Positions 1-64,000 of a DNA stretch of 64,000 bases are shown piece by piece. Below the pieces are notes generated by a model, which was not told the origin of the DNA, did no database searches, and saw only the letters and a list, made by a program, of their open reading frames with translations. The position numbers and the translations under genes were made by a program. The DNA comes from Flavobacterium sp. (lineage in GTDB: Bacteria; Bacteroidota; Bacteroidia; Flavobacteriales; Flavobacteriaceae). Where the stretch lies: contig JAPLEX010000015.1 of NCBI GenBank assembly GCA_026390995.1, positions 33,197-97,196 of the forward strand, given 5' to 3'. The first letter of the stretch is position 1, and every line of letters starts with the position of its first letter.

Positions 1-228
1 AAATTATAACTAGGATTGGTTTCAAAAGTAACTATTTTACTTTTGTTTGTGCTTGATTTTTTTTAGCAATAAAAACACAATAAGATTTGTTGATGAAAAT
101 TTAAAATAAATTGTTTTTCTCTATTAAATTTGGCTTTAAATAAAGCGTTTTAAGCAGGTTTTAAAAATTTGGTTAGGCAATTTAGGTTTTGCTGATTAAA
201 GGCGCGTCAAAAGCATTAAGGATCGTTT

Positions 229-1080
229 TTAGTTGTTTTTTATTAGGTAAATGTGAGAGGAATACTCATTTGTTTGACTTCCTTTCCAGTTTGAGTACAA
301 TCCCACAAAAAAAGCTTGGAGGTAATTGATTTTTCCGGTTTTATATTTTTCAGATAACATAGACACATAAAACGAATCAAATTTCATGGGTCGCACAGCA
401 ACTACTTTCATGCCCACCGGTTCTACCAATCGCTGAATGCTGGTTTTAGAAAAATGCCATAGATGTCGGGGGACATCATAGGCTGCCCAAAATTGCTTGT
501 AATAGCCCGCATCAAAAGACTTGTAATTTGGGACCGCAATAATCAATGTGCCGTTGGGTTTAAGCAAGCGTTGTAGTTCTTTTATTTGAGTTTCTAGGTT
601 GGGCAAATGCTCCAATACATGCCAAAGTGTAATGGCGTCATACTGCTGGCTTGATGCGTCTGGCGTTCCTGTTATACAAGTCGCTCCTTTTGATACAGCA
701 ATCTGCCTGGCCTTTTCGTTGGGCTCTATGCCTTGCACCTGCCAGCCCGACTGTTGAGCTATTTGTAAAAAATCGCCTGTACCACAGCCCATATCTAGTA
801 GCGTTCCTTTGTTGGGTTGGTGTTTTTCTAGCAGTTGTATTTTTTGAGTCAATGCCCGTTTTTTTACTGCCTGATAGGCTTTTTCAAATAGGGTGCGTTT
901 TGAATCGGTGTGCGAAATATAATCATCGCTCTCGTAATATTTTGCGAGTTCATTCAATTGTGGTTGTGGATGCGTATGCAACAAATCTAATTGAGCATCG
1001 TAATGCAAATCAAATTTTTGGTGACTCACCGTATGGTCTTCAACCTGATCTAAGAAAATAGTTTGTGGAGTTGTATTCAT
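229..1080 (-). CDS. class I SAM-dependent methyltransferase
   Basis: Motif LLDMGCGTGDFLQIAQ and ITLWHVLEHLPN; full-length ORF. Confidence 0.9.
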   Translation of the reverse strand: MNTTPQTIFLDQVEDHTVSHQKFDLHYDAQLDLLHTHPQPQLNELAKYYESDDYISHTDSKRTLFEKAYQAVKKRALTQKIQLLEKHQPNKGTLLDMGCGTGDFLQIAQQSGWQVQGIEPNEKARQIAVSKGATCITGTPDASSQQYDAITLWHVLEHLPNLETQIKELQRLLKPNGTLIIAVPNYKSFDAGYYKQFWAAYDVPRHLWHFSKTSIQRLVEPVGMKVVAVRPMKFDSFYVSMLSEKYKTGKINYLQAFFVGLYSNWKGSQTNEYSSHIYLIKNN

Positions 1081-1571
1081 TGGTTATTGCAATAGTCGTC
1101 TTTGAGGTTTTTTAAATACGTAAGGGCAAGATGCTGGTACAAGGACTGATCGGAAAGACAGTCTTCGTTGGTGGGAGACACTACCGAAAAAGCGATAAAT
1201 TTAGGTTGATTTCCATACTTTGCATTCTCGGGCTCTTGATTAATTTGCGCGTAATTTCCGCTTCCTATATATTTTTCAAACTCAGCGGCATCATAGACCA
1301 CAAGCTTGAATTTTGCCTCGTTTATGGAAATCCAAAACTGCTTGTCAAAATAATTTGACTGCTTGAATTTTATAGATAAATACTTTTCGATTGGTTGATT
1401 TTTTTGATTGTTTTCAAACACAAAAGCGGTTAAAGGAACGTGGCTTTGCAGCTCTATTCCGTTGCCAACCAAAAGATAATCTGGAATTTGCACCGTGTTG
1501 CGCGAACCCGAACAGGCTGTAATCCAGACCAAAAAAACCAAGGCAAGCCCTGTGATTGTAATGCTTCTCAT
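1077..1571 (-). CDS. small hypothetical lipoprotein downstream of mnmG
   Basis: MRSITITGLALVFLVWITACSG lipobox; start placed at internal Met because the upstream MFHVERI is encoded by the parS-like palindrome. Confidence 0.7.
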   Translation of the reverse strand: MRSITITGLALVFLVWITACSGSRNTVQIPDYLLVGNGIELQSHVPLTAFVFENNQKNQPIEKYLSIKFKQSNYFDKQFWISINEAKFKLVVYDAAEFEKYIGSGNYAQINQEPENAKYGNQPKFIAFSVVSPTNEDCLSDQSLYQHLALTYLKNLKDDYCNNQ

Positions 1572-1575
1572 AATT

Positions 1576-1591
1576 CGTTCCACGTGAAACA
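1576..1591. promoter_or_regulatory. parS: parS-like site CGTTCCACGTGAAACA
   Basis: One mismatch (first base) to the bacterial parS consensus TGTTNCACGTGAAACA; directly follows the mnmG stop codon. Confidence 0.85.
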
Positions 1592-3463
1592 TTATCTTCC
1601 CATATAAATTAACAACACCGAAATATCGCTGGGCGAAACCCCACTAATGCGGGATGCTTGCGAAATAGTAACTGGGCGTATCTGAGTTAATTTTTGGCGG
1701 GCCTCGATTGACATCGATTTAATTTTGGAGTAATCAAAAAATTCGGGGATTTTCACATCCTCCAAGCGAGTGAGTTTTTCGGCGTTGTTGCGTTCTTTTT
1801 CTATATAACCCGAGTATTTTACTTGTATTTCAGCCTGCTCCAACACCTCTTCGTCCAACTGATTTGTGGTTGCGTATTCCTTTACTTTATCTAATGTCAA
1901 CATGTCTTGCAAGTCTATTTGAGGCCTTGAAAAAAGTTTGAACATTTTGTCTGATTGTGACACCAAAGCTGAATTTTTATTGGCTAATAACACATTTGCT
2001 TCGGCGGCTGTTATGCTGGTGTCTTTGTAAAAAGCAACCATCTGTTCTGACTCTGTGCGCTTGTATTCTACGCGGCGCAAACGATCCTCAGAGGCCAATC
2101 CTATCGCGTGTGATTTGGGTGTCAATCTAAAATCGGCATTGTCTTGACGCAACAAGGTGCGAAATTCTGCACGTGAAGTAAACATGCGATACGGTTCTTC
2201 TGTACCTTTTGTAATTAAATCATCAATCAAAACGCCAATATACGCCTCGTCTCTTTTTAGGATAAAGGGTTCTTTACCTTGTACGCTAAGCGCGGCGTTT
2301 ATACCCGCCATCAAGCCTTGCGAAGCAGCTTCTTCGTAGCCTGTTGTGCCATTAATTTGACCCGCAAAAAACAAGCCTTTAACTAATTTGGTTTCTAAGG
2401 TGTGTTTTAATTGTGTGGGCGGAAAATAATCATATTCGATGGCGTAACCTGGTCTAAAGAATTTTACTTTTTCAAAACCCGCCACCGAACGGAGCGCTTT
2501 GAATTGCACGTCTTCAGGCAAGGAAGTAGAAAACCCATTTACATAAACCTCTACAGTATTCCAGCCTTCAGGCTCAATAAATAATTGGTGTCGTTCTTTG
2601 TCGGCAAAGCGATTAATTTTATCTTCAATAGACGGACAATAACGTGGCCCCAAACTCTTAATTCGGCCATTAAACATAGGTGAACGATCAAATCCTTCTC
2701 GTAAAATATCATGTACGTCCAACGAAGTGTAGGTCATGTGACATGATTTTTGAATTATCAACGGCTTGGTGAGGGGTGAATAAGAAAATTTTGCAGGACG
2801 TTCATCCCCTTTTTCTTCGTTCATTTTAGTGTAATCTAGTGATCTTCCATCCACACGTGGAGGCGTTCCGGTTTTCATTCTACCCGAGGTAAATCCGGCG
2901 GCTATCAAATCTTCGGTAATTCCAAAAGAAGCGCTTTCCCCTGCTCTGCCGCCGCCAAATTGTTTTTCGCCAATATGGATTAAGCCATTCAAAAAAGTGC
3001 CGTTGGTGAGCACGACTGTCTTGGCTTTAATTTTTATACCCAACACCGTCGTAATCCCTGTAACAACTCCGTTTTCTATTAGCAAGCCATTTGCCATCTC
3101 TTGGTAAAAATCCAGATTTGGAGTTTGCTCTAACATCAACCGCCATTCTTCTGCAAAGCGCATGCGGTCACTTTGCACCCGTGGCGACCACATCGCAGGG
3201 CCTTTTGACTTATTGAGCATCTTGAATTGTATGGCTGTTTTATCAGAAACAATTCCAGAATAGCCGCCCATCGCATCTATTTCACGCACAATTTGGCCTT
3301 TTGCAATGCCCCCCATTGCGGGATTACAAGACATTTGCGCTATGTTTTGTAAATTCATTGTCACCAATAGTGTGGAGCAACCCATATTTGCGGCAGCCGC
3401 TGCGGCTTCACAACCCGCATGACCCGCGCCAACTACAAGAACATCATAAACTTCTTTGAACAT
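1592..3463 (-). CDS. mnmG: tRNA uridine-5-carboxymethylaminomethyl(34) synthesis enzyme MnmG (GidA)
   Basis: DVLVVGAGHAGCEAA, MSCNPAMGGIAKGQIVREIDAMGG; start trimmed to MFKEVYDVL, since the ORF extension overlaps ybeY. Confidence 0.97.
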   Translation of the reverse strand: MFKEVYDVLVVGAGHAGCEAAAAAANMGCSTLLVTMNLQNIAQMSCNPAMGGIAKGQIVREIDAMGGYSGIVSDKTAIQFKMLNKSKGPAMWSPRVQSDRMRFAEEWRLMLEQTPNLDFYQEMANGLLIENGVVTGITTVLGIKIKAKTVVLTNGTFLNGLIHIGEKQFGGGRAGESASFGITEDLIAAGFTSGRMKTGTPPRVDGRSLDYTKMNEEKGDERPAKFSYSPLTKPLIIQKSCHMTYTSLDVHDILREGFDRSPMFNGRIKSLGPRYCPSIEDKINRFADKERHQLFIEPEGWNTVEVYVNGFSTSLPEDVQFKALRSVAGFEKVKFFRPGYAIEYDYFPPTQLKHTLETKLVKGLFFAGQINGTTGYEEAASQGLMAGINAALSVQGKEPFILKRDEAYIGVLIDDLITKGTEEPYRMFTSRAEFRTLLRQDNADFRLTPKSHAIGLASEDRLRRVEYKRTESEQMVAFYKDTSITAAEANVLLANKNSALVSQSDKMFKLFSRPQIDLQDMLTLDKVKEYATTNQLDEEVLEQAEIQVKYSGYIEKERNNAEKLTRLEDVKIPEFFDYSKIKSMSIEARQKLTQIRPVTISQASRISGVSPSDISVLLIYMGR

Positions 3464-3477
3464 AGATTTATATTTTC

Positions 3478-3897
3478 TTAGTGTTCCACGTGAAACATTG
3501 CAAGTTTTTCGTTTTCTTTTTGACGCATAAGCTGTTCGTCGGCTTCTGCTTTGTCTTTGTAGCCGCAATAATGCAAAACACCGTGAATAATTACCCTAAG
3601 TAATTCATTTTCAAATGATTGATTAAATATTTCGGCGTTTTCCCGCACCCGCTCAACCGAGATAAATACATCCCCACTCAATTCGTTGCCTAAAGAATAA
3701 TCAAAACTAATAATATCTGTGAGCGTGTCGTGTTGTAAATAATTTTGATTTAATTCTAGCAAATAGGCGTCGTCACAAAAAACATAGGCGAGTTCTCCTT
3801 CTGATTTTTGTTCAGAGGCAATTACCCGGGCAATCCAGCTTTCTATTGCCGATTCGTTGGGTAATTCAAACTCGGTTTCGTAATTAAAACTAATCAT
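3478..3897 (-). CDS. ybeY: rRNA maturation RNase YbeY
   Basis: HGVLHYCGYKDKAEADEQLMRQKE zinc-binding motif (HGxLHxxGxDH-like). Confidence 0.95.
   Translation of the reverse strand: MISFNYETEFELPNESAIESWIARVIASEQKSEGELAYVFCDDAYLLELNQNYLQHDTLTDIISFDYSLGNELSGDVFISVERVRENAEIFNQSFENELLRVIIHGVLHYCGYKDKAEADEQLMRQKENEKLAMFHVEH
3482..3497. promoter_or_regulatory. parS: parS site TGTTCCACGTGAAACA
   Basis: Exact match to the parS consensus; overlaps the last codons of ybeY (…MFHVEH*). Confidence 0.92.
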
Positions 3898-6800
3898 GGG
3901 TTTGGAAATAATCTTGAACTTTCTGGGTGAAATTTGGGCGCAAAGGTAAGCTTTGTCGGTTTAAAATCTCGACGCTTTGAATATATTGTTGCAGGGCCGG
4001 CGGTAAAGGCGGGGCGGTATTAGAGTAATTGGTTTTATTGGTTTCTGCCTGTCGCTTTTGTTCTTCGCCCTGAAGTTGAAGGGCTTTGTCTAATTTTAAG
4101 AGTTCGTATTTTAAATTCATTGCTTTTTGGAGCAAGTCGTTGCTAAACCCTTTGTTTATTAATTGACGCTCCAATTGTTTCATTTGGTCTAAGGCGTTTT
4201 GCCCGGAGCCTCCCATGCCCTTCTTCGCTAGTTCTTGTTGCAAGGCTTCCCGCAACTGTTGTTGCTCTTTGAATATTTCCATTATCGCGCGTGCGTCACC
4301 CTCCCCGTCTTGGCCGTTTTCTCCTGTTGATCCTGGACTAGAACCCGATTGGCCTTCTTTGCCACCTTTGCCTGGTTTACCAGATTTCCCTTCCTGGCCT
4401 TCACCTGGTTTTTGTCCCTGACCTGGACTTTGGCTTTCGCCTGGTTTTTGTCCCTTTTTCATTCCGCCTTTCATTTTGTCACCCAAGGCATCTTGTTTTT
4501 TTATAATATCCGGCAATTGCATGCCTTGTCCCTGCCCTTTTCCTGGTTTAGGCTTGCCTTGTCCCATACCCGAAAGTGACATTTGCATCGAATTTAACGT
4601 TTCGCTTAAAAAATCGGCCAATTTATTGGCGGCGGCTATCGTGTATTGTTGGTGTGAAACTCCTTTAGCTACTTGTGCCTCTACTAAATTGACCAAGGCT
4701 TTGTCTAGATTATAATGCACATTTCCTATTTCTTGGGTAATGTTTTCAGCGATTTTTGGGTTTCGCAACGATAACGCAAACAGACTGTCGTCAACATGCT
4801 TAAACTGCAATTTCAAATCTTGTTGGGTCTTGAGTTGCTTGGTAAACGAGGGGGCGCCTCGCTGAAGCCCTTTGAATTGCAAGATTAGATTTTCTTGAGA
4901 AAACGAAAACGCCAACAAATTATCCAAGATTTGCCGCAACATTTTCACGTCTTCCTCCAGTTGTTCTTTATCGCCTCCCTCCATGCTTTGACCCATTTTC
5001 TGGGCCATTTCTTTCATTTTCTTGGCCGCACTCTTCTGACTTGGTTTGGCTTTACTTTGTTGTTTTTTTTGCAACTCAGCAGCAGCTTTTTGCAAGTCTT
5101 CGTCAATACTTTTCTCTTTTTCTTCGTCTTTTGGCAAGTCTAATGGCGCTTTTAATTCGCTGTTTTCTTTTTGAAGTTCCTTTAATTCTTCTTGAAATTT
5201 GTCAAATTCTTTTTGAATCTGCTCTTGTTTTTCGGCTGAATTATCTTGGTCCTGCTCGGCCAATTGGTCTTGTTTTTGAGCCAATTTTTCTAATTGTTCT
5301 AGTAATTGCTCTGCTTTTTTCTCAACGTAGTATTTTTTAGTTAGCTCAACCAGCTGCTCTAAATTCTTGGTTTGATTTTTGCTTTTTTGCTTAAACTGAT
5401 CTAGTTTTTCCAGCAATTCCTCGTTTTTGATTTTTTCGTTTAAAGCCTTTAATTCGTCCAATAACTTTTGGTTTTTCTCCAAATCCTTTTGTGCTTTTTC
5501 TAAGCGTTTTTCTAGCTCTTCTTTAAACGGATCTTTTTCATTGCTCTTAAACTTATCCAGGTTTTCCTTCATTTTCTCGGCAAACGCCTTCATTACTTCG
5601 TCTTGCTTTTTTTGACGCTGTATAAAATCATTTACTTTTTGTTGATCTTTAAACTCCAACTTGTCTTTTTCTTTGCCTGCTTTTTGAATTTTATCAATCG
5701 CATCCAATTGCTTGTCCTGGTTTTTTAAAGACTTTTCTAAACTGCTGATCGCGCTGTTTTGTTGTTGTAACAATTGATTTTCCCGTTCGGCTTGGGTGCT
5801 GAGTCGAGAACTAAAAACACTGGATTTACTGCTTTTAAAACCGTGAGGCGCATCGTTGTCAAACACCTCAAAATAATAGTCATAGCTCGTGCCTTCTGGT
5901 AAAGACAAATTGCCGGGGAACGCATATACAAAGCGATCTATGGTGTTTTGTTGGACGGGTAATTGCGCCGATTTAGCTTGCTGCGGATTGTCTTTTGGGT
6001 AATACACCAGCTGCAGCTTCGTTAAGCCATAGTCGTCGCCTACTTGGCCAACAACATAAGGAATAGCCGTTTTAATGCTATCGGGGGCCGCCGAAACCGA
6101 GATGCTGGGAAACTGATCTTTTATAACCCCTATTTGGTACTGAACTGTTTCGTAGTGTTTTATTTTGGTGTTGGAGGTGCTGATGCTATACTGAAGCTGT
6201 TCGTGAAGGGTTTTCGTGAATAAAAAACGGGTGTCTTCGATATTGAAGCGGGCAGATTGTGTGCCGCTGATCCAATCTATCCAAGAAGTAGCTTGAGTTT
6301 GAATGAGCCAAGTTATCTTAGTTCCTTCTGGGAAGATTCCATTACCGGTACCTTTTACTTGCTCGGCTTTTTTTCCCAAATAGGCCGGGTATTGCAATTG
6401 CATCGCGAGATTAGTAATGGCTGGAACCTCAACTACCTCTAGTTCTAAGTCGGGCGAATAAATATCGTTAGCTTCTAAATGAAACGCAATGTCATGGTCG
6501 GGCTGCGTGAACGTATAGCGAAAAACACCCGGCGCCTCTTGCTCCATGTAGTAGTTTTCGTTCCCAATAAACACCGCGGCATTTGCTGGAATTAGCTTGC
6601 CCACGGCGCGCACACGCAGAGTAAAATCTTGGTGTTGTTCGGTTTGCAACTTGTCGTTTAACACCTCAAATCGAAACGGAGCTGGAGGCATAAATTGTTC
6701 TTGGTAATTGACCACGCGGTGTAATCCTTCGGCCAAAATATTGTCTTGGCCGGATAGATAAAAATACAGGCAAAACAAAAGCGGGATTAGCGCAAGCGGC

Positions 6801-7267
6801 AGGTATTTTTTATTGGACGAAAACCGAATCGCGTTTGAAAAAGGAATGGGCTGCAGTCGTTGTGCTTTTTGATCAATTGATGCCAACAGCAACTCGGTTG
6901 AAGCTGACGATTCTTTTGATTCGATGAGTTGTAAAAAGTTGAGTAATTTGTCGTCAATCTCAGGAAAATGTTTGCCTATAAGCAAAGAGGCTTGGGTATA
7001 ATTGATTCCTTTTTGTAGGTTGATTAATTTGAAAACCGGAAGCAAAATAAACCGGATAAACAAAACCAATTCAACCAAAATAAATACCCAAAACAACAAG
7101 GTTCGGCCCTGCACTTTAAGCCATAAAAAGTATTCTAAACTCACGGTGGCTATAAAATACAACAACCCAATTCCTATAAAAAGCAATGCGCCACGAAGCA
7201 ATTCGTTGCGGTAATACTTTCTGGTGAAAGCTTCTAGTTTTTGAAAGATGAGTTGAGATGAATTCAA
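3890..7267 (-). CDS. large DUF4175-family membrane protein with long coiled-coil and Gly/Pro/Gln-rich segment
   Basis: N-terminal TM segments, extended E/K/Q coiled coil, GQG/PGKG low-complexity region; typical flavobacterial DUF4175 layout next to ybeY. Confidence 0.75.
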   Translation of the reverse strand: MNSSQLIFQKLEAFTRKYYRNELLRGALLFIGIGLLYFIATVSLEYFLWLKVQGRTLLFWVFILVELVLFIRFILLPVFKLINLQKGINYTQASLLIGKHFPEIDDKLLNFLQLIESKESSASTELLLASIDQKAQRLQPIPFSNAIRFSSNKKYLPLALIPLLFCLYFYLSGQDNILAEGLHRVVNYQEQFMPPAPFRFEVLNDKLQTEQHQDFTLRVRAVGKLIPANAAVFIGNENYYMEQEAPGVFRYTFTQPDHDIAFHLEANDIYSPDLELEVVEVPAITNLAMQLQYPAYLGKKAEQVKGTGNGIFPEGTKITWLIQTQATSWIDWISGTQSARFNIEDTRFLFTKTLHEQLQYSISTSNTKIKHYETVQYQIGVIKDQFPSISVSAAPDSIKTAIPYVVGQVGDDYGLTKLQLVYYPKDNPQQAKSAQLPVQQNTIDRFVYAFPGNLSLPEGTSYDYYFEVFDNDAPHGFKSSKSSVFSSRLSTQAERENQLLQQQNSAISSLEKSLKNQDKQLDAIDKIQKAGKEKDKLEFKDQQKVNDFIQRQKKQDEVMKAFAEKMKENLDKFKSNEKDPFKEELEKRLEKAQKDLEKNQKLLDELKALNEKIKNEELLEKLDQFKQKSKNQTKNLEQLVELTKKYYVEKKAEQLLEQLEKLAQKQDQLAEQDQDNSAEKQEQIQKEFDKFQEELKELQKENSELKAPLDLPKDEEKEKSIDEDLQKAAAELQKKQQSKAKPSQKSAAKKMKEMAQKMGQSMEGGDKEQLEEDVKMLRQILDNLLAFSFSQENLILQFKGLQRGAPSFTKQLKTQQDLKLQFKHVDDSLFALSLRNPKIAENITQEIGNVHYNLDKALVNLVEAQVAKGVSHQQYTIAAANKLADFLSETLNSMQMSLSGMGQGKPKPGKGQGQGMQLPDIIKKQDALGDKMKGGMKKGQKPGESQSPGQGQKPGEGQEGKSGKPGKGGKEGQSGSSPGSTGENGQDGEGDARAIMEIFKEQQQLREALQQELAKKGMGGSGQNALDQMKQLERQLINKGFSNDLLQKAMNLKYELLKLDKALQLQGEEQKRQAETNKTNYSNTAPPLPPALQQYIQSVEILNRQSLPLRPNFTQKVQDYFQTHD

Positions 7268-7368
7268 TTATACTGCGTTTTACGACCGCTAAAAGTACGA
7301 TTTTATCTGATTCCTGCTAGCGCTGTTTTTTGGGGTTAAAGAGGCTTAAAACGAATCAACTGATCGCT

Positions 7369-7398
7369 TTCGTTTACTAAATCGAAACCGTATCTTTG
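7369..7398 (+). promoter_or_regulatory. Bacteroidota-type promoter for gltX (TATCTTTG -7 element)
   Basis: TATCTTTG matches TAnnTTTG at 7391-7398; -33 region weak. Confidence 0.5.
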
Positions 7399-7415
7399 GT
7401 CCAAATTTTTTATAC

Positions 7416-8921
7416 ATGTCCAAACCTGTTCGTGTGCGTTTTGCACCCAGTCCGACCGGTCCGCTTCACATAGGTGGCGTGCGTACCGCCTTGTTTAATT
7501 ACTTGTTTGCCAAAAAACACGGCGGAGTATTTTACTTGCGCATCGAAGATACCGACCAAAATCGCTTTGTGCCAGGCGCCGAAGCATATATTTTTGAAGC
7601 GCTGGAATGGCTTGGGATATCTCCATCAGAAACCGTAGGTAAAAACGAAAAATTTGGCCCTTACAGACAAAGCGAACGCAAAGCCTTGTATGGTGAATAT
7701 GCCCAACAACTCATCGCTTCTGGTCATGCTTATTACGCATTTGACAGCAACGAAGCGCTTGATCAACTTAGAAAGGAAGAGGAATCGATTGGGCAAACTT
7801 TTATTTACAATTGGCACAACCGCCAAAAATTAGACAATTCCTTGATCATTAGCCCCGAAGAAACTGCCCAAAGACTCAGCGCAGGAGAAGCCTATGTGGT
7901 GCGATTTAAAACACCCGAAAACGAAATTTTGGCTTTGCATGACCTCATTCGTGGGGACATTTCGTTTGATACTAAAGTGTTGGACGACAAAGTGTTGTTT
8001 AAAAGTGACGGCATGCCTACCTATCATTTAGCCAACATTGTGGACGATCACCTCATGGAAACATCGCATGTGATTCGCGGGGAAGAATGGTTGCCTTCGA
8101 TGCCCTTACACGTGCTATTGTACCGTGCTTTTGGTTGGGAAGCGCCTCAATTTGCACACCTGCCGCTTTTGTTAAAACCCATTGGAAACGGTAAATTATC
8201 CAAACGCGATGGCGACAAAATGGGATTCCCGGTTTTTCCGTTAGAATGGAAATCAGCCGAAGGCATCTCATCGGGCTACCGCGAACAAGGGTATTTTCCA
8301 GAAGCAGTAGTCAATTTCTTGGCCTTGCTGGGTTGGAATGACGGAACCGAAAAAGAACTATTTAGCTTAGACGAATTGGTAAATGCTTTTGATTTGAATC
8401 GTATTCACAAAGCGGGAGCCAAATTTGATCCGGAGAAAAATAAGTGGTTCAACCACCAGTACTTGCAGCGGCAAGACAACCGCGTATTGGCCGAAACTTT
8501 TTCTAAAGAACTGACTGCAAAAGGACTTGATTGTCTTGTGGAGAAAGTGGAGAAAATCGTAGGCTTAATCAAAGAACGCGCACATTTTGTGGCCGAGTTT
8601 TGGAGTTTGAGTGATTACTTTTTTGAAGCCCCAACTGCCTATGACGAAAAAGCGGCCAAAAACTGGAAAGAAGACACGGCCGATTTGTTGCAACAACTCA
8701 TCACGGTATTAGATGGAATAGCAGATTTCAGCTCCCTTCAAATTGAAAACACGGTAAAAGAATGGATGACCACACATGAAATTGGAATGGGTAGAATCAT
8801 GCCGCCGTTTCGATTGAGTTTGGTGGGCGCGTTAAAAGGACCTCATTTGTTTGATATTGCCGAACTAATTGGCAAAGAAGAAACCATTACCCGCCTGCAA
8901 AAAGCGATTCAAACGCTATAA
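7416..8921 (+). CDS. gltX: glutamate--tRNA ligase
   Basis: RVRFAPSPTGPLHIGG, KLSKRDGD. Confidence 0.97.
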   Translation: MSKPVRVRFAPSPTGPLHIGGVRTALFNYLFAKKHGGVFYLRIEDTDQNRFVPGAEAYIFEALEWLGISPSETVGKNEKFGPYRQSERKALYGEYAQQLIASGHAYYAFDSNEALDQLRKEEESIGQTFIYNWHNRQKLDNSLIISPEETAQRLSAGEAYVVRFKTPENEILALHDLIRGDISFDTKVLDDKVLFKSDGMPTYHLANIVDDHLMETSHVIRGEEWLPSMPLHVLLYRAFGWEAPQFAHLPLLLKPIGNGKLSKRDGDKMGFPVFPLEWKSAEGISSGYREQGYFPEAVVNFLALLGWNDGTEKELFSLDELVNAFDLNRIHKAGAKFDPEKNKWFNHQYLQRQDNRVLAETFSKELTAKGLDCLVEKVEKIVGLIKERAHFVAEFWSLSDYFFEAPTAYDEKAAKNWKEDTADLLQQLITVLDGIADFSSLQIENTVKEWMTTHEIGMGRIMPPFRLSLVGALKGPHLFDIAELIGKEETITRLQKAIQTL

Positions 8922-9578
8922 ATTAACCAGCAACTGGGCGCTCAGTAAACCCAAATGTCCGTCAAATTTTTTACCTAAATTTTTGGCCAACAATACCTCA
9001 TTTTGATTCAGGTGATTCAAAAAGTTGTTCACGCCATATTGGTAAAAAGCAACCGCACGCACCCGTTTATTTCCAGCTGATATTCCTATATACAGGTTGC
9101 CGTTTACTTTGGTTACATCCAAAATATCTTTTGCGACCAAAGGTGTTCCGGTAAGGCTATTGTTTTCGTCGGTGGCTTTTATCTTTAGTTTGTCACTCAC
9201 TTGCAGTACGGGACCAAAATCAAGCGAAACATGGTCTTTAACTAAGTTGTAACTCAACAACAAGCGGATTTGAGCCCCCATAACTTTAAAGGGCGTTTCT
9301 CTGTTTTGAAGGGCAGGAGTTTTGGTGGCGATCGTGAAATGACTTTCAGTGAATTGCATCCCAAAAATCATACTAAAATTATTGTAATAATTTCCCCGCA
9401 CCGATAAGCCTCCCATCCAACCCGAACTGGGTTTTGTTGAAAAATTAGAGGTGGTTAAACCCAGTTGAGTAATTCCGGCGCTAAGACCAATTCTGTTTCC
9501 GTCGCGGTAGCCGTATTGGGCGTTACTGGTAAAAGCTATTCCAATCAACAGTAAACAAGTTGCTGCAAAATTTCTCAT
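8916..9578 (-). CDS. PorT-like outer-membrane beta-barrel protein, signal peptide
   Basis: N-terminal signal peptide, beta-barrel-like alternating hydrophobics, Bacteroidota-type barrel. Confidence 0.6.
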   Translation of the reverse strand: MRNFAATCLLLIGIAFTSNAQYGYRDGNRIGLSAGITQLGLTTSNFSTKPSSGWMGGLSVRGNYYNNFSMIFGMQFTESHFTIATKTPALQNRETPFKVMGAQIRLLLSYNLVKDHVSLDFGPVLQVSDKLKIKATDENNSLTGTPLVAKDILDVTKVNGNLYIGISAGNKRVRAVAFYQYGVNNFLNHLNQNEVLLAKNLGKKFDGHLGLLSAQLLVNL

Positions 9579-9579
9579 A

Positions 9580-11679
9580 TTAACACGTTGAATCAATAAA
9601 TTGTTGCACAGCCAAGTCTTTCTCGTTGCTGCGTAGGGCTTGTATTTGTGGTAAAAATTCTTTCCACAACTGCGAATGATTGTTTAGGTTGATCAATACC
9701 GCCAAGCGCACATAAGCCGATTCGCTAGCAAAAGACAAACTCACTAATTTTTGAATGGTTTCTTGCTCTAAATCAGTAAAACGAACTACTGCGGTATGTC
9801 TAAGAATTAAATTGACCAACAACAAAGAAGCTTTGGTGTTATTGAGGTTCTTTTTGATGGTGTTTTGCAACAAACTAAAATTGGTAATCGCTTGTAAATT
9901 TGCCGCCAATTGCTCGCTAATTTCTGCTCGTTCGGCATCGGTAGCGACTTTAAAATATTTATTCAGTTCTTTTAAGGTGTTGGTGATGGCGTTTTCTTCT
10001 TTCTTGCCTTTTTCTTCCCACGCATCTTTGAGCCCCACGGTTTTATTGAAGACTAATTGTGTGGCAGTGCTGTCTTTGTCTACCGTGAAATAACCCAACC
10101 GTTGAAACTGAAATTTATCTTCTACCGCCGCATTTTGCAAACTCGGTTCTACAAAACCGGTCACGATTTGCAACGAATTGGGGTTTACAAATTCTAAGAA
10201 ATCTTTCTCTTTGTGTGAGTCGGGAGCTTCGTCTACAAACAAACGATCGTACAAACGCACTTCGGCCGGGATAGCTTGTGCTACTGAAACCCAATGTAAA
10301 GTACCTGAAACCTTGCGTTGACTGGCTTCGGTTCCGCTTCCGCTTAAACTTTCGGGATCATAGGTGGCGTGAATTTCGGTGATGTAGCCTTGGGCGTCTT
10401 TTACTACGCTTTCGCCTTTGATGAAATAAGCATTTTTGAGTCGCACTTCTTTTCCGATACTCAACCTAAAAAATTTAGCAGGCGCCTCTTCTAAAAAATC
10501 TTCGCGTTCAATGTATATTTCTCTTGAAAAGGGTATTTTTCTAGAGCCAGCCGCTTCATCTTCAGGGTTGTTTTCGGCGTCCAACCAAACCACTTGCTCT
10601 TCCGGATAGTTGGTGATGATCAGCTTTACAGGATCTAACACCGCCATTACTCGAGGGGCAATTTTATTTAGATCTTCCCGTATGCAAAACTCCAAAACCG
10701 AAACATCTATCAGGTTATCACGCTTGGCAATTCCGATGGTTTTGGTAAAATTTCTTAGAGAGATTGGGGTATACCCTCTGCGTCGCAATCCTGAAATGGT
10801 TGACATTCTTGGATCATCCCAACCTTTCACGTGATTTTCTTTGACCAATTGCAACAGTTTGCGTTTGCTGACCACGGTATGGCTTAAATTTCTGCGGGCA
10901 AATTCCCGTTGCTTTGGCCGCACTTTAGAGTTGTCACTGATCTGATCTAAAAACCAATCATACAATTCACGGTGTGGTAAAAATTCGAGGGTACAAAACG
11001 AATGGGAAATTTGTTCCAAATAATCACTTTCGCCGTGCGCCCAATCGTACATCGGGTAAATGCACCAAGCGTCTGCGGTGCGGTGGTGGTGTTTATGAAG
11101 AATACGGTACATAATGGGATCGCGCATCAACATATTGGTCGATTTCATATCGATTTTAGCACGTAAAATATGGGTTCCTTCAGGGAATTCTCCGTTTTTC
11201 ATGCGGGTAAATAAATCTAAATTTTCTTCGACAGAACGGTTTCTAAACGGACTATCCACTCCTGGTGTAGAGGGGGTTCCTTTTTGAATCGCCATTTCTT
11301 CAGAAGTTTGGCTGTCAACATAGGCCTTTCCGTTTTTGATAAATTGTACGGCCCAATCGTATAGTTGTTGAAAATAATCAGAAGCATAGCGTTCTTCGGC
11401 CCATTGGTAGCCCAACCATTGCACGTCACGCTTGATGGCGTCTACATACTCTTGCTCTTCTTTGGCTGGATTGGTGTCGTCAAAACGCAAATTAACCGGC
11501 GCATTATAATCAAGGCCAAGGCCAAAATTTAATCCTATCGAACTCGCGTGACCAATGTGTAAATACCCATTTGGTTCTGGCGGAAAACGAAAACGGAGCT
11601 TTGTTGACGACAAGCCGTTTTTAAGATCTTCTTCGATAATTTGCTCAACAAAGTTGAGGGATTTTTCTTCGGTTGACAT
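9580..11679 (-). CDS. glnS: glutamine--tRNA ligase with C-terminal extension
   Basis: RFRFPPEPNGYLHIGHASS, VVSKRKLLQLV; start trimmed to MSTEEKSLNF. Confidence 0.95.
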   Translation of the reverse strand: MSTEEKSLNFVEQIIEEDLKNGLSSTKLRFRFPPEPNGYLHIGHASSIGLNFGLGLDYNAPVNLRFDDTNPAKEEQEYVDAIKRDVQWLGYQWAEERYASDYFQQLYDWAVQFIKNGKAYVDSQTSEEMAIQKGTPSTPGVDSPFRNRSVEENLDLFTRMKNGEFPEGTHILRAKIDMKSTNMLMRDPIMYRILHKHHHRTADAWCIYPMYDWAHGESDYLEQISHSFCTLEFLPHRELYDWFLDQISDNSKVRPKQREFARRNLSHTVVSKRKLLQLVKENHVKGWDDPRMSTISGLRRRGYTPISLRNFTKTIGIAKRDNLIDVSVLEFCIREDLNKIAPRVMAVLDPVKLIITNYPEEQVVWLDAENNPEDEAAGSRKIPFSREIYIEREDFLEEAPAKFFRLSIGKEVRLKNAYFIKGESVVKDAQGYITEIHATYDPESLSGSGTEASQRKVSGTLHWVSVAQAIPAEVRLYDRLFVDEAPDSHKEKDFLEFVNPNSLQIVTGFVEPSLQNAAVEDKFQFQRLGYFTVDKDSTATQLVFNKTVGLKDAWEEKGKKEENAITNTLKELNKYFKVATDAERAEISEQLAANLQAITNFSLLQNTIKKNLNNTKASLLLVNLILRHTAVVRFTDLEQETIQKLVSLSFASESAYVRLAVLINLNNHSQLWKEFLPQIQALRSNEKDLAVQQFIDSTC

Positions 11680-11688
11680 ACTTTTGTC

Positions 11689-12048
11689 ATGGGAATCATC
11701 AAACTGACCAATATTCGCACCTATTCGTATCACGGATGCCTCGCCGAAGAAGCTGCTATAGGCGCTGACTATCGGGTAGATCTAGAAATCAAAACAGATG
11801 TACGTAAATCATCAATGACCGACGAGCTAGAAGACACCGTAGATTATGTGTTTTTGAATCGAGTAGTTGTCGACGAAATGGCCATTCGTTCCCGCTTACT
11901 GGAGCATGTGGCAAACCGAATTATTCTTCGCGTTTTTAAGGAATCCCCTGCTGTATCTCGAATTCTAATTCGGGTATCAAAAATTAATCCACCCATTGAT
12001 GGCGATGTTGAAATGGTAACCATAGAAATGGAAGAATACCGAAATTAA
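11689..12048 (+). CDS. folB: dihydroneopterin aldolase
   Basis: IKLTNIRTYSYHGCLAEEAAIGADYRVDLEI. Confidence 0.93.
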   Translation: MGIIKLTNIRTYSYHGCLAEEAAIGADYRVDLEIKTDVRKSSMTDELEDTVDYVFLNRVVVDEMAIRSRLLEHVANRIILRVFKESPAVSRILIRVSKINPPIDGDVEMVTIEMEEYRN

Positions 12049-12058
12049 TGTGTTGGGA

Positions 12059-12092
12059 TTGTTAGGAATTATTGATTTTTTTCCTAAGTTTG
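12059..12092 (+). promoter_or_regulatory. Bacteroidota-type promoter for tRNA-Cys
   Basis: TAAGTTTG at 12085-12092 (TAnnTTTG), TTG about 23 nt upstream. Confidence 0.5.
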
Positions 12093-12106
12093 CCATCCAA
12101 TTATAA

Positions 12107-12177
12107 GGCGTCGTGGCCGAGTGGCTAGGCTGGGCTCTGCAAAAGCTCCTACTCCGGTTCGAATCCGGACGATGCCT
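12107..12177 (+). tRNA. tRNA-Cys (anticodon GCA)
   Basis: Cloverleaf readable: acceptor GGCGTCG/CGATGCC, anticodon loop CTGCAAA, T arm TCCGGTTCGAATCCGGA. Confidence 0.96.
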
Positions 12178-12184
12178 CAAAAAA

Positions 12185-12213
12185 AACCTTCAATATACTT
12201 GAGGGTTTTTTTG
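12185..12213 (+). terminator. rho-independent terminator after tRNA-Cys
   Basis: ACCTTCAA-TATAC-TTGAGGGT followed by T7. Confidence 0.85.
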
Positions 12214-12233
12214 TTTTATAACCATACTCGTTG

Positions 12234-12911
12234 TTAATCTATTTTTTCCAATACTTTTTTAGCGAGTTTGTTTTCGCTTGGAAACCAACTTTGTAACATC
12301 AATACAATACCAAATACCATCAATAAAATACTGATGCCTTTTTTGATTTTTAATATGTTTACCGGCGTCATTTTGTTTTTTAACTGTTTGGCTAATATGA
12401 TTTTACCTATATCAACCACCAAATAAAAACCTATTACCGAACTAAAAAACACCACCATTCTTGGGGTTTCTAATTGTAATTTAGGACCTACCGTGATTAG
12501 GATTAGAAACCAAAAAAGCAAAACTCCTACGTTGATAAAATTCAATAAAAACCCTTTGATATATATCCCTAGGTAGTTGTTTTTTACCAATTCTTCGTCG
12601 TCGTCATTTTCGATTAATTCTTTTTTAGCTTTTTTGGTTTTTAAAAAAGAAATTACACCATACGTCAGCATTAAAATTCCACCAAAAAGATAAATAGCCG
12701 GATCGTTTTTAATGCTTTGAATGAGGCGATAACTACTAAAATAAGCAATGGTGATAAAAACCACGTCGGCTGTAACAACCCCTAGATCAAAAACAAAGGC
12801 AGCACGAAAACCTTTTACAGCCGAAGTTTCAAGCAAGACAAAAAACACGGGGCCTACCATGAAACTTAAAAAAATTCCCAAGGGAATTCCGGATAAAAAA
12901 TCTTGCAACAT
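12234..12911 (-). CDS. LysE-family translocator
   Basis: FLSGIPLGIFLSFMVGPVFFVLLETSAVKGFRAA. Confidence 0.85.
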   Translation of the reverse strand: MLQDFLSGIPLGIFLSFMVGPVFFVLLETSAVKGFRAAFVFDLGVVTADVVFITIAYFSSYRLIQSIKNDPAIYLFGGILMLTYGVISFLKTKKAKKELIENDDDEELVKNNYLGIYIKGFLLNFINVGVLLFWFLILITVGPKLQLETPRMVVFFSSVIGFYLVVDIGKIILAKQLKNKMTPVNILKIKKGISILLMVFGIVLMLQSWFPSENKLAKKVLEKID

Positions 12912-12913
12912 AC

Positions 12914-13585
12914 TTAATCTTTACTTATACTAATTGTTCCGCCAGCCGTAACGGATTGCTCTAATTTTTCCGGATTGCCATACACAAAAACAGAACCGCC
13001 CGCCACTACTTTTACGCTTAAATATTCGGTGGCTGTTACCGAGGCAATTCCCCCTGTATTAACATTAACCAAAGCGTGTTTTGTGGTTAACTCTTTTGTT
13101 TTTAGATCGGCGCCTGTATTTACCACCGCGTCCAAATAATGGGTGATTCCTTCTAGTTTTATTACAGAACCTGTATAGGCTTTAAGTTTAAGGTTCTCTG
13201 TTTCTATATTTAAATTGACTAGAGCACCTTCTTTGGTTTCTATCAATAAAGCATCCGATTTTATCCGTGTTTCAGCACTAATTTTTGATCCTTCGGCGGC
13301 TAAGATTGAGTTTAATTCGGTGTAATATATTTTAGCTTCGATCTGTTCGCCAGATAAAAATTTTGCAAACGGCATTCTAAGTTTCACTGTGCCGTTTTTA
13401 TTGATTACCTCTACTTCTGCCGAATTAACCCCGTCTAATTCAACTTTATTTTCATCAGCAGGAATGAGTTGAACTTTTATTTTATCAAATATGCTAATAT
13501 TTGTAAAATCACCTACATTTCTAGTTACTTGTGCACGACTAAATGTGCTTACTAATACAATAATAATAAGAGCTAGTTTTTTCAT
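12914..13585 (-). CDS. GIN/head (DUF2807) domain protein, secreted
   Basis: Signal peptide; VTRNVGDFTNISIFDKIKVQLIP and repeated beta motifs. Confidence 0.75.
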   Translation of the reverse strand: MKKLALIIIVLVSTFSRAQVTRNVGDFTNISIFDKIKVQLIPADENKVELDGVNSAEVEVINKNGTVKLRMPFAKFLSGEQIEAKIYYTELNSILAAEGSKISAETRIKSDALLIETKEGALVNLNIETENLKLKAYTGSVIKLEGITHYLDAVVNTGADLKTKELTTKHALVNVNTGGIASVTATEYLSVKVVAGGSVFVYGNPEKLEQSVTAGGTISISKD

Positions 13586-13615
13586 AATAAGCCAGTTATA
13601 CTAATTTTTAGTTTG

Positions 13616-15796
13616 TTATTCTTTTCGTCTAATAAAATGAAAATCCAATTGTTTTTTTACTAAATCGGCGGTTTTTACTTTTACATATACCTCGTCGCCG
13701 AGCTGCAAAAGGGCTTTTGAAATTTCACCCACCAAGGCATATTGTTTTTCATCAAAAGTATAATAATCATCTTTAATTTCTCTGATTCGGCACATACCTT
13801 CGCATTTATTGGAACTAATTTCTACATAAATTCCCCATTCGGTTACCCCAGAAATTACGCCCAAAAACTCTTCGTCTTTGTGATTTTGCATGTATTTCAC
13901 TTGCATGTATTTGATGCTGTCGCGTTCGGCATTGGTAGCTAAACTTTCTCGATTGGACGAATGCGCACATTTTTCTTCATAAATCTCAACCCCGGCCGAT
14001 TTTCCTCCATCTAAATAAAATTGCAACAAACGGTGCACCATCACATCGGGATAACGACGAATGGGCGAAGTAAAATGTGTATAATAATCAAAAGCTAAGC
14101 CATAATGACCAATATTATCTGTAGTGTATTTGGCTTTACTCATGGTGCGAATCGCAAGGGTATCGACCATGTTTTGCTCTTTTTTACCCACCACTTCACT
14201 GAGTAAATTATTCAAAGATTTTGAAATAGAATCTTTGGATTGAAAATTAAGTCGGTACCCAAACTTAGCCACAAGAGTTTGTAAATTGATTAATTTATCT
14301 TCATTGGGTTCGTCGTGCACACGATACACAAAAGTTTTCTTTTGTTTCCCAATAAACTCAGCCACTTTTCTGTTGGCCAACAACATGAATTCTTCGATGA
14401 GGTGATTGGCGTCTTTGGCAATTTTAAAATACACACCTTCGGGTTCTCCTTCGGCATCGAGATTGAATTTTACTTCTACTTTATCAAAGGAAATGGCCCC
14501 ATTTTGCATGCGTTTTTTGCGCAAAATTTTAGCTAATTCATCTAAAGTAATGGTGGCGTGAACCAGCTCGTCAGAAACCGTATACGTATTTCCGGTGATT
14601 GAAATTTCAGTTGGAATGGTATTCGATTTGGTTTCAATAATGTGCTGCGCTTCTTCATAAGCAAAACGTTGATCGGAATAAATGACCGTACGACCAAACC
14701 ACTGGTTTACTACTTCGGCTTTTGTATTTATCTCAAAAATTGCAGAGAAGGTATATTTTTCTTCGTGCGGACGAAGTGAACAAGCAAAATTAGATAACAC
14801 TTCGGGCAACATCGGAACCACACGATCTACTAAATAAACAGAAGTGGCCCGATTATAGGCTTCTTCATCTAAAGCGGTGCCTTCTTCTAGGTAATAAGAA
14901 ACATCGGCAATATGAATCCCAATCTCGTAATTTCCATTTTCTAAGACTTGAAACGACAAGGCATCGTCAAAATCTTTGGCATCTTTTGGGTCAATTGTAT
15001 AAGTTAAAACCTTCCGCATGTCGCGGCGTTTTTTTATTTCACTTTCCTGAATTGACGTATCTAATTGTTCGGCATAGGCTTCTACTTCAGGAGGAAAATC
15101 ATAAGGCAAACCGTATTCGGCTAAGATGGCATGAATTTCGGTATTGTGTTCACCTGGTTTACCAAGCACTTGAATCACTGATCCAAACGGACTATCCGCT
15201 TTTTTTGGCCAATCTTCTATTTTTACCACCACCACATCACCTTGTTCGGCCTCCCCAATTTTAGCTAGTGGAATAAAAATATCGGTATACATTTTGGGAT
15301 TGGCGGTACTCACAAAAGCAAAATTTTTCTGGATATCAATCACACCCACAAATTCTGATTTGGCGCGTTCAATCACTTCAATTACTTCCCCTTCTGGTTT
15401 TTTTCCTCTTCGGCGATTGTAGACATAGACTTTTACTTTGTCTTTATCTAAGGCGTGATTTAAATTTGGTGTTGGAATAAATACATCGTCCTCAAAATCA
15501 GGGCTTATAAAATAGGCTGTTTTTCGAGTAGTCATGTCAATCACTCCCTCGTAGTAATCTTGACTCACAGCTTTAACTAAGTACTTCCCTGGCTCGGTTT
15601 CAATAATTACTTTTTGGGCAGCCAGTACTTTTAAATCTAAAATAATTTCGTTTCTTCTTTTGGTATCTGTAACCTCTAAAACGGCTGCAATTTGTTTATA
15701 GTTAAACGATTTATTCGCGTTTTGAGAGAGTATTTTTAGAATTTTTTCGGAAAATGAGTTTGGTTTCTTTCCTACTTTATGGAGTTTCTTTTTCAT
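13616..15796 (-). CDS. rnr: ribonuclease R
   Basis: TIDPKDAKDFDDALS, HYGLAFDYYTHFTSPIRRYPDVMVHRLL, C-terminal S1 domain. Confidence 0.97.
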   Translation of the reverse strand: MKKKLHKVGKKPNSFSEKILKILSQNANKSFNYKQIAAVLEVTDTKRRNEIILDLKVLAAQKVIIETEPGKYLVKAVSQDYYEGVIDMTTRKTAYFISPDFEDDVFIPTPNLNHALDKDKVKVYVYNRRRGKKPEGEVIEVIERAKSEFVGVIDIQKNFAFVSTANPKMYTDIFIPLAKIGEAEQGDVVVVKIEDWPKKADSPFGSVIQVLGKPGEHNTEIHAILAEYGLPYDFPPEVEAYAEQLDTSIQESEIKKRRDMRKVLTYTIDPKDAKDFDDALSFQVLENGNYEIGIHIADVSYYLEEGTALDEEAYNRATSVYLVDRVVPMLPEVLSNFACSLRPHEEKYTFSAIFEINTKAEVVNQWFGRTVIYSDQRFAYEEAQHIIETKSNTIPTEISITGNTYTVSDELVHATITLDELAKILRKKRMQNGAISFDKVEVKFNLDAEGEPEGVYFKIAKDANHLIEEFMLLANRKVAEFIGKQKKTFVYRVHDEPNEDKLINLQTLVAKFGYRLNFQSKDSISKSLNNLLSEVVGKKEQNMVDTLAIRTMSKAKYTTDNIGHYGLAFDYYTHFTSPIRRYPDVMVHRLLQFYLDGGKSAGVEIYEEKCAHSSNRESLATNAERDSIKYMQVKYMQNHKDEEFLGVISGVTEWGIYVEISSNKCEGMCRIREIKDDYYTFDEKQYALVGEISKALLQLGDEVYVKVKTADLVKKQLDFHFIRRKE

Positions 15797-16439
15797 GAGG
15801 TCTTTTCAATCAGGTTTGAAAATTACAAATAAACCAAGTAGTAATCTTGGTAAATAATTAGAATTAGTATAAAAATAACTTTTCATTACAGTAGAGATTA
15901 GCTACACAGATTTAAATAATTCAAGAAATTTTTAAAATCTAATCATAGCATAGTTTTCAACAACTAGTAAAAACATTAAAAATAAAAGAAATTTAAAATT
16001 TAATTTATGGTGGTTATTATAGGGTGTTCATAAGGCTGATAAATTTATTTTTATTTACTTGTATTTTAAGTTAAAAGAAGTTAATAATAGGTTATCAACA
16101 CAACTTATATAAACTAATTCCTTGATTTTAAACCTATTTTAAAACACTATAAACAACTGTTCATAAGTAAAAATAAAGTAGTTTTGTAAATAAGTAGAGA
16201 CCCTTTTTTATGTGTATAAACAACTGTTTTCTGGGAATAACTAAACAATAAATTCCATTAACTTTTGTTGTTTTTTCGGTTTCTATTTTGGATTACACAT
16301 TTTTATAACACAAACAAGAAAAAGTTCTAATTTTCTATCTTTAGTTATAAACAAAAGCTGTTGATTTTACCTCCCGTAGAAATCAACGACTTAGAAAAAA
16401 TATCAACATAACGCTTTTATAAACAAAAAACACGCCACT
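15797..16439. other. candidate replication origin (oriC)
   Basis: 640-bp AT-rich non-coding gap; DnaA-box-like TTATCAACA (16092), TTATGAACA on minus strand (16025, 16158), TTATAAACA (16345, 16417), identical 14-mer TATAAACAACTGTT at 16148 and 16215; gene polarity flips here. Confidence 0.55.
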
Positions 16440-16871
16440 ATGAAAATCGCCATTGGAAACGACCACGCCGGACCCGCCTATAAGCAAGCTATTGTAAATC
16501 ATTTAGAAAATTTAGGCCATACAATCATCAATCACGGAACCGACAGTTTTGACAGTGTAGATTATCCCGATTTTGGGCATTTAGTGGCCCAAGACGTGGC
16601 CCATAAAATTGCCGATTTTGGTATCGTAATTTGTGGATCAGGAAATGGCATTGCCATGACCGCCAATAAACACCAAGACATTCGTGCCGCTTTGTGTTGG
16701 ACCAAAGAAATTGCTTTTTTAGCTCGCACCCACAACGATGCAAATGTATTGAGTATTCCCGCTCGATTCACCGCCATTCCCCAAGTGATAGAAATGGTAG
16801 ACACCTTTTTGCAAACGCCATTTGAAGGAGGCCGACACGCCCAACGGGTAGCTAAAATTTCGTGTACATAA
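16440..16871 (+). CDS. rpiB: ribose-5-phosphate isomerase B
   Basis: MKIAIGNDHAGPAYKQ, ICGSGNGIAMTANKHQDIRAALC. Confidence 0.95.
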   Translation: MKIAIGNDHAGPAYKQAIVNHLENLGHTIINHGTDSFDSVDYPDFGHLVAQDVAHKIADFGIVICGSGNGIAMTANKHQDIRAALCWTKEIAFLARTHNDANVLSIPARFTAIPQVIEMVDTFLQTPFEGGRHAQRVAKISCT

Positions 16872-16872
16872 T

Positions 16873-17034
16873 TTCCTTCTCCTGCATTTATTTCCTTCAC
16901 CGCAATCCATTCAAAATACACTTTCTTTATTACAAGACGATTGTACCATCCTATTTATTGCACGGTATCGTAAAGACCAAACCGGCAACCTGGACGAGAC
17001 GCGCAAACGCATCCAGTTGACCATGATTCTATAA
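16873..17034 (+). pseudogene. remnant of the Tex (S1 RNA-binding accessory protein) N-terminus
   Basis: Reading frame gives ...SIQNTLSLLQDDCTILFIARYRKDQTGNLDETRKRIQ...*, matching the Tex N-terminal signature (TIPFIARYRKxxTGxLDE). Confidence 0.8.
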
Positions 17035-17038
17035 AAAA

Positions 17039-17075
17039 CACCCCAAACGACACATATAATGTGTAATTTGGGGTG
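17039..17075. terminator. bidirectional terminator between rpiB and tatA
   Basis: CACCCCAAA...TTTGGGGTG with nested ACACAT-ATA-ATGTGT, A/T runs on both sides. Confidence 0.8.
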
Positions 17076-17096
17076 AAATAAAAAAAAATAAAAAAT

Positions 17097-17297
17097 TTAT
17101 GCTTTTGTCTCTTCGTCCTTTTTGGGCGCAGCCGGTTGGTCATCTTTGGCGGCGTTTTTAAATTCTTTGATTCCGCTTCCCAATCCTTTCATTAATTCTG
17201 GGATTTTTTTCCCGCCGAACATAAGCAAAATCACAGCCAAAACAAGTATAATTTGCATGGGCCCTACTTCGCCTAAAAAAATAGCTAGTGTTGTCAT
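17097..17297 (-). CDS. tatA: twin-arginine translocase subunit TatA/TatE
   Basis: [36 protein letters not shown]. Confidence 0.93.
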
Positions 17298-17396
17298 AGT
17301 GCGTTAATTTTAATTAGCAAGCAAATATAAGAACAAAACCAACGAACACTCCCAAAAGAACTATAAATTTATACATTTGTAGCACAATCCCTCAAA

Positions 17397-18274
17397 ATGG
17401 CCGAAAACCGATTAAAACGACAACTGCTCAAAGAAAAATTGTTTGCCAAAAATCGTTTAGTGATTGTAAACGAAGATACTTTTGCTGAGCTTTTTTCCCT
17501 TCGACTCACCTTAATGAATGTGTTTGTGGTAGCCACCTCGGCCGCTATTTTAATTGTTACTCTTACTACTTTTCTTATCGCATTTACGCCACTTCGGGAG
17601 TTTATTCCAGGCTTCCAGGCTACGCTTCTACAAAACTAAAAAAAGACGCTACAGAGCTGGCTTTAAAATCAGACTCACTCACGGTGGCGCTGCAAAAAAA
17701 CGAAGCTTATATTGCCTCGATCAAACAAATCCTAACCGGAAATTTAGATTATGCTCACTTGAGTAAAGATTCAATCATGGCCACTAAATCGGTAGAGAAA
17801 GAAGTGGTTTCGCTCGAAGCCTCGCCCGAAGAAGTGAAAATTCGCGAATTGGCCGACAAAGAAGACAAGTACAATTTATTTGAAAAAGCCAAAGCCAAAG
17901 TAAACGTGGTAATGTTTGCGCCTGTAAATGGAACCATTACCCAAAAATACAGCGTAAAAAACAAGCATTTATATCTAGAGGTGGCGGTGGCCAAAAACAC
18001 CCCCATTAAATCCATCGCCGATGGAACTGTCATTTTCTCCGATTGGACACCCACCAACGCCTTTGTAATCGTGGTGCGCCACACCAATGGGTTTATTTCG
18101 GTGTATAAAAATGCCGCATCACAAACCAAAGAGCAAGGCGATGTAGTAAAAACCGGGGAAGTTATTGCCTTGGCGGGAGCCGCTGGACGCGAATCAACTA
18201 GCGGCCCTTTGCATTTTGAATTATGGAAAGACGGACAGCCCGTTGACCCAACCCAATACATGGCTTTTAATTAA
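17397..18274 (+). pseudogene. M23 family metallopeptidase, frameshifted by 8-bp tandem duplication
   Basis: ORFs 17397-17639 and 17684-18274 are two halves of one protein; TTCCAGGCTTCCAGGC at 17605-17620; deleting one copy gives FIPGYASTKLKKDATELALKSDSLTVALQKNEAYIASIK. Confidence 0.88.
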
Positions 18275-18276
18275 TT

Positions 18277-18642
18277 ATGGGAGAACAACTCAATCAACTC
18301 GCTAACAGCATCAATCCACAAACCTTTTTGGTGGGCTTTATTTTTATCATCACAGCTGCTGTGGTGTATGTTTTTCCTCCAAAAAAAATCAATTATTTCT
18401 ACGGCTATCGTACATCGGGCTCTACAAAAAGTCAAGAAGCCTGGGATTTCTCCCAGCGGTTTTCGGCTATAAAAATGATGCAGATTGGGGTTTTATTAGT
18501 TGCTTCCTCGTTTGTAAACACAGCAATCCCAATGTCACATAAAACAACTGTTATTATAGGAACTACATTGATAATTTTGAGTTGTGTCTATTTAATTTGG
18601 GCTACAGAATCGGCTCTAAAAAAACAATTTCCCAACCCGTAA
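18277..18642 (+). CDS. SdpI-family membrane protein
   Basis: KINYFYGYRTSGSTKSQEAWDFSQRFS motif. Confidence 0.8.
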   Translation: MGEQLNQLANSINPQTFLVGFIFIITAAVVYVFPPKKINYFYGYRTSGSTKSQEAWDFSQRFSAIKMMQIGVLLVASSFVNTAIPMSHKTTVIIGTTLIILSCVYLIWATESALKKQFPNP

Positions 18643-18645
18643 TTT

Positions 18646-20133
18646 ATGTCTATCAAATCTATTGCGGCTCAAGTATTTGCTTGGTTGGTATACCACAAAA
18701 ACCAGCGATGGATTAATCGTCCAGTTGAGACGCAGCAAGCGGTATTTTTAAAACTCATTGCCGCCGCTCAACACACGCAATTTGGAAAAGACCATGCGTT
18801 TGCAACCATTAAAACCCACCAAGATTTCTCTACGCAAGTTCCTGTTCGGGATTACGAAGCCTTAAAACCCTATGTTGATCGAGTGGTGGCCGGTGAATCT
18901 AACATCTTATGGCCGGGAAAACCGCTGTATTTTGCCAAAACCTCAGGCACTACTTCGGGCGCCAAATACATTCCGCTCACCAAAGAATCGATGCCGTTTC
19001 ATGTAGTTGCCGCTCGCAACGCTATTTTGAATTATATACACCAAACCGGCAACGCCCATTTTGTGGAGGGTAAAATGATATTTTTACAAGGAAGCCCTGT
19101 TTTGGAACAAAAAAACGGCATACAATTGGGCCGATTATCGGGAATTGTAGCGCATTTTGTGCCCGCCTATTTGCAAAAAAACCGACTCCCTTCCTGGGAA
19201 ACCAATTGCATTGAAGATTGGGAAACCAAAGTCGATGCTATTGTAAACGAAACGGTTGCGCAAAACATGACGGTCATTTCAGGCATTCCCTCTTGGGTGC
19301 AAATGTATTTTGAGAAACTGCAACAACAAACCAGCAAACCAGTTGGAGAGTTGTTTAAAAACTTCAATTTATTCATTTACGGCGGTGTAAATTTTGAGCC
19401 CTATCGGGCTAAATTTGAAAATCTCATCGGCCGAAAAGTGGACACTATTGAGTTGTTTCCTGCTTCGGAAGGATTTTTTGCCTACCAAGACAAACCAAAT
19501 GATCCTGGATTATTACTCTTGCTTAATGCCGGGATTTTTTATGAATTTATTCCGGCAGACGCTTTTTATTCGCCAAACCCACCGCGACTCACCATTGGTC
19601 AAGTAGAGTTGGGCGTTAATTATGTGTTGATTATTTCGACCAACGCAGGTTTATGGGGGTATAATATTGGAGACACCATACAATTTACCTCCTTAAAACC
19701 CTATAAAATTATCGTGAGCGGCCGCATTAAACACTTTATTTCGGCTTTTGGCGAACACGTAATTGGCAAAGAAGTAGAACAAGCTTTGTCGGTGGCAGTC
19801 CAACAACATGCAGTTCGCGTGAATGAATTTACCGTGGCGCCACAAATTACACCGGCCACCGGTTTGCCCTACCACGAATGGTTTATTGAGTTTGAACAAG
19901 CTCCCCAAAATATGGACGCATTTGCCCAAACCATCGAAGCTGAACTGCGCAAACAAAACAGCTATTACGACGATTTGATTGTGGGCAACGTATTGCGCCG
20001 CTTGGTGATTACAACTGTAGCACCGCAAGGTTTTCAAGTCTACATGAAATCGATCGGAAAATTGGGCGGACAAAACAAAATCCCACGCCTAAGCAACGAC
20101 CGGGTTATCGCCGGCAAACTTCGTATACTTTAA
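18646..20133 (+). CDS. GH3 auxin-responsive promoter family protein (acyl-acid-amido synthetase fold)
   Basis: FAKTSGTTSGAKYIPLT, LFPASEGFFAYQ. Confidence 0.9.
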   Translation: MSIKSIAAQVFAWLVYHKNQRWINRPVETQQAVFLKLIAAAQHTQFGKDHAFATIKTHQDFSTQVPVRDYEALKPYVDRVVAGESNILWPGKPLYFAKTSGTTSGAKYIPLTKESMPFHVVAARNAILNYIHQTGNAHFVEGKMIFLQGSPVLEQKNGIQLGRLSGIVAHFVPAYLQKNRLPSWETNCIEDWETKVDAIVNETVAQNMTVISGIPSWVQMYFEKLQQQTSKPVGELFKNFNLFIYGGVNFEPYRAKFENLIGRKVDTIELFPASEGFFAYQDKPNDPGLLLLLNAGIFYEFIPADAFYSPNPPRLTIGQVELGVNYVLIISTNAGLWGYNIGDTIQFTSLKPYKIIVSGRIKHFISAFGEHVIGKEVEQALSVAVQQHAVRVNEFTVAPQITPATGLPYHEWFIEFEQAPQNMDAFAQTIEAELRKQNSYYDDLIVGNVLRRLVITTVAPQGFQVYMKSIGKLGGQNKIPRLSNDRVIAGKLRIL

Positions 20134-20168
20134 AAACCGTACATTTGCAGGTTAGAAAACCCAACCCA

Positions 20169-21854
20169 ATGAAAGAACTAAAAAACATCGTACGATCTCG
20201 CGCACAAGAATCTTCAAGTGCTGTGGAGAAATTATACATTACGATGCGGCATTTGTTTAATCGCGGGTACTACAAACCCATGGGGGTTTCTGGTGAAACC
20301 TTGCGCGAGGCTCTGTTGTTGTTGCGCCCCGAAATTTATGGCTCAATCGCCGAAGAAAAAGTAGAGCTCAACGGGCTTTTGTATGTAATTGAACGCTTGC
20401 CTATCGGAATAGAAGAATGCCGGTACATCAATCTCACCTCAGACGAAGGCTATGTGCATTCGCATTTTAAAGCAATTATTCCACCCAAACGCCGACGTAA
20501 TTGTTACCGCATCGACGAAGAACAAATGAACGTGGAGATTACGCGTGGCCGCTCTGACATCTACGATATTCTCACGCATTTGACTTTTATTTTCATCGAA
20601 TCACACAAAATAAAAGACCGGGTTTTACTAGACGAAAACGGCGAATTTACTCGCGATTGGCACAAATTAGCACAAGCGGTGCTTCAGCCAAAAAAATTGA
20701 CCTTAATTGAGAAAGAAGTGGCGGTTTCGCACGTAGCTAATATTTTAGGAAGAAGTTTTGCCGAAATTATGGGCATTTATGATGCATTTGGCACCTCGGA
20801 AAAACCCGATCGTTTTTTACACGTGATTTATTGGTTGGGGAAACTAGCCATAGAAGAAACAGTAGACAATAATAAACGAACCATTACGTTTAGTCCTATT
20901 TTAAGAGAACGACTCGGCCATCATAATCACGGCGAATTATGGGCTAATACCATCAAAGAGGTTTTGCAACAACAGGAATTACTCGATCGGCCCATACATA
21001 TTATTAGCGCCAACATGCACAGCGTGATGAATGCTATATTTGCGCCATCGGTCTTACAGAAAGAATGTAAAGGACAACCCGAATATGCGATTTTTGAAGA
21101 GCTGAGTAAACCCGAAGCAATAGCCTTGCGTAAAAAAGTGGAAACCTTCGCGTTGGCGCATGGAATGATTAGTATTCCTGACCGTTCTGGCACAAATATC
21201 GACGTGCAAATCTTTGACACAGCCAAAATAAATTGGGCTGAAACTGCTTTTCCGAGCGCAAAAGTTGGCGAAGAAAACCCCGTTCTTATTGTAATGGATT
21301 ATGCGTTTGGCGAACAAGCCTACGAAACCATTGACGAATTGTTGAAGCCCTATAAATTTTCTAAAGACTCCGCTATTTTTATGAATGTAAAATCGGTTTC
21401 GATTATGGGCAAGGCAGGGATTTTAAACGGACAAAAAGGGGATATCATGATTCCTACCGCCCACATTAACGAAGGTACCGGCGATAATTATCCGTTTGAA
21501 AACGAATTAACTCCTACTCACTTTGCCCACTCAGGCATTCCGGTTTTCGCAGGTCCCATGGTTACGGTGTTGGGAACTTCCTTGCAAAACAAAGATTTGC
21601 TCAAGTTTTTCTTGGATTCTACCTGGGGCGTAATTGGACTTGAAATGGAAGGCGCCTATTACCAAAAAGCGATTCAATCGGCCTCCAAAATCAGAAAAAG
21701 TATCGCTCCCGATGTAAAAGTGCGCTATGCCTATTATGCTTCGGATAATCCACTAGAAACTGGAAGCACTTTGGCTTCGGGCGGATTGGGCACCACCGGG
21801 GTAAAACCCACTTATTTAATTACTATAAAAATATTAGAACAACTATTAAATTAA
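20169..21854 (+). CDS. nucleosidase/nucleoside phosphorylase-like protein (DUF6909-type)
   Basis: C-terminal GVIGLEMEGAYYQKAIQ resembles the nucleoside phosphorylase EMEGA motif; N-terminal region unassigned. Confidence 0.6.
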   Translation: MKELKNIVRSRAQESSSAVEKLYITMRHLFNRGYYKPMGVSGETLREALLLLRPEIYGSIAEEKVELNGLLYVIERLPIGIEECRYINLTSDEGYVHSHFKAIIPPKRRRNCYRIDEEQMNVEITRGRSDIYDILTHLTFIFIESHKIKDRVLLDENGEFTRDWHKLAQAVLQPKKLTLIEKEVAVSHVANILGRSFAEIMGIYDAFGTSEKPDRFLHVIYWLGKLAIEETVDNNKRTITFSPILRERLGHHNHGELWANTIKEVLQQQELLDRPIHIISANMHSVMNAIFAPSVLQKECKGQPEYAIFEELSKPEAIALRKKVETFALAHGMISIPDRSGTNIDVQIFDTAKINWAETAFPSAKVGEENPVLIVMDYAFGEQAYETIDELLKPYKFSKDSAIFMNVKSVSIMGKAGILNGQKGDIMIPTAHINEGTGDNYPFENELTPTHFAHSGIPVFAGPMVTVLGTSLQNKDLLKFFLDSTWGVIGLEMEGAYYQKAIQSASKIRKSIAPDVKVRYAYYASDNPLETGSTLASGGLGTTGVKPTYLITIKILEQLLN

Positions 21855-21859
21855 AAAAA

Positions 21860-22861
21860 ATGAACACAAACACCAATCACGACCAAGAAATTGATTTAGG
21901 CAAACTAGTAAAACACATTAATCAATCTATAAGTAATTTTACATTTTCGATTTTTCGATTTTTACTTTTTATTAAAAAAAACATTATAGCACTATCAATA
22001 ATAGGGCTTATAGGTGTTTTTTTTGGTTATTATATAGATAATAACAATAAAAAATATTATTCAGAAATAATTGTTTCTCCCAATTTTGGAAGCACAGAGT
22101 ACTTGTATTCAAAGGTTGACCTCCTATCTACTAAAATCTCCGAAGACAATATTGCATTTATGAATTCTATTGGCATAAAAAATCCAGAAAACATTATTTC
22201 AATTAAAATTAGCCCAATTATAGACATCTATAGTTTAATCAATAATAATACGAAAATTGCTACAAACGCACAAAATACTCAAAATTTTGAAATGATGAAG
22301 TTGCTGGCGGAAAACAGTGATATTAATAAAGTAATGAGAGATGATATTACAAGTAAAAATTACCCGCTCCATTCAATTAAAATCACTACAATTAATAAAA
22401 TAAACGAAAAAGACGCCATTGAGCCAATATTAAAATATTTAAATAACAATTCTTTTTATCTAGCATTACAAAAAACCATTTTAAAGAACACAGAAATAAA
22501 AATCACTAAAAACCAAGAAATAATAAATCAAATCGACGCACTATTAAATGGTTTTTCTTCATCTTCATCTAACAGCCCTAAAAACGACAAGTTGGTTTAC
22601 TACAACGAAAACACCCAACTGAATGATATAATTGAATCTAAAAATAAATTAATAGAAGAAATTGCCCAACAAGAATTATCTAAAATCAATTACAGCCAAA
22701 CAATTAAGAAAACCGCTTTAATTATTAATAATATTAACAAAAAAGGAATAAACGGAAAAATGAAATTACTATTTCCTTTTGTACTGTTTTTTCTTTTTTT
22801 GCTGTTTCATGTTTTTAAATTGTTCTATGAAACACAAAAGAAAAAAATAACCCGCCAATAA
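21860..22861 (+). CDS. Wzz-like chain-length determinant/polysaccharide co-polymerase protein
   Basis: Two terminal TM segments flanking a coiled-coil periplasmic domain; position at head of the O-antigen locus. Confidence 0.65.
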   Translation: MNTNTNHDQEIDLGKLVKHINQSISNFTFSIFRFLLFIKKNIIALSIIGLIGVFFGYYIDNNNKKYYSEIIVSPNFGSTEYLYSKVDLLSTKISEDNIAFMNSIGIKNPENIISIKISPIIDIYSLINNNTKIATNAQNTQNFEMMKLLAENSDINKVMRDDITSKNYPLHSIKITTINKINEKDAIEPILKYLNNNSFYLALQKTILKNTEIKITKNQEIINQIDALLNGFSSSSSNSPKNDKLVYYNENTQLNDIIESKNKLIEEIAQQELSKINYSQTIKKTALIINNINKKGINGKMKLLFPFVLFFLFLLFHVFKLFYETQKKKITRQ

Positions 22862-23719
22862 ATGAAAGGAATAATCTTAGCCGGCGGATCTGGCACACGT
22901 TTGCATCCCCTAACCCTGGCCGTAAGTAAGCAGTTGATGCCCATTTACGACAAACCCATGATTTACTACCCCTTGTCGACCTTATTGTGGTCGGGAATCC
23001 GTGAAATTTTAATCATTTCTACTCCCCACGATTTGCCGTTGTTTCGTCAATTGTTGGGCGACGGATCACGTTTGGGTTGCCGATTTGAATACGCGGTGCA
23101 AGAACACCCGAATGGATTGGCCGAGGCTTTTATAATTGGAAAAGAATTTATTGGAAACGATAAAGTAGCCTTGGTTTTGGGCGACAATATATTTTACGGA
23201 ACCGGTTTGTCTGATTTGTTGTTGGCCAATAACGATCCCGACGGGGGCATTATTTATGCCTATCACGTACAAGATCCTGAGCGGTATGGCGTAGTAGATT
23301 TTGACGCGCAGGGTAAGGCCCTTTCTATCGAAGAAAAACCAACCCATCCCAAATCAAATTTTGCGGTGCCCGGCATTTATTTTTACGACAACGAGGTGGT
23401 AAATATTGCCGCCAACATCCAACCGAGTCATCGTGGCGAATTGGAAATCACCGACATCAACAAAGAATACCTGAAACGCGGCAAACTCAAAGTGAGCATA
23501 CTTGATCGCGGAACCGCCTGGCTCGATACCGGAACGTTCAACTCACTCATGCAAGCCTCACAGTTTGTGCAGGTAATCGAAGAGCGCCAAGGACTCAAAA
23601 TAGGCTCTATTGAAGAAGCTGCATTCAAAATGGGCTTCATTGATGCCGATCAATTGCGAGCACTTGCGCAACCTTTATTAAAAAGCGGATACGGAACCCA
23701 CTTACTTAGTATTTTGTAA
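22862..23719 (+). CDS. rfbA: glucose-1-phosphate thymidylyltransferase
   Basis: [37 protein letters not shown]. Confidence 0.97.
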
Positions 23720-23722
23720 ACC

Positions 23723-24274
23723 ATGAATTTTATCGCCACCCCTTTAGCCGGTTGTTTCATCCTCGAACCCAATGTTATTCTCGACGAAAGAGGGTATTTT
23801 ATGGAAAGTTTTAACGAACAAACCTTTCAAAAAGCAACAGGTCAATCCGTACACTTTGTGCAAGACAATCAATCTTTTTCTACTAAAGGTGTATTGAGAG
23901 GGCTGCATTACCAAACAAGCGAATACGCCCAGGCCAAGTTGGTCCGCGTCTTATCTGGATCCGTATTGGATGTGGCGGTTGATATTCGTCCCGATTCACC
24001 TACATATGGACAACATTTTTCTACCGAATTGTCGGCCGAGAACCAGCGACAATTTTTTGTCCCCAGAGGGTTTGCCCACGGTTTTTTGGTCTTGAGCGAA
24101 ACCGCTACATTTTTTTACAAATGCGATAATTTTTACAACAAAGCCTCCGAAGGCGGAATCAGTTATAATGATCAAACCATCAATATTGATTGGGATTTCC
24201 CAACGGAAAACTTAATTGTTTCTGAAAAAGATAAAGTACTTCCCAATTTAGAAAACGCCAAAAAAGTATGGTAG
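23723..24274 (+). CDS. rfbC: dTDP-4-dehydrorhamnose 3,5-epimerase
   Basis: LRGLHYQ, FFVPRGFAHGFLVLSE. Confidence 0.97.
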   Translation: MNFIATPLAGCFILEPNVILDERGYFMESFNEQTFQKATGQSVHFVQDNQSFSTKGVLRGLHYQTSEYAQAKLVRVLSGSVLDVAVDIRPDSPTYGQHFSTELSAENQRQFFVPRGFAHGFLVLSETATFFYKCDNFYNKASEGGISYNDQTINIDWDFPTENLIVSEKDKVLPNLENAKKVW

Positions 24275-25161
24275 TTTTAGTAGCCGGAGCCAACGGACAA
24301 TTAGGTCAGAGTTTGCAATTTATTGAAAAAAATTATCCTGAACTTAATTTTATTTTCTGTTCTTCGTCCGATTTAGACATAACTAATTTAGAAAGTTGCC
24401 AAGCAGTTTTTTTTAAAATAAAACCCAATTATTGCATAAATGCCGCAGCTTATACCGCCGTTGACAAGGCAGAAAGTGAAGCTGAAAAAGCGCATTTAAT
24501 TAATGTTATTGGCGCCAAAAATTTAGCTTCCGTTTGCAAAGAATTTTCATCCGTCTTACTTCATATTTCTACCGATTTTGTTTTTGATGGCGATTTCTCT
24601 AAATTATCACCCCGAGCGCAGTCGAGGGGCTATTCAGAAAACGACATCCCAAATCCAACAGGTGTCTATGGTCAAACCAAATTAGACGGAGAAAATGCAA
24701 TTCAGGCAGTTTTTGAAAACTATTATATTATCAGAACATCATGGGTTTACTCACAATTTGGGAATAATTTTATGAAAACTATGTTGCGATTGGCTTCCGA
24801 AAGAGATTCAATTTCTGTAGTGAATGACCAAATAGGAACACCAACAAATGCAGTTGATTTAGCCGAATGTTTGGTAAAAATAATTTATCACACTGAGCTT
24901 ATCGAAGCGCAACAACCGACAACCGACATCTTTGGCATTTACAACTTCAGCAATGAAGGACAATGCAGTTGGTATGATTTTGCAATACAAATATTCGAAG
25001 TATATAATATCCATGTCGACTTAAAGCCAATTACGACCTCAAGTTTTCCAACCCCAGCTCAAAGACCTAAATACAGTGTTTTGGATAAATCTAAAATCAA
25101 GAAAACGACTGGAATTGATATAAAGATGTGGCAGGAAAGTATAATAAAGATAGATTTTTAA
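24268..25161 (+). CDS. rfbD: dTDP-4-dehydrorhamnose reductase carrying a 9-aa in-frame insertion
   Basis: VLVAGANGQLGQSLQ, ISTDFVFDG, NPTGVYGQTKLDGE. Confidence 0.95.
   Translation: MVVLVAGANGQLGQSLQFIEKNYPELNFIFCSSSDLDITNLESCQAVFFKIKPNYCINAAAYTAVDKAESEAEKAHLINVIGAKNLASVCKEFSSVLLHISTDFVFDGDFSKLSPRAQSRGYSENDIPNPTGVYGQTKLDGENAIQAVFENYYIIRTSWVYSQFGNNFMKTMLRLASERDSISVVNDQIGTPTNAVDLAECLVKIIYHTELIEAQQPTTDIFGIYNFSNEGQCSWYDFAIQIFEVYNIHVDLKPITTSSFPTPAQRPKYSVLDKSKIKKTTGIDIKMWQESIIKIDF
24604..24630. repeat. palindromic (REP-like) element inserted in frame in rfbD
   Basis: TTATCACCCCGAGCGCAGTCGAGGGGC = 9 codons (LSPRAQSRG); imperfect hairpin CCCCGA/TCG-A-GGG. Confidence 0.7.
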
Positions 25162-25195
25162 CAATAGTCAAAAGATAGATTCAATCCCTTCTTTA

Positions 25196-26503
25196 ATGAA
25201 AGAAAAAATTAAGAAAATTACCAACAATAAAGTATTGCAACAAATCGTAAAGACCATGTTTTTGCGAGTTTTGGGAGTGGTGACGCTTTTCGGGTTTACG
25301 CTTTTTCTGACCAACACGTACGATCCTAAAATAATTGGACAATACGATTTTATCCGGAGTTATCTTTTAATTTTAGGAAGCATTTGTATCCTTGGAGCTG
25401 ATCAATCTATTTTTTATTTTACAGGAATGTTAAAAAGTAGCGACCAGCTGGGTGGTTTAAAAGAAATCTACTTAAAAATGGTTTTCTTAATTTTAGTGAC
25501 ATGCTTGATAAGTTTAGCATTGCTTTTTTTAATTAGCCAAAACACAATAAATTTATTTTTAAATGATGACAAAATATACATTATCATACTAAAAGCGACT
25601 TTGCTTTTGTTTTTTTATTGTTTAACTATTTTAAACACAGAGGTTCTTAGGGCTTTAGAATCTATATATATCGCCGAATTATTTAGAAACACATTCAAAT
25701 ATTTATCTGTTATAATCGGTTCAATACTATTGTTTTATATACATAAAGAAACGTTTTTGGTAGAGACATTTTTAATAGGATTTTTCTTTTTATCGATTAT
25801 TTCTACCGTAATGATTATTTCTATTTTTAATAATAAGAGCATCTATAAAGAAGTTAAAAAAGAAGAAGCAATATCCTATCGATTTATATTTTTTAAATCA
25901 TATCCTATTGCTGTAAGCACTTTAGCTATTTTTCTATTAATGAGTTTTGATGTCATGTTTATAAAGAAATACAAAGGAAATGAAGAGGTGGCTTTTTATT
26001 CTTTAGCTGTTAAATTAATGACTTTATTGTTAGTTGTAATGAATTCAGTAAACATTACCATTTCGCCAAAAATAGCAGAATTATTTTTCTCGAAAAATCT
26101 AACCGATTTAAGCAAAACAATGCGTCAAAGCGCGAGAATGATTTTTATTATTTCAATTCCAACCGTTTTATTTTTTTGTCTATTTGCAACACAAATCTTA
26201 ACTTTTTTTGGCGAACAATATTTGAAAGCTAAAGAACCTTTAATTATACTAATGATAGGTCAAGGCATATGTTCTTTTTTTGGCGGTGTACAAGTGTATT
26301 TAAACATGACAGGCAGGCAAAATATTTTTCAAGTTATACTTATTTTTGCAGTAGTACTAAATTTTTTCTTAAATAAAACATTGATTCCAATATATGGAAT
26401 GACTGGAGGAGCAATTTCTTATGTAATTAGTATGTTTGCCTGGAATTTAATTGCCGCAATTATAATTTACAATAAAGATAAAGTAAAAGTCTTTTTAACT
26501 TAA
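25196..26503 (+). CDS. oligosaccharide flippase (Wzx-like)
   Basis: Multi-TM MATE/Wzx-like; locus context. Confidence 0.8.
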   Translation: MKEKIKKITNNKVLQQIVKTMFLRVLGVVTLFGFTLFLTNTYDPKIIGQYDFIRSYLLILGSICILGADQSIFYFTGMLKSSDQLGGLKEIYLKMVFLILVTCLISLALLFLISQNTINLFLNDDKIYIIILKATLLLFFYCLTILNTEVLRALESIYIAELFRNTFKYLSVIIGSILLFYIHKETFLVETFLIGFFFLSIISTVMIISIFNNKSIYKEVKKEEAISYRFIFFKSYPIAVSTLAIFLLMSFDVMFIKKYKGNEEVAFYSLAVKLMTLLLVVMNSVNITISPKIAELFFSKNLTDLSKTMRQSARMIFIISIPTVLFFCLFATQILTFFGEQYLKAKEPLIILMIGQGICSFFGGVQVYLNMTGRQNIFQVILIFAVVLNFFLNKTLIPIYGMTGGAISYVISMFAWNLIAAIIIYNKDKVKVFLT

Positions 26504-26512
26504 AGATAACAA

Positions 26513-27583
26513 ATGAAAATCGTCGTTAAAAAAAACAGGTTGTGGTTTTTGATTTGGTTTGGTTTTTTTTTAATCATTTCAACACTTACCATTTTTATTT
26601 TACCCGATCGGTATTTTAATGATACTAAAATAATAGTTGTAGATAGAGGGAAAGAAATTGGTTGGGTTGGAAGCTATCCTTTTGCTATCATGTTTTATCA
26701 TCTTACAGGCCTGAAACACTTACCTTTTTTTGTTATCGCTTTGATTCAATTTCCAATTACGACCTACATTTTATATAAAATAGGCATTCCTAAAAACTTT
26801 CATATAATCAATGTAAAAAACGTGATTATGTACATTGCATTTTTATTATTAGCAATATATATGTCAATGCCAACTAAAGAATTTATCACTTTCTTAATGT
26901 TTTGTCCAATTCCTTTTATTTTTTTATCCAAAAAATCGACTCGTTTTAAAATAATTATTTCATTATTGTTGTTCATAGTTTTTTCATTTTTTAGAACGTA
27001 TTATATACTTGTTCCTATTTTTGCTGTTGGGATGTATCTAGCTTCTTTTATTAAATTCCAAAAAAAGGCACTTTCAACTATTTTTTCTGGTTTAATGATT
27101 GTTGTTTTTTTATCGTTTAGCCATGGAATTATCAAAGGAGAGTTTTTGTCAAAGTTGACCCGAGAAAATTATATTGATGATAATGTTAATAGACTAAATA
27201 TCAATTCAGCAATTCAATCACCGATTTCTCAAGACTCATGGTATGGTGAAGCTTTTGGAATTGTTTATGGATTTATGGCCGTTAACGTGCCTGTTTTAGA
27301 AATGATCAAACACCTACTTTCACCTCAAATTGTTGCTTTTGTAATTTGGGAATTGTTATTTTTTTATATCCTTTTTGTCCGGTTTTCAAGGTGTCTAAAA
27401 AACAGAAAAGAGAATCAAATAGAATTTTGGACGTTGTTACTTCTCATGGGTTATTTTATGGTTCAAGGTATTTTTGAGCCCGATTTAGGCACTTCAATAC
27501 GACACAAAATAGGATTCTTACCTTTAATTTATTTTGCCTTATATTATGAAGATTTCAGAAGAGACATTCCAAAAAACGTTTAA
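26513..27583 (+). CDS. polytopic membrane protein, O-antigen polymerase/EpsG-like
   Basis: Multi-TM, locus context. Confidence 0.5.
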   Translation: MKIVVKKNRLWFLIWFGFFLIISTLTIFILPDRYFNDTKIIVVDRGKEIGWVGSYPFAIMFYHLTGLKHLPFFVIALIQFPITTYILYKIGIPKNFHIINVKNVIMYIAFLLLAIYMSMPTKEFITFLMFCPIPFIFLSKKSTRFKIIISLLLFIVFSFFRTYYILVPIFAVGMYLASFIKFQKKALSTIFSGLMIVVFLSFSHGIIKGEFLSKLTRENYIDDNVNRLNINSAIQSPISQDSWYGEAFGIVYGFMAVNVPVLEMIKHLLSPQIVAFVIWELLFFYILFVRFSRCLKNRKENQIEFWTLLLLMGYFMVQGIFEPDLGTSIRHKIGFLPLIYFALYYEDFRRDIPKNV

Positions 27584-28856
27584 TATATTTCTGGTATTAC
27601 TTGCGGTAACCGTAATTTTTAGAAAACCATGTACTTGGTTAATTTTATTATTTGTTGTTTACAACCTATTCTTTTATAAAAAACTCAGTTTTTCTAAAAT
27701 CAGCATACAAACGGGATTGATTATTGCCTCTCCTTTTTTGCTAGAACTTCTTTTTTTTATTACAAATGATTCGTTTTCATTAGGCTTTAAATCATTAGAA
27801 AAAAGTCTATCATTATTTTTTTTCCCACTATTTATTTTAGGAAACTTTCAACGAATAGAGTTGTATAAACTTCTTAAATGGTATAGCATCATTACTACTC
27901 TAATTTTGGTTTTCTTCTTTATCCGATTTAGGATAGTATACGACTACCTTTTTTTTAATTATTACAACGGTGAAGATTTATGGGAAATGGGTTATGAGTT
28001 TTCCAATTCAATAGGTATTCACGCCCCAGCTCTTAACATGCACTTGGCTTTTGTATCTATTGTTTGTTTCTTTATTTTGTTTAAAGAATTTACAAGCCAG
28101 AAAAATAGTTTAATTAAAATAAGCTCAATTGTGTTGTTTTTATTGTCATTTTTTTTCGTGTTGCTAGTAAATACGAGAATGGCTCTTTTTAATACTTTAG
28201 TGGGTTTTTTAATTGTTATTGCTTTTCAATTTTCAAATGTAATTTCATATAAAAAGACAAGACATGCTCTATTTGTCGCTTTTTTTCTAACAAGTTCGTT
28301 GCTTTATTTATTCATAACAAAAAATACTTTTATGAAAGAAAAGTATACAACAGAAATGTTTTCTTATATTGATAAAATAGGAAAATTAGACGAGATTGAT
28401 CATCCAGAAATAGCCGTATATAGTTCTTTAGTAACTCGATTAACAATATGGAAAACCACATGGGAATTGGCTGTTAAAAACTTACCCTTTGGTGTAGGAT
28501 CATCCGACGGAAAGCCAGAATTAATAAAATATTATAAAGAAACTAATCAGCAGTTCTTAGCTAAATATGAGTTTCCAGTACACAACCAATACCTTAATTT
28601 TTTACTCAGATTTGGAATACTAGGTGTTCTAGTGGTATTTCTTTACATCTTGAATATTGCACATCTCGGATTTAAACTAAAAAGCCCAATTGTCTTGAGT
28701 TTCTTCTTTCTTTTTTTGATGTCCAACATTACCGATGACTACCTCATTCGATTTGACGGTATTGTTTTCAGCGGATTATGGATTTCTATTTTTGCAGCAT
28801 TTTGGTTGCAAAACAGTAATTTAAATGACCAAAAAAACGAAATTATAAGAATTTGA
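27546..28856 (+). CDS. O-antigen ligase/polymerase family protein
   Basis: Multi-TM, ...VHNQYLNFLLRFGILGVLVVFLYI (WaaL/Wzy_C signature); likely start MKISEETF. Confidence 0.75.
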   Translation: MKISEETFQKTFNIFLVLLAVTVIFRKPCTWLILLFVVYNLFFYKKLSFSKISIQTGLIIASPFLLELLFFITNDSFSLGFKSLEKSLSLFFFPLFILGNFQRIELYKLLKWYSIITTLILVFFFIRFRIVYDYLFFNYYNGEDLWEMGYEFSNSIGIHAPALNMHLAFVSIVCFFILFKEFTSQKNSLIKISSIVLFLLSFFFVLLVNTRMALFNTLVGFLIVIAFQFSNVISYKKTRHALFVAFFLTSSLLYLFITKNTFMKEKYTTEMFSYIDKIGKLDEIDHPEIAVYSSLVTRLTIWKTTWELAVKNLPFGVGSSDGKPELIKYYKETNQQFLAKYEFPVHNQYLNFLLRFGILGVLVVFLYILNIAHLGFKLKSPIVLSFFFLFLMSNITDDYLIRFDGIVFSGLWISIFAAFWLQNSNLNDQKNEIIRI

Positions 28857-28942
28857 ACTTCCCAAAAGGATTGTTATCCTTGTGAGCATTAGCAACAACT
28901 TGTTCACTATAATTCAAATTAAAAAGATAAAGAGGCATAAAA

Positions 28943-28970
28943 AAAACCGCCTATTTAGCGGTTTTGATTT
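28943..28970. terminator. hairpin between converging genes
   Basis: AAAACCGC-CTATTTA-GCGGTTTT; overlaps the stop of the minus-strand lipoprotein gene. Confidence 0.65.
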
Positions 28971-29316
28971 CGTCTTTTTTAAAGATAATATTTGGATAAA
29001 GCTCTCCAACTTCTGGAAATTGTTCCAAAGTTTGAATTGGAATAACATCATCTATTTGTCCGTTTACCCCTACAGGAAGCGATTTTAAATAATCTACTGA
29101 TGCAGGAATTGAATTGGTTCTCCAACGTTGTCCATCTTTTATTAGATACCATTGGTTATTACTTCCTTTTAGAATTTTGCCTTCGTAACGGTCAAAATCG
29201 GTTAACGTGTCTTTGACAACTTCTATAGCTGGCTTTTGTTCTGCCTCACTTTCCTTTTTACCACAAGAAACAGATAAAAATAAGGCTAATCCAGCAATCA
29301 TAAATGCTTTTTTCAT
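28951..29316 (-). CDS. small uncharacterised lipoprotein, paralogue of 31697-32086
   Basis: MKKAFMIAGLALFLSVSCGKK lipobox; shared domain ..YEGK..G..NQWYLIKDGQRWRTNS.. Confidence 0.85.
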   Translation of the reverse strand: MKKAFMIAGLALFLSVSCGKKESEAEQKPAIEVVKDTLTDFDRYEGKILKGSNNQWYLIKDGQRWRTNSIPASVDYLKSLPVGVNGQIDDVIPIQTLEQFPEVGELYPNIIFKKDEIKTAK

Positions 29317-29551
29317 TTCTATTCTTTAAATTAAATAATTTATTTTAACTAAGATTAATTAACCATTAAGTTATGGCTTTACAAATATCGTTTTTTTTAA
29401 AAAATAATACAACAGATAGTTGATTTTTATAAAAAGCACGCTTTTTGAACTAAAGACAGATGCTATTTTACAATAAAAAACGAAATTTTAATCCTTAACT
29501 TATTCTAAAAAAGAATACTTTTGAGCGAAGATCGTTTAATCGCTTTGAAAA

Positions 29552-30673
29552 ATGAAAAAAATTAAAATCACCCATATTTTACACTGTGTTGGCGGAGTTG
29601 AAGTGTCGTTGAGGTTGATTACAAAGAATATAAATTCAGACAAATACGAAAACATCATTGTTCATGGTTTAAAAGATACCAATACTGTTTTTAGTGATAG
29701 AAATGACCAACAATTAAAATCATATAAATTACCTATCTATAGAGAAATAGCATTACTAAGCGATTTGAAATCAATTTACTCTACGTACAAGATTATTAAA
29801 AAAGAACGTCCTGATATAATTCATGCCCATAGCGCAAAAGGAGGCGTAATCGGAAAAATTGCCGGGATGGTTTTGGGCATAAAAACAATTTACACCCCAC
29901 AAGCATTTTCTTATTTAAGTTCTCAAAACAAAACCAAGCGTTTCCTTTTTTTATGCATAGAGCGTTTACTCGCCAACAAAAGCGGATTGCTTCTTGCCTC
30001 ATCGGCCTCAGAGCAACAGCGGGCAATAAACGAAGTAAATTATAAAAACACGAACACCGCTATTTTCCCAAACAGCATTGACCCTATTGAACTTATCCAG
30101 CCGATAACAATCAACAAAACTTGGCCAGACGAATACATTTGCACGGTGGGCAGACCGTCCTATCAAAAAAACATCGAGATGATGATTAAGGCTTTGCACC
30201 AAGTTCGTCACACCAATAAAATCCACCTCGTGATTATGGGAGTAGGCCACCACGTTGGCCAGTTGGAGTCTGTAAAAAATCTAATCAAGAAATTAGAGCT
30301 AACCTCAGCAGTTACCTTGTTGGATTGGACCGCTAGAACCGATGTGTTCAACATTATCAGCAAGTCTAAATTCTATCTTTCCACCGCTAGATACGAGGGA
30401 ATGCCATATGCTGTTATAGAAAGCTTGGCCCTTTCCAAGCCCTGCGTGGTCACCGATTGTGATGGAAACAGAGATTTAATTCGCGACGGATATAACGGAT
30501 ATGTTGTCAATCAAAATGACGTAGAGGCCTTTGCAGAGAAAGTTAACACGTTGTTGCAGGACGATCAATTATGCCAAGCCTTCGCGCAAAACGCACAACA
30601 GTCGTTTAATGATCATTACAATATTAAACACAACATTAAAAATCTAGAAGCAATTTACAACGAGTATTCGTAA
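29552..30673 (+). CDS. glycosyltransferase family 4
   Basis: IIHAHSAKGGVIGKIAG, ARYEGMPYAVIESLALSKPCVVTDCDGNRDLI. Confidence 0.92.
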   Translation: MKKIKITHILHCVGGVEVSLRLITKNINSDKYENIIVHGLKDTNTVFSDRNDQQLKSYKLPIYREIALLSDLKSIYSTYKIIKKERPDIIHAHSAKGGVIGKIAGMVLGIKTIYTPQAFSYLSSQNKTKRFLFLCIERLLANKSGLLLASSASEQQRAINEVNYKNTNTAIFPNSIDPIELIQPITINKTWPDEYICTVGRPSYQKNIEMMIKALHQVRHTNKIHLVIMGVGHHVGQLESVKNLIKKLELTSAVTLLDWTARTDVFNIISKSKFYLSTARYEGMPYAVIESLALSKPCVVTDCDGNRDLIRDGYNGYVVNQNDVEAFAEKVNTLLQDDQLCQAFAQNAQQSFNDHYNIKHNIKNLEAIYNEYS

Positions 30674-30694
30674 ACGGGTTAGATTTGAAAGGAA

Positions 30695-31444
30695 TTGCAA
30701 AAAAATAAAATAAAGCGAATGTTTTTGAGACAAATTATACAGAAAGAAAAATTTCAACCGGGAATTTTAGGCCTTTTCATCAATCATAATTTTCTATTAC
30801 GAACGGTATTGTTTTCGGCTATTCGAAAGCGAGCGCACCTATTAAAAGGCGTTCTGCTTGACTTTGGATGCGGCACAAAACCATATAAATCTTATTTTCT
30901 CAACACCTCAACCTACATTGGTGTTGATTATAAAATAGAAGGCAGAGAAAACAAACAGCGCGAAGTTGATGTTTTTTATGATGGAAAAACGATTCCATTT
31001 GAAGACAAAAACTTTGATTCTATTTTGTGCACAGAAGTCCTGGAACACGTTTTTAATATAGACGAACTACTCAAAGAATTCAATAGAGTATTAAAAATAA
31101 ATGGCACTGCCTTAATAACCACCCCATTCATGTGGGAGGAACACGAGATGCCGTATGATTTTGCAAGATACACCACGCCGGCTTTGAAAAGCTTATACGA
31201 AAAACATGGCTTTGAAATCATTGAAAACACAAAAACAGGAAATTACCTTCGCGTAATTTTTCAATTTCAACTCAATTACATCAAAAACATTCTTCCAGAA
31301 AATAAATACCTCAGGCATTTTTTCTTATTTCCGTTTATATTCCTCTTTAATTGTCTAGGAACAATTTTTAGTTTCTGCTTGCCAACAGACCAAACCGCCT
31401 ATTTTAATAATGTTTTTGTGCTGGCAAAAAAATCAGATTTATAA
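30695..31444 (+). CDS. class I SAM-dependent methyltransferase
   Basis: GVLLDFGCGTKPYKSYF, LCTEVLEHVFNIDELLKEFNRVLK. Confidence 0.88.
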   Translation: MQKNKIKRMFLRQIIQKEKFQPGILGLFINHNFLLRTVLFSAIRKRAHLLKGVLLDFGCGTKPYKSYFLNTSTYIGVDYKIEGRENKQREVDVFYDGKTIPFEDKNFDSILCTEVLEHVFNIDELLKEFNRVLKINGTALITTPFMWEEHEMPYDFARYTTPALKSLYEKHGFEIIENTKTGNYLRVIFQFQLNYIKNILPENKYLRHFFLFPFIFLFNCLGTIFSFCLPTDQTAYFNNVFVLAKKSDL

Positions 31445-31448
31445 TTGA

Positions 31449-31682
31449 GTTGATAGCCGTAATCCTCCTCAAAACAGGGAATTAAAAGGGCGGTTTTTTG
31501 AAAAACAAACGGTAGATGCTTTAATGGAATCTATAGCTGTTTTTGAAACCCAAAAATTTGATTTAGAATATATAAGAAACGAGGCATTAAAGTTTTCGGA
31601 AGAGCGATTTAAAAACGAATTTCGCGCTTTTGTTAATCAAAAACTCAAAGAGCATGATATAAAAAGCGCGAAATATAGTTAG
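31449..31682 (+). pseudogene. 3' remnant of a family 4 glycosyltransferase (WbaZ-like C-terminus)
   Basis: Frame reads ...KGRFFEKQTVDALMESIAVFETQKFDLEYIRNEALKFSEERFKNEFRAFVNQKL...*, typical GT4 C-terminal tail without catalytic part. Confidence 0.75.
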
Positions 31683-31696
31683 AGTTTTCTGCTAAA

Positions 31697-32086
31697 TTAT
31701 TTTGTTAGCGGCTTTTCATCTTTTTTAAAGAATACACCGGGTAACAATTCACCCACTTCAGGGAATTGCTGAATGGTTTCAATAGGAACGTTTTTCACCA
31801 CATAATCAGGTCCTACGGGTAATTTTTTTAAATAATCATCTGAAGACTCGACAGAATTGGTTCTCCATCTTGCACCTTCTTTAATAACAAACCATTGACC
31901 AGTAGAAGCCTCAACTACTTTTCCTTCAAAACGATCATAATCATCTAGTTCAACTTTCACCGCTTTAGAGCCTTCCAAAGCAGTAATTGGCTCACCTGAA
32001 GCCGATTCTTCTTTTTTACCAGATTTATCTCCACATGAGCATAAAACCAAAGAAGATATTGTCAACATAATGAAAACATTTTTCAT
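31697..32086 (-). CDS. small uncharacterised lipoprotein, paralogue of 28951-29316
   Basis: MLTISSLVLCSCGDKS lipobox; same domain DRFEGKVVEASTGQWFVIKEGARWRTNS...QQFPEVGELLPG. Confidence 0.85.
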   Translation of the reverse strand: MKNVFIMLTISSLVLCSCGDKSGKKEESASGEPITALEGSKAVKVELDDYDRFEGKVVEASTGQWFVIKEGARWRTNSVESSDDYLKKLPVGPDYVVKNVPIETIQQFPEVGELLPGVFFKKDEKPLTK

Positions 32087-32344
32087 ATTTAAATAAATTT
32101 TATTATTAAGGCAGTAAAATTAGTTTTTTTTTTACACTTTTCAATTATTTAAAAAAATTGTTGAAATAAAATCCACAGATAGAATTATTTGTTTATTAAT
32201 AGGCCCTATACATTTAAATCACAACTTTTATAATAAAATTCTAACCTGCACGTTATAAATAGTTAATGTTCTTTTCTTGATCTAACCACGAAGTAAGGAC
32301 AAGAGAAATTATTTAATAAACACCTATTATAAACTTAATTAATC

Positions 32345-33622
32345 TTGAAAATCATCAAATCTTTATTTGACAATCGATATGTTATTCTTTTGTCGGCAAT
32401 GTTAATTACCATTCCTCTCAATTTTGCTTATGGAAGCATTACATCTATTCTTTTTTTAGTTGTATGTTTATTTTCATTCAATAAAAATTTCATTCAATTC
32501 AATTTTAGTTTACTATTACCAATATTGCTATACATACTTATGGTTCTTTCGTTTTTTTGGAGTATTGATTCCATAGAAACAATTGCCGCTTTAAAAAAAG
32601 AAGTTCTCTTTTTATTCATGCCGATTGTCTTTTTACTCTCACCTAGGCTCAATTCAAATCAGAAAGAACAGGGATTAAAGTTGTTTAGTTTTAGTATGGT
32701 ATTATATGCTTTGTATTACATGCTTAAAGCCACAATTAATTTTATAGACAAGGGAGACACAAAGTTTTTCTTTTACCACGATTTAGTGTCAATGGATTTA
32801 AGCGCAATTTACATGTCTGTATTCTCGTCCTTTGCTATGTTTTATTTTTTTTCAAAAACAAAAAGAATAATTTGGGAGCAAATAGCAATGATGATTTTAA
32901 TGGTATTTATTCTACTTCTGTCATCAAAAAGCATCATTTTCATAAACGTTTTACTATTTATTTGCTATTATATTTATATATCCAAGACAGATAAAAGCAT
33001 TAAAATTTTAACTCTAATTTCAGTTGTAGTTTTTTTAATCTTTTCTTTTGTATGTATAAAAAGAATCCAAGAACGGTTTTTATTAGAATACGAGACCGCA
33101 TTTGTTGATAATACTGTAAATCTGGAAATTGGAAACAAAAAAAATGTTGTTTACAATCTTAGTTTAAGCCAAGCATGGAAAGACAATAATTTTAAACCCA
33201 ATGATTTTCTCCCAGGAACCGCACTTCGCGTTTTTCAAATTAGAATTTTCTCCGAAATGTTACAGGAACATAATATGTTCTTTACTGGATTTGGAATGGG
33301 CGCTACACAAGAACAAATTAGAAAAAAAGTAAAACAATATAATTTATTTTCCGGCAATGGTGAATTTAATTTTCACAATCAATATGTGCAAACATTTGCA
33401 GAAATTGGTTTTTTTGGATGTTTTATTTTGTTGCTTATGAATTTTGTTAATATAAAAAAAGCTTTTATTACCAAAGATTTTATGCATATTGTTTTTTCGC
33501 TAACAATGTTAATATTATTTTTGACAGATTCATTTTTGTCGCGCCAAAGAGGAATAGTTTTTTTCTTAACCCTGTATTGTATTTTTAACACCAGTAGCGA
33601 CTCTGTAAAAAACGAAAAATAA
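32345..33622 (+). CDS. O-antigen ligase/polymerase-like membrane protein
   Basis: Multi-[27 protein letters not shown] signature; TTG start. Confidence 0.7.
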
Positions 33623-33623
33623 T

Positions 33624-34607
33624 ATGAAAAGAATACTAATTACAGGAGCCGCAGGTTTTTTAGGCTCCCATTTGTGTGATCGATTTATTGCCGAAGGCTA
33701 TTATGTTATTGGAATGGACAACCTGATTACTGGAGATCTAAAAAACATCGAACACCTGTTTAAACACCCGCACTTTGAGTTTTACCACCACGACATCACC
33801 AAGTTTGTGCACGTACCCGGACAGTTGGATTATATCTTGCATTTTGCGTCGCCTGCAAGCCCCATCGATTATTTAAAAATACCCATCCAAACCTTAAAGG
33901 TTGGTTCTTTGGGAACCCACAACCTATTGGGATTGGCCCGTACCAAAAATGCCCGCATACTCATTGCTTCAACCTCTGAAGTATATGGTGATCCATTGGT
34001 GCATCCACAAACCGAAGAATACTACGGAAACGTAAATACCATAGGGCCTCGTGGCGTATATGATGAAGCCAAACGTTTCCAAGAATCCATTACCATGGCC
34101 TACCACACCTTTCACGGGGTAGAAACACGCATCGTTCGCATCTTTAACACCTACGGTCCTCGTATGAGACTAAACGACGGCCGAGTAATTCCAGCATTTA
34201 TTGGACAAGCCTTGCGCGGTGAAGATTTAACCATCTTTGGCGATGGCATGCAAACTCGATCGTTTTGTTATGTAGACGACCAGGTTGAAGGCATTTTCCG
34301 CTTGCTGCATTCCGATTATGTGTACCCGGTTAATATTGGGAATCCAGACGAAATTACCATTAAGGATTTTGCCGAAGAGATCATCAAACTCACAGGAACC
34401 AATCAAAAAGTAGTATATCATCCGCTGCCCATAAACGATCCGTTGCAACGCCAACCCAACACTACCAAAGCCAAAGCATTATTGGGATGGGAAGCCAAGG
34501 TAAACCGCGCCGAAGGAATGAAAATAACCTATGAGTACTTTAAATCGTTGTCTTCAGAAGAATTGTTAAAAGAAGAACACAAAGATTTTACAAAGTATAT
34601 CAATTGA
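33624..34607 (+). CDS. UDP-glucuronate decarboxylase/NAD-dependent epimerase (UXS-type SDR)
   Basis: [46 protein letters not shown]. Confidence 0.92.
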
Positions 34608-35953
34608 TGAGAAAAGAAAAACGTGGGTATTCAAAATATGTTAGACCCGTAACAATTATCTTAGATTTATTTAGCATCATTTTCTTTGGACATTTAATTT
34701 TGTCTAAAAGTTTATTTTCCACCTATTTTGTTTTTTTTATTTCATTTTCGTGGTTAATCATTTCATTAAACGTAAATTTTTATGAAGTGTTTAGATTCAC
34801 TAAAATAATTGAAATAATCAATAAAATACTCAAACAGTTTTTTCTTTTTATTGTATTTTGTTTTTCGTTTTCAGGTTTTTATATGGGAAAAACGGATTCA
34901 AAAACAATCATTTTTTATATTTTGGTTTGTATGATTGCTGTGTCATTGATAAAATTTTTCATTTTCATTTCTTTAAAGAAATTCAGAACAATATTTTTAG
35001 ATAGTAATAAAAGAGTAATCATTTTTGGCAATGGAGAAAACGTAAAAAACTTAGCAGAATTATTCAGGAACAAGGATTATGGAATTCAATTAACTGAAAC
35101 GTTTAATTCTGTTGAAAATAAAAATGTTAATTTACCAACCATGTTGTCATTTGTGTTGGAAAATAATATCGATGAAATATATGTTTCACTAACTAGTTTA
35201 AGTAAAGAAAAGATTAACAATTTTATTGAATTTTCCGAAAATAATCTCAAAACAATCAAATTTATTCCAGAAAATCAAGAAATTTTTGACAGCAACCTAA
35301 AACTTGACTATTATGGATATGTTCCTGTACTATCCATAAATAAAACTGTACTCCACGAACCTGTAACTAAAATATTCAAACGGGTTTTTGATTTTATTTT
35401 CGCCTTATTTGTTTTATTATTGCTATTATCATGGCTAACTCCATTATTGGCAATTCTGATTAAGCTTGAATCAAAAGGACCTGTTTTCTTCAAGCAAGGA
35501 CGACCAGGAATTGATGAAACCGAATTTTTTTGTTTCAAGTTTCGGTCCATGAAAATTAATAAAACAACCGAAAAAGAAGCCTCTAAAAACGACCCTAGAG
35601 TAACCAAAATAGGTCGCTTTATTCGCAAAACCAGTATAGACGAAATGCCACAGTTTCTGAATGTGCTGTTGGGCGACATGTCGGTAGTAGGGCCTAGGCC
35701 GCATTTGTGGTCACAAAACAAGGCCTACGGAAATAAAATTAAAAAATACATGGTGCGCCACTACGTGAAGCCCGGCATTACAGGTTTGGCTCAAGTACGT
35801 GGATTTCGCGGTGAAATTGAAACCGACGAAGACATGATTAATCGCATCAAATACGACGTGTTTTACATTGAAAATTGGTCGTTGATTTTAGATTTAAAAA
35901 TTATCGCCCAAACCGTAGTTAATATTTTTAAAGGCGAAGAAAAAGCCTATTAG
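34604..35953 (+). CDS. polyprenyl glycosylphosphotransferase (initiating sugar transferase)
   Basis: [15 protein letters not shown]...[16 protein letters not shown]...[10 protein letters not shown]...[16 protein letters not shown]. Confidence 0.93.
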
Positions 35954-37134
35954 AAAACCCCTTTTTCAATCAGTTCTTCCGCTTGTTTGCTCACATCAAA
36001 TAGTGTCTGCGAACGGTTTAAAACTCCTTCTTTCATTTGATTTAATTTGGCAGAAGATAACGCAGCTATTTCGATCAATTTCTCATTAATTTCATCATAA
36101 TCACCCGCATTTGCAACCCATCCTAACCGATGTTGGTTTACCAAATCAGCACCTTCGCCGCCGCCAAAGTAAAGCGCAGGAAATCCCAAAGCGCTGTATT
36201 CAAAAATTTTAGACGGGACTGAACCATAGATTCTGGTTTTTAATGGGATCAAGGCAACATCAAATGACTGCAGTTGTTGATGTAATTCATTTCTATCGAG
36301 CATGCCGTGAAAATGCCAGTTTGCTCTGGGGTTTTTCGCCAATTCGGATTGTATAGCATCTTTTTCGGCCCCATCACCAAACAGGTGCAACTCCATATTT
36401 GCCGGTAATTCCAACTTTTGACACAGCTCCAACACCCCTTGCGCCACACCCAATAAGCCGGCGTAAAAAAGTTTTATGGGTTGCAACTCTTGTGGTTGTA
36501 AATTCAAATTTTGCGGCCCGTGGTTTGGATAATTGCGATACAAATAGGTTGATTTTGCAGGAACAATTCCGCGAATATGGCTCAGTATTTCTTCTGATTG
36601 TCCCAAAATTACCGTTGCATTTCGGTAGATATATTGCTCCATTTTTTGGGCAAAACGGTGTGATATAGAATTGGGTTTGAGCGCTTGTAATTCAATTGCT
36701 GCAAGGGGCCACAAATCGGAAACATTGAGAATTATTTTTTTATTTTTCAATCGAAGTAAGGCTACTGATACAAACGACAACAACAAGGGCGGCGATTGTA
36801 CAATAACTTTATGCGGCGTTTTTTTGAAACAGAGATAAAGCGACAAACTCAGCACAAAGGAAAGTACCGAAAACAAGCGGATCAATTTGTTTTTACTCAC
36901 ACTCGGGTAAATCCATAGCCTCGAAACACCTATGTCATTTTGGTTTTCGGCAACATGAAATTTACCTTTATATGCCGCAAACAATCTGCCATAGGGGTAA
37001 TTTCCCAACGGACAAATTACCTGCACCGCATAGCCATTTGCCTGAAGTTGCAAGGCCAGTTGCTCGATGCGATTGGCTGCTGCGCCTTTTTCGGGCGGGT
37101 AATAATTTGAAATGATGGCAATATTCTCTTTCAT
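35950..37134 (-). CDS. glycosyltransferase family 4 (WbuB-like)
   Basis: NIAIISNYYPPEKGAAANRIEQLALQL. Confidence 0.88.
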   Translation of the reverse strand: MKENIAIISNYYPPEKGAAANRIEQLALQLQANGYAVQVICPLGNYPYGRLFAAYKGKFHVAENQNDIGVSRLWIYPSVSKNKLIRLFSVLSFVLSLSLYLCFKKTPHKVIVQSPPLLLSFVSVALLRLKNKKIILNVSDLWPLAAIELQALKPNSISHRFAQKMEQYIYRNATVILGQSEEILSHIRGIVPAKSTYLYRNYPNHGPQNLNLQPQELQPIKLFYAGLLGVAQGVLELCQKLELPANMELHLFGDGAEKDAIQSELAKNPRANWHFHGMLDRNELHQQLQSFDVALIPLKTRIYGSVPSKIFEYSALGFPALYFGGGEGADLVNQHRLGWVANAGDYDEINEKLIEIAALSSAKLNQMKEGVLNRSQTLFDVSKQAEELIEKGVF

Positions 37135-37146
37135 GGATACTATGAG

Positions 37147-38069
37147 TTAGCTCAAAAAGGAATCCACCAATATACGGATGATGCGTTCACTCGCTTTTCC
37201 GTCCCACAAAGGCGGAATTCCTCGCGCAGGCATGCCGTTTTGCATAAAATCGCCAAAAAGGCTGTTTAAATTTTCGATGGAATCGCCCACCAACGTATTG
37301 GTGCCGATGGTTTCGGTTTCGGGACGTTCAGTTGTGGTGCGCAGCGTAAAACACGGAATGCCCAACACGGTAGTTTCTTCTGAAAGCCCACCCGAATCGG
37401 TAATTACCGCGTAACTGTGTTGCACCAAATACAAGAAATTCAAATAGCCTTGTGGTTCAACAAATAAAATGTTGGGCAAGGAAAGCTCGGTTTGGTTTAA
37501 GATCGCTTGGGTGCGTGGATGTATGGGAAATACTATTTTTTTATCGCCAGCCAATGCATCAATTCCCTGAAGCAGCGCTGTTAAATGATTCACATCGTCC
37601 ACATTGGAGGGCCGGTGTAAGGTAAGTACAATGTAGTTTTTTGGGGATAAATCAAGAGAATACCAAAATTCGGGTTGTTTGAATCGAGGTCGATTTTGGT
37701 ATAAGGTGTCAATCATCACATTCCCTACAAAATGAATGTTTTCTTCAGCCACTCCTTGTTTGCGCAAGTTTTCGCCGGCTAGTTCGGAGGTGGTAAAAAA
37801 GTAATCCGTTAAACTATCGGTTACCACGCGGTTGATTTCTTCTGGCATTCTCCAATCGCCTGAGCGAATACCTGCTTCGACATGCGCTACTTGTACACCG
37901 GCTTTTTTGGCCACAATCGCACAGGCCATGGTCGAATTAACATCACCGACTACCAAAACCAAATCAGTAGGATTCGCGAGTAGTTCTTGCTCAAAAGCCA
38001 CCATAATGGCTCCGGTTTGTGCCGCCTAATAAAATTGGGCCGTGCACCGGCTACGAGGGTTATTTTCAT
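37147..38069 (-). pseudogene. wecB: UDP-N-acetylglucosamine 2-epimerase with internal deletion
   Basis: N-terminal MKITLVAGARPNF (ATG at 38069) present, then a junction with loss of the next several dozen codons and a frame change; remaining ORF begins MVAFEQELLANPTDLVLVVGDVNST. Confidence 0.85.
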
Positions 38070-38072
38070 ACA

Positions 38073-39386
38073 CTAATTTACTAGCGAAATAAATTGTTTA
38101 AGCTTGCCATTTGCGCTTCGATTGCTGTGCTTTATCCGTACAAATTTCAGGTACAAATTGGGCTCCAAAAAATCGCAGATTACTTGATTTATATGCAATT
38201 CTTGGGCTTCAGTAAAAGCCAAATCACTCACATATTCAATTTCAAAGGTATCTATTTTGGTTTGTTTGATGACAAATTCTTTTACGGCGCTTTGGTCGTT
38301 AAATAGCGCTTTGGTTATCGAATAAAACGCCATGCCCGCAGCTCGTTTACCACTAGGCAGTTGAATCACATCGTTGGTACGGCCAATAAGTTTTTGTAGG
38401 ATTGGTTTTTGCGGCGTACTTTTTGGATCCAATATTCCATAATCACCCACTTCATAACGGATAAACGGCATCGCTTTGTTATACAATTGGGTTACGATAA
38501 TTCGGCCTTCTTGTCCATAAGGCAACACCCGATCTTGTTCGTCTACAATTTCAACCAAGCAGGTTTCGGCATTCACCACCCACTCGCCTTTGGTGTTTTG
38601 GAATGCAATCAAATCTACTTCAGAGGCGCCGTATTCGTTAATAACTGGCACGCCAAGGGCTTTTTCTAGGAGTGTTTTATCGGCTTCAAAAAGCATTTCG
38701 GAGGTTACAATACACACCTTTAAACTGGGACAAAGCGTTTTTAACACCCTATTTTTTGATTCTAACTGTTTGGCCAATAACACAATGGCGCTGGTATAGC
38801 CATTGATGTAATCAAAGCGGTTGTTTGCAAATTTCTGTACGATTTGATCTAGTCCTTCGTTTGATAAATCAAAAATATTCATCCGGTAGCGGTTGCTCAA
38901 AAAGTCTTTAATGCGGAGCAGTTTTTGCGGCCAAAAGGCCATAGGCATGCCATAAAATCGCGCTTGGTACGACCGATTAAAATCAATGCCGTGCCAGGCA
39001 AATTTGCGGATAATGTTGGCCCATATTAAGGCGTGACAAACTTTATCTTTGGCAAACACCATCGGATCGCCGCTGGAGCCTGAGGTTTTATTGAGGTAAC
39101 AGTTTTTCTCTGAATATCTTATAGAAAATCGTTCAGACAACGGCACTTGGTAATCGCTTTTTTGCAAGATGGGCAACTGTTCCCAGGCAAGATCTTGATG
39201 CTTCCCAACTTTCTTTTGGTAAAAGGAATTGTGTTGCAAATGAAAATCCAGCAGGGATTTTTTTTGTTGCTCTAGCTGTTGGATAAATTGGTTTTCGGGC
39301 AGCGCAACAAGGGAATTCAAGTGTTGTTTGGCCCATCGCAAAGGATAGCCATTGAGTTGCAAGGAAAGGTCAAACAGCTTCAACAC
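38073..39386 (-). CDS. phenylacetate--CoA ligase family/CapK-like protein
   Basis: KTSGSSGDPMVFAKDK, VINEYGASEVDLIAFQN. Confidence 0.88.
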   Translation of the reverse strand: MLKLFDLSLQLNGYPLRWAKQHLNSLVALPENQFIQQLEQQKKSLLDFHLQHNSFYQKKVGKHQDLAWEQLPILQKSDYQVPLSERFSIRYSEKNCYLNKTSGSSGDPMVFAKDKVCHALIWANIIRKFAWHGIDFNRSYQARFYGMPMAFWPQKLLRIKDFLSNRYRMNIFDLSNEGLDQIVQKFANNRFDYINGYTSAIVLLAKQLESKNRVLKTLCPSLKVCIVTSEMLFEADKTLLEKALGVPVINEYGASEVDLIAFQNTKGEWVVNAETCLVEIVDEQDRVLPYGQEGRIIVTQLYNKAMPFIRYEVGDYGILDPKSTPQKPILQKLIGRTNDVIQLPSGKRAAGMAFYSITKALFNDQSAVKEFVIKQTKIDTFEIEYVSDLAFTEAQELHINQVICDFLEPNLYLKFVRIKHSNRSANGKLKQFISLVN

Positions 39387-39446
39387 AGGTAATTTTTTAC
39401 CAAAAATAGTATTAATGTAGTAGGATTAGTATGGCGGCTACTTTTT

Positions 39447-39479
39447 TTTGATTTTATTGACCAAAAGCCGTTATTTTTG
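39447..39479 (+). promoter_or_regulatory. Bacteroidota-type promoter for purD
   Basis: TTTG at 39447-39450 and TATTTTTG at 39472-39479. Confidence 0.65.
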
Positions 39480-39504
39480 CGGCAGATTTCAAACCCACAT
39501 ACCC

Positions 39505-40779
39505 ATGAGAATTTTATTGTTAGGATCTGGCGGAAGAGAACATGCTTTGGCTTGGAAAATGCTACAATCCCCTTTGTGCGAGAAGCTTTTTGTTGCTCCT
39601 GGAAATGCAGGAACTGCCGCGATCGCCACTAATTTATTTCTCAACCCAACCGATTTTGAAGCCGTAAAAAAAACGGTGCTTCTAGAAAAAATTGATTTGG
39701 TCGTAGTGGGACCCGAAGACCCCTTAGTAAAAGGAATTTATGATTTCTTTAAAGCAGACGACCTTTTGGTCGCCATTCCAGTTATTGGACCCTCAAAAGT
39801 GGGCGCCCAATTGGAGGGCAGTAAAGAATTTGCCAAAGAATTTTTGGTGCGTCACCAAATACCGACTGCCGGGTATGCTAGTTTTACCAAAGAAACAGTA
39901 GAAGCAGGTTGTCAATTTTTGGAAAGTTTACAGCCGCCCTATGTGCTCAAAGCCGATGGCTTGGCAGCCGGAAAAGGCGTGTTGATTCTACAAAGGTTGG
40001 AAGAAGCCCAACAGGAATTGCGCCACATGTTGGTTGACGCCAAATTTGGAGAAGCCAGTTCTAAAGTGGTGATCGAAGAATTTCTAGACGGGATAGAACT
40101 GAGTTGTTTTGTCTTGACCGACGGAAAAAATTACAAACTATTGCCCACCGCCAAAGATTACAAGCGTATAGGCGAAGGCGATACCGGATTAAACACCGGA
40201 GGAATGGGCGCCGTTTCGCCAGTCCCTTTTGCTGATGCCGTTTTGATGGAAAAAATAGAAACGCGCATCGTAATACCTACTGTAGCAGGCCTCCAAAAAG
40301 AGGGTATTGAATACAAAGGATTTATTTTTATTGGGTTAATCAACGTGCAAGGCGAACCGATTGTTATTGAGTACAATGTGCGCATGGGTGATCCAGAAAC
40401 TGAAGTGGTTATTCCGCGCATTCAATCCGATTTAGTAGCGATGTTTCAAGCAGTGGCCGAACAAAAATTGGACGAGATAGCTCTTGAAATTGACCCCCGA
40501 ACTGCCACTACCGTGATGCTGGTTTCAGGCGGATATCCCGAAGAATACGCCAAAGGCAAGCCCATTTCGGGCTTGGACGCAGCAACCGATTCGCTTATTT
40601 TTCATGCCGGAACCACACACAAAGATGACCAAGTGGTGAGTAATGGCGGCCGTGTGTTGGCGGTAACTTCGTATGGAAACAGTTTCCAAGAGGCACTAAA
40701 AAAATCGTATCAAAACATAGATAAACTACATTTTGATACGATGTATTATAGAAAAGATATTGGCTTTGACCTTATTTAG
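39505..40779 (+). CDS. purD: phosphoribosylamine--glycine ligase
   Basis: [19 protein letters not shown]; start trimmed downstream of promoter. Confidence 0.97.
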
Positions 40780-41032
40780 TCAAGAAGGAGTGTGCCGTTG
40801 TATCTTGATATTCTTCGTTATTGGCTTTGTGTAATTGCAATTGTTTGATCCAATAGTACATTGCGGCACTACAGATCAACATAAAAATCCAATTGATGCT
40901 ATTGGCGCCAAACCAACTAGTCAATTCTAATTTTCGTAAAAAATCATGTGGGACAAATAACACGTTTTCAAATAACCATTGTATTGCTTCAAAAAATGCT
41001 CGCATAATAAGGTGTTGTTGAGTTTTAAACAA
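40772..41032 (-). CDS. small conserved membrane protein (DUF6341-type)
   Basis: Conserved flavobacterial neighbourhood purD/upp; one TM segment. Confidence 0.6.
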
Positions 41033-41069
41033 ATAGTATATTTACCTCGCAAAAGTATAAAATATCCGC

Positions 41070-41999
41070 ATGATTACAAGTCTTTTTAGAAAATCTACCC
41101 CGTTAAATTATTCCTTAGTGATTTTAGGGATGGTTGCCTTTGGTTTAATGTACTTTGGAAGCACAAATACACTCCCTCAAAAATCACCGTCAATCCTATA
41201 TTTTATAGTTGATTTAGCACTTTTGTATGCGGCACTTTTTATTACAAATTTCATAGCCAAAAAAAATGCATTAAGTAAAGACAGCGCCTACACAGCATTT
41301 TTTTATTTGTTGATTTTATGGGTTTTCCCGGGCAGTTATTTGAGCACTTCGCTACTTTGTGCTCATTTTTTCATTCTATTGTCTATGCGTCGTTTGGTGT
41401 CGTTGCACACCATGAAGCACGCCAAAGAAAAATTATTTGATGCCTCCCTTTGGGTTTTTGTAGCCTCGCTTTTTTACTTTTGGAGCATCCTGTTTATTGT
41501 CTTGGTATACATATCCATCCTTTTTCACACGGCTCGGGATTACCGATCTTGGTTTTTACCCATTTTGGCCTTTTTTACCGTAGCATTAATCGCGCTTTTT
41601 GGCACGTATTTCTGGAACTTCTCGTGGCTAGAAAACCTTCAACAACAAGCGCAATACAGCACAACGTTTAGCTTTGATTATAACCAGCTGCCAAGCTTGC
41701 TAGTAATGTGCTACTTGGCTATTGCAATTTTAGTGGTATTTAGTATGGTAATCGCCATAGCCAATAAACCATTGCTCCAGCATTCTTCCTACAAAAAAAT
41801 AGTTTCAGCTTTTGTAATAGGACTCGGCATTTATGCTTTAGCGCCAGTGAAATCAAGTGAATTAATGTTGTTTACGCTATCGCCCTTGGCCATCATTTTT
41901 ACCAGTCACATTGAAGCAATGACAGGAAAATGGCAAAAGGAATTGTTGCTTTTTGCACTGCTTTTTGGAAGCATTGCCGCTTTTGTTTTTCAGTTATAA
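41070..41999 (+). CDS. polytopic membrane protein (DUF6427-type)
   Basis: MITSLFRKSTPLNYSLVI..., multi-TM. Confidence 0.65.
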   Translation: MITSLFRKSTPLNYSLVILGMVAFGLMYFGSTNTLPQKSPSILYFIVDLALLYAALFITNFIAKKNALSKDSAYTAFFYLLILWVFPGSYLSTSLLCAHFFILLSMRRLVSLHTMKHAKEKLFDASLWVFVASLFYFWSILFIVLVYISILFHTARDYRSWFLPILAFFTVALIALFGTYFWNFSWLENLQQQAQYSTTFSFDYNQLPSLLVMCYLAIAILVVFSMVIAIANKPLLQHSSYKKIVSAFVIGLGIYALAPVKSSELMLFTLSPLAIIFTSHIEAMTGKWQKELLLFALLFGSIAAFVFQL

Positions 42000-42647
42000 T
42001 TTAGGCCCATACGCCAAATCGCCGGCATCACCCAAGCCAGGAATAATGTAGTTTTTCTCGTTCAACCGTTCGTCTAGTGAAGCCACCCATACATGGCAGT
42101 TTGCGGGGATTGTTTTTTGCAAATGCGCAATGCCTTCGGGTGCGGCAATCACCACCGCAATATGCACTTCATGCGCCTGATTTTCTTGGTGCAATTTTTG
42201 AATTACCGCTTCGATCGATTGTCCCGTGGCCAACATGGGATCTAACAAAAGCACAGTTTTGTTTGTAAACGAAGGAACCGCTTGGTATTCGACTTTGATT
42301 TCAAAATAATCATCCTGATTGGGGTGGTGGCGGTAGGCCGAAACAAATCCATTTTCGGCTCGATCATAAAAATTCATAAAGCCTTGGTGCAAACTCAAAC
42401 CGGCGCGTAAAATCGAACACAAAACCACCTCATGTTTCAATTGGGCGGTTTGTTTGGTGCCCAAAGGAGTTTGTACAGCAAGCGATTCATAGGCCAACGA
42501 TTTACTTATTTCATAGGCCATGATTTCGCCAATGCGCTCCATGTTTTTTCGAAAGCGCAAGCGATCTGTTTGTATGTTGACGTCCCGTATTTCGGATAAA
42601 AAATGAGTAAGCAAGCTATTTTGCTCGGAGAGGTAATGAATTTGCAT
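41994..42647 (-). CDS. upp: uracil phosphoribosyltransferase
   Basis: CSILRAGLSLHQGFM, VLLLDPMLATGQSIEAVI. Confidence 0.95.
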   Translation of the reverse strand: MQIHYLSEQNSLLTHFLSEIRDVNIQTDRLRFRKNMERIGEIMAYEISKSLAYESLAVQTPLGTKQTAQLKHEVVLCSILRAGLSLHQGFMNFYDRAENGFVSAYRHHPNQDDYFEIKVEYQAVPSFTNKTVLLLDPMLATGQSIEAVIQKLHQENQAHEVHIAVVIAAPEGIAHLQKTIPANCHVWVASLDERLNEKNYIIPGLGDAGDLAYGPKL

Positions 42648-42686
42648 GAAGTTAAAATTTGTATTCGTTTATAAATGTATAAAAAG

Positions 42687-42694
42687 TATCTTTG
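42687..42694 (+). promoter_or_regulatory. -7 element TATCTTTG upstream of DUF4254 gene
   Basis: Matches TAnnTTTG and lies inside the raw ORF, supporting the downstream start at 42714. Confidence 0.5.
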
Positions 42695-42713
42695 TGACCT
42701 AAAATTACACCCT

Positions 42714-43319
42714 ATGTTTTCAAAATTAGCGTATTCTGTATTTGAGCAAAGCATTGTCGATTACCACCAACACGACAATGTTGATCAACCCATCGCCAAC
42801 CCATACCAAAAGGACCAATTTGAACATTTGTTGTACCTCAAAAATTGGATCGACACCGTACAATGGCATTTTGAGGACATTATTCGCGATCCCCAAATAG
42901 ATCCGGTTGCCGCCTTGACGTTAAAACGTCGTATTGATGCCTCCAACCAAGAACGCACCGACATGGTAGAATACATTGACGGCTACTTTTTGCAAAAATA
43001 CAGCGGAGTTACTGTAAAAGATAACGCCAAAATCAATTCCGAAAGTCCCGCTTGGGCCTTTGATCGATTGTCGATATTGGCCTTGAAAATTTACCACATG
43101 CAAGAGGAGGCCACGCGCGCCGAAGCTTCGCCAGAGCACCGTGCCAATTGCCAAACTAAATTAAATGTTTTATTAGAGCAACGTTCGGATTTGTCAACCG
43201 CTATTGACGATTTGTTGCACGACATTGAGCATGGAGAAAAATTCATGAAAGTGTACAAACAAATGAAAATGTACAACGACGAAGAATTGAACCCGGTGTT
43301 GTACCAAAATAAAAAATAG
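42714..43319 (+). CDS. DUF4254 domain-containing protein
   Basis: RRIDASNQERTDMVEYID, LSILALKIYHMQEEATR; neighbours GT9 gene. Confidence 0.8.
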   Translation: MFSKLAYSVFEQSIVDYHQHDNVDQPIANPYQKDQFEHLLYLKNWIDTVQWHFEDIIRDPQIDPVAALTLKRRIDASNQERTDMVEYIDGYFLQKYSGVTVKDNAKINSESPAWAFDRLSILALKIYHMQEEATRAEASPEHRANCQTKLNVLLEQRSDLSTAIDDLLHDIEHGEKFMKVYKQMKMYNDEELNPVLYQNKK

Positions 43320-43333
43320 GGCTTCCCTGTCAT

Positions 43334-44377
43334 TTGGCACCAAAACCCAAACATATAGCCGTCATGCGCTTGTCTTCAATGGGAGATGTAGCCATGACGG
43401 TTCCTGTTTTACGTGCCTTGGTTCAGCAATATCCCGAACTCCGCGTAACGGTGGTTTCCCGTCCGTTTTTCAAACCTTTTTTTGATACAATTCCGGCCCT
43501 GAATTTTGTGGCTTTTGATCCAAAAAAAACCCATAAAGGTTTGTTGGGATTAGGGCGTTTATACTGGCAATTATCGAGTTTATCCATTGACGCTTTTGGC
43601 GACATGCACAACGTTTTGCGCAGTAAAATTATACGCGTTTTATTTGCTTTATCAGGCAAAAAAACAGCCGCTTTAGACAAAGGTCGCGCCGAGAAAAAAG
43701 CGTTAACTCGCTTGCAAAACAAGCAGTTTTTTCCATTGACTTCAATGGTTGATCGACAGGCACAGGTTTTAGAAAAATTAGGTTTCCCGCTTGATCTTTC
43801 CAAGCCCACTTTTCCTCCAAAACCTGAATTAACACCCGAAATTGCAGCCCTAGTTGGGGCCAAAACTAAATGCTGGGTTGGCCTCGCGCCTTTTGCTCAA
43901 TATGAAGGAAAAGTGTATCCGTTAGATTTGATTCAACAAGTCATTCATGAACTGGATCAAACCGGAAAATACGAGTTGTTTTTACTGGGCGGAGGGGCAA
44001 AAGAAATCGCGGTATTGAAACAACTTTCAGAGCAAACAAATCATACCAAAGTAGTTGCTGGCCAACTCAGTCTAGCACAAGAAATGGCGTTGATGAGTCA
44101 ATTTGAGGTCTTGGTTTCGATGGATTCGGCCAATGGTCATATGGGCGCTTTACTGGGAATTCCGGTGATCACCTTGTGGGGCGCAACCCATCCTTATGCT
44201 GGATTTATACCGTTTAATCAGCTAGAAAGCCATTCGTTGTGCGCCGACCGAAACCAGTTTCCAGGATTGCCTACCTCGGTGTATGGCAACAAAATTGTGC
44301 CGGGTTATGCCGACGCGATGCGCACGATATTGCCCGAAACCGTCGTCGCAAAAATTCAAGAAATTACAGCGATTTAA
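43334..44377 (+). CDS. glycosyltransferase family 9 (heptosyltransferase-like)
   Basis: IAVMRLSSMGDVAMTVPVLRALVQQYP. Confidence 0.92.
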   Translation: MAPKPKHIAVMRLSSMGDVAMTVPVLRALVQQYPELRVTVVSRPFFKPFFDTIPALNFVAFDPKKTHKGLLGLGRLYWQLSSLSIDAFGDMHNVLRSKIIRVLFALSGKKTAALDKGRAEKKALTRLQNKQFFPLTSMVDRQAQVLEKLGFPLDLSKPTFPPKPELTPEIAALVGAKTKCWVGLAPFAQYEGKVYPLDLIQQVIHELDQTGKYELFLLGGGAKEIAVLKQLSEQTNHTKVVAGQLSLAQEMALMSQFEVLVSMDSANGHMGALLGIPVITLWGATHPYAGFIPFNQLESHSLCADRNQFPGLPTSVYGNKIVPGYADAMRTILPETVVAKIQEITAI

Positions 44378-45420
44378 ACGTCGTCAAAATCCACAAACAA
44401 TTCTGAAGATGTTGGGTGTGCCTGACAGGTTAGGATGAGTCCTTCGGCCACTTCGCTGTCGGATAAAATGGTGTTTTTTACCATGTGGGCACTTCCCTTT
44501 GTAACCCTTCCTAAACAACTGCTGCAAATTCCGCCTTGACAGGAATAGGGCGCGTCGATTCCTTTTTTTAGGGCTGCTTCCAAAACCGTTTGTTTTTGCG
44601 GCATTTCGAACGTGGTGGTTTCGCCATCTACCAAAACCGAAATGGTGGTATTGCCTTGGCTAACAGCCTCACTTTTTTGGGCGGGAGCGGCGCTAAACAA
44701 CTCAAATTTTATGGCTGACTCGGAAACCTTTTTTGCTTTTAGTTCGGCTGAAATTTCCTGAATCATCGATTCCGGACCACACAAAAAGTAGTGGTCAAAC
44801 GAGGTATTGGGATGTTGATTGAAGTAATAATTTAATACCGAGCGATCAATTCGGCCAAACAAGGCTTGCTCTGCTTTGGCTCTGCTAAACACATACTGTA
44901 CCGAAAAACGTTCCGGATGTGCCGCTTGCAAATTTTGTAATTGGGTATAAAAAATAGTGTCTTCAGGCGTTTTGTTTCCGTAAACTAAGGCAAAGGAACT
45001 TTGTGGTTCCTCGGCCAACACGCTTTCGATCATTGAAAGTATAGGTGTGATTCCGCTTCCGGCGGCAATAGCCATATAGGATTTGCCTTGATCAGCTTGA
45101 ACAGAAAGTTGAAAATGGCCTTCGGGAACGCCCACCTCAATCAAATCACCGACTTTGAGCTGGGTGTTGGCAAAATTTGAAAACACGCCATGGGGCACTG
45201 ATTTAACAGCGATGCGCAATTCACCACTAGCAGGAGCACTACAAATGGAGTAGGGTCTGCGTAGGGCTACTCCGTCTAAGGTTAGTTTCAAAGTTACATA
45301 TTGACCGGATGTAAATTGGTACTGAGTAGCCAACTCGGAAGGAATTTGAAATTGAATAGAAACGGCATCTTTGGTTTCGCGACGCACTTCTTTGATCGCT
45401 AATTTGTAGAACGAAGACAT
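44374..45420 (-). CDS. ferredoxin--NADP reductase with C-terminal 2Fe-2S domain (PaaE-like)
   Basis: RPYSICSAP, GSGITPILSMIESVL, PYSCQGGICSSCLGRV. Confidence 0.93.
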   Translation of the reverse strand: MSSFYKLAIKEVRRETKDAVSIQFQIPSELATQYQFTSGQYVTLKLTLDGVALRRPYSICSAPASGELRIAVKSVPHGVFSNFANTQLKVGDLIEVGVPEGHFQLSVQADQGKSYMAIAAGSGITPILSMIESVLAEEPQSSFALVYGNKTPEDTIFYTQLQNLQAAHPERFSVQYVFSRAKAEQALFGRIDRSVLNYYFNQHPNTSFDHYFLCGPESMIQEISAELKAKKVSESAIKFELFSAAPAQKSEAVSQGNTTISVLVDGETTTFEMPQKQTVLEAALKKGIDAPYSCQGGICSSCLGRVTKGSAHMVKNTILSDSEVAEGLILTCQAHPTSSELFVDFDDV

Positions 45421-45612
45421 AGAAATAATTTTGGCAAAAGTAACGAATAGGACCAATTCTAAACTAGAAATTGGACATAAATTTTACACACAGTAGGTCT
45501 ACAGCACTCAAAAAGAAGCCCATATTTTTCGCTATATCAAAAAGAAACGTATTTTTACCGGTCAATATACTAAAACTGCTTTTTTTAAGTTTTAAACCCA
45601 AATCGGCACCCA

Positions 45613-48422
45613 TTGAAAACGAATAAACTTAGTTTTTTTTACACCCTAGGATTAGGCATACTTATTATAGCTTGTTCTACCAAAAAAGACACGTTTACTT
45701 CCCGAAATTCCCACGCGCTAAGCACCAAGTATAATATTTTGTACAATGGCGGAATAGCCTTAGACAAAGGCATCGTCGAACTAAAAGCCCAAAACCAAGA
45801 CAATTATTGGGAAGTGCTTCCTGTGGAGCGCATGCAAATAAGTAAAGAGGCGATTTTGCCCGGAGAGACCAAAATTAACCCCAATTTTGATCGGGCCGAA
45901 ACCAAAGCCACCATGGCCATTCAAAAGCACTCGATGAACATTGGCGGAGCCGAAAAAAACCCACAAATGGACGAGGCCTATATAATGTTAGGCAAGGCCA
46001 GGTATTATGACCAGCGTTTTGTTCCGGCGCTAGAAGCGTTTAACTACATTCTATACAAATACCCCAACAGCGACAAGATTTACGAAGCTAAAATTTGGCG
46101 AGAAAAAACCAATATGCGCATGGAAAATGATGCGTTAGCGGTAACTAATTTAACCAAACTGCTCGCAGAAATTAAGTTTAAAGATCAAATATTTGCCGAC
46201 GCCAATGCCAGTTTAGCGCAAGCCTATTTGCACTTGGCCGAAAAAGACAGCGCCATTGCCAAGCTAAAATTGGCCCGAGATTTCACCAAATCAAAAGAAG
46301 AAAAAGCCCGTTATCGTTTTATCATCGGGCAACTTTTTGAGGGAATGGGTCAACATGACAGCGCATTTGTGGCCTACCAATCGGTGATCGACATGAAGCG
46401 TAAAGCTGCGCGAGAATATGTAATCCAGGCACATGCCCGCCAAGCCATGCAATTTGATTTTGCGCAAGGCGATACGGTTGCGTTTTTGAAAAAATTTAAC
46501 GAATTGAAAAAAGACCGTGAAAATCGTCCCTTTCTCGACGTGTTAAATCACCGCATAGCCTTGTTTTATGACAAACAAAAAAACACCAAACAAGCGCTTC
46601 ATTACTACAATGCCTCCTTAAAAAAGAAATCAGCCGATCAGTATTTGGTGGCCTCCAACTACACTACCGAAATATGGCCGAGATTTATTTCTACAAAGCC
46701 AAATACACGACTGCCGGGAAGTACTACGACAGCACGATGACGCAACTTAATAATCGTTCACGCGAATTTAAGTTCATCAAGAAAAAACGCGACAATTTGG
46801 CCGATGTGATCAAATACGAAGCCATCGCCAATAAAAATGACAGCATTATTTCGGTCTACAACCTTTCGGATACAGAACGGGTAGCTTATTACGAAAAACA
46901 CATAGAGGCCCTTAAAAAAGCAGACGCAATTCAAAAAGAAAAGGACAAAAAAGCCGCAAAAGAAGCCGATTCGGCTGCAGACGCAGCTGGTGAAAAAGGC
47001 GGAAGCAAAGGCCAAGGGAAAACTTCGATGGCGCCACCCAGCGCGATGGACGTAGCATCAACCGCCAGCAATTTTTATTTTTACAACTCCTCGACGGTAG
47101 CCTATGGCAAAGCCGAGTTCAAGAAAAACTGGGGCAATCGACCCTACAAAACCAATTGGCGTGTGGCGTCTATGAAATCGGCAGATGCCAATGGCAATTT
47201 GGCCGAAGCAGAATCAGAAGCCGACTCAGCGGAAGATTCACCCAAAAAAGAAAAAGAAGTTGATGCCCGCTATACGACCGAATTTTATACCCAATTGTTG
47301 CCTAAAGAGCAAACGGTAATTGATGATTTAATCAAGGAGCGCAATTTTGCCTATTACCAATTGGGCTTGATTTATAAAGAAAAATTCAAAGAATACAACT
47401 TGGCTTCGGCGAAGTTAGAGCAGTTATTAGTGAACAAACCCGAAGAGCGCTTCATTCTGCCTTCGATGTATCATTTGTATAAAATCTATGAAATTACCGA
47501 TGCGGCCAAGGCGACTGCCATGAAGGACCGCATTATTACGGAGTTCCCCGATTCGCGTTATGCCAAAATTTTGATTGCCTTAGCCAACGGAACGGTTGCC
47601 GCAACAGAATCGCCCAACACCGCCTATGACAAGGTGTATCAGTTGTATGAAACGGGCGACATAAAAACCACCTTGCTCGCTCTAGAAGAAGCAATCAACC
47701 AATATACAGGGGAAGAAATTATCCCCAAATTAGAATTATTAAAAGCACATTGCACCGGCAAGTTAATGGGCTTGGAAGAATATAAAAAAGCCCTGAATTT
47801 TGTGGCGCTCAACTACCCAAATGTTGAGGAAGGAAAAACCGCTGAAAAGTTATTGGCCACGGATTATCCCAAACTGGAAAAACTCACCTTTTACCAAGCC
47901 AAACCAAGCAGTTGGAAAATTGTGTATGTAGCCGACAACCTCAAAGACAAAAGCGTCATTAAATTACAAGAAACTGCGAGTAAATTTATCAAAGACCGAA
48001 GCATCGATCAGCTTTCTACTTCGCTTGATGTGTATACGCCTACCAAAAATTTCTTTGTGATACACGGACTAAAATCAGAAGAGGCGGCCAAAGGAATTGT
48101 TTCTATTTTGCGCGACTTTAAAGACTACAAATTGCCCAATACGGCCTACATCATTTCTAACGACAATTACAAAATTGTGCAAATCAAAAAGAATTTTGAG
48201 GCCTACCTAAAAACGCCGCCAAGCGATCCTTTACCCGAGGTTCCCGACACCTATGTTCCGGCTAAACCCGCTCAGACAAATCCTGCAATGCCCGATCAAA
48301 CGGTTCCTCCCAACGATGTTTTGGGTGGAGATGATACCGAAAACAGCATGGCGCCTCCCGCACCAACTGATTTAAACATGAGTCCAGACGATCCTTCGGC
48401 AATGAAAAAAGAAAAGAAATAG
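45613..48422 (+). pseudogene. sprE: SprE/PorW-like TPR lipoprotein (gliding/T9SS), frameshifted by 5-bp tandem duplication
   Basis: Two overlapping ORFs 45613-46740 and 46674-48422; ACTACACTAC at 46658-46667; deleting one ACTAC restores ...VASNYRNMAEIYFYKAKYTTAGKYYDSTM. Confidence 0.85.
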
Positions 48423-48424
48423 CC

Positions 48425-48835
48425 ATGTTTGACAAAAAGACCAAATCGTATACTGATTTGTTGGGAAAAACCAACCGAATAGTTGAAGGGACCACCATAG
48501 AAGGCAATATCGTGTCGCAAGCTGATTTTCGTTTGGACGGCATATTAACCGGAAATTTTAAGTCAAACGGCAAATTGGTGATTGGCCCTGCCGCTGCAGT
48601 AACAGGTGATGTAGTCTGCAAAAACTGTGACATCGAAGGCAAATACCACGGCAACATCCAAGTAGCTGAACTACTCACGGTAAAAGCAAAAGCCAGCATT
48701 AAAGGAGCTGTAGTTTGTGGCAAATTATCGGTAGAGCCCGGTGCCGATTTTAGCGCCTCTTGCGAAATGAAACCGCATTTAAAATCTACAACTCAACCCA
48801 ATGCAATCCCCAAACCAACAGAAACAAACGCGTAA
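48425..48835 (+). CDS. bactofilin (polymer-forming cytoskeletal protein)
   Basis: NRIVEGTTIEGNIVSQADFRLDGILTGNFKSNGKLVIGPAAAVTGDV. Confidence 0.93.
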   Translation: MFDKKTKSYTDLLGKTNRIVEGTTIEGNIVSQADFRLDGILTGNFKSNGKLVIGPAAAVTGDVVCKNCDIEGKYHGNIQVAELLTVKAKASIKGAVVCGKLSVEPGADFSASCEMKPHLKSTTQPNAIPKPTETNA

Positions 48836-49031
48836 CAAATGGCTTGCGCTCATTAACATCCCCATTCAAATGGGGGCCATCGTGTTTTTGTTTGCCTTTG
48901 CAGGCAAATGGCTGGATGAGAAATATGCCAATCCACACCGTCTTTTTGTAAAAGGACTTACTTTGTTGGGAATCGCAATCGCATTTTATAACATCAATCG
49001 CCAACTCAAAGAAATCAACAAATCCGAATAA
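48801..49031 (+). CDS. AtpZ/AtpI family protein
   Basis: Two-TM small protein directly upstream of atp operon. Confidence 0.8.
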   Translation: MQSPNQQKQTRNKWLALINIPIQMGAIVFLFAFAGKWLDEKYANPHRLFVKGLTLLGIAIAFYNINRQLKEINKSE

Positions 49032-49036
49032 GGGGA

Positions 49037-49468
49037 ATGCGTTACAAAGTAAAATTTCTTTTGCACTTGTTTATTCTCGCGGGAATTAGCTTTGCCATAC
49101 ATGCAGCGCTGTATCGTTTTACGTCTTTGGGCCAGACCGCTGCTGAGTTTCAGTTTTCCTTAACCACACTCTATTTGTTTTTTGGAATTTCGGCAGTTGT
49201 AGTGCTAGGAATTTTAGCTTTTTTGCCCTCTCGGTTTGCCGATAATTTTGGGTTTGTTTTTATTGGGCTCACACTTCTAAAAATTGGCATTACGTTTTGG
49301 TTTTTCCATTCGATACTAGGCAATCCTACTGGTTTTAATCCATCAGAAAAACGACAAGTTTTTTTGGTGTTTGCTTGGTTTCTGGCATTAGAGACTTACT
49401 TGTCTGCACGCATTTTAAACACAGCCCAACAAACCCTTGATTTTTCTGCAAATCCCCCAAAAAAATAA
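49037..49468 (+). CDS. four-TM hypothetical protein (DUF6168-type)
   Basis: Position between atpZ-like gene and atpB; multi-TM. Confidence 0.55.
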   Translation: MRYKVKFLLHLFILAGISFAIHAALYRFTSLGQTAAEFQFSLTTLYLFFGISAVVVLGILAFLPSRFADNFGFVFIGLTLLKIGITFWFFHSILGNPTGFNPSEKRQVFLVFAWFLALETYLSARILNTAQQTLDFSANPPKK

Positions 49469-49476
49469 TTGCTTTA

Positions 49477-49509
49477 TACTTTTGAATATTAATAATTAAT
49501 GTACTTTTG
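49477..49509 (+). promoter_or_regulatory. promoter(s) of atpBEFHAG operon
   Basis: TACTTTTG at 49477-49484 and 49502-49509; TTTG (49481-49484)-N17-TACTTTTG fits the flavobacterial consensus. Confidence 0.7.
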
Positions 49510-49551
49510 CACCAAATTTTAGAAACTCTAAATTAAGTTAATTCATACGCT

Positions 49552-50694
49552 ATGGTGTTTTCAAAAAAACTGATCCAAGTAAGTATAGCAATTTTAGTCG
49601 CCTTTCTTCCTATTATAGGATATTCTAATACTCCCGAAGCACCAGCTTCTTCTGATTCTGCTCCTGTTGAAACTACTCATGAAGCCCCCGCGGAACCAGC
49701 CGATTTAAAATCAAAAATCAGAGCATTTATCGATCACCACGTGTTGGATGCGCATGATTTTTCTCTTTTTGTAGACGAATCTACCCATACCCATTATGGT
49801 TTTCCATTGCCCATTATTTTGTGGGACAATGGCGTACACTTTTTCTCCTCGTCCAAATTTAACCATGGTGACGAACATGGAACAGTTGCCGAGTCAAATG
49901 GAAACTATTATGTATTGCACCACGAACGCATCTACAAAACTGATGCGCAAGGGACGTTGACCATGGATGAACACCATCATCCTAAAAATGCAAAGCCCAT
50001 CGATTTATCCATCACCAAAGGCGTTTTTACCATTATGGTTGTTGCTTTCTTGATGTTTATGTTGTTTAGCAGCTTGGCCAAATCGTATGCCAAAAATGGC
50101 GGAATTTCATCTGGACCAGGCCGTTTCTTTGAGCCGATTGTTTTGTATGTGCGCGACGAGATTGCGATTCCCAACATAGGCGAGAAACACTACAAAAAAT
50201 ACATGAGTTATTTGTTGACCATCTTTTTCTTTGTGTGGTTCTTAAATATTTTTGGATTGACTCCACTGGGAATTAATGTAACCGGGAACATAGCTGTGAC
50301 TTTTGGATTAGCCGTAATTACGTTTTTAATTACCAATTTAACGGCGAATAAAAATTACTGGGGACACATCTTCTGGATGCCCGGCGTTCCTACTCCGATG
50401 AAATTTATTTTGGCCCCGATAGAATTATTGGGCGTATTAATCAAACCCTTCTCGTTAATGATTCGTTTGTATGCCAACATTTTTGCAGGTCACATCGTAT
50501 TGATGAGTTTGATTGGGTTGATGTTTATTTTCAAAAACTGGTTGGGAAGCAGCTTGTCCTTTTTGTTGTCGTTTGCGATTTCAACCATTGAGATTTTAGT
50601 AGCGCTTTTACAAGCCTATATATTTACAATGCTATCTGCTTTATATTTTGGTTCAGCAGTAGAAGAGCACCATCACGAAGAGGCTCATCACTAA
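49552..50694 (+). CDS. atpB: F0F1 ATP synthase subunit A
   Basis: PIELLGVLIKPFSLMIRLYANIFAGHIVL. Confidence 0.95.
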   Translation: MVFSKKLIQVSIAILVAFLPIIGYSNTPEAPASSDSAPVETTHEAPAEPADLKSKIRAFIDHHVLDAHDFSLFVDESTHTHYGFPLPIILWDNGVHFFSSSKFNHGDEHGTVAESNGNYYVLHHERIYKTDAQGTLTMDEHHHPKNAKPIDLSITKGVFTIMVVAFLMFMLFSSLAKSYAKNGGISSGPGRFFEPIVLYVRDEIAIPNIGEKHYKKYMSYLLTIFFFVWFLNIFGLTPLGINVTGNIAVTFGLAVITFLITNLTANKNYWGHIFWMPGVPTPMKFILAPIELLGVLIKPFSLMIRLYANIFAGHIVLMSLIGLMFIFKNWLGSSLSFLLSFAISTIEILVALLQAYIFTMLSALYFGSAVEEHHHEEAHH

Positions 50695-50755
50695 TGGCTA
50701 ATGGCTTTCGCCTAATGCCTTAAAAAAAGAATGTTTAATTTAATATATATACATT

Positions 50756-50947
50756 ATGGAAATTCCTAAAATTGTTGGAGCTGGATTAGTAGTAATCGGT
50801 GCTGGTATTGGTATCGGAAGAATCGGTGGTTCTGCTATGGACGCGATTGCACGTCAACCAGAAGCTACTGGTAAAATTCAAACCGCTATGCTTATCGCAG
50901 CTGCGCTTATTGAAGGTATTGGATTTGCTGCTTTATTTGCAGTATAA
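50756..50947 (+). CDS. atpE: F0F1 ATP synthase subunit C
   Basis: GAGIGIGRIGGSAMDAIARQPEATGKIQTAMLIAAALIEGIGFAALF. Confidence 0.96.
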   Translation: MEIPKIVGAGLVVIGAGIGIGRIGGSAMDAIARQPEATGKIQTAMLIAAALIEGIGFAALFAV

Positions 50948-50956
50948 TACAAACAA

Positions 50957-50992
50957 ACAAAAAGCTGTAACGGTTGGTTGCAGCTTTTGTTT
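50957..50992 (+). terminator. intra-operon terminator/attenuator hairpin downstream of atpE
   Basis: AAAAGCTG-(N13)-CAGCTTTT followed by GTTTT. Confidence 0.6.
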
Positions 50993-51054
50993 TACTTAGA
51001 TTGAACACACCGAGTTTTTAAACTCACATTATATAGACAGTAAGAATAAAAAGT

Positions 51055-51555
51055 ATGGAAAAGTTAATAAATGATTTTTCGTTTGGTTTGTTTTTTTGGC
51101 AAACATTAATTTTTGTTGGATTGATTTTCTTGTTGAAAAAATTTGCGTGGAAACCCATTTTGGATGCGGTAAATGAGCGCGAAGAAGGCATCAAAAATGC
51201 TTTGGAATCAGCTGAAAACGCCAAAAAAGAAATGCAAAACTTGCAAGCCGACAACCAACGTATTTTGCAAGAAGCCCGTATGGAGCGTGATGCGATGTTG
51301 AAAGAAGCGCGTGAAATGAAAGAAAAAATGATCGCCGATTCTAAAACAGAAGCACAAGCACAAGGTTTGAAAATGATTGAGCAAGCCAAAGCAGCTATTG
51401 AAACCGAGAAAAATGCAGCTATGGCTGAATTGAAATCACAGGTTTCTACTTTGTCTTTAGCGATTGCCGAAAAATTATTACAAGACGAATTGGCCAACAA
51501 AGATTCCCAAGTAAAATTGGTAGAAAAAATGTTGGGTGATGCTAAACTAAACTAA
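51055..51555 (+). CDS. atpF: F0F1 ATP synthase subunit B
   Basis: FFWQTLIFVGLIFLLKKFAWKPILDAVNEREEGIKNAL. Confidence 0.95.
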   Translation: MEKLINDFSFGLFFWQTLIFVGLIFLLKKFAWKPILDAVNEREEGIKNALESAENAKKEMQNLQADNQRILQEARMERDAMLKEAREMKEKMIADSKTEAQAQGLKMIEQAKAAIETEKNAAMAELKSQVSTLSLAIAEKLLQDELANKDSQVKLVEKMLGDAKLN

Positions 51556-51557
51556 TT

Positions 51558-52091
51558 ATGGCCAGTACAAGAGCTGCGATTCGTTATGCCAAAGCAATTT
51601 TAGAAATTGCGCAAGCCAAAGGCGCTGCTGATGCAGTGAATGCCGACATGCTTGTGGTAGAAGAAACCCTAAGCAACAATGCCGAGCTGCGCACCTTTAT
51701 CGCAAACCCGACAACCAAAGTGGAGGTAAAAGAAAGTGTGTTGTTGGAAGTATTTGCCAATACCCATGCGGTAACCAAAAGCTTGTTTCACTTGTTGTTC
51801 GAAAACAAACGGTTTGAATTGCTTCACACCATTGCGGTAAGATACAATGAGTTGCATGCCATTTTTAACGGTGTTGAAACCGCAAAAGTTACGACGGCTA
51901 TTCCGATGGATGCGGCTTTAGAAGCCAAGGTGTTGCAAAAAATCGCCACTTTTTCAGACAAAAAAATTACCATAGAAAACACGGTAGATCCAGCCATTAT
52001 CGGCGGATTTATTTTACGTATAGGCGACAAGCAATACAACGCTTCCATTGCCAACAGATTGCAAGTATTAAAAAGAGAATTAAGTAACTAG
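51558..52091 (+). CDS. atpH: F0F1 ATP synthase subunit delta
   Basis: [46 protein letters not shown]. Confidence 0.95.
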
Positions 52092-52105
52092 TTATTTATA
52101 TAATT

Positions 52106-53683
52106 ATGGCGGAAATTAAACCAGCTGAAATTTCAGCAATTTTAAAAAAACAAGTAGAGCGTTTTGAATCTGGAGCTTCTCTAGAAGAAGTAGGAACAGT
52201 ACTTCAAGTTGGGGATGGTATTGCCCGTGTATACGGACTATCGAATGCCCAATACGGCGAATTAGTTCAATTTGAAAACGGTCTAGAAGGAATCGTTTTG
52301 AACTTGGAAGAAGACAATGTTGGGGTAGTGCTTTTAGGACCATCAACCGGAATCAAAGAAGGATCTACTGCCAAAAGAACCCAACGCATTGCTTCCTTAA
52401 AAGTAGGGGAACAAATGGTAGGTCGTGTAGTAAACACCCTTGGTTTTCCTATTGACGGAAAAGGACCCATCGGCGGAGACTTATACGAAATGCCTTTGGA
52501 GCGCAAAGCACCAGGAGTAATTTTCCGTCAGCCCGTAACTGAGCCTTTGCAAACCGGAGTAAAAGCTGTTGACGCCATGATTCCTGTGGGACGTGGACAA
52601 CGGGAGCTGGTAATTGGTGACCGTCAAACCGGTAAATCTACCGTGTGTTTGGACACCATTTTGAATCAAAAAGAATTTTATGACGCGGGTCAACCCGTAT
52701 TTTGTATCTACGTTGCGATTGGACAAAAAGCGTCAACTGTAGCGGGAATAGCAAAAATGTTAGAAGAAAAAGGAGCGATGGCTTACACCATTATTGTAGC
52801 TGCCAACGCATCTGATCCAGCGCCAATGCAAGTATATGCTCCATTTGCTGGAGCAGCCATCGGAGAATACTTCAGAGATTCAGGCCGTCCTGCTTTGATC
52901 GTATACGATGATTTATCCAAACAAGCGGTGGCGTATCGTGAGGTTTCTCTATTGTTAAGAAGACCACCGGGTCGTGAAGCCTATCCTGGAGACGTATTTT
53001 ACTTGCACTCTCGTTTGTTAGAAAGAGCGTGTAAAGTAATTGCCAACGACGATATCGCCAAAAATATGAATGATTTGCCGGATTCATTGAAACCAATCGT
53101 AAAAGGAGGAGGTTCGTTAACGGCATTGCCAATTATTGAAACCCAAGCGGGTGACGTTTCGGCCTATATTCCAACCAACGTAATTTCGATTACAGACGGT
53201 CAGATTTTCTTGGATGGAGACTTGTTTAACTCGGGTGTTCGTCCCGCGATTAACGTAGGTATTTCGGTATCTCGTGTGGGTGGAAACGCGCAAATCAAAT
53301 CGATGAAAAAAGTAGCGGGTACCTTAAAATTAGACCAAGCGCAATTCCGTGAATTGGAAGCCTTTGCAAAGTTTGGTTCTGATTTGGATGCGGTAACCTT
53401 GAATGTAATTGAAAAAGGAAGACGCAACGTAGAAATCTTGAAACAAGGATTGAACGATCCGTATACGGTAGAAGATCAAGTAGCAATTATCTATGCCGGT
53501 TCTAAAAACTTGTTGCGCAACGTGCCTGTAAACAAAGTTAAAGAGTTCGAAAAAGACTTTTTGGCCTACCTAAACAGCAAAAACAGAGCGACATTAGACG
53601 CATTAAAAGCAGGAAAATTAGACGACAGCATTACCGGCGTAATCGAGGCTGCTGCTAAAGAAATTTCAGCAAAATATAATTAA
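52106..53683 (+). CDS. atpA: F0F1 ATP synthase subunit alpha
   Basis: [27 protein letters not shown]. Confidence 0.98.
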
Positions 53684-53685
53684 GC

Positions 53686-53758
53686 TTGAAGTTTGAAGTG
53701 GGAAGTAGGGAAGTTAACGCCTTACTTCGAGCTTCGAGCTTCCAACTCCTAACTATAC
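53686..53758. repeat. imperfect inverted/periodic GAAGT-rich repeat in atpA-atpG gap
   Basis: GAAGTTTGAAGTGGGAAGTAGGGAAGTTAACGCCTTACTTCGAGCTTCGAGCTTCCAACTCC. Confidence 0.65.
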
Positions 53759-53762
53759 ACAA

Positions 53763-54623
53763 ATGGCAAATTTAAAGGAAATCCGTAACCGAATTACTTC
53801 CGTATCCTCGACGATGCAAATCACATCGGCGATGAAAATGGTTTCTGCCGCGAAGTTAAAAAAAGCACAAGACGCCATTACAGCGATGCGTCCGTATGCC
53901 GAGAAATTGACCGAGTTGTTGCAAAACTTGTCGGCCACCTTAGACGGAGATGCTGGTGGCGAGTACACCACGCAACGCGAAGTGAAAAAAGTATTGTTGG
54001 TGGCCGTTACCTCAAACCGGGGTTTGTGTGGCGCCTTTAATACTAACGTGGTCAAAGAAGTAAAAAGCAGAACCGATTTTTATGCCGGCAAACAAGTGGA
54101 TGTTTTTGCCATTGGTAAAAAAGGAAACGACGTGTTACGAAAAACACACACGGTAATTGACAACCAAAGCGCTGTTTTTGACACCCTTACTTTTGACAAT
54201 GTTTCTGTTATTGCGAATACCATTACCGAATTGTTTTTAACAGGTGGGTACGACAAAGTAGAGTTGATTTACAATCAGTTTAAAAACGCCGCTACCCAAA
54301 TTGTACAAACCGAGCAATTTTTGCCTTTGGCTGCTTTGGCTTCAGCAACAACTGCTTCGGCTGGAGATTATATATTTGAGCCTTCCAAAGAAGACATCGT
54401 GTTGACCTTGATTCCAAAATCATTAAAAACACAATTGTATAAAGGCATCCGCGATTCATTTGCTTCTGAACACGGCGCGCGTATGACAGCCATGCACAAA
54501 GCCACCGACAACGCAACCGAATTGAGAGACCAGTTAAAATTAACGTACAATAAAGCGCGTCAAGCGGCAATTACCAACGAGATTTTAGAGATTGTGGGTG
54601 GAGCCGAAGCCTTAAACGGATAA
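53763..54623 (+). CDS. atpG: F0F1 ATP synthase subunit gamma
   Basis: NLKEIRNRITSVSSTMQITSAMKMVSAAKLKKAQ. Confidence 0.97.
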   Translation: MANLKEIRNRITSVSSTMQITSAMKMVSAAKLKKAQDAITAMRPYAEKLTELLQNLSATLDGDAGGEYTTQREVKKVLLVAVTSNRGLCGAFNTNVVKEVKSRTDFYAGKQVDVFAIGKKGNDVLRKTHTVIDNQSAVFDTLTFDNVSVIANTITELFLTGGYDKVELIYNQFKNAATQIVQTEQFLPLAALASATTASAGDYIFEPSKEDIVLTLIPKSLKTQLYKGIRDSFASEHGARMTAMHKATDNATELRDQLKLTYNKARQAAITNEILEIVGGAEALNG

Positions 54624-54643
54624 TTTTACGCGAAATAACAACG

Positions 54644-54672
54644 AAAAGCCAACAACAATTGTTGGCTTTTTT
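54644..54672 (+). terminator. rho-independent terminator of the atp operon
   Basis: AAAGCCAACAA-CAA-TTGTTGGCTTT followed by T run. Confidence 0.9.
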
Positions 54673-54744
54673 TATTTACAGTACGCCCCGTTTTGTTTCT
54701 ATAAATCCCTATTTTTGTTTCACTTCAACCAACACCAGAAACCT

Positions 54745-56220
54745 TTGGGCTTATACAAAAAACTGTTTAAAACTACCGCCATATATGGACTTGCCACGGT
54801 GATTCCGCGCATGTTTAGTTTTTTGTTGGTGCCTATTTATACTCAACTTCTTCCCAGAGAAGAATACGGACAAGTCACGATTATTTTTTCGTGGATGATT
54901 TTCTTTAATGTGATCTTAGCCTACGGCATGGAAACTTCCTTTTTTCGGTTTTACAACAAAGAAGCCAACAAAGACAAAGTGATTGAAACCAGCACGGTTT
55001 CTATTTTTGCCAGTTCACTATTCTTTTTAGCGCTTGCCTTGTTATTTCGAAACACCTTGGCTGCCGCTTCGGGAATCGACGTGCAGTACATTACCTACAC
55101 CATTTGGATTTTGGTTCTAGACGCCTTTGTGATTGTGCCTTTTTCTAAGTTGCGGGCCCACCAAAAACCAGGACTTTATGCGTTGCTCAAAGTAGGGAAT
55201 GTAGTGGTCAACTTATCGTTAAATCTCTTCTTTTTATTGGTGCTTCCCAAAATGGCCTTGGCAGATCCTTCAGGTTTTTGGGGCAGTATTTTTCAAGAAA
55301 ATTTTCAAATCGGGTATATATTTATCTCCAATATCTTGGCGAGTTTGGTTACTTTTTTGGCCTTGTCCTCCAATTACTTTCACCTTAAATGGGAATTTGA
55401 TTGGGATTTATGGAAGCGAATGTTACGCTACGGATTGCCCATATTGGTAGCCGGGATTGCCTTTGCCATTAACGAACAATTTGACAAAATTTTACTAGGA
55501 AAATTACTTCCTGCCGAGGTAGCCCATGCCCAGGTGGGAGTTTATGCGGCTTGCTATAAACTGGGCTTGTTTATGGTCTTGTACCGCACGGCCTATACCT
55601 TGGGTATTGAACCTTTTTTCTTTAGCCATGCCGACGATGCTAAAGCTCCCGAAACCTATGCTGCCGTAACCAAGTACTTTGTGATATTTGGCTCCTTAAT
55701 TCAATTGGTAGTTTTGGTTTTTGCCGATTTATTCAAGGAGCTCATGATACGAGACACGTCCTATTGGGAAGCGATGAAAGTAGTTCCGTTGATTATCTTG
55801 GCTAATTTCTTTCTGGGGATTTACACCAATTTATCTATTTGGTATAAATTGATTGACAAAACCCACATCGGCGCATTGATATCCCTACTCGGCGCAGCGC
55901 TTACCTTGGCACTCAATTTTATATTAATTCCTTCCTATGGGTATTACGGCTCGGCAATAGCCACTATAGTTGCCTATGGAAGCATGATGATTATCTCCTA
56001 CCTGTTGGGAAATCGCTTTTATCCGATACCGTATGACAAAATAAAAATTGGCAGTTACCTGGGCAGTTCTATTCTTTTCTCGGCCTTGTCCTTTTATTTT
56101 TTCAGAGAAAATTATGTGGTTGGACTAGGTTTAATTGGCGCATACATGGCCATAATTTATTTCTTTGAAAAAGAAACCTTGCTTCAATTATTGCGCAAAT
56201 CCAATTCAAAACAGCAGTAA
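54745..56220 (+). CDS. polysaccharide biosynthesis/lipid-linked flippase (MATE-like)
   Basis: [42 protein letters not shown]; upstream TTG in the raw ORF lies within a TATTTTTG promoter element (54710-54717). Confidence 0.85.
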
Positions 56221-56234
56221 AATCGATTATACTC

Positions 56235-56669
56235 ATGCAAATTAATATCATCAACGCTTCTTCTAATCCCCTGCCCAGCTATGAAACTTTGGCCTCGGCG
56301 GGCATGGACTTGCGCGCATCGATTCAAGAACCTATTAGTTTAAAACCACTAGAACGCGCCTTGGTGAAAACCGGCTTATTTATTGAGCTTCCTCTTGGCT
56401 ATGAAGCTCAGGTTCGCCCACGAAGCGGATTGGCTCTCAAAAAAGGCATTACCGTATTGAATAGCCCCGGCACAGTGGACGCCGATTACCGGGGAGAAAT
56501 TGGGGTAATTTTAGTAAATCTTTCGTCCGAAACTTTTGTAATCGAAAATGGTGAGCGCATCGCGCAGTTGGTGATCGCAAAACACGAACGTGCCGAATGG
56601 AACGAAGTCGACGCACTTTCTGAAACCGCGAGAGGAGCAGGCGGATTTGGCAGCACGGGACTAAAATAG
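56235..56669 (+). CDS. dut: dUTP diphosphatase
   Basis: [55 protein letters not shown]. Confidence 0.97.
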
Positions 56670-56742
56670 CCTCACAATTAAAAGCAAATAACTAGTCAAA
56701 TACGGCAAAGTTTGCGAACTTTGCGCACTAAAATCTACTCTG

Positions 56743-57753
56743 ATGAAAATAATTGTTCCTATGGCTGGACGCGGATCCAGATTGCGCCCCCACACGCTCA
56801 CGGTTCCTAAACCATTAATCCCAATAGCAGGCAAACCTATTGTACACCGATTGGTTGAAGATATTGCCGGCGTGATTAACCAAGATATCGAAGAAATCGC
56901 ATTTATTATCCATAAAGATTTTGGCACCCAAGTAGAAAAAGAATTGGTAGCCATCGCCGAGAAATTAGGTTCAAAAGGCAGCATCTATTACCAGAACGAA
57001 GCCCTAGGAACCGCACACGCGATTATGTGCGCCAAAGAATCCATGAGTGGACCTTTAGTGGTAGCCTATGCTGATACTTTGTTTCGTGCCGATTTTAGCT
57101 TAGACACCTCGGCAGATAGTGTAATTTGGGTGAAACAAGTAGAAGACCCCAGCGCCTTTGGTGTTGTGCAACTCAATGGGCAAAACCAAATTGTTGATTT
57201 TGTAGAAAAACCTAAAGATTTCATTTCTGACTTAGCGATTATTGGCATCTATTATTTTAAATCGGGCGAGACCTTGCGTGCAGAATTACAGTATTTGTTA
57301 GACAATAACGTGGTGAAAGGCGGCGAATACCAACTCACCGATGCTCTTGAAAACATGAAAGTGAAAGGCCTCAAATTTGTGCCCGGAAAAGTAGACGAAT
57401 GGATGGATTGTGGGAACAAACCCGTAACTGTAGAAACCAATTCCCGCATGTTGCAGTTTTTGCACCAAGACGGCGTGCAGTTGGTTGCCGATTCGGTCTT
57501 GTTGCAAAATTCAACAATTATAGCGCCCTGTTTTATTGGCGAAGATGTACAAATCATAAACAGTACCGTAGGACCAAACGTGTCTTTGGGCAAAGGCTGC
57601 CATGTAAGTAACAGTTCAATGGCAAACAGTTTGGTGCAGAACCACAGCCACATTAAAAACGCCAAATTAAACGAGTCCATGATAGGGAGTCACGCGATAT
57701 TTAATGGGGAGTTCACCAGCATTAGCATCGGCGATTATTCGGTGTTGGAATAA
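56743..57753 (+). CDS. sugar-phosphate nucleotidyltransferase
   Basis: MKIIVPMAGRGSRLRPHTLTVPKPLIPIAGKPIVHRLVEDI; C-terminal left-handed beta-helix-like repeats. Confidence 0.92.
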   Translation: MKIIVPMAGRGSRLRPHTLTVPKPLIPIAGKPIVHRLVEDIAGVINQDIEEIAFIIHKDFGTQVEKELVAIAEKLGSKGSIYYQNEALGTAHAIMCAKESMSGPLVVAYADTLFRADFSLDTSADSVIWVKQVEDPSAFGVVQLNGQNQIVDFVEKPKDFISDLAIIGIYYFKSGETLRAELQYLLDNNVVKGGEYQLTDALENMKVKGLKFVPGKVDEWMDCGNKPVTVETNSRMLQFLHQDGVQLVADSVLLQNSTIIAPCFIGEDVQIINSTVGPNVSLGKGCHVSNSSMANSLVQNHSHIKNAKLNESMIGSHAIFNGEFTSISIGDYSVLE

Positions 57754-57776
57754 CAAATAAACTGCCTGGGGCAAAA

Positions 57777-59138
57777 GTGGTTATGGCTGTACTACATAGA
57801 ATTCTGGTTTTTGGTTGCATATGGCTAGGGATGGCCCAGTCGCTCTATGCCCAAACCGAACCGGCTGATGTAGCCTCTGCTTCCGATCAATTTCAAGATG
57901 CCTTCTACGAATCCCTGACGCAAAAAGGAATCGAGAATTACGACAAGGCCGTTTTGTCTTTAGAAAAATGCCAAGTTTTGGAACCCAATAACGCAGTGGT
58001 TTATTTTGAATTAGGCAAAAATTATTTGGCGCAAAAAGATTACAACAAAGCCTATGAATCTTTTGAAAAGGCCACTCAAATTGACCCCACAAACAAGTGG
58101 TTTTGGGTGGGATTATACGATGTGTTGTATGAAACCAAAGCCTATGAGGAAGCCATTTCCATTGTAAAACAACTCATCGAATTTAACAAAGACTACAAAG
58201 AAGATCTCGTTTCATTGTACATGAATACACAGCAGTATGAGGAAGCCTTAACCTTGATAAATGAGCTCAACAATACCGAAGGAAAGACAGAATTGCGCGA
58301 AAAATACAAAGTTCAAATCCTAAGCCAAGGCAAATTTCAATCGTCAGAAATGGATCGATTATGGGCCGAAATAAAAAAGAATCCCCAAGAAGAAGCCAAT
58401 TATATTGCATTGATTTTTTTGTATTCGGACCAAAACCAAGACGACAAATCGCTTGAAGTAGCCAAAAAATTAGAGTTAGCCATTCCCACTTCTGATTGGG
58501 CGCAGGTGAGTTTATTTAAATACCATTTGTTGGCCAACGAAGGCGATAAAGCGGCAAAAACATTGCTATTTGTATTAGAAAGCCCTAAAGTAGAGTCCAA
58601 AATAAAGCACCGCATGCTCAACGAGTTTTTGTTGTTCATCCAAGACAAACCACAATTTGACACCCAATTCAACCAAGCGGTAGGCTTCCTAATTCAAGAC
58701 CCAACCGTAGCGGTAAACAAAGAGGTAGGGAAGTTCTATCAGCGCAAAAACAACAGCGCAAAAGCCATTTATTTTTACAACAAACAACAATTACTCACCC
58801 CCGATGATACCGAATGTTTGCAATTATTGGCGGGCTTGTATACCGAAACGGCGCAATTTGACGTTTTAGCCTTGCATGCCACGCAGGCCGTCGAACGATT
58901 TCCGTTGCAGCCGCAGTGGTATTATTATGCAGGCTTAGCAAATAATCAAGTAAAAAAAGCGGAAGAAGCAATACTGCAACTCGAAGCCGGTTTGGAGTTT
59001 GTGGTAGATGATCCCGCCTTGGAAATAAATTTTTATATCCAACTGGGGGAGGCTTTTTATACATTGGGCAACGAAGCCAAAAAAGAATATTATTTTACAA
59101 AAGCTGAATTGCTTGTTCGGCAAGCACAAAAAAAATGA
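57777..59138 (+). CDS. tetratricopeptide repeat protein, secreted
   Basis: Signal peptide; VYFELGKNYLAQKDYNKAYESFEKATQIDP. Confidence 0.88.
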   Translation: MVMAVLHRILVFGCIWLGMAQSLYAQTEPADVASASDQFQDAFYESLTQKGIENYDKAVLSLEKCQVLEPNNAVVYFELGKNYLAQKDYNKAYESFEKATQIDPTNKWFWVGLYDVLYETKAYEEAISIVKQLIEFNKDYKEDLVSLYMNTQQYEEALTLINELNNTEGKTELREKYKVQILSQGKFQSSEMDRLWAEIKKNPQEEANYIALIFLYSDQNQDDKSLEVAKKLELAIPTSDWAQVSLFKYHLLANEGDKAAKTLLFVLESPKVESKIKHRMLNEFLLFIQDKPQFDTQFNQAVGFLIQDPTVAVNKEVGKFYQRKNNSAKAIYFYNKQQLLTPDDTECLQLLAGLYTETAQFDVLALHATQAVERFPLQPQWYYYAGLANNQVKKAEEAILQLEAGLEFVVDDPALEINFYIQLGEAFYTLGNEAKKEYYFTKAELLVRQAQKK

Positions 59139-59914
59139 AATACCTATTGTTAGTTCTTGCGGTGCTCACCGTGTCCTGTAAATCAAAATTGCCCAAAGCC
59201 GAAAAAAAGGCCATGGCCCAATTGGAATTGCCCGTTGCCGATACTACCCGAGTGAAAGGAAATTATTTTGAGCAGCAGCTTGATTTTACCACGGCCTACA
59301 TCAAATGCAATGCGCATTATGAAACCGATAAACAAGCCCAAAATGTGACCGCCGAAATAAAGATCAAAAAAGACGAAAAAATTATCATTAGCATCCGGTT
59401 TTTAGGAATTACCATGGCTAAAGCCTTGATTACACCTACCCAAGTTCAGTATTATGAAAAATTAAACAGCAGTTATTTTGACGGAAATTTTGAAACCATC
59501 AGTCAATTTGCGGGCACCGATTTAAATTTTCAAAAACTACAAAATGTATTAATCGGCCAAGCTATTGAAGCTTTTCCTTCTAATGAATGCAAAGCAACTC
59601 CCCAAGACAATTTGATTCGGGTAGAGAAAGACAAAGGAGACGCCGCCTTTATTACTTATTTCTTTGACGCCTTAAATTGGCGTTTGCAAAAACAAGTCAT
59701 TCAACAACAGGTTCAAGAGCGCTTATTGACGGTAAGTTATCCGAAGTTTGCATCCTACAATAATTTAATTTTACCGGCTTCGATTGTGGTGAATGCCATT
59801 CAAAAGCAAGCCAAAATGAACCTCAATATCGAATATACCGACATCACGGTAAACGAAGAGCTCACGTTTCCATATGCCGTTCCAGCAGGGTACAAACGAC
59901 TAGTTATAAATTAG
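59135..59914 (+). CDS. DUF4292 lipoprotein
   Basis: Lipobox VLTVSCKS; located between TPR and EnvC/M23 genes as in other flavobacteria. Confidence 0.75.
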   Translation: MKYLLLVLAVLTVSCKSKLPKAEKKAMAQLELPVADTTRVKGNYFEQQLDFTTAYIKCNAHYETDKQAQNVTAEIKIKKDEKIIISIRFLGITMAKALITPTQVQYYEKLNSSYFDGNFETISQFAGTDLNFQKLQNVLIGQAIEAFPSNECKATPQDNLIRVEKDKGDAAFITYFFDALNWRLQKQVIQQQVQERLLTVSYPKFASYNNLILPASIVVNAIQKQAKMNLNIEYTDITVNEELTFPYAVPAGYKRLVIN

Positions 59915-59934
59915 CATTGACAAAATAAATTACC

Positions 59935-61194
59935 ATGGGTAAAGCAATCACCGTCCTTTTGTTATTATTCGCTTCGACTTTGGTTTGGAGTCAAGAAAAT
60001 CAGCAAGAAAAATTAGAACAGCGCAAAGCCGAAATTTTACGTGAAATACGAGAAAAAGAGGCGCAATTGCAGAACGTGAAATCCAAAGAGGTTTCCGTGA
60101 AAAAGCAGTTGGAAATTCAATCTGAAAAAATTAAACTGAAAGAAAAACTCATCAACACTACCGAGAAACAAACCAAACTGCTGAGCAACGACATGTACTT
60201 AAATCAATTGACTATCAATAGATTAAAAAGAGAATTGACGGTTCTTAAAGACGATTATGCCCAGATGATTGTGAAATCTTACAAAAGCCGTTCCGAGCAA
60301 AGCCGCGCCATGTTTTTGTTGTCGTCCGAAAACTTTTTGCAAGCCTATAAGCGCGCGCAATACATGAAACAATATGCCAGCTACCGCAAAAATCAAGGAT
60401 TGGAAATTCAAAGTAAATCGGAAGATTTGTTTGTACACAACGAAACCCTGGAAGTTCAAAAAACAGCCAAACAAAAGCTCATTGAAGAAAACGAAAAGGA
60501 GCGCTTGGTTTTAGAAAAAGAAAAACAATTGCAGCAAGAGTTGGCCAAAGCCATCAAAAAAGATAAGAAACAATTGCTAGCCGACATCAAAAAGAAGCAA
60601 CAGGAAACCAAAAATATTGACAATCAGATAGCCAAATTATTGCGCGCAGCAATTGCGGCAGCCAATAAAAAAACGGCAACAGCGGTAGTTAAATCAAATC
60701 CTAAAACCAGTGCCGAATCAACAAAAGCTACCGAGACTTCGGCTAAAATTGTGTTGACCACCGAAGGAAAAATTGAAGCCAATAATTTTAAAGCCAACAA
60801 AGGAAAACTCCCATGGCCAGTAGAAAAAGGCTTTGTTTCGTTGCCCTACGGCGACCAACCTCATCCCATAGTAAAATCATTGATTGTGCATAATAGCGGC
60901 GTTGAAATTACCACTGACCAAGGGGCAAGTGCGCGCGCAGTATTTGCAGGCGAAGTAATAAGCGTGATGGTCTTGTCGCCGGTAAATAAAGCGGTAATGA
61001 TACAACACGGAGATTATTTTACGGTATACCAAAACCTAAGTAGCGTATCGGTGAGTAAAGGCGACAAAGTTTCTATTAAGCAAGCAATAGGCCGCATTAG
61101 AACCAATGGCGATACGGGCAAAACGGTATTAAAATTCACCATTTCTCAAAACACGGTGTACAACAATCCCGCTACGTGGTTATTTAATATGTAA
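59935..61194 (+). CDS. murein hydrolase activator EnvC-like, M23 domain
   Basis: Signal peptide, long coiled coil, C-terminal degenerate LytM domain. Confidence 0.9.
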   Translation: MGKAITVLLLLFASTLVWSQENQQEKLEQRKAEILREIREKEAQLQNVKSKEVSVKKQLEIQSEKIKLKEKLINTTEKQTKLLSNDMYLNQLTINRLKRELTVLKDDYAQMIVKSYKSRSEQSRAMFLLSSENFLQAYKRAQYMKQYASYRKNQGLEIQSKSEDLFVHNETLEVQKTAKQKLIEENEKERLVLEKEKQLQQELAKAIKKDKKQLLADIKKKQQETKNIDNQIAKLLRAAIAAANKKTATAVVKSNPKTSAESTKATETSAKIVLTTEGKIEANNFKANKGKLPWPVEKGFVSLPYGDQPHPIVKSLIVHNSGVEITTDQGASARAVFAGEVISVMVLSPVNKAVMIQHGDYFTVYQNLSSVSVSKGDKVSIKQAIGRIRTNGDTGKTVLKFTISQNTVYNNPATWLFNM

Positions 61195-61704
61195 TTAGAC
61201 AAACAAGGCTTTAAGTTCGGTAGCGTCATGCGGACTCATTTTTCCCGCCAACACCAAACTCAATTGCTTGCGACGCAAGGCTGCATCAAAACGCTGATGT
61301 TCTAACTCCGTTTCAGGCACAACGGGTGGAACTTCTACCGGTCTCCCGGTATCATCAACCGCTACAAATGTATAAATGGCTTCGTTGGCTTTATTTCGGT
61401 TACCTGTTTCGCGATCTTCAACCCAAACATCGATGTATATTTCCATAGAGCTTTTAAAGCTTCTGGATATTTTTGCTTCTACGGTAACCACACTTCCCAA
61501 AGGAATGGCTCGGTTAAAGGCCACGTGATTTACTGATGCTGTTACCGCAACTCGACGCGAATGTCTTCGTGCCGCAATACTGGCTGCACGGTCCATGCGG
61601 GCTAGTAATTCACCGCCAAATAAATTGTTCAACGGATTGGTTTCGCTGGGAAGCACTAAGTCGGTAAGTACGGTTAGGGATTCGGAAGGAGTTTTGGGCT
61701 GCAT
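61195..61704 (-). CDS. acyl-CoA thioesterase (hotdog fold)
   Basis: NNLFGGELLARMDRAASIAARRHSRRVAVTASVNHVAF. Confidence 0.92.
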   Translation of the reverse strand: MQPKTPSESLTVLTDLVLPSETNPLNNLFGGELLARMDRAASIAARRHSRRVAVTASVNHVAFNRAIPLGSVVTVEAKISRSFKSSMEIYIDVWVEDRETGNRNKANEAIYTFVAVDDTGRPVEVPPVVPETELEHQRFDAALRRKQLSLVLAGKMSPHDATELKALFV

Positions 61705-61714
61705 AGTTAGGGGA

Positions 61715-61739
61715 TAAAAAAATCCCGCCTGTGCGGGAT
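61715..61739 (-). terminator. rho-independent terminator of SPOR gene
   Basis: ATCCCGC-ACAG-GCGGGAT then T7 on the minus strand. Confidence 0.85.
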
Positions 61740-61745
61740 AAGTGA

Positions 61746-62678
61746 TTATAATTCTTTAACAAGTATCCAAGCCTCAGGATTGGATTTTACAATATCGAAT
61801 TGTGCGGTTTTAGCTTCTTCGTAGGTAGCATAACTTCCGTATAAAACGGGGAATAATCCGTGTTTATTGGGTTCAATTCGGCGCGCCGAGTACCCTTGTT
61901 TTACTAAATTTTGCAATACGATAGTTGCATTTCCTTCGTTTCTAAAGGCTCCAGCAACAATGTGGTATGACAGCAGTTCTGCTTCGACAGGAATAGAAAT
62001 AGTCGGAACGGGGTTTTGTATAAAAAACGTAGCTTCTTGTATCGAATTTTGCACTTCTTTTTGCACGGCCATTTCTACAAGTAAGGTTTCTTGATCTATT
62101 TGATCAGCATATAACTTTAAACCAATACTTCCCGAAGTGGCAAAGGCTAACACAAAAACAGCGGCATATTTTAAATAAGCAGGGGCTTTTCTGCGCTCTG
62201 GGGTAAATTGAATCGGGGCTTTTTCTTCTAATTCTTCTACCACTTCCTTAAGCTCTTCTCGAAGCACTTTTGGTGAAACAAAAGTAGTGAGTCCAAATGC
62301 TTCAGGTAAATAATTTACAGCATCTGCCGGGGTGAAAAGCAAATTATTTTCGGCGGTTAAGGCAATTTCTCCGATGTTTTTCAAGGTAAAATGGCCATTA
62401 ACTTCTAGGATACTTTTCCAAATTGCAATTTCACTTTCAATGGCGTGAACCGCATTTTCGTAGGTAGTTTTTTCAGATTCAGCAATATGGTTTGCCAATA
62501 AACCGTCGTTGTTTTTTAGGTTTGGATTAAACGATACGACCTTTTTGGGGGGATAAAAGGAGTGTGTAGCAGCATACAAATACGCGGATTGTATTTCGGC
62601 CAAAAAAGCACCAAAGCCAGGAACCGTTACACATTGGTGACGGTAAAGCAGTTGTGAGATGTAGTGTTCAATCTTCAT
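61746..62678 (-). CDS. HU-like (CCDC81-type) and SPOR domain protein
   Basis: KIEHYISQLLYRHQCVTVPGFGAFLAE; C-terminal YHIVAGAFRNEGNATIVLQNLVKQGYSARRI. Confidence 0.85.
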   Translation of the reverse strand: MKIEHYISQLLYRHQCVTVPGFGAFLAEIQSAYLYAATHSFYPPKKVVSFNPNLKNNDGLLANHIAESEKTTYENAVHAIESEIAIWKSILEVNGHFTLKNIGEIALTAENNLLFTPADAVNYLPEAFGLTTFVSPKVLREELKEVVEELEEKAPIQFTPERRKAPAYLKYAAVFVLAFATSGSIGLKLYADQIDQETLLVEMAVQKEVQNSIQEATFFIQNPVPTISIPVEAELLSYHIVAGAFRNEGNATIVLQNLVKQGYSARRIEPNKHGLFPVLYGSYATYEEAKTAQFDIVKSNPEAWILVKEL

Positions 62679-62780
62679 AAGAAGCAAAGGTATACAATGC
62701 GAAAGAGCAGCAAAATTTTATGTGCAATTTTTTTCAACAATTTCAAAATATTCGCTACTTTTCCTTTTCAATTTTACCTT

Positions 62781-63881
62781 ATGCGCCACGAAGATTTATT
62801 ATATGTATTAGCCTTGCTAAAAGCCGAAGGCATTGGAGATGTCACCGCCAAAAAACTCATTTCGATCTGCGGATCAGCCGAAGCCGTTTTTAAAACGCCC
62901 TTATCCAAACTCAAAGGCATCGGAAAAGGAGCCGAAAATATGCTTCGGCAACTCAAATCTCCCTCCCTTTTTATTGCGGCCGAAGCCGAGTTAAATTTCA
63001 TTCAATCCCAAGGCATCCAAACTGCGTATTTTTTAGATGACAACTACCCAGAACGCCTTAAACATTGTTTTGATGGACCAATGCTGCTTTTTTCTCAAGG
63101 GAAAATCAATTTCCAAAATCGTAAAATCATTAGTATAGTAGGAACACGTCAAGTTACACCTCACGGCGCCGCATTTTGCAAGCAACTCATTGCCGATTTG
63201 GCCCCGTTAGACCCTATTGTTGTGAGTGGATTTGCTTTTGGAGTAGATATTATAGCCCACCAAGCGGCTATAGAACAAGGGCTGCAAACCATCGCAGTTG
63301 TAGCGCACGGCTTAGACCAACTCTATCCCAAAGCCCATCAAAAATACGTGCCGCAAGTACAAGAAAATGGCGGGTTACTTACCGAATTCTGTAGCGGAAC
63401 TCCTCCTGAAAAAGAAAATTTTGTGCGGCGCAATCGAATCGTTGCAGGCATCTCCGAAGCAACCATCGTGATTGAATCGGCCGAAAAAGGAGGGTCTTTA
63501 ATTACAGCCAATCGTGCTTTTGACTACAATCGGGATGTATTTGCGGTGCCCGGGCGACCTACCGACAAATACAGCCAAGGCTGTTTGCAGCTCATTCAAT
63601 CGCAAAAAGCCACGCTGTTGAGTAGCGCCGCCGATTTGGTCTACCACCTCAATTGGGAAATTAATCAGCCTAAAAAAGCAGTGCAAAAACAATTATTTGT
63701 GCAACTCGACGAACAGGAACAAAAAGTGTATGATTATTTAGCAAAAACAGGAAAAGAAGAGCTCGACGTGATTGCATTAGCCTGCGAACTTCCCATTTAT
63801 AGGCTATCGGGTTTGTTACTCACCTTAGAATTAAAAGGCGTGATACGCCCCTTGCCAGGTAAATTATTTGAGGCTATTTAG
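62781..63881 (+). CDS. dprA: DNA-processing protein DprA
   Basis: ISIVGTRQVTPHGAAFCKQL, VVSGFAFGVDIIAHQAAIEQ; start trimmed to MRHEDLLYV. Confidence 0.95.
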   Translation: MRHEDLLYVLALLKAEGIGDVTAKKLISICGSAEAVFKTPLSKLKGIGKGAENMLRQLKSPSLFIAAEAELNFIQSQGIQTAYFLDDNYPERLKHCFDGPMLLFSQGKINFQNRKIISIVGTRQVTPHGAAFCKQLIADLAPLDPIVVSGFAFGVDIIAHQAAIEQGLQTIAVVAHGLDQLYPKAHQKYVPQVQENGGLLTEFCSGTPPEKENFVRRNRIVAGISEATIVIESAEKGGSLITANRAFDYNRDVFAVPGRPTDKYSQGCLQLIQSQKATLLSSAADLVYHLNWEINQPKKAVQKQLFVQLDEQEQKVYDYLAKTGKEELDVIALACELPIYRLSGLLLTLELKGVIRPLPGKLFEAI

Positions 63882-64000
63882 CGCCAAAACCCAACTTTTC
63901 TCGCACTCGATTCAATACACCGTCGGCAATTTTCCCTGCTCTTGAAGCGCCTTGAAGTAAAGCCGCATCCAATTCGGGGAGGTTGTTCATGTAGTACTGG
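63874..64000 (-). CDS. trpS: tryptophan--tRNA ligase, C-terminal end only (truncated by window)
   Basis: Reverse-strand translation ...QYYMNNLPELDAALLQGASRAGKIADGVLNRVREKLGFGAK*. Confidence 0.8.
   Translation of the reverse strand, partial: QYYMNNLPELDAALLQGASRAGKIADGVLNRVREKLGFGAK

Follow-up and report, generated by a model that had tools for sequence, protein, structure and literature searches.

Does the intergenic region between rnr and rpiB serve as the chromosomal replication origin (oriC) of this Flavobacterium? The window analysed here, a stretch of 64,000 bp, belongs to contig C89 in a 2.16 Mb draft genome of 98 contigs, and the closest named relatives of its rpiB are Flavobacterium, with 90% identity in locus L003. 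A first-pass annotation had placed a candidate origin in an AT-rich gap of about 640 bp between the two genes; the gap indeed spans 643 bp (15797–16439) at 23% GC. It separates the divergent genes rnr, encoding ribonuclease R (13616–15796, minus strand), and rpiB, encoding ribose-5-phosphate isomerase B (16440–16871, plus strand), a divergent arrangement that is conserved in relatives, and none of the listed reading frames of at least 80 amino acids lies inside it. We consider it very probable that this gap is the replication origin of the chromosome, a reading supported by a cluster of DnaA boxes, a conserved architecture, a GC-skew minimum in relatives and the placement of parS-like sites.

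The gap contains five exact matches to the 9-mer TTATNAACA, plus TTTTCAACA and TTATACACA. The window holds seven TTATNAACA matches in total, five inside the 0.64-kb gap and two in the remaining 63 kb, corresponding to 7.8 per kb within the gap versus 0.03 outside it. Shuffling the gap by dinucleotides gave 0.19 TTATNAACA matches on average and reached five in none of 5000 cases. By both the shuffles and the window counts, the clustering of DnaA boxes in the gap exceeds chance. The five box-like 9-mers named by the first-pass annotation were all found at their expected places: TTATGAACA as box 2 (16025–16033, minus strand) and box 4 (16158–16166, minus), TTATCAACA as box 3 (16092–16100, plus) and TTATAAACA as box 6 (16345–16353, plus) and box 7 (16417–16425, plus). 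Two further boxes had been missed, namely TTTTCAACA as box 1 (15954–15962, plus) and TTATACACA as box 5 (16211–16219, minus). The latter has one mismatch to the Escherichia coli box, and relatives carry a TTATNAACA-type box at this position with equal spacing. A weaker box, ATATCAACA (16400–16408, plus), corresponds to CTATTAACA in the genus consensus.

In an alignment of 42 gaps, boxes 1 to 6 were strongly conserved (box 1 being well conserved), and so were GGTTATTATAG (16012–16022, plus), which directly adjoins box 2 and is a candidate unwinding-module sequence, and the motif TTTTGGATTAC (16286–16296, plus) between boxes 5 and 6. The alignment column of box 7 was poorly conserved. The AT-rich region expected of a candidate duplex-unwinding site is present in the gap, as judged by AT content and 60-mer stability: the stretch adjoining box 2 (15957–16021), in which 50-bp windows are 88–90% AT, and a second stretch (16036–16098), which ranks with the least stable 60-mers in the window, may both act as unwinding regions. 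The identical 14-mer TATAAACAACTGTT that had been reported twice does occur at 16148–16161 and 16215–16228 (both plus strand), with starts 67 bp apart. As the two copies overlap boxes 4 and 5, respectively, and an exact 14-mer repeat is also present in 50 of 2000 gap shuffles (2.5%), this repeat is weak when taken alone and we did not count it as independent evidence.

The arrangement recurs among relatives. At every locus where both genes were found, rnr and rpiB point away from each other, and most of the gaps measure 0.4 to 1.5 kb. Counting all 9-mers in 77 homologous gaps with no preset motif returned TTATTAACA, TTATCAACA and close variants as the top 9-mers, where TTATTAACA was observed 96 times against 7.6 expected and TTATCAACA 73 times against 2.3 expected. 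In order, orientation and spacing, the boxes follow one scheme in most Flavobacterium gaps, lying about 0, 71, 137, 203, 256, 390 and 462 bp from box 1, and the window array matches this layout, with box 5 as TTATACACA. The pattern GGTTATTATAGNGTGTTNATAA, covering the box-2 element together with its adjoining box and allowing up to two mismatches, had a single match each in 16 of 34 genomes, 15 of them about 0.2–2.3 kb upstream of rnr; its reversed control pattern had one match. Within 20-kb loci, the densest box cluster lay at most 3 kb upstream of rpiB in 49 of 58 rpiB loci. Among 100 sampled 20-kb stretches of the complete relatives G010 and F. covae, one contained four strict TTATNAACA matches within 650 bp and none contained five. 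This four-box stretch belongs to G010 and its count equals that of G010's own gap, so that in G010 the gap stands out by its conserved layout and not by box count alone.

The conserved position and architecture have exceptions in G009, G011, Myroides and the short-gap species. In G009 and G011, both members of the genus, and in a species with a 168-bp gap, the gene neighbourhood is kept and the box array is absent from the gap. The rnr–rpiB pair is therefore not a universal origin marker, and the origin in such array-less lineages (G009, G011, G022 and similar loci) may have shifted elsewhere. Taken by locus, L108, L110, L019, L021 and L112, together with G009, G011 and G022, keep the gene pair with a gap of 168–472 bp that lacks the array. 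The rnr–rpiB interval is longer where an extra reading frame intervenes. Frames of 435–537 amino acids lie inside it in L010, L049, L051, L069, L079, L029, L031 and L032; the box array is retained despite the inserted frame in L010, L051, L069 and L079 and absent in the Myroides loci. A shorter frame of about 79 amino acids, presumably DUF2007-like, lies between rnr and the array in most relatives (L084, L093, L105 and others) and is missing in the window as well as in several close relatives. A Flavobacterium-type region of rnr, boxes and rpiB was also found on a contig titled as a Bifidobacterium breve MAG (L043), which is probably misbinned.

Gene orientation and parS-like sites provide further context for the gap. 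The first-pass annotation had described mainly minus-strand genes, including tRNA, to its left and mainly plus-strand genes to its right. Both trends held, as by recount 10 of 12 genes to the left are on the minus strand and 38 of 47 to the right on the plus strand (Fisher P = 7 × 10−5), but the sole tRNA of the window is on the plus strand and thus lends no support to the left-hand pattern. The parS sites claimed at 12–14 kb lie 14.2 and 12.3 kb from the gap: CGTTCCACGTGAAACA (1576–1591, plus) and TGTTCCACGTGAAACA (3482–3497, plus) are situated at the two ends of the mnmG (gidA) reading frame (1592–3568, minus). When we searched 20 whole genomes for GTTYCACGTGRAAC with the reversed pattern as a control, all matches fell beside mnmG and the control had zero. 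The matches in the organism's own genome are the window sites at 1576 and 3482. Across 13 Flavobacterium genomes with a long gap, all perfect parS-like matches were located at mnmG, about 10–20 kb from rnr; in the short-gap G022, the sites are about 70 kb from rnr. The array-less G009, G011 and G022 retain parS-like sites at mnmG.

Because a single window cannot locate an origin, we sampled complete relatives in 20-kb pieces, covering about 35% of G010 (same genus, 3.45 Mb in one contig) and 24% of F. covae CP067379 (3.40 Mb). The cumulative G–C of G010 declines from dnaA (position 25) to a sampled minimum at 1,006–1,044 kb, where rnr lies at 1,037–1,040 kb, and climbs until about 2.6 Mb. The sampled minimum of F. 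covae is at 955–1,020 kb, with rpiB at about 990 kb. These intervals, of 38 kb in G010 and 65 kb in F. covae, contain or touch rnr–rpiB. The sampled skew minimum of both complete relatives is thus found at this gene pair and away from dnaA, not elsewhere as the first-pass annotation had envisaged for the case against its proposal. A corresponding change was visible locally in 58 relatives (10 kb per side), where mean skew was −0.077 to the left of the gap and +0.042 to the right, with the right exceeding the left in 51 (sign-test P = 2 × 10−9, which is not corrected for kinship). The profile of G022, covering the first half of its genome, had a weak, flat minimum at about 0.6–1.1 Mb and was uninformative.

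No skew switch marks the gap in the window itself (left side −0.030, right side −0.038), and we do not use the skew of the window as support for the origin. The cumulative skew minimum within the window is near 49–50 kb. A block at 24–34 kb, beginning about 8 kb from the gap, has a GC content of only 27–37% and contains a polysaccharide-flippase-like gene. This block may be a recently acquired island and may distort both the local skew and the cumulative minimum of the window.

The absence of dnaA from the window was also confirmed, as dnaA was identified above the family cut-off on another contig (G000:C9:25119–26513). The 4.4 kb around this gene (within 1.5 kb) contain no TTATNAACA. The distance from dnaA to the skew minimum is about 1.04 Mb in G010 and about 0.9 Mb in F. 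covae, where dnaA is at 1,887 kb. Flavobacterium DnaA proteins carry the motif DRDHATVLHAC, which we take to correspond to GRDHTTVLHAC in E. coli; several outgroups carry the same change relative to E. coli. In the structure of E. coli DnaA domain IV, the equivalent loop contacts the box. Judging from this change at the box contact, a shift in the box preference of Flavobacterium DnaA relative to E. coli is plausible. In the same order, the 0.3-Mb genome G049 (L123) yielded no DnaA match above the family cut-off; DnaA absence has been reported for some endosymbionts.

Could the array have a role other than initiation? The boxes might control the divergent rnr and rpiB promoters through DnaA or another factor, or serve to titrate DnaA in the manner of E. 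coli datA, with the origin located elsewhere. The position of the gap between two divergent promoters would suit such a regulatory role, as would the relatives that keep the gene pair without boxes. However, a promoter pair does not need a fixed multi-box architecture, parS is nearby and in two complete relatives the skew minimum falls at rnr–rpiB, which together make a merely regulatory gap highly unlikely.

Even less likely is an origin that in this organism has shifted within the region, for example towards 49–50 kb of the window, leaving the gap as a relic. The in-window skew minimum and the seeming loss of the array from the gap in some relatives would fit such a shift, but the array in this gap is intact, not one TTATNAACA occurs between 33.2 and 64 kb, and the low-GC block may distort the skew on which the shift is based. 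The faintest chance falls to an origin adjoining dnaA, as in many bacteria. This is the default expectation from other phyla, yet dnaA is distant from the skew minimum in both complete relatives, its surroundings here are devoid of TTATNAACA, and oriC is commonly far from dnaA in Bacteroidetes, according to work citing DoriC (PMC4755523).

If the rnr–rpiB gap is the origin, initiation may follow the established DnaA–oriC pathway of DnaA loading, melting, helicase loading and bidirectional forks. For this organism, we infer origin activity, DnaA binding, the melting site, helicase loading and ParB binding. DnaA, encoded on another contig, would bind the array, in which seven or more TTATNAACA-type boxes stand in a set order. 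The DnaA oligomer would then melt the AT-rich DNA beside box 2 (15957–16021), the site of the conserved GGTTATTATAG, or alternatively the stretch between boxes 2 and 3 (16036–16098). After melting, the helicase would load and two forks would depart in opposite directions. ParB would segregate the new origins from the parS sites around mnmG, 12–14 kb away.

The proposed origin resembles several known systems. Like E. coli oriC, it combines several 9-mer DnaA boxes with an AT-rich region alongside and does not adjoin dnaA; its main box is TTATNAACA rather than the E. coli TTATCCACA, and its neighbours and arrangement differ. In the basal unwinding system of Bacillus subtilis, DnaA-trios have been described (PMC6669920, PMC8287927), and the likeness here is a box-proximal TAG (3'-GAT-5') beside box 2, near AT-rich DNA. 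However, this one proximal GAT is followed by non-consensus trinucleotides, the spacer is 2–3 bp as opposed to a reported peak of 10–13 bp, and the origin here is not beside dnaA. As only a single trinucleotide fits, we do not regard the element at box 2 as a canonical DnaA-trio. The 5' side of box 3 reads 3'-GAT-AAT-AAT-5' in the window and is not conserved in relatives.

Closer to the present host, the Bacteroidetes oriC regions catalogued in DoriC, such as that of Prevotella intermedia OMA14 (PMC4755523), are multi-DnaA-box regions at a GC-skew switch far from dnaA, which the gap resembles by its boxes and, through the two sampled relatives, by its skew; they have another gene context (here rnr–rpiB) and another host family. 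In the same genus, the skew switch of F. enshiense R6S-5-6 was placed at gltX (PMC9867689), a gene located 7 kb left of the gap in the window. That study names gltX itself, whereas the present data indicate the neighbouring rnr–rpiB gap and resolve single boxes. Using Ori-Finder, mnmG was named the origin of a related flavobacterium (PMC12843772). These published gltX and mnmG placements agree with the rnr–rpiB region. Our literature search found no paper describing the rnr–rpiB box array, nothing relevant on rpiB with oriC and nothing on a Flavobacteriaceae oriC far from dnaA; DoriC may already list the site for other Flavobacterium. Since an oriC distant from dnaA is already known to be common in Bacteroidetes, the rnr–rpiB site is an ordinary case, well supported and finely resolved.

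For the genus Flavobacterium, the result amounts to a base-level origin map, and the conserved box type predicts the target of Flavobacterium DnaA. Some assemblies in this genus, such as that of PMC9867689, have been rotated to dnaA. In two complete genomes, dnaA is separated from the skew minimum by about 1 Mb, and coverage-based growth-rate estimates and replichore analyses depend on the correct origin point. More tentatively, and with doubt outweighing confidence, Flavobacterium origins may be defined by the distinct box type TTATNAACA, a fixed seven-box layout and a GGTTATTATAG unwinding element, and may have been lost from rnr–rpiB in G009, G011 and the short-gap species while parS stayed at mnmG. 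If true, origin loss with parS retained would allow the natural relocation of an origin to be tested within a single family.
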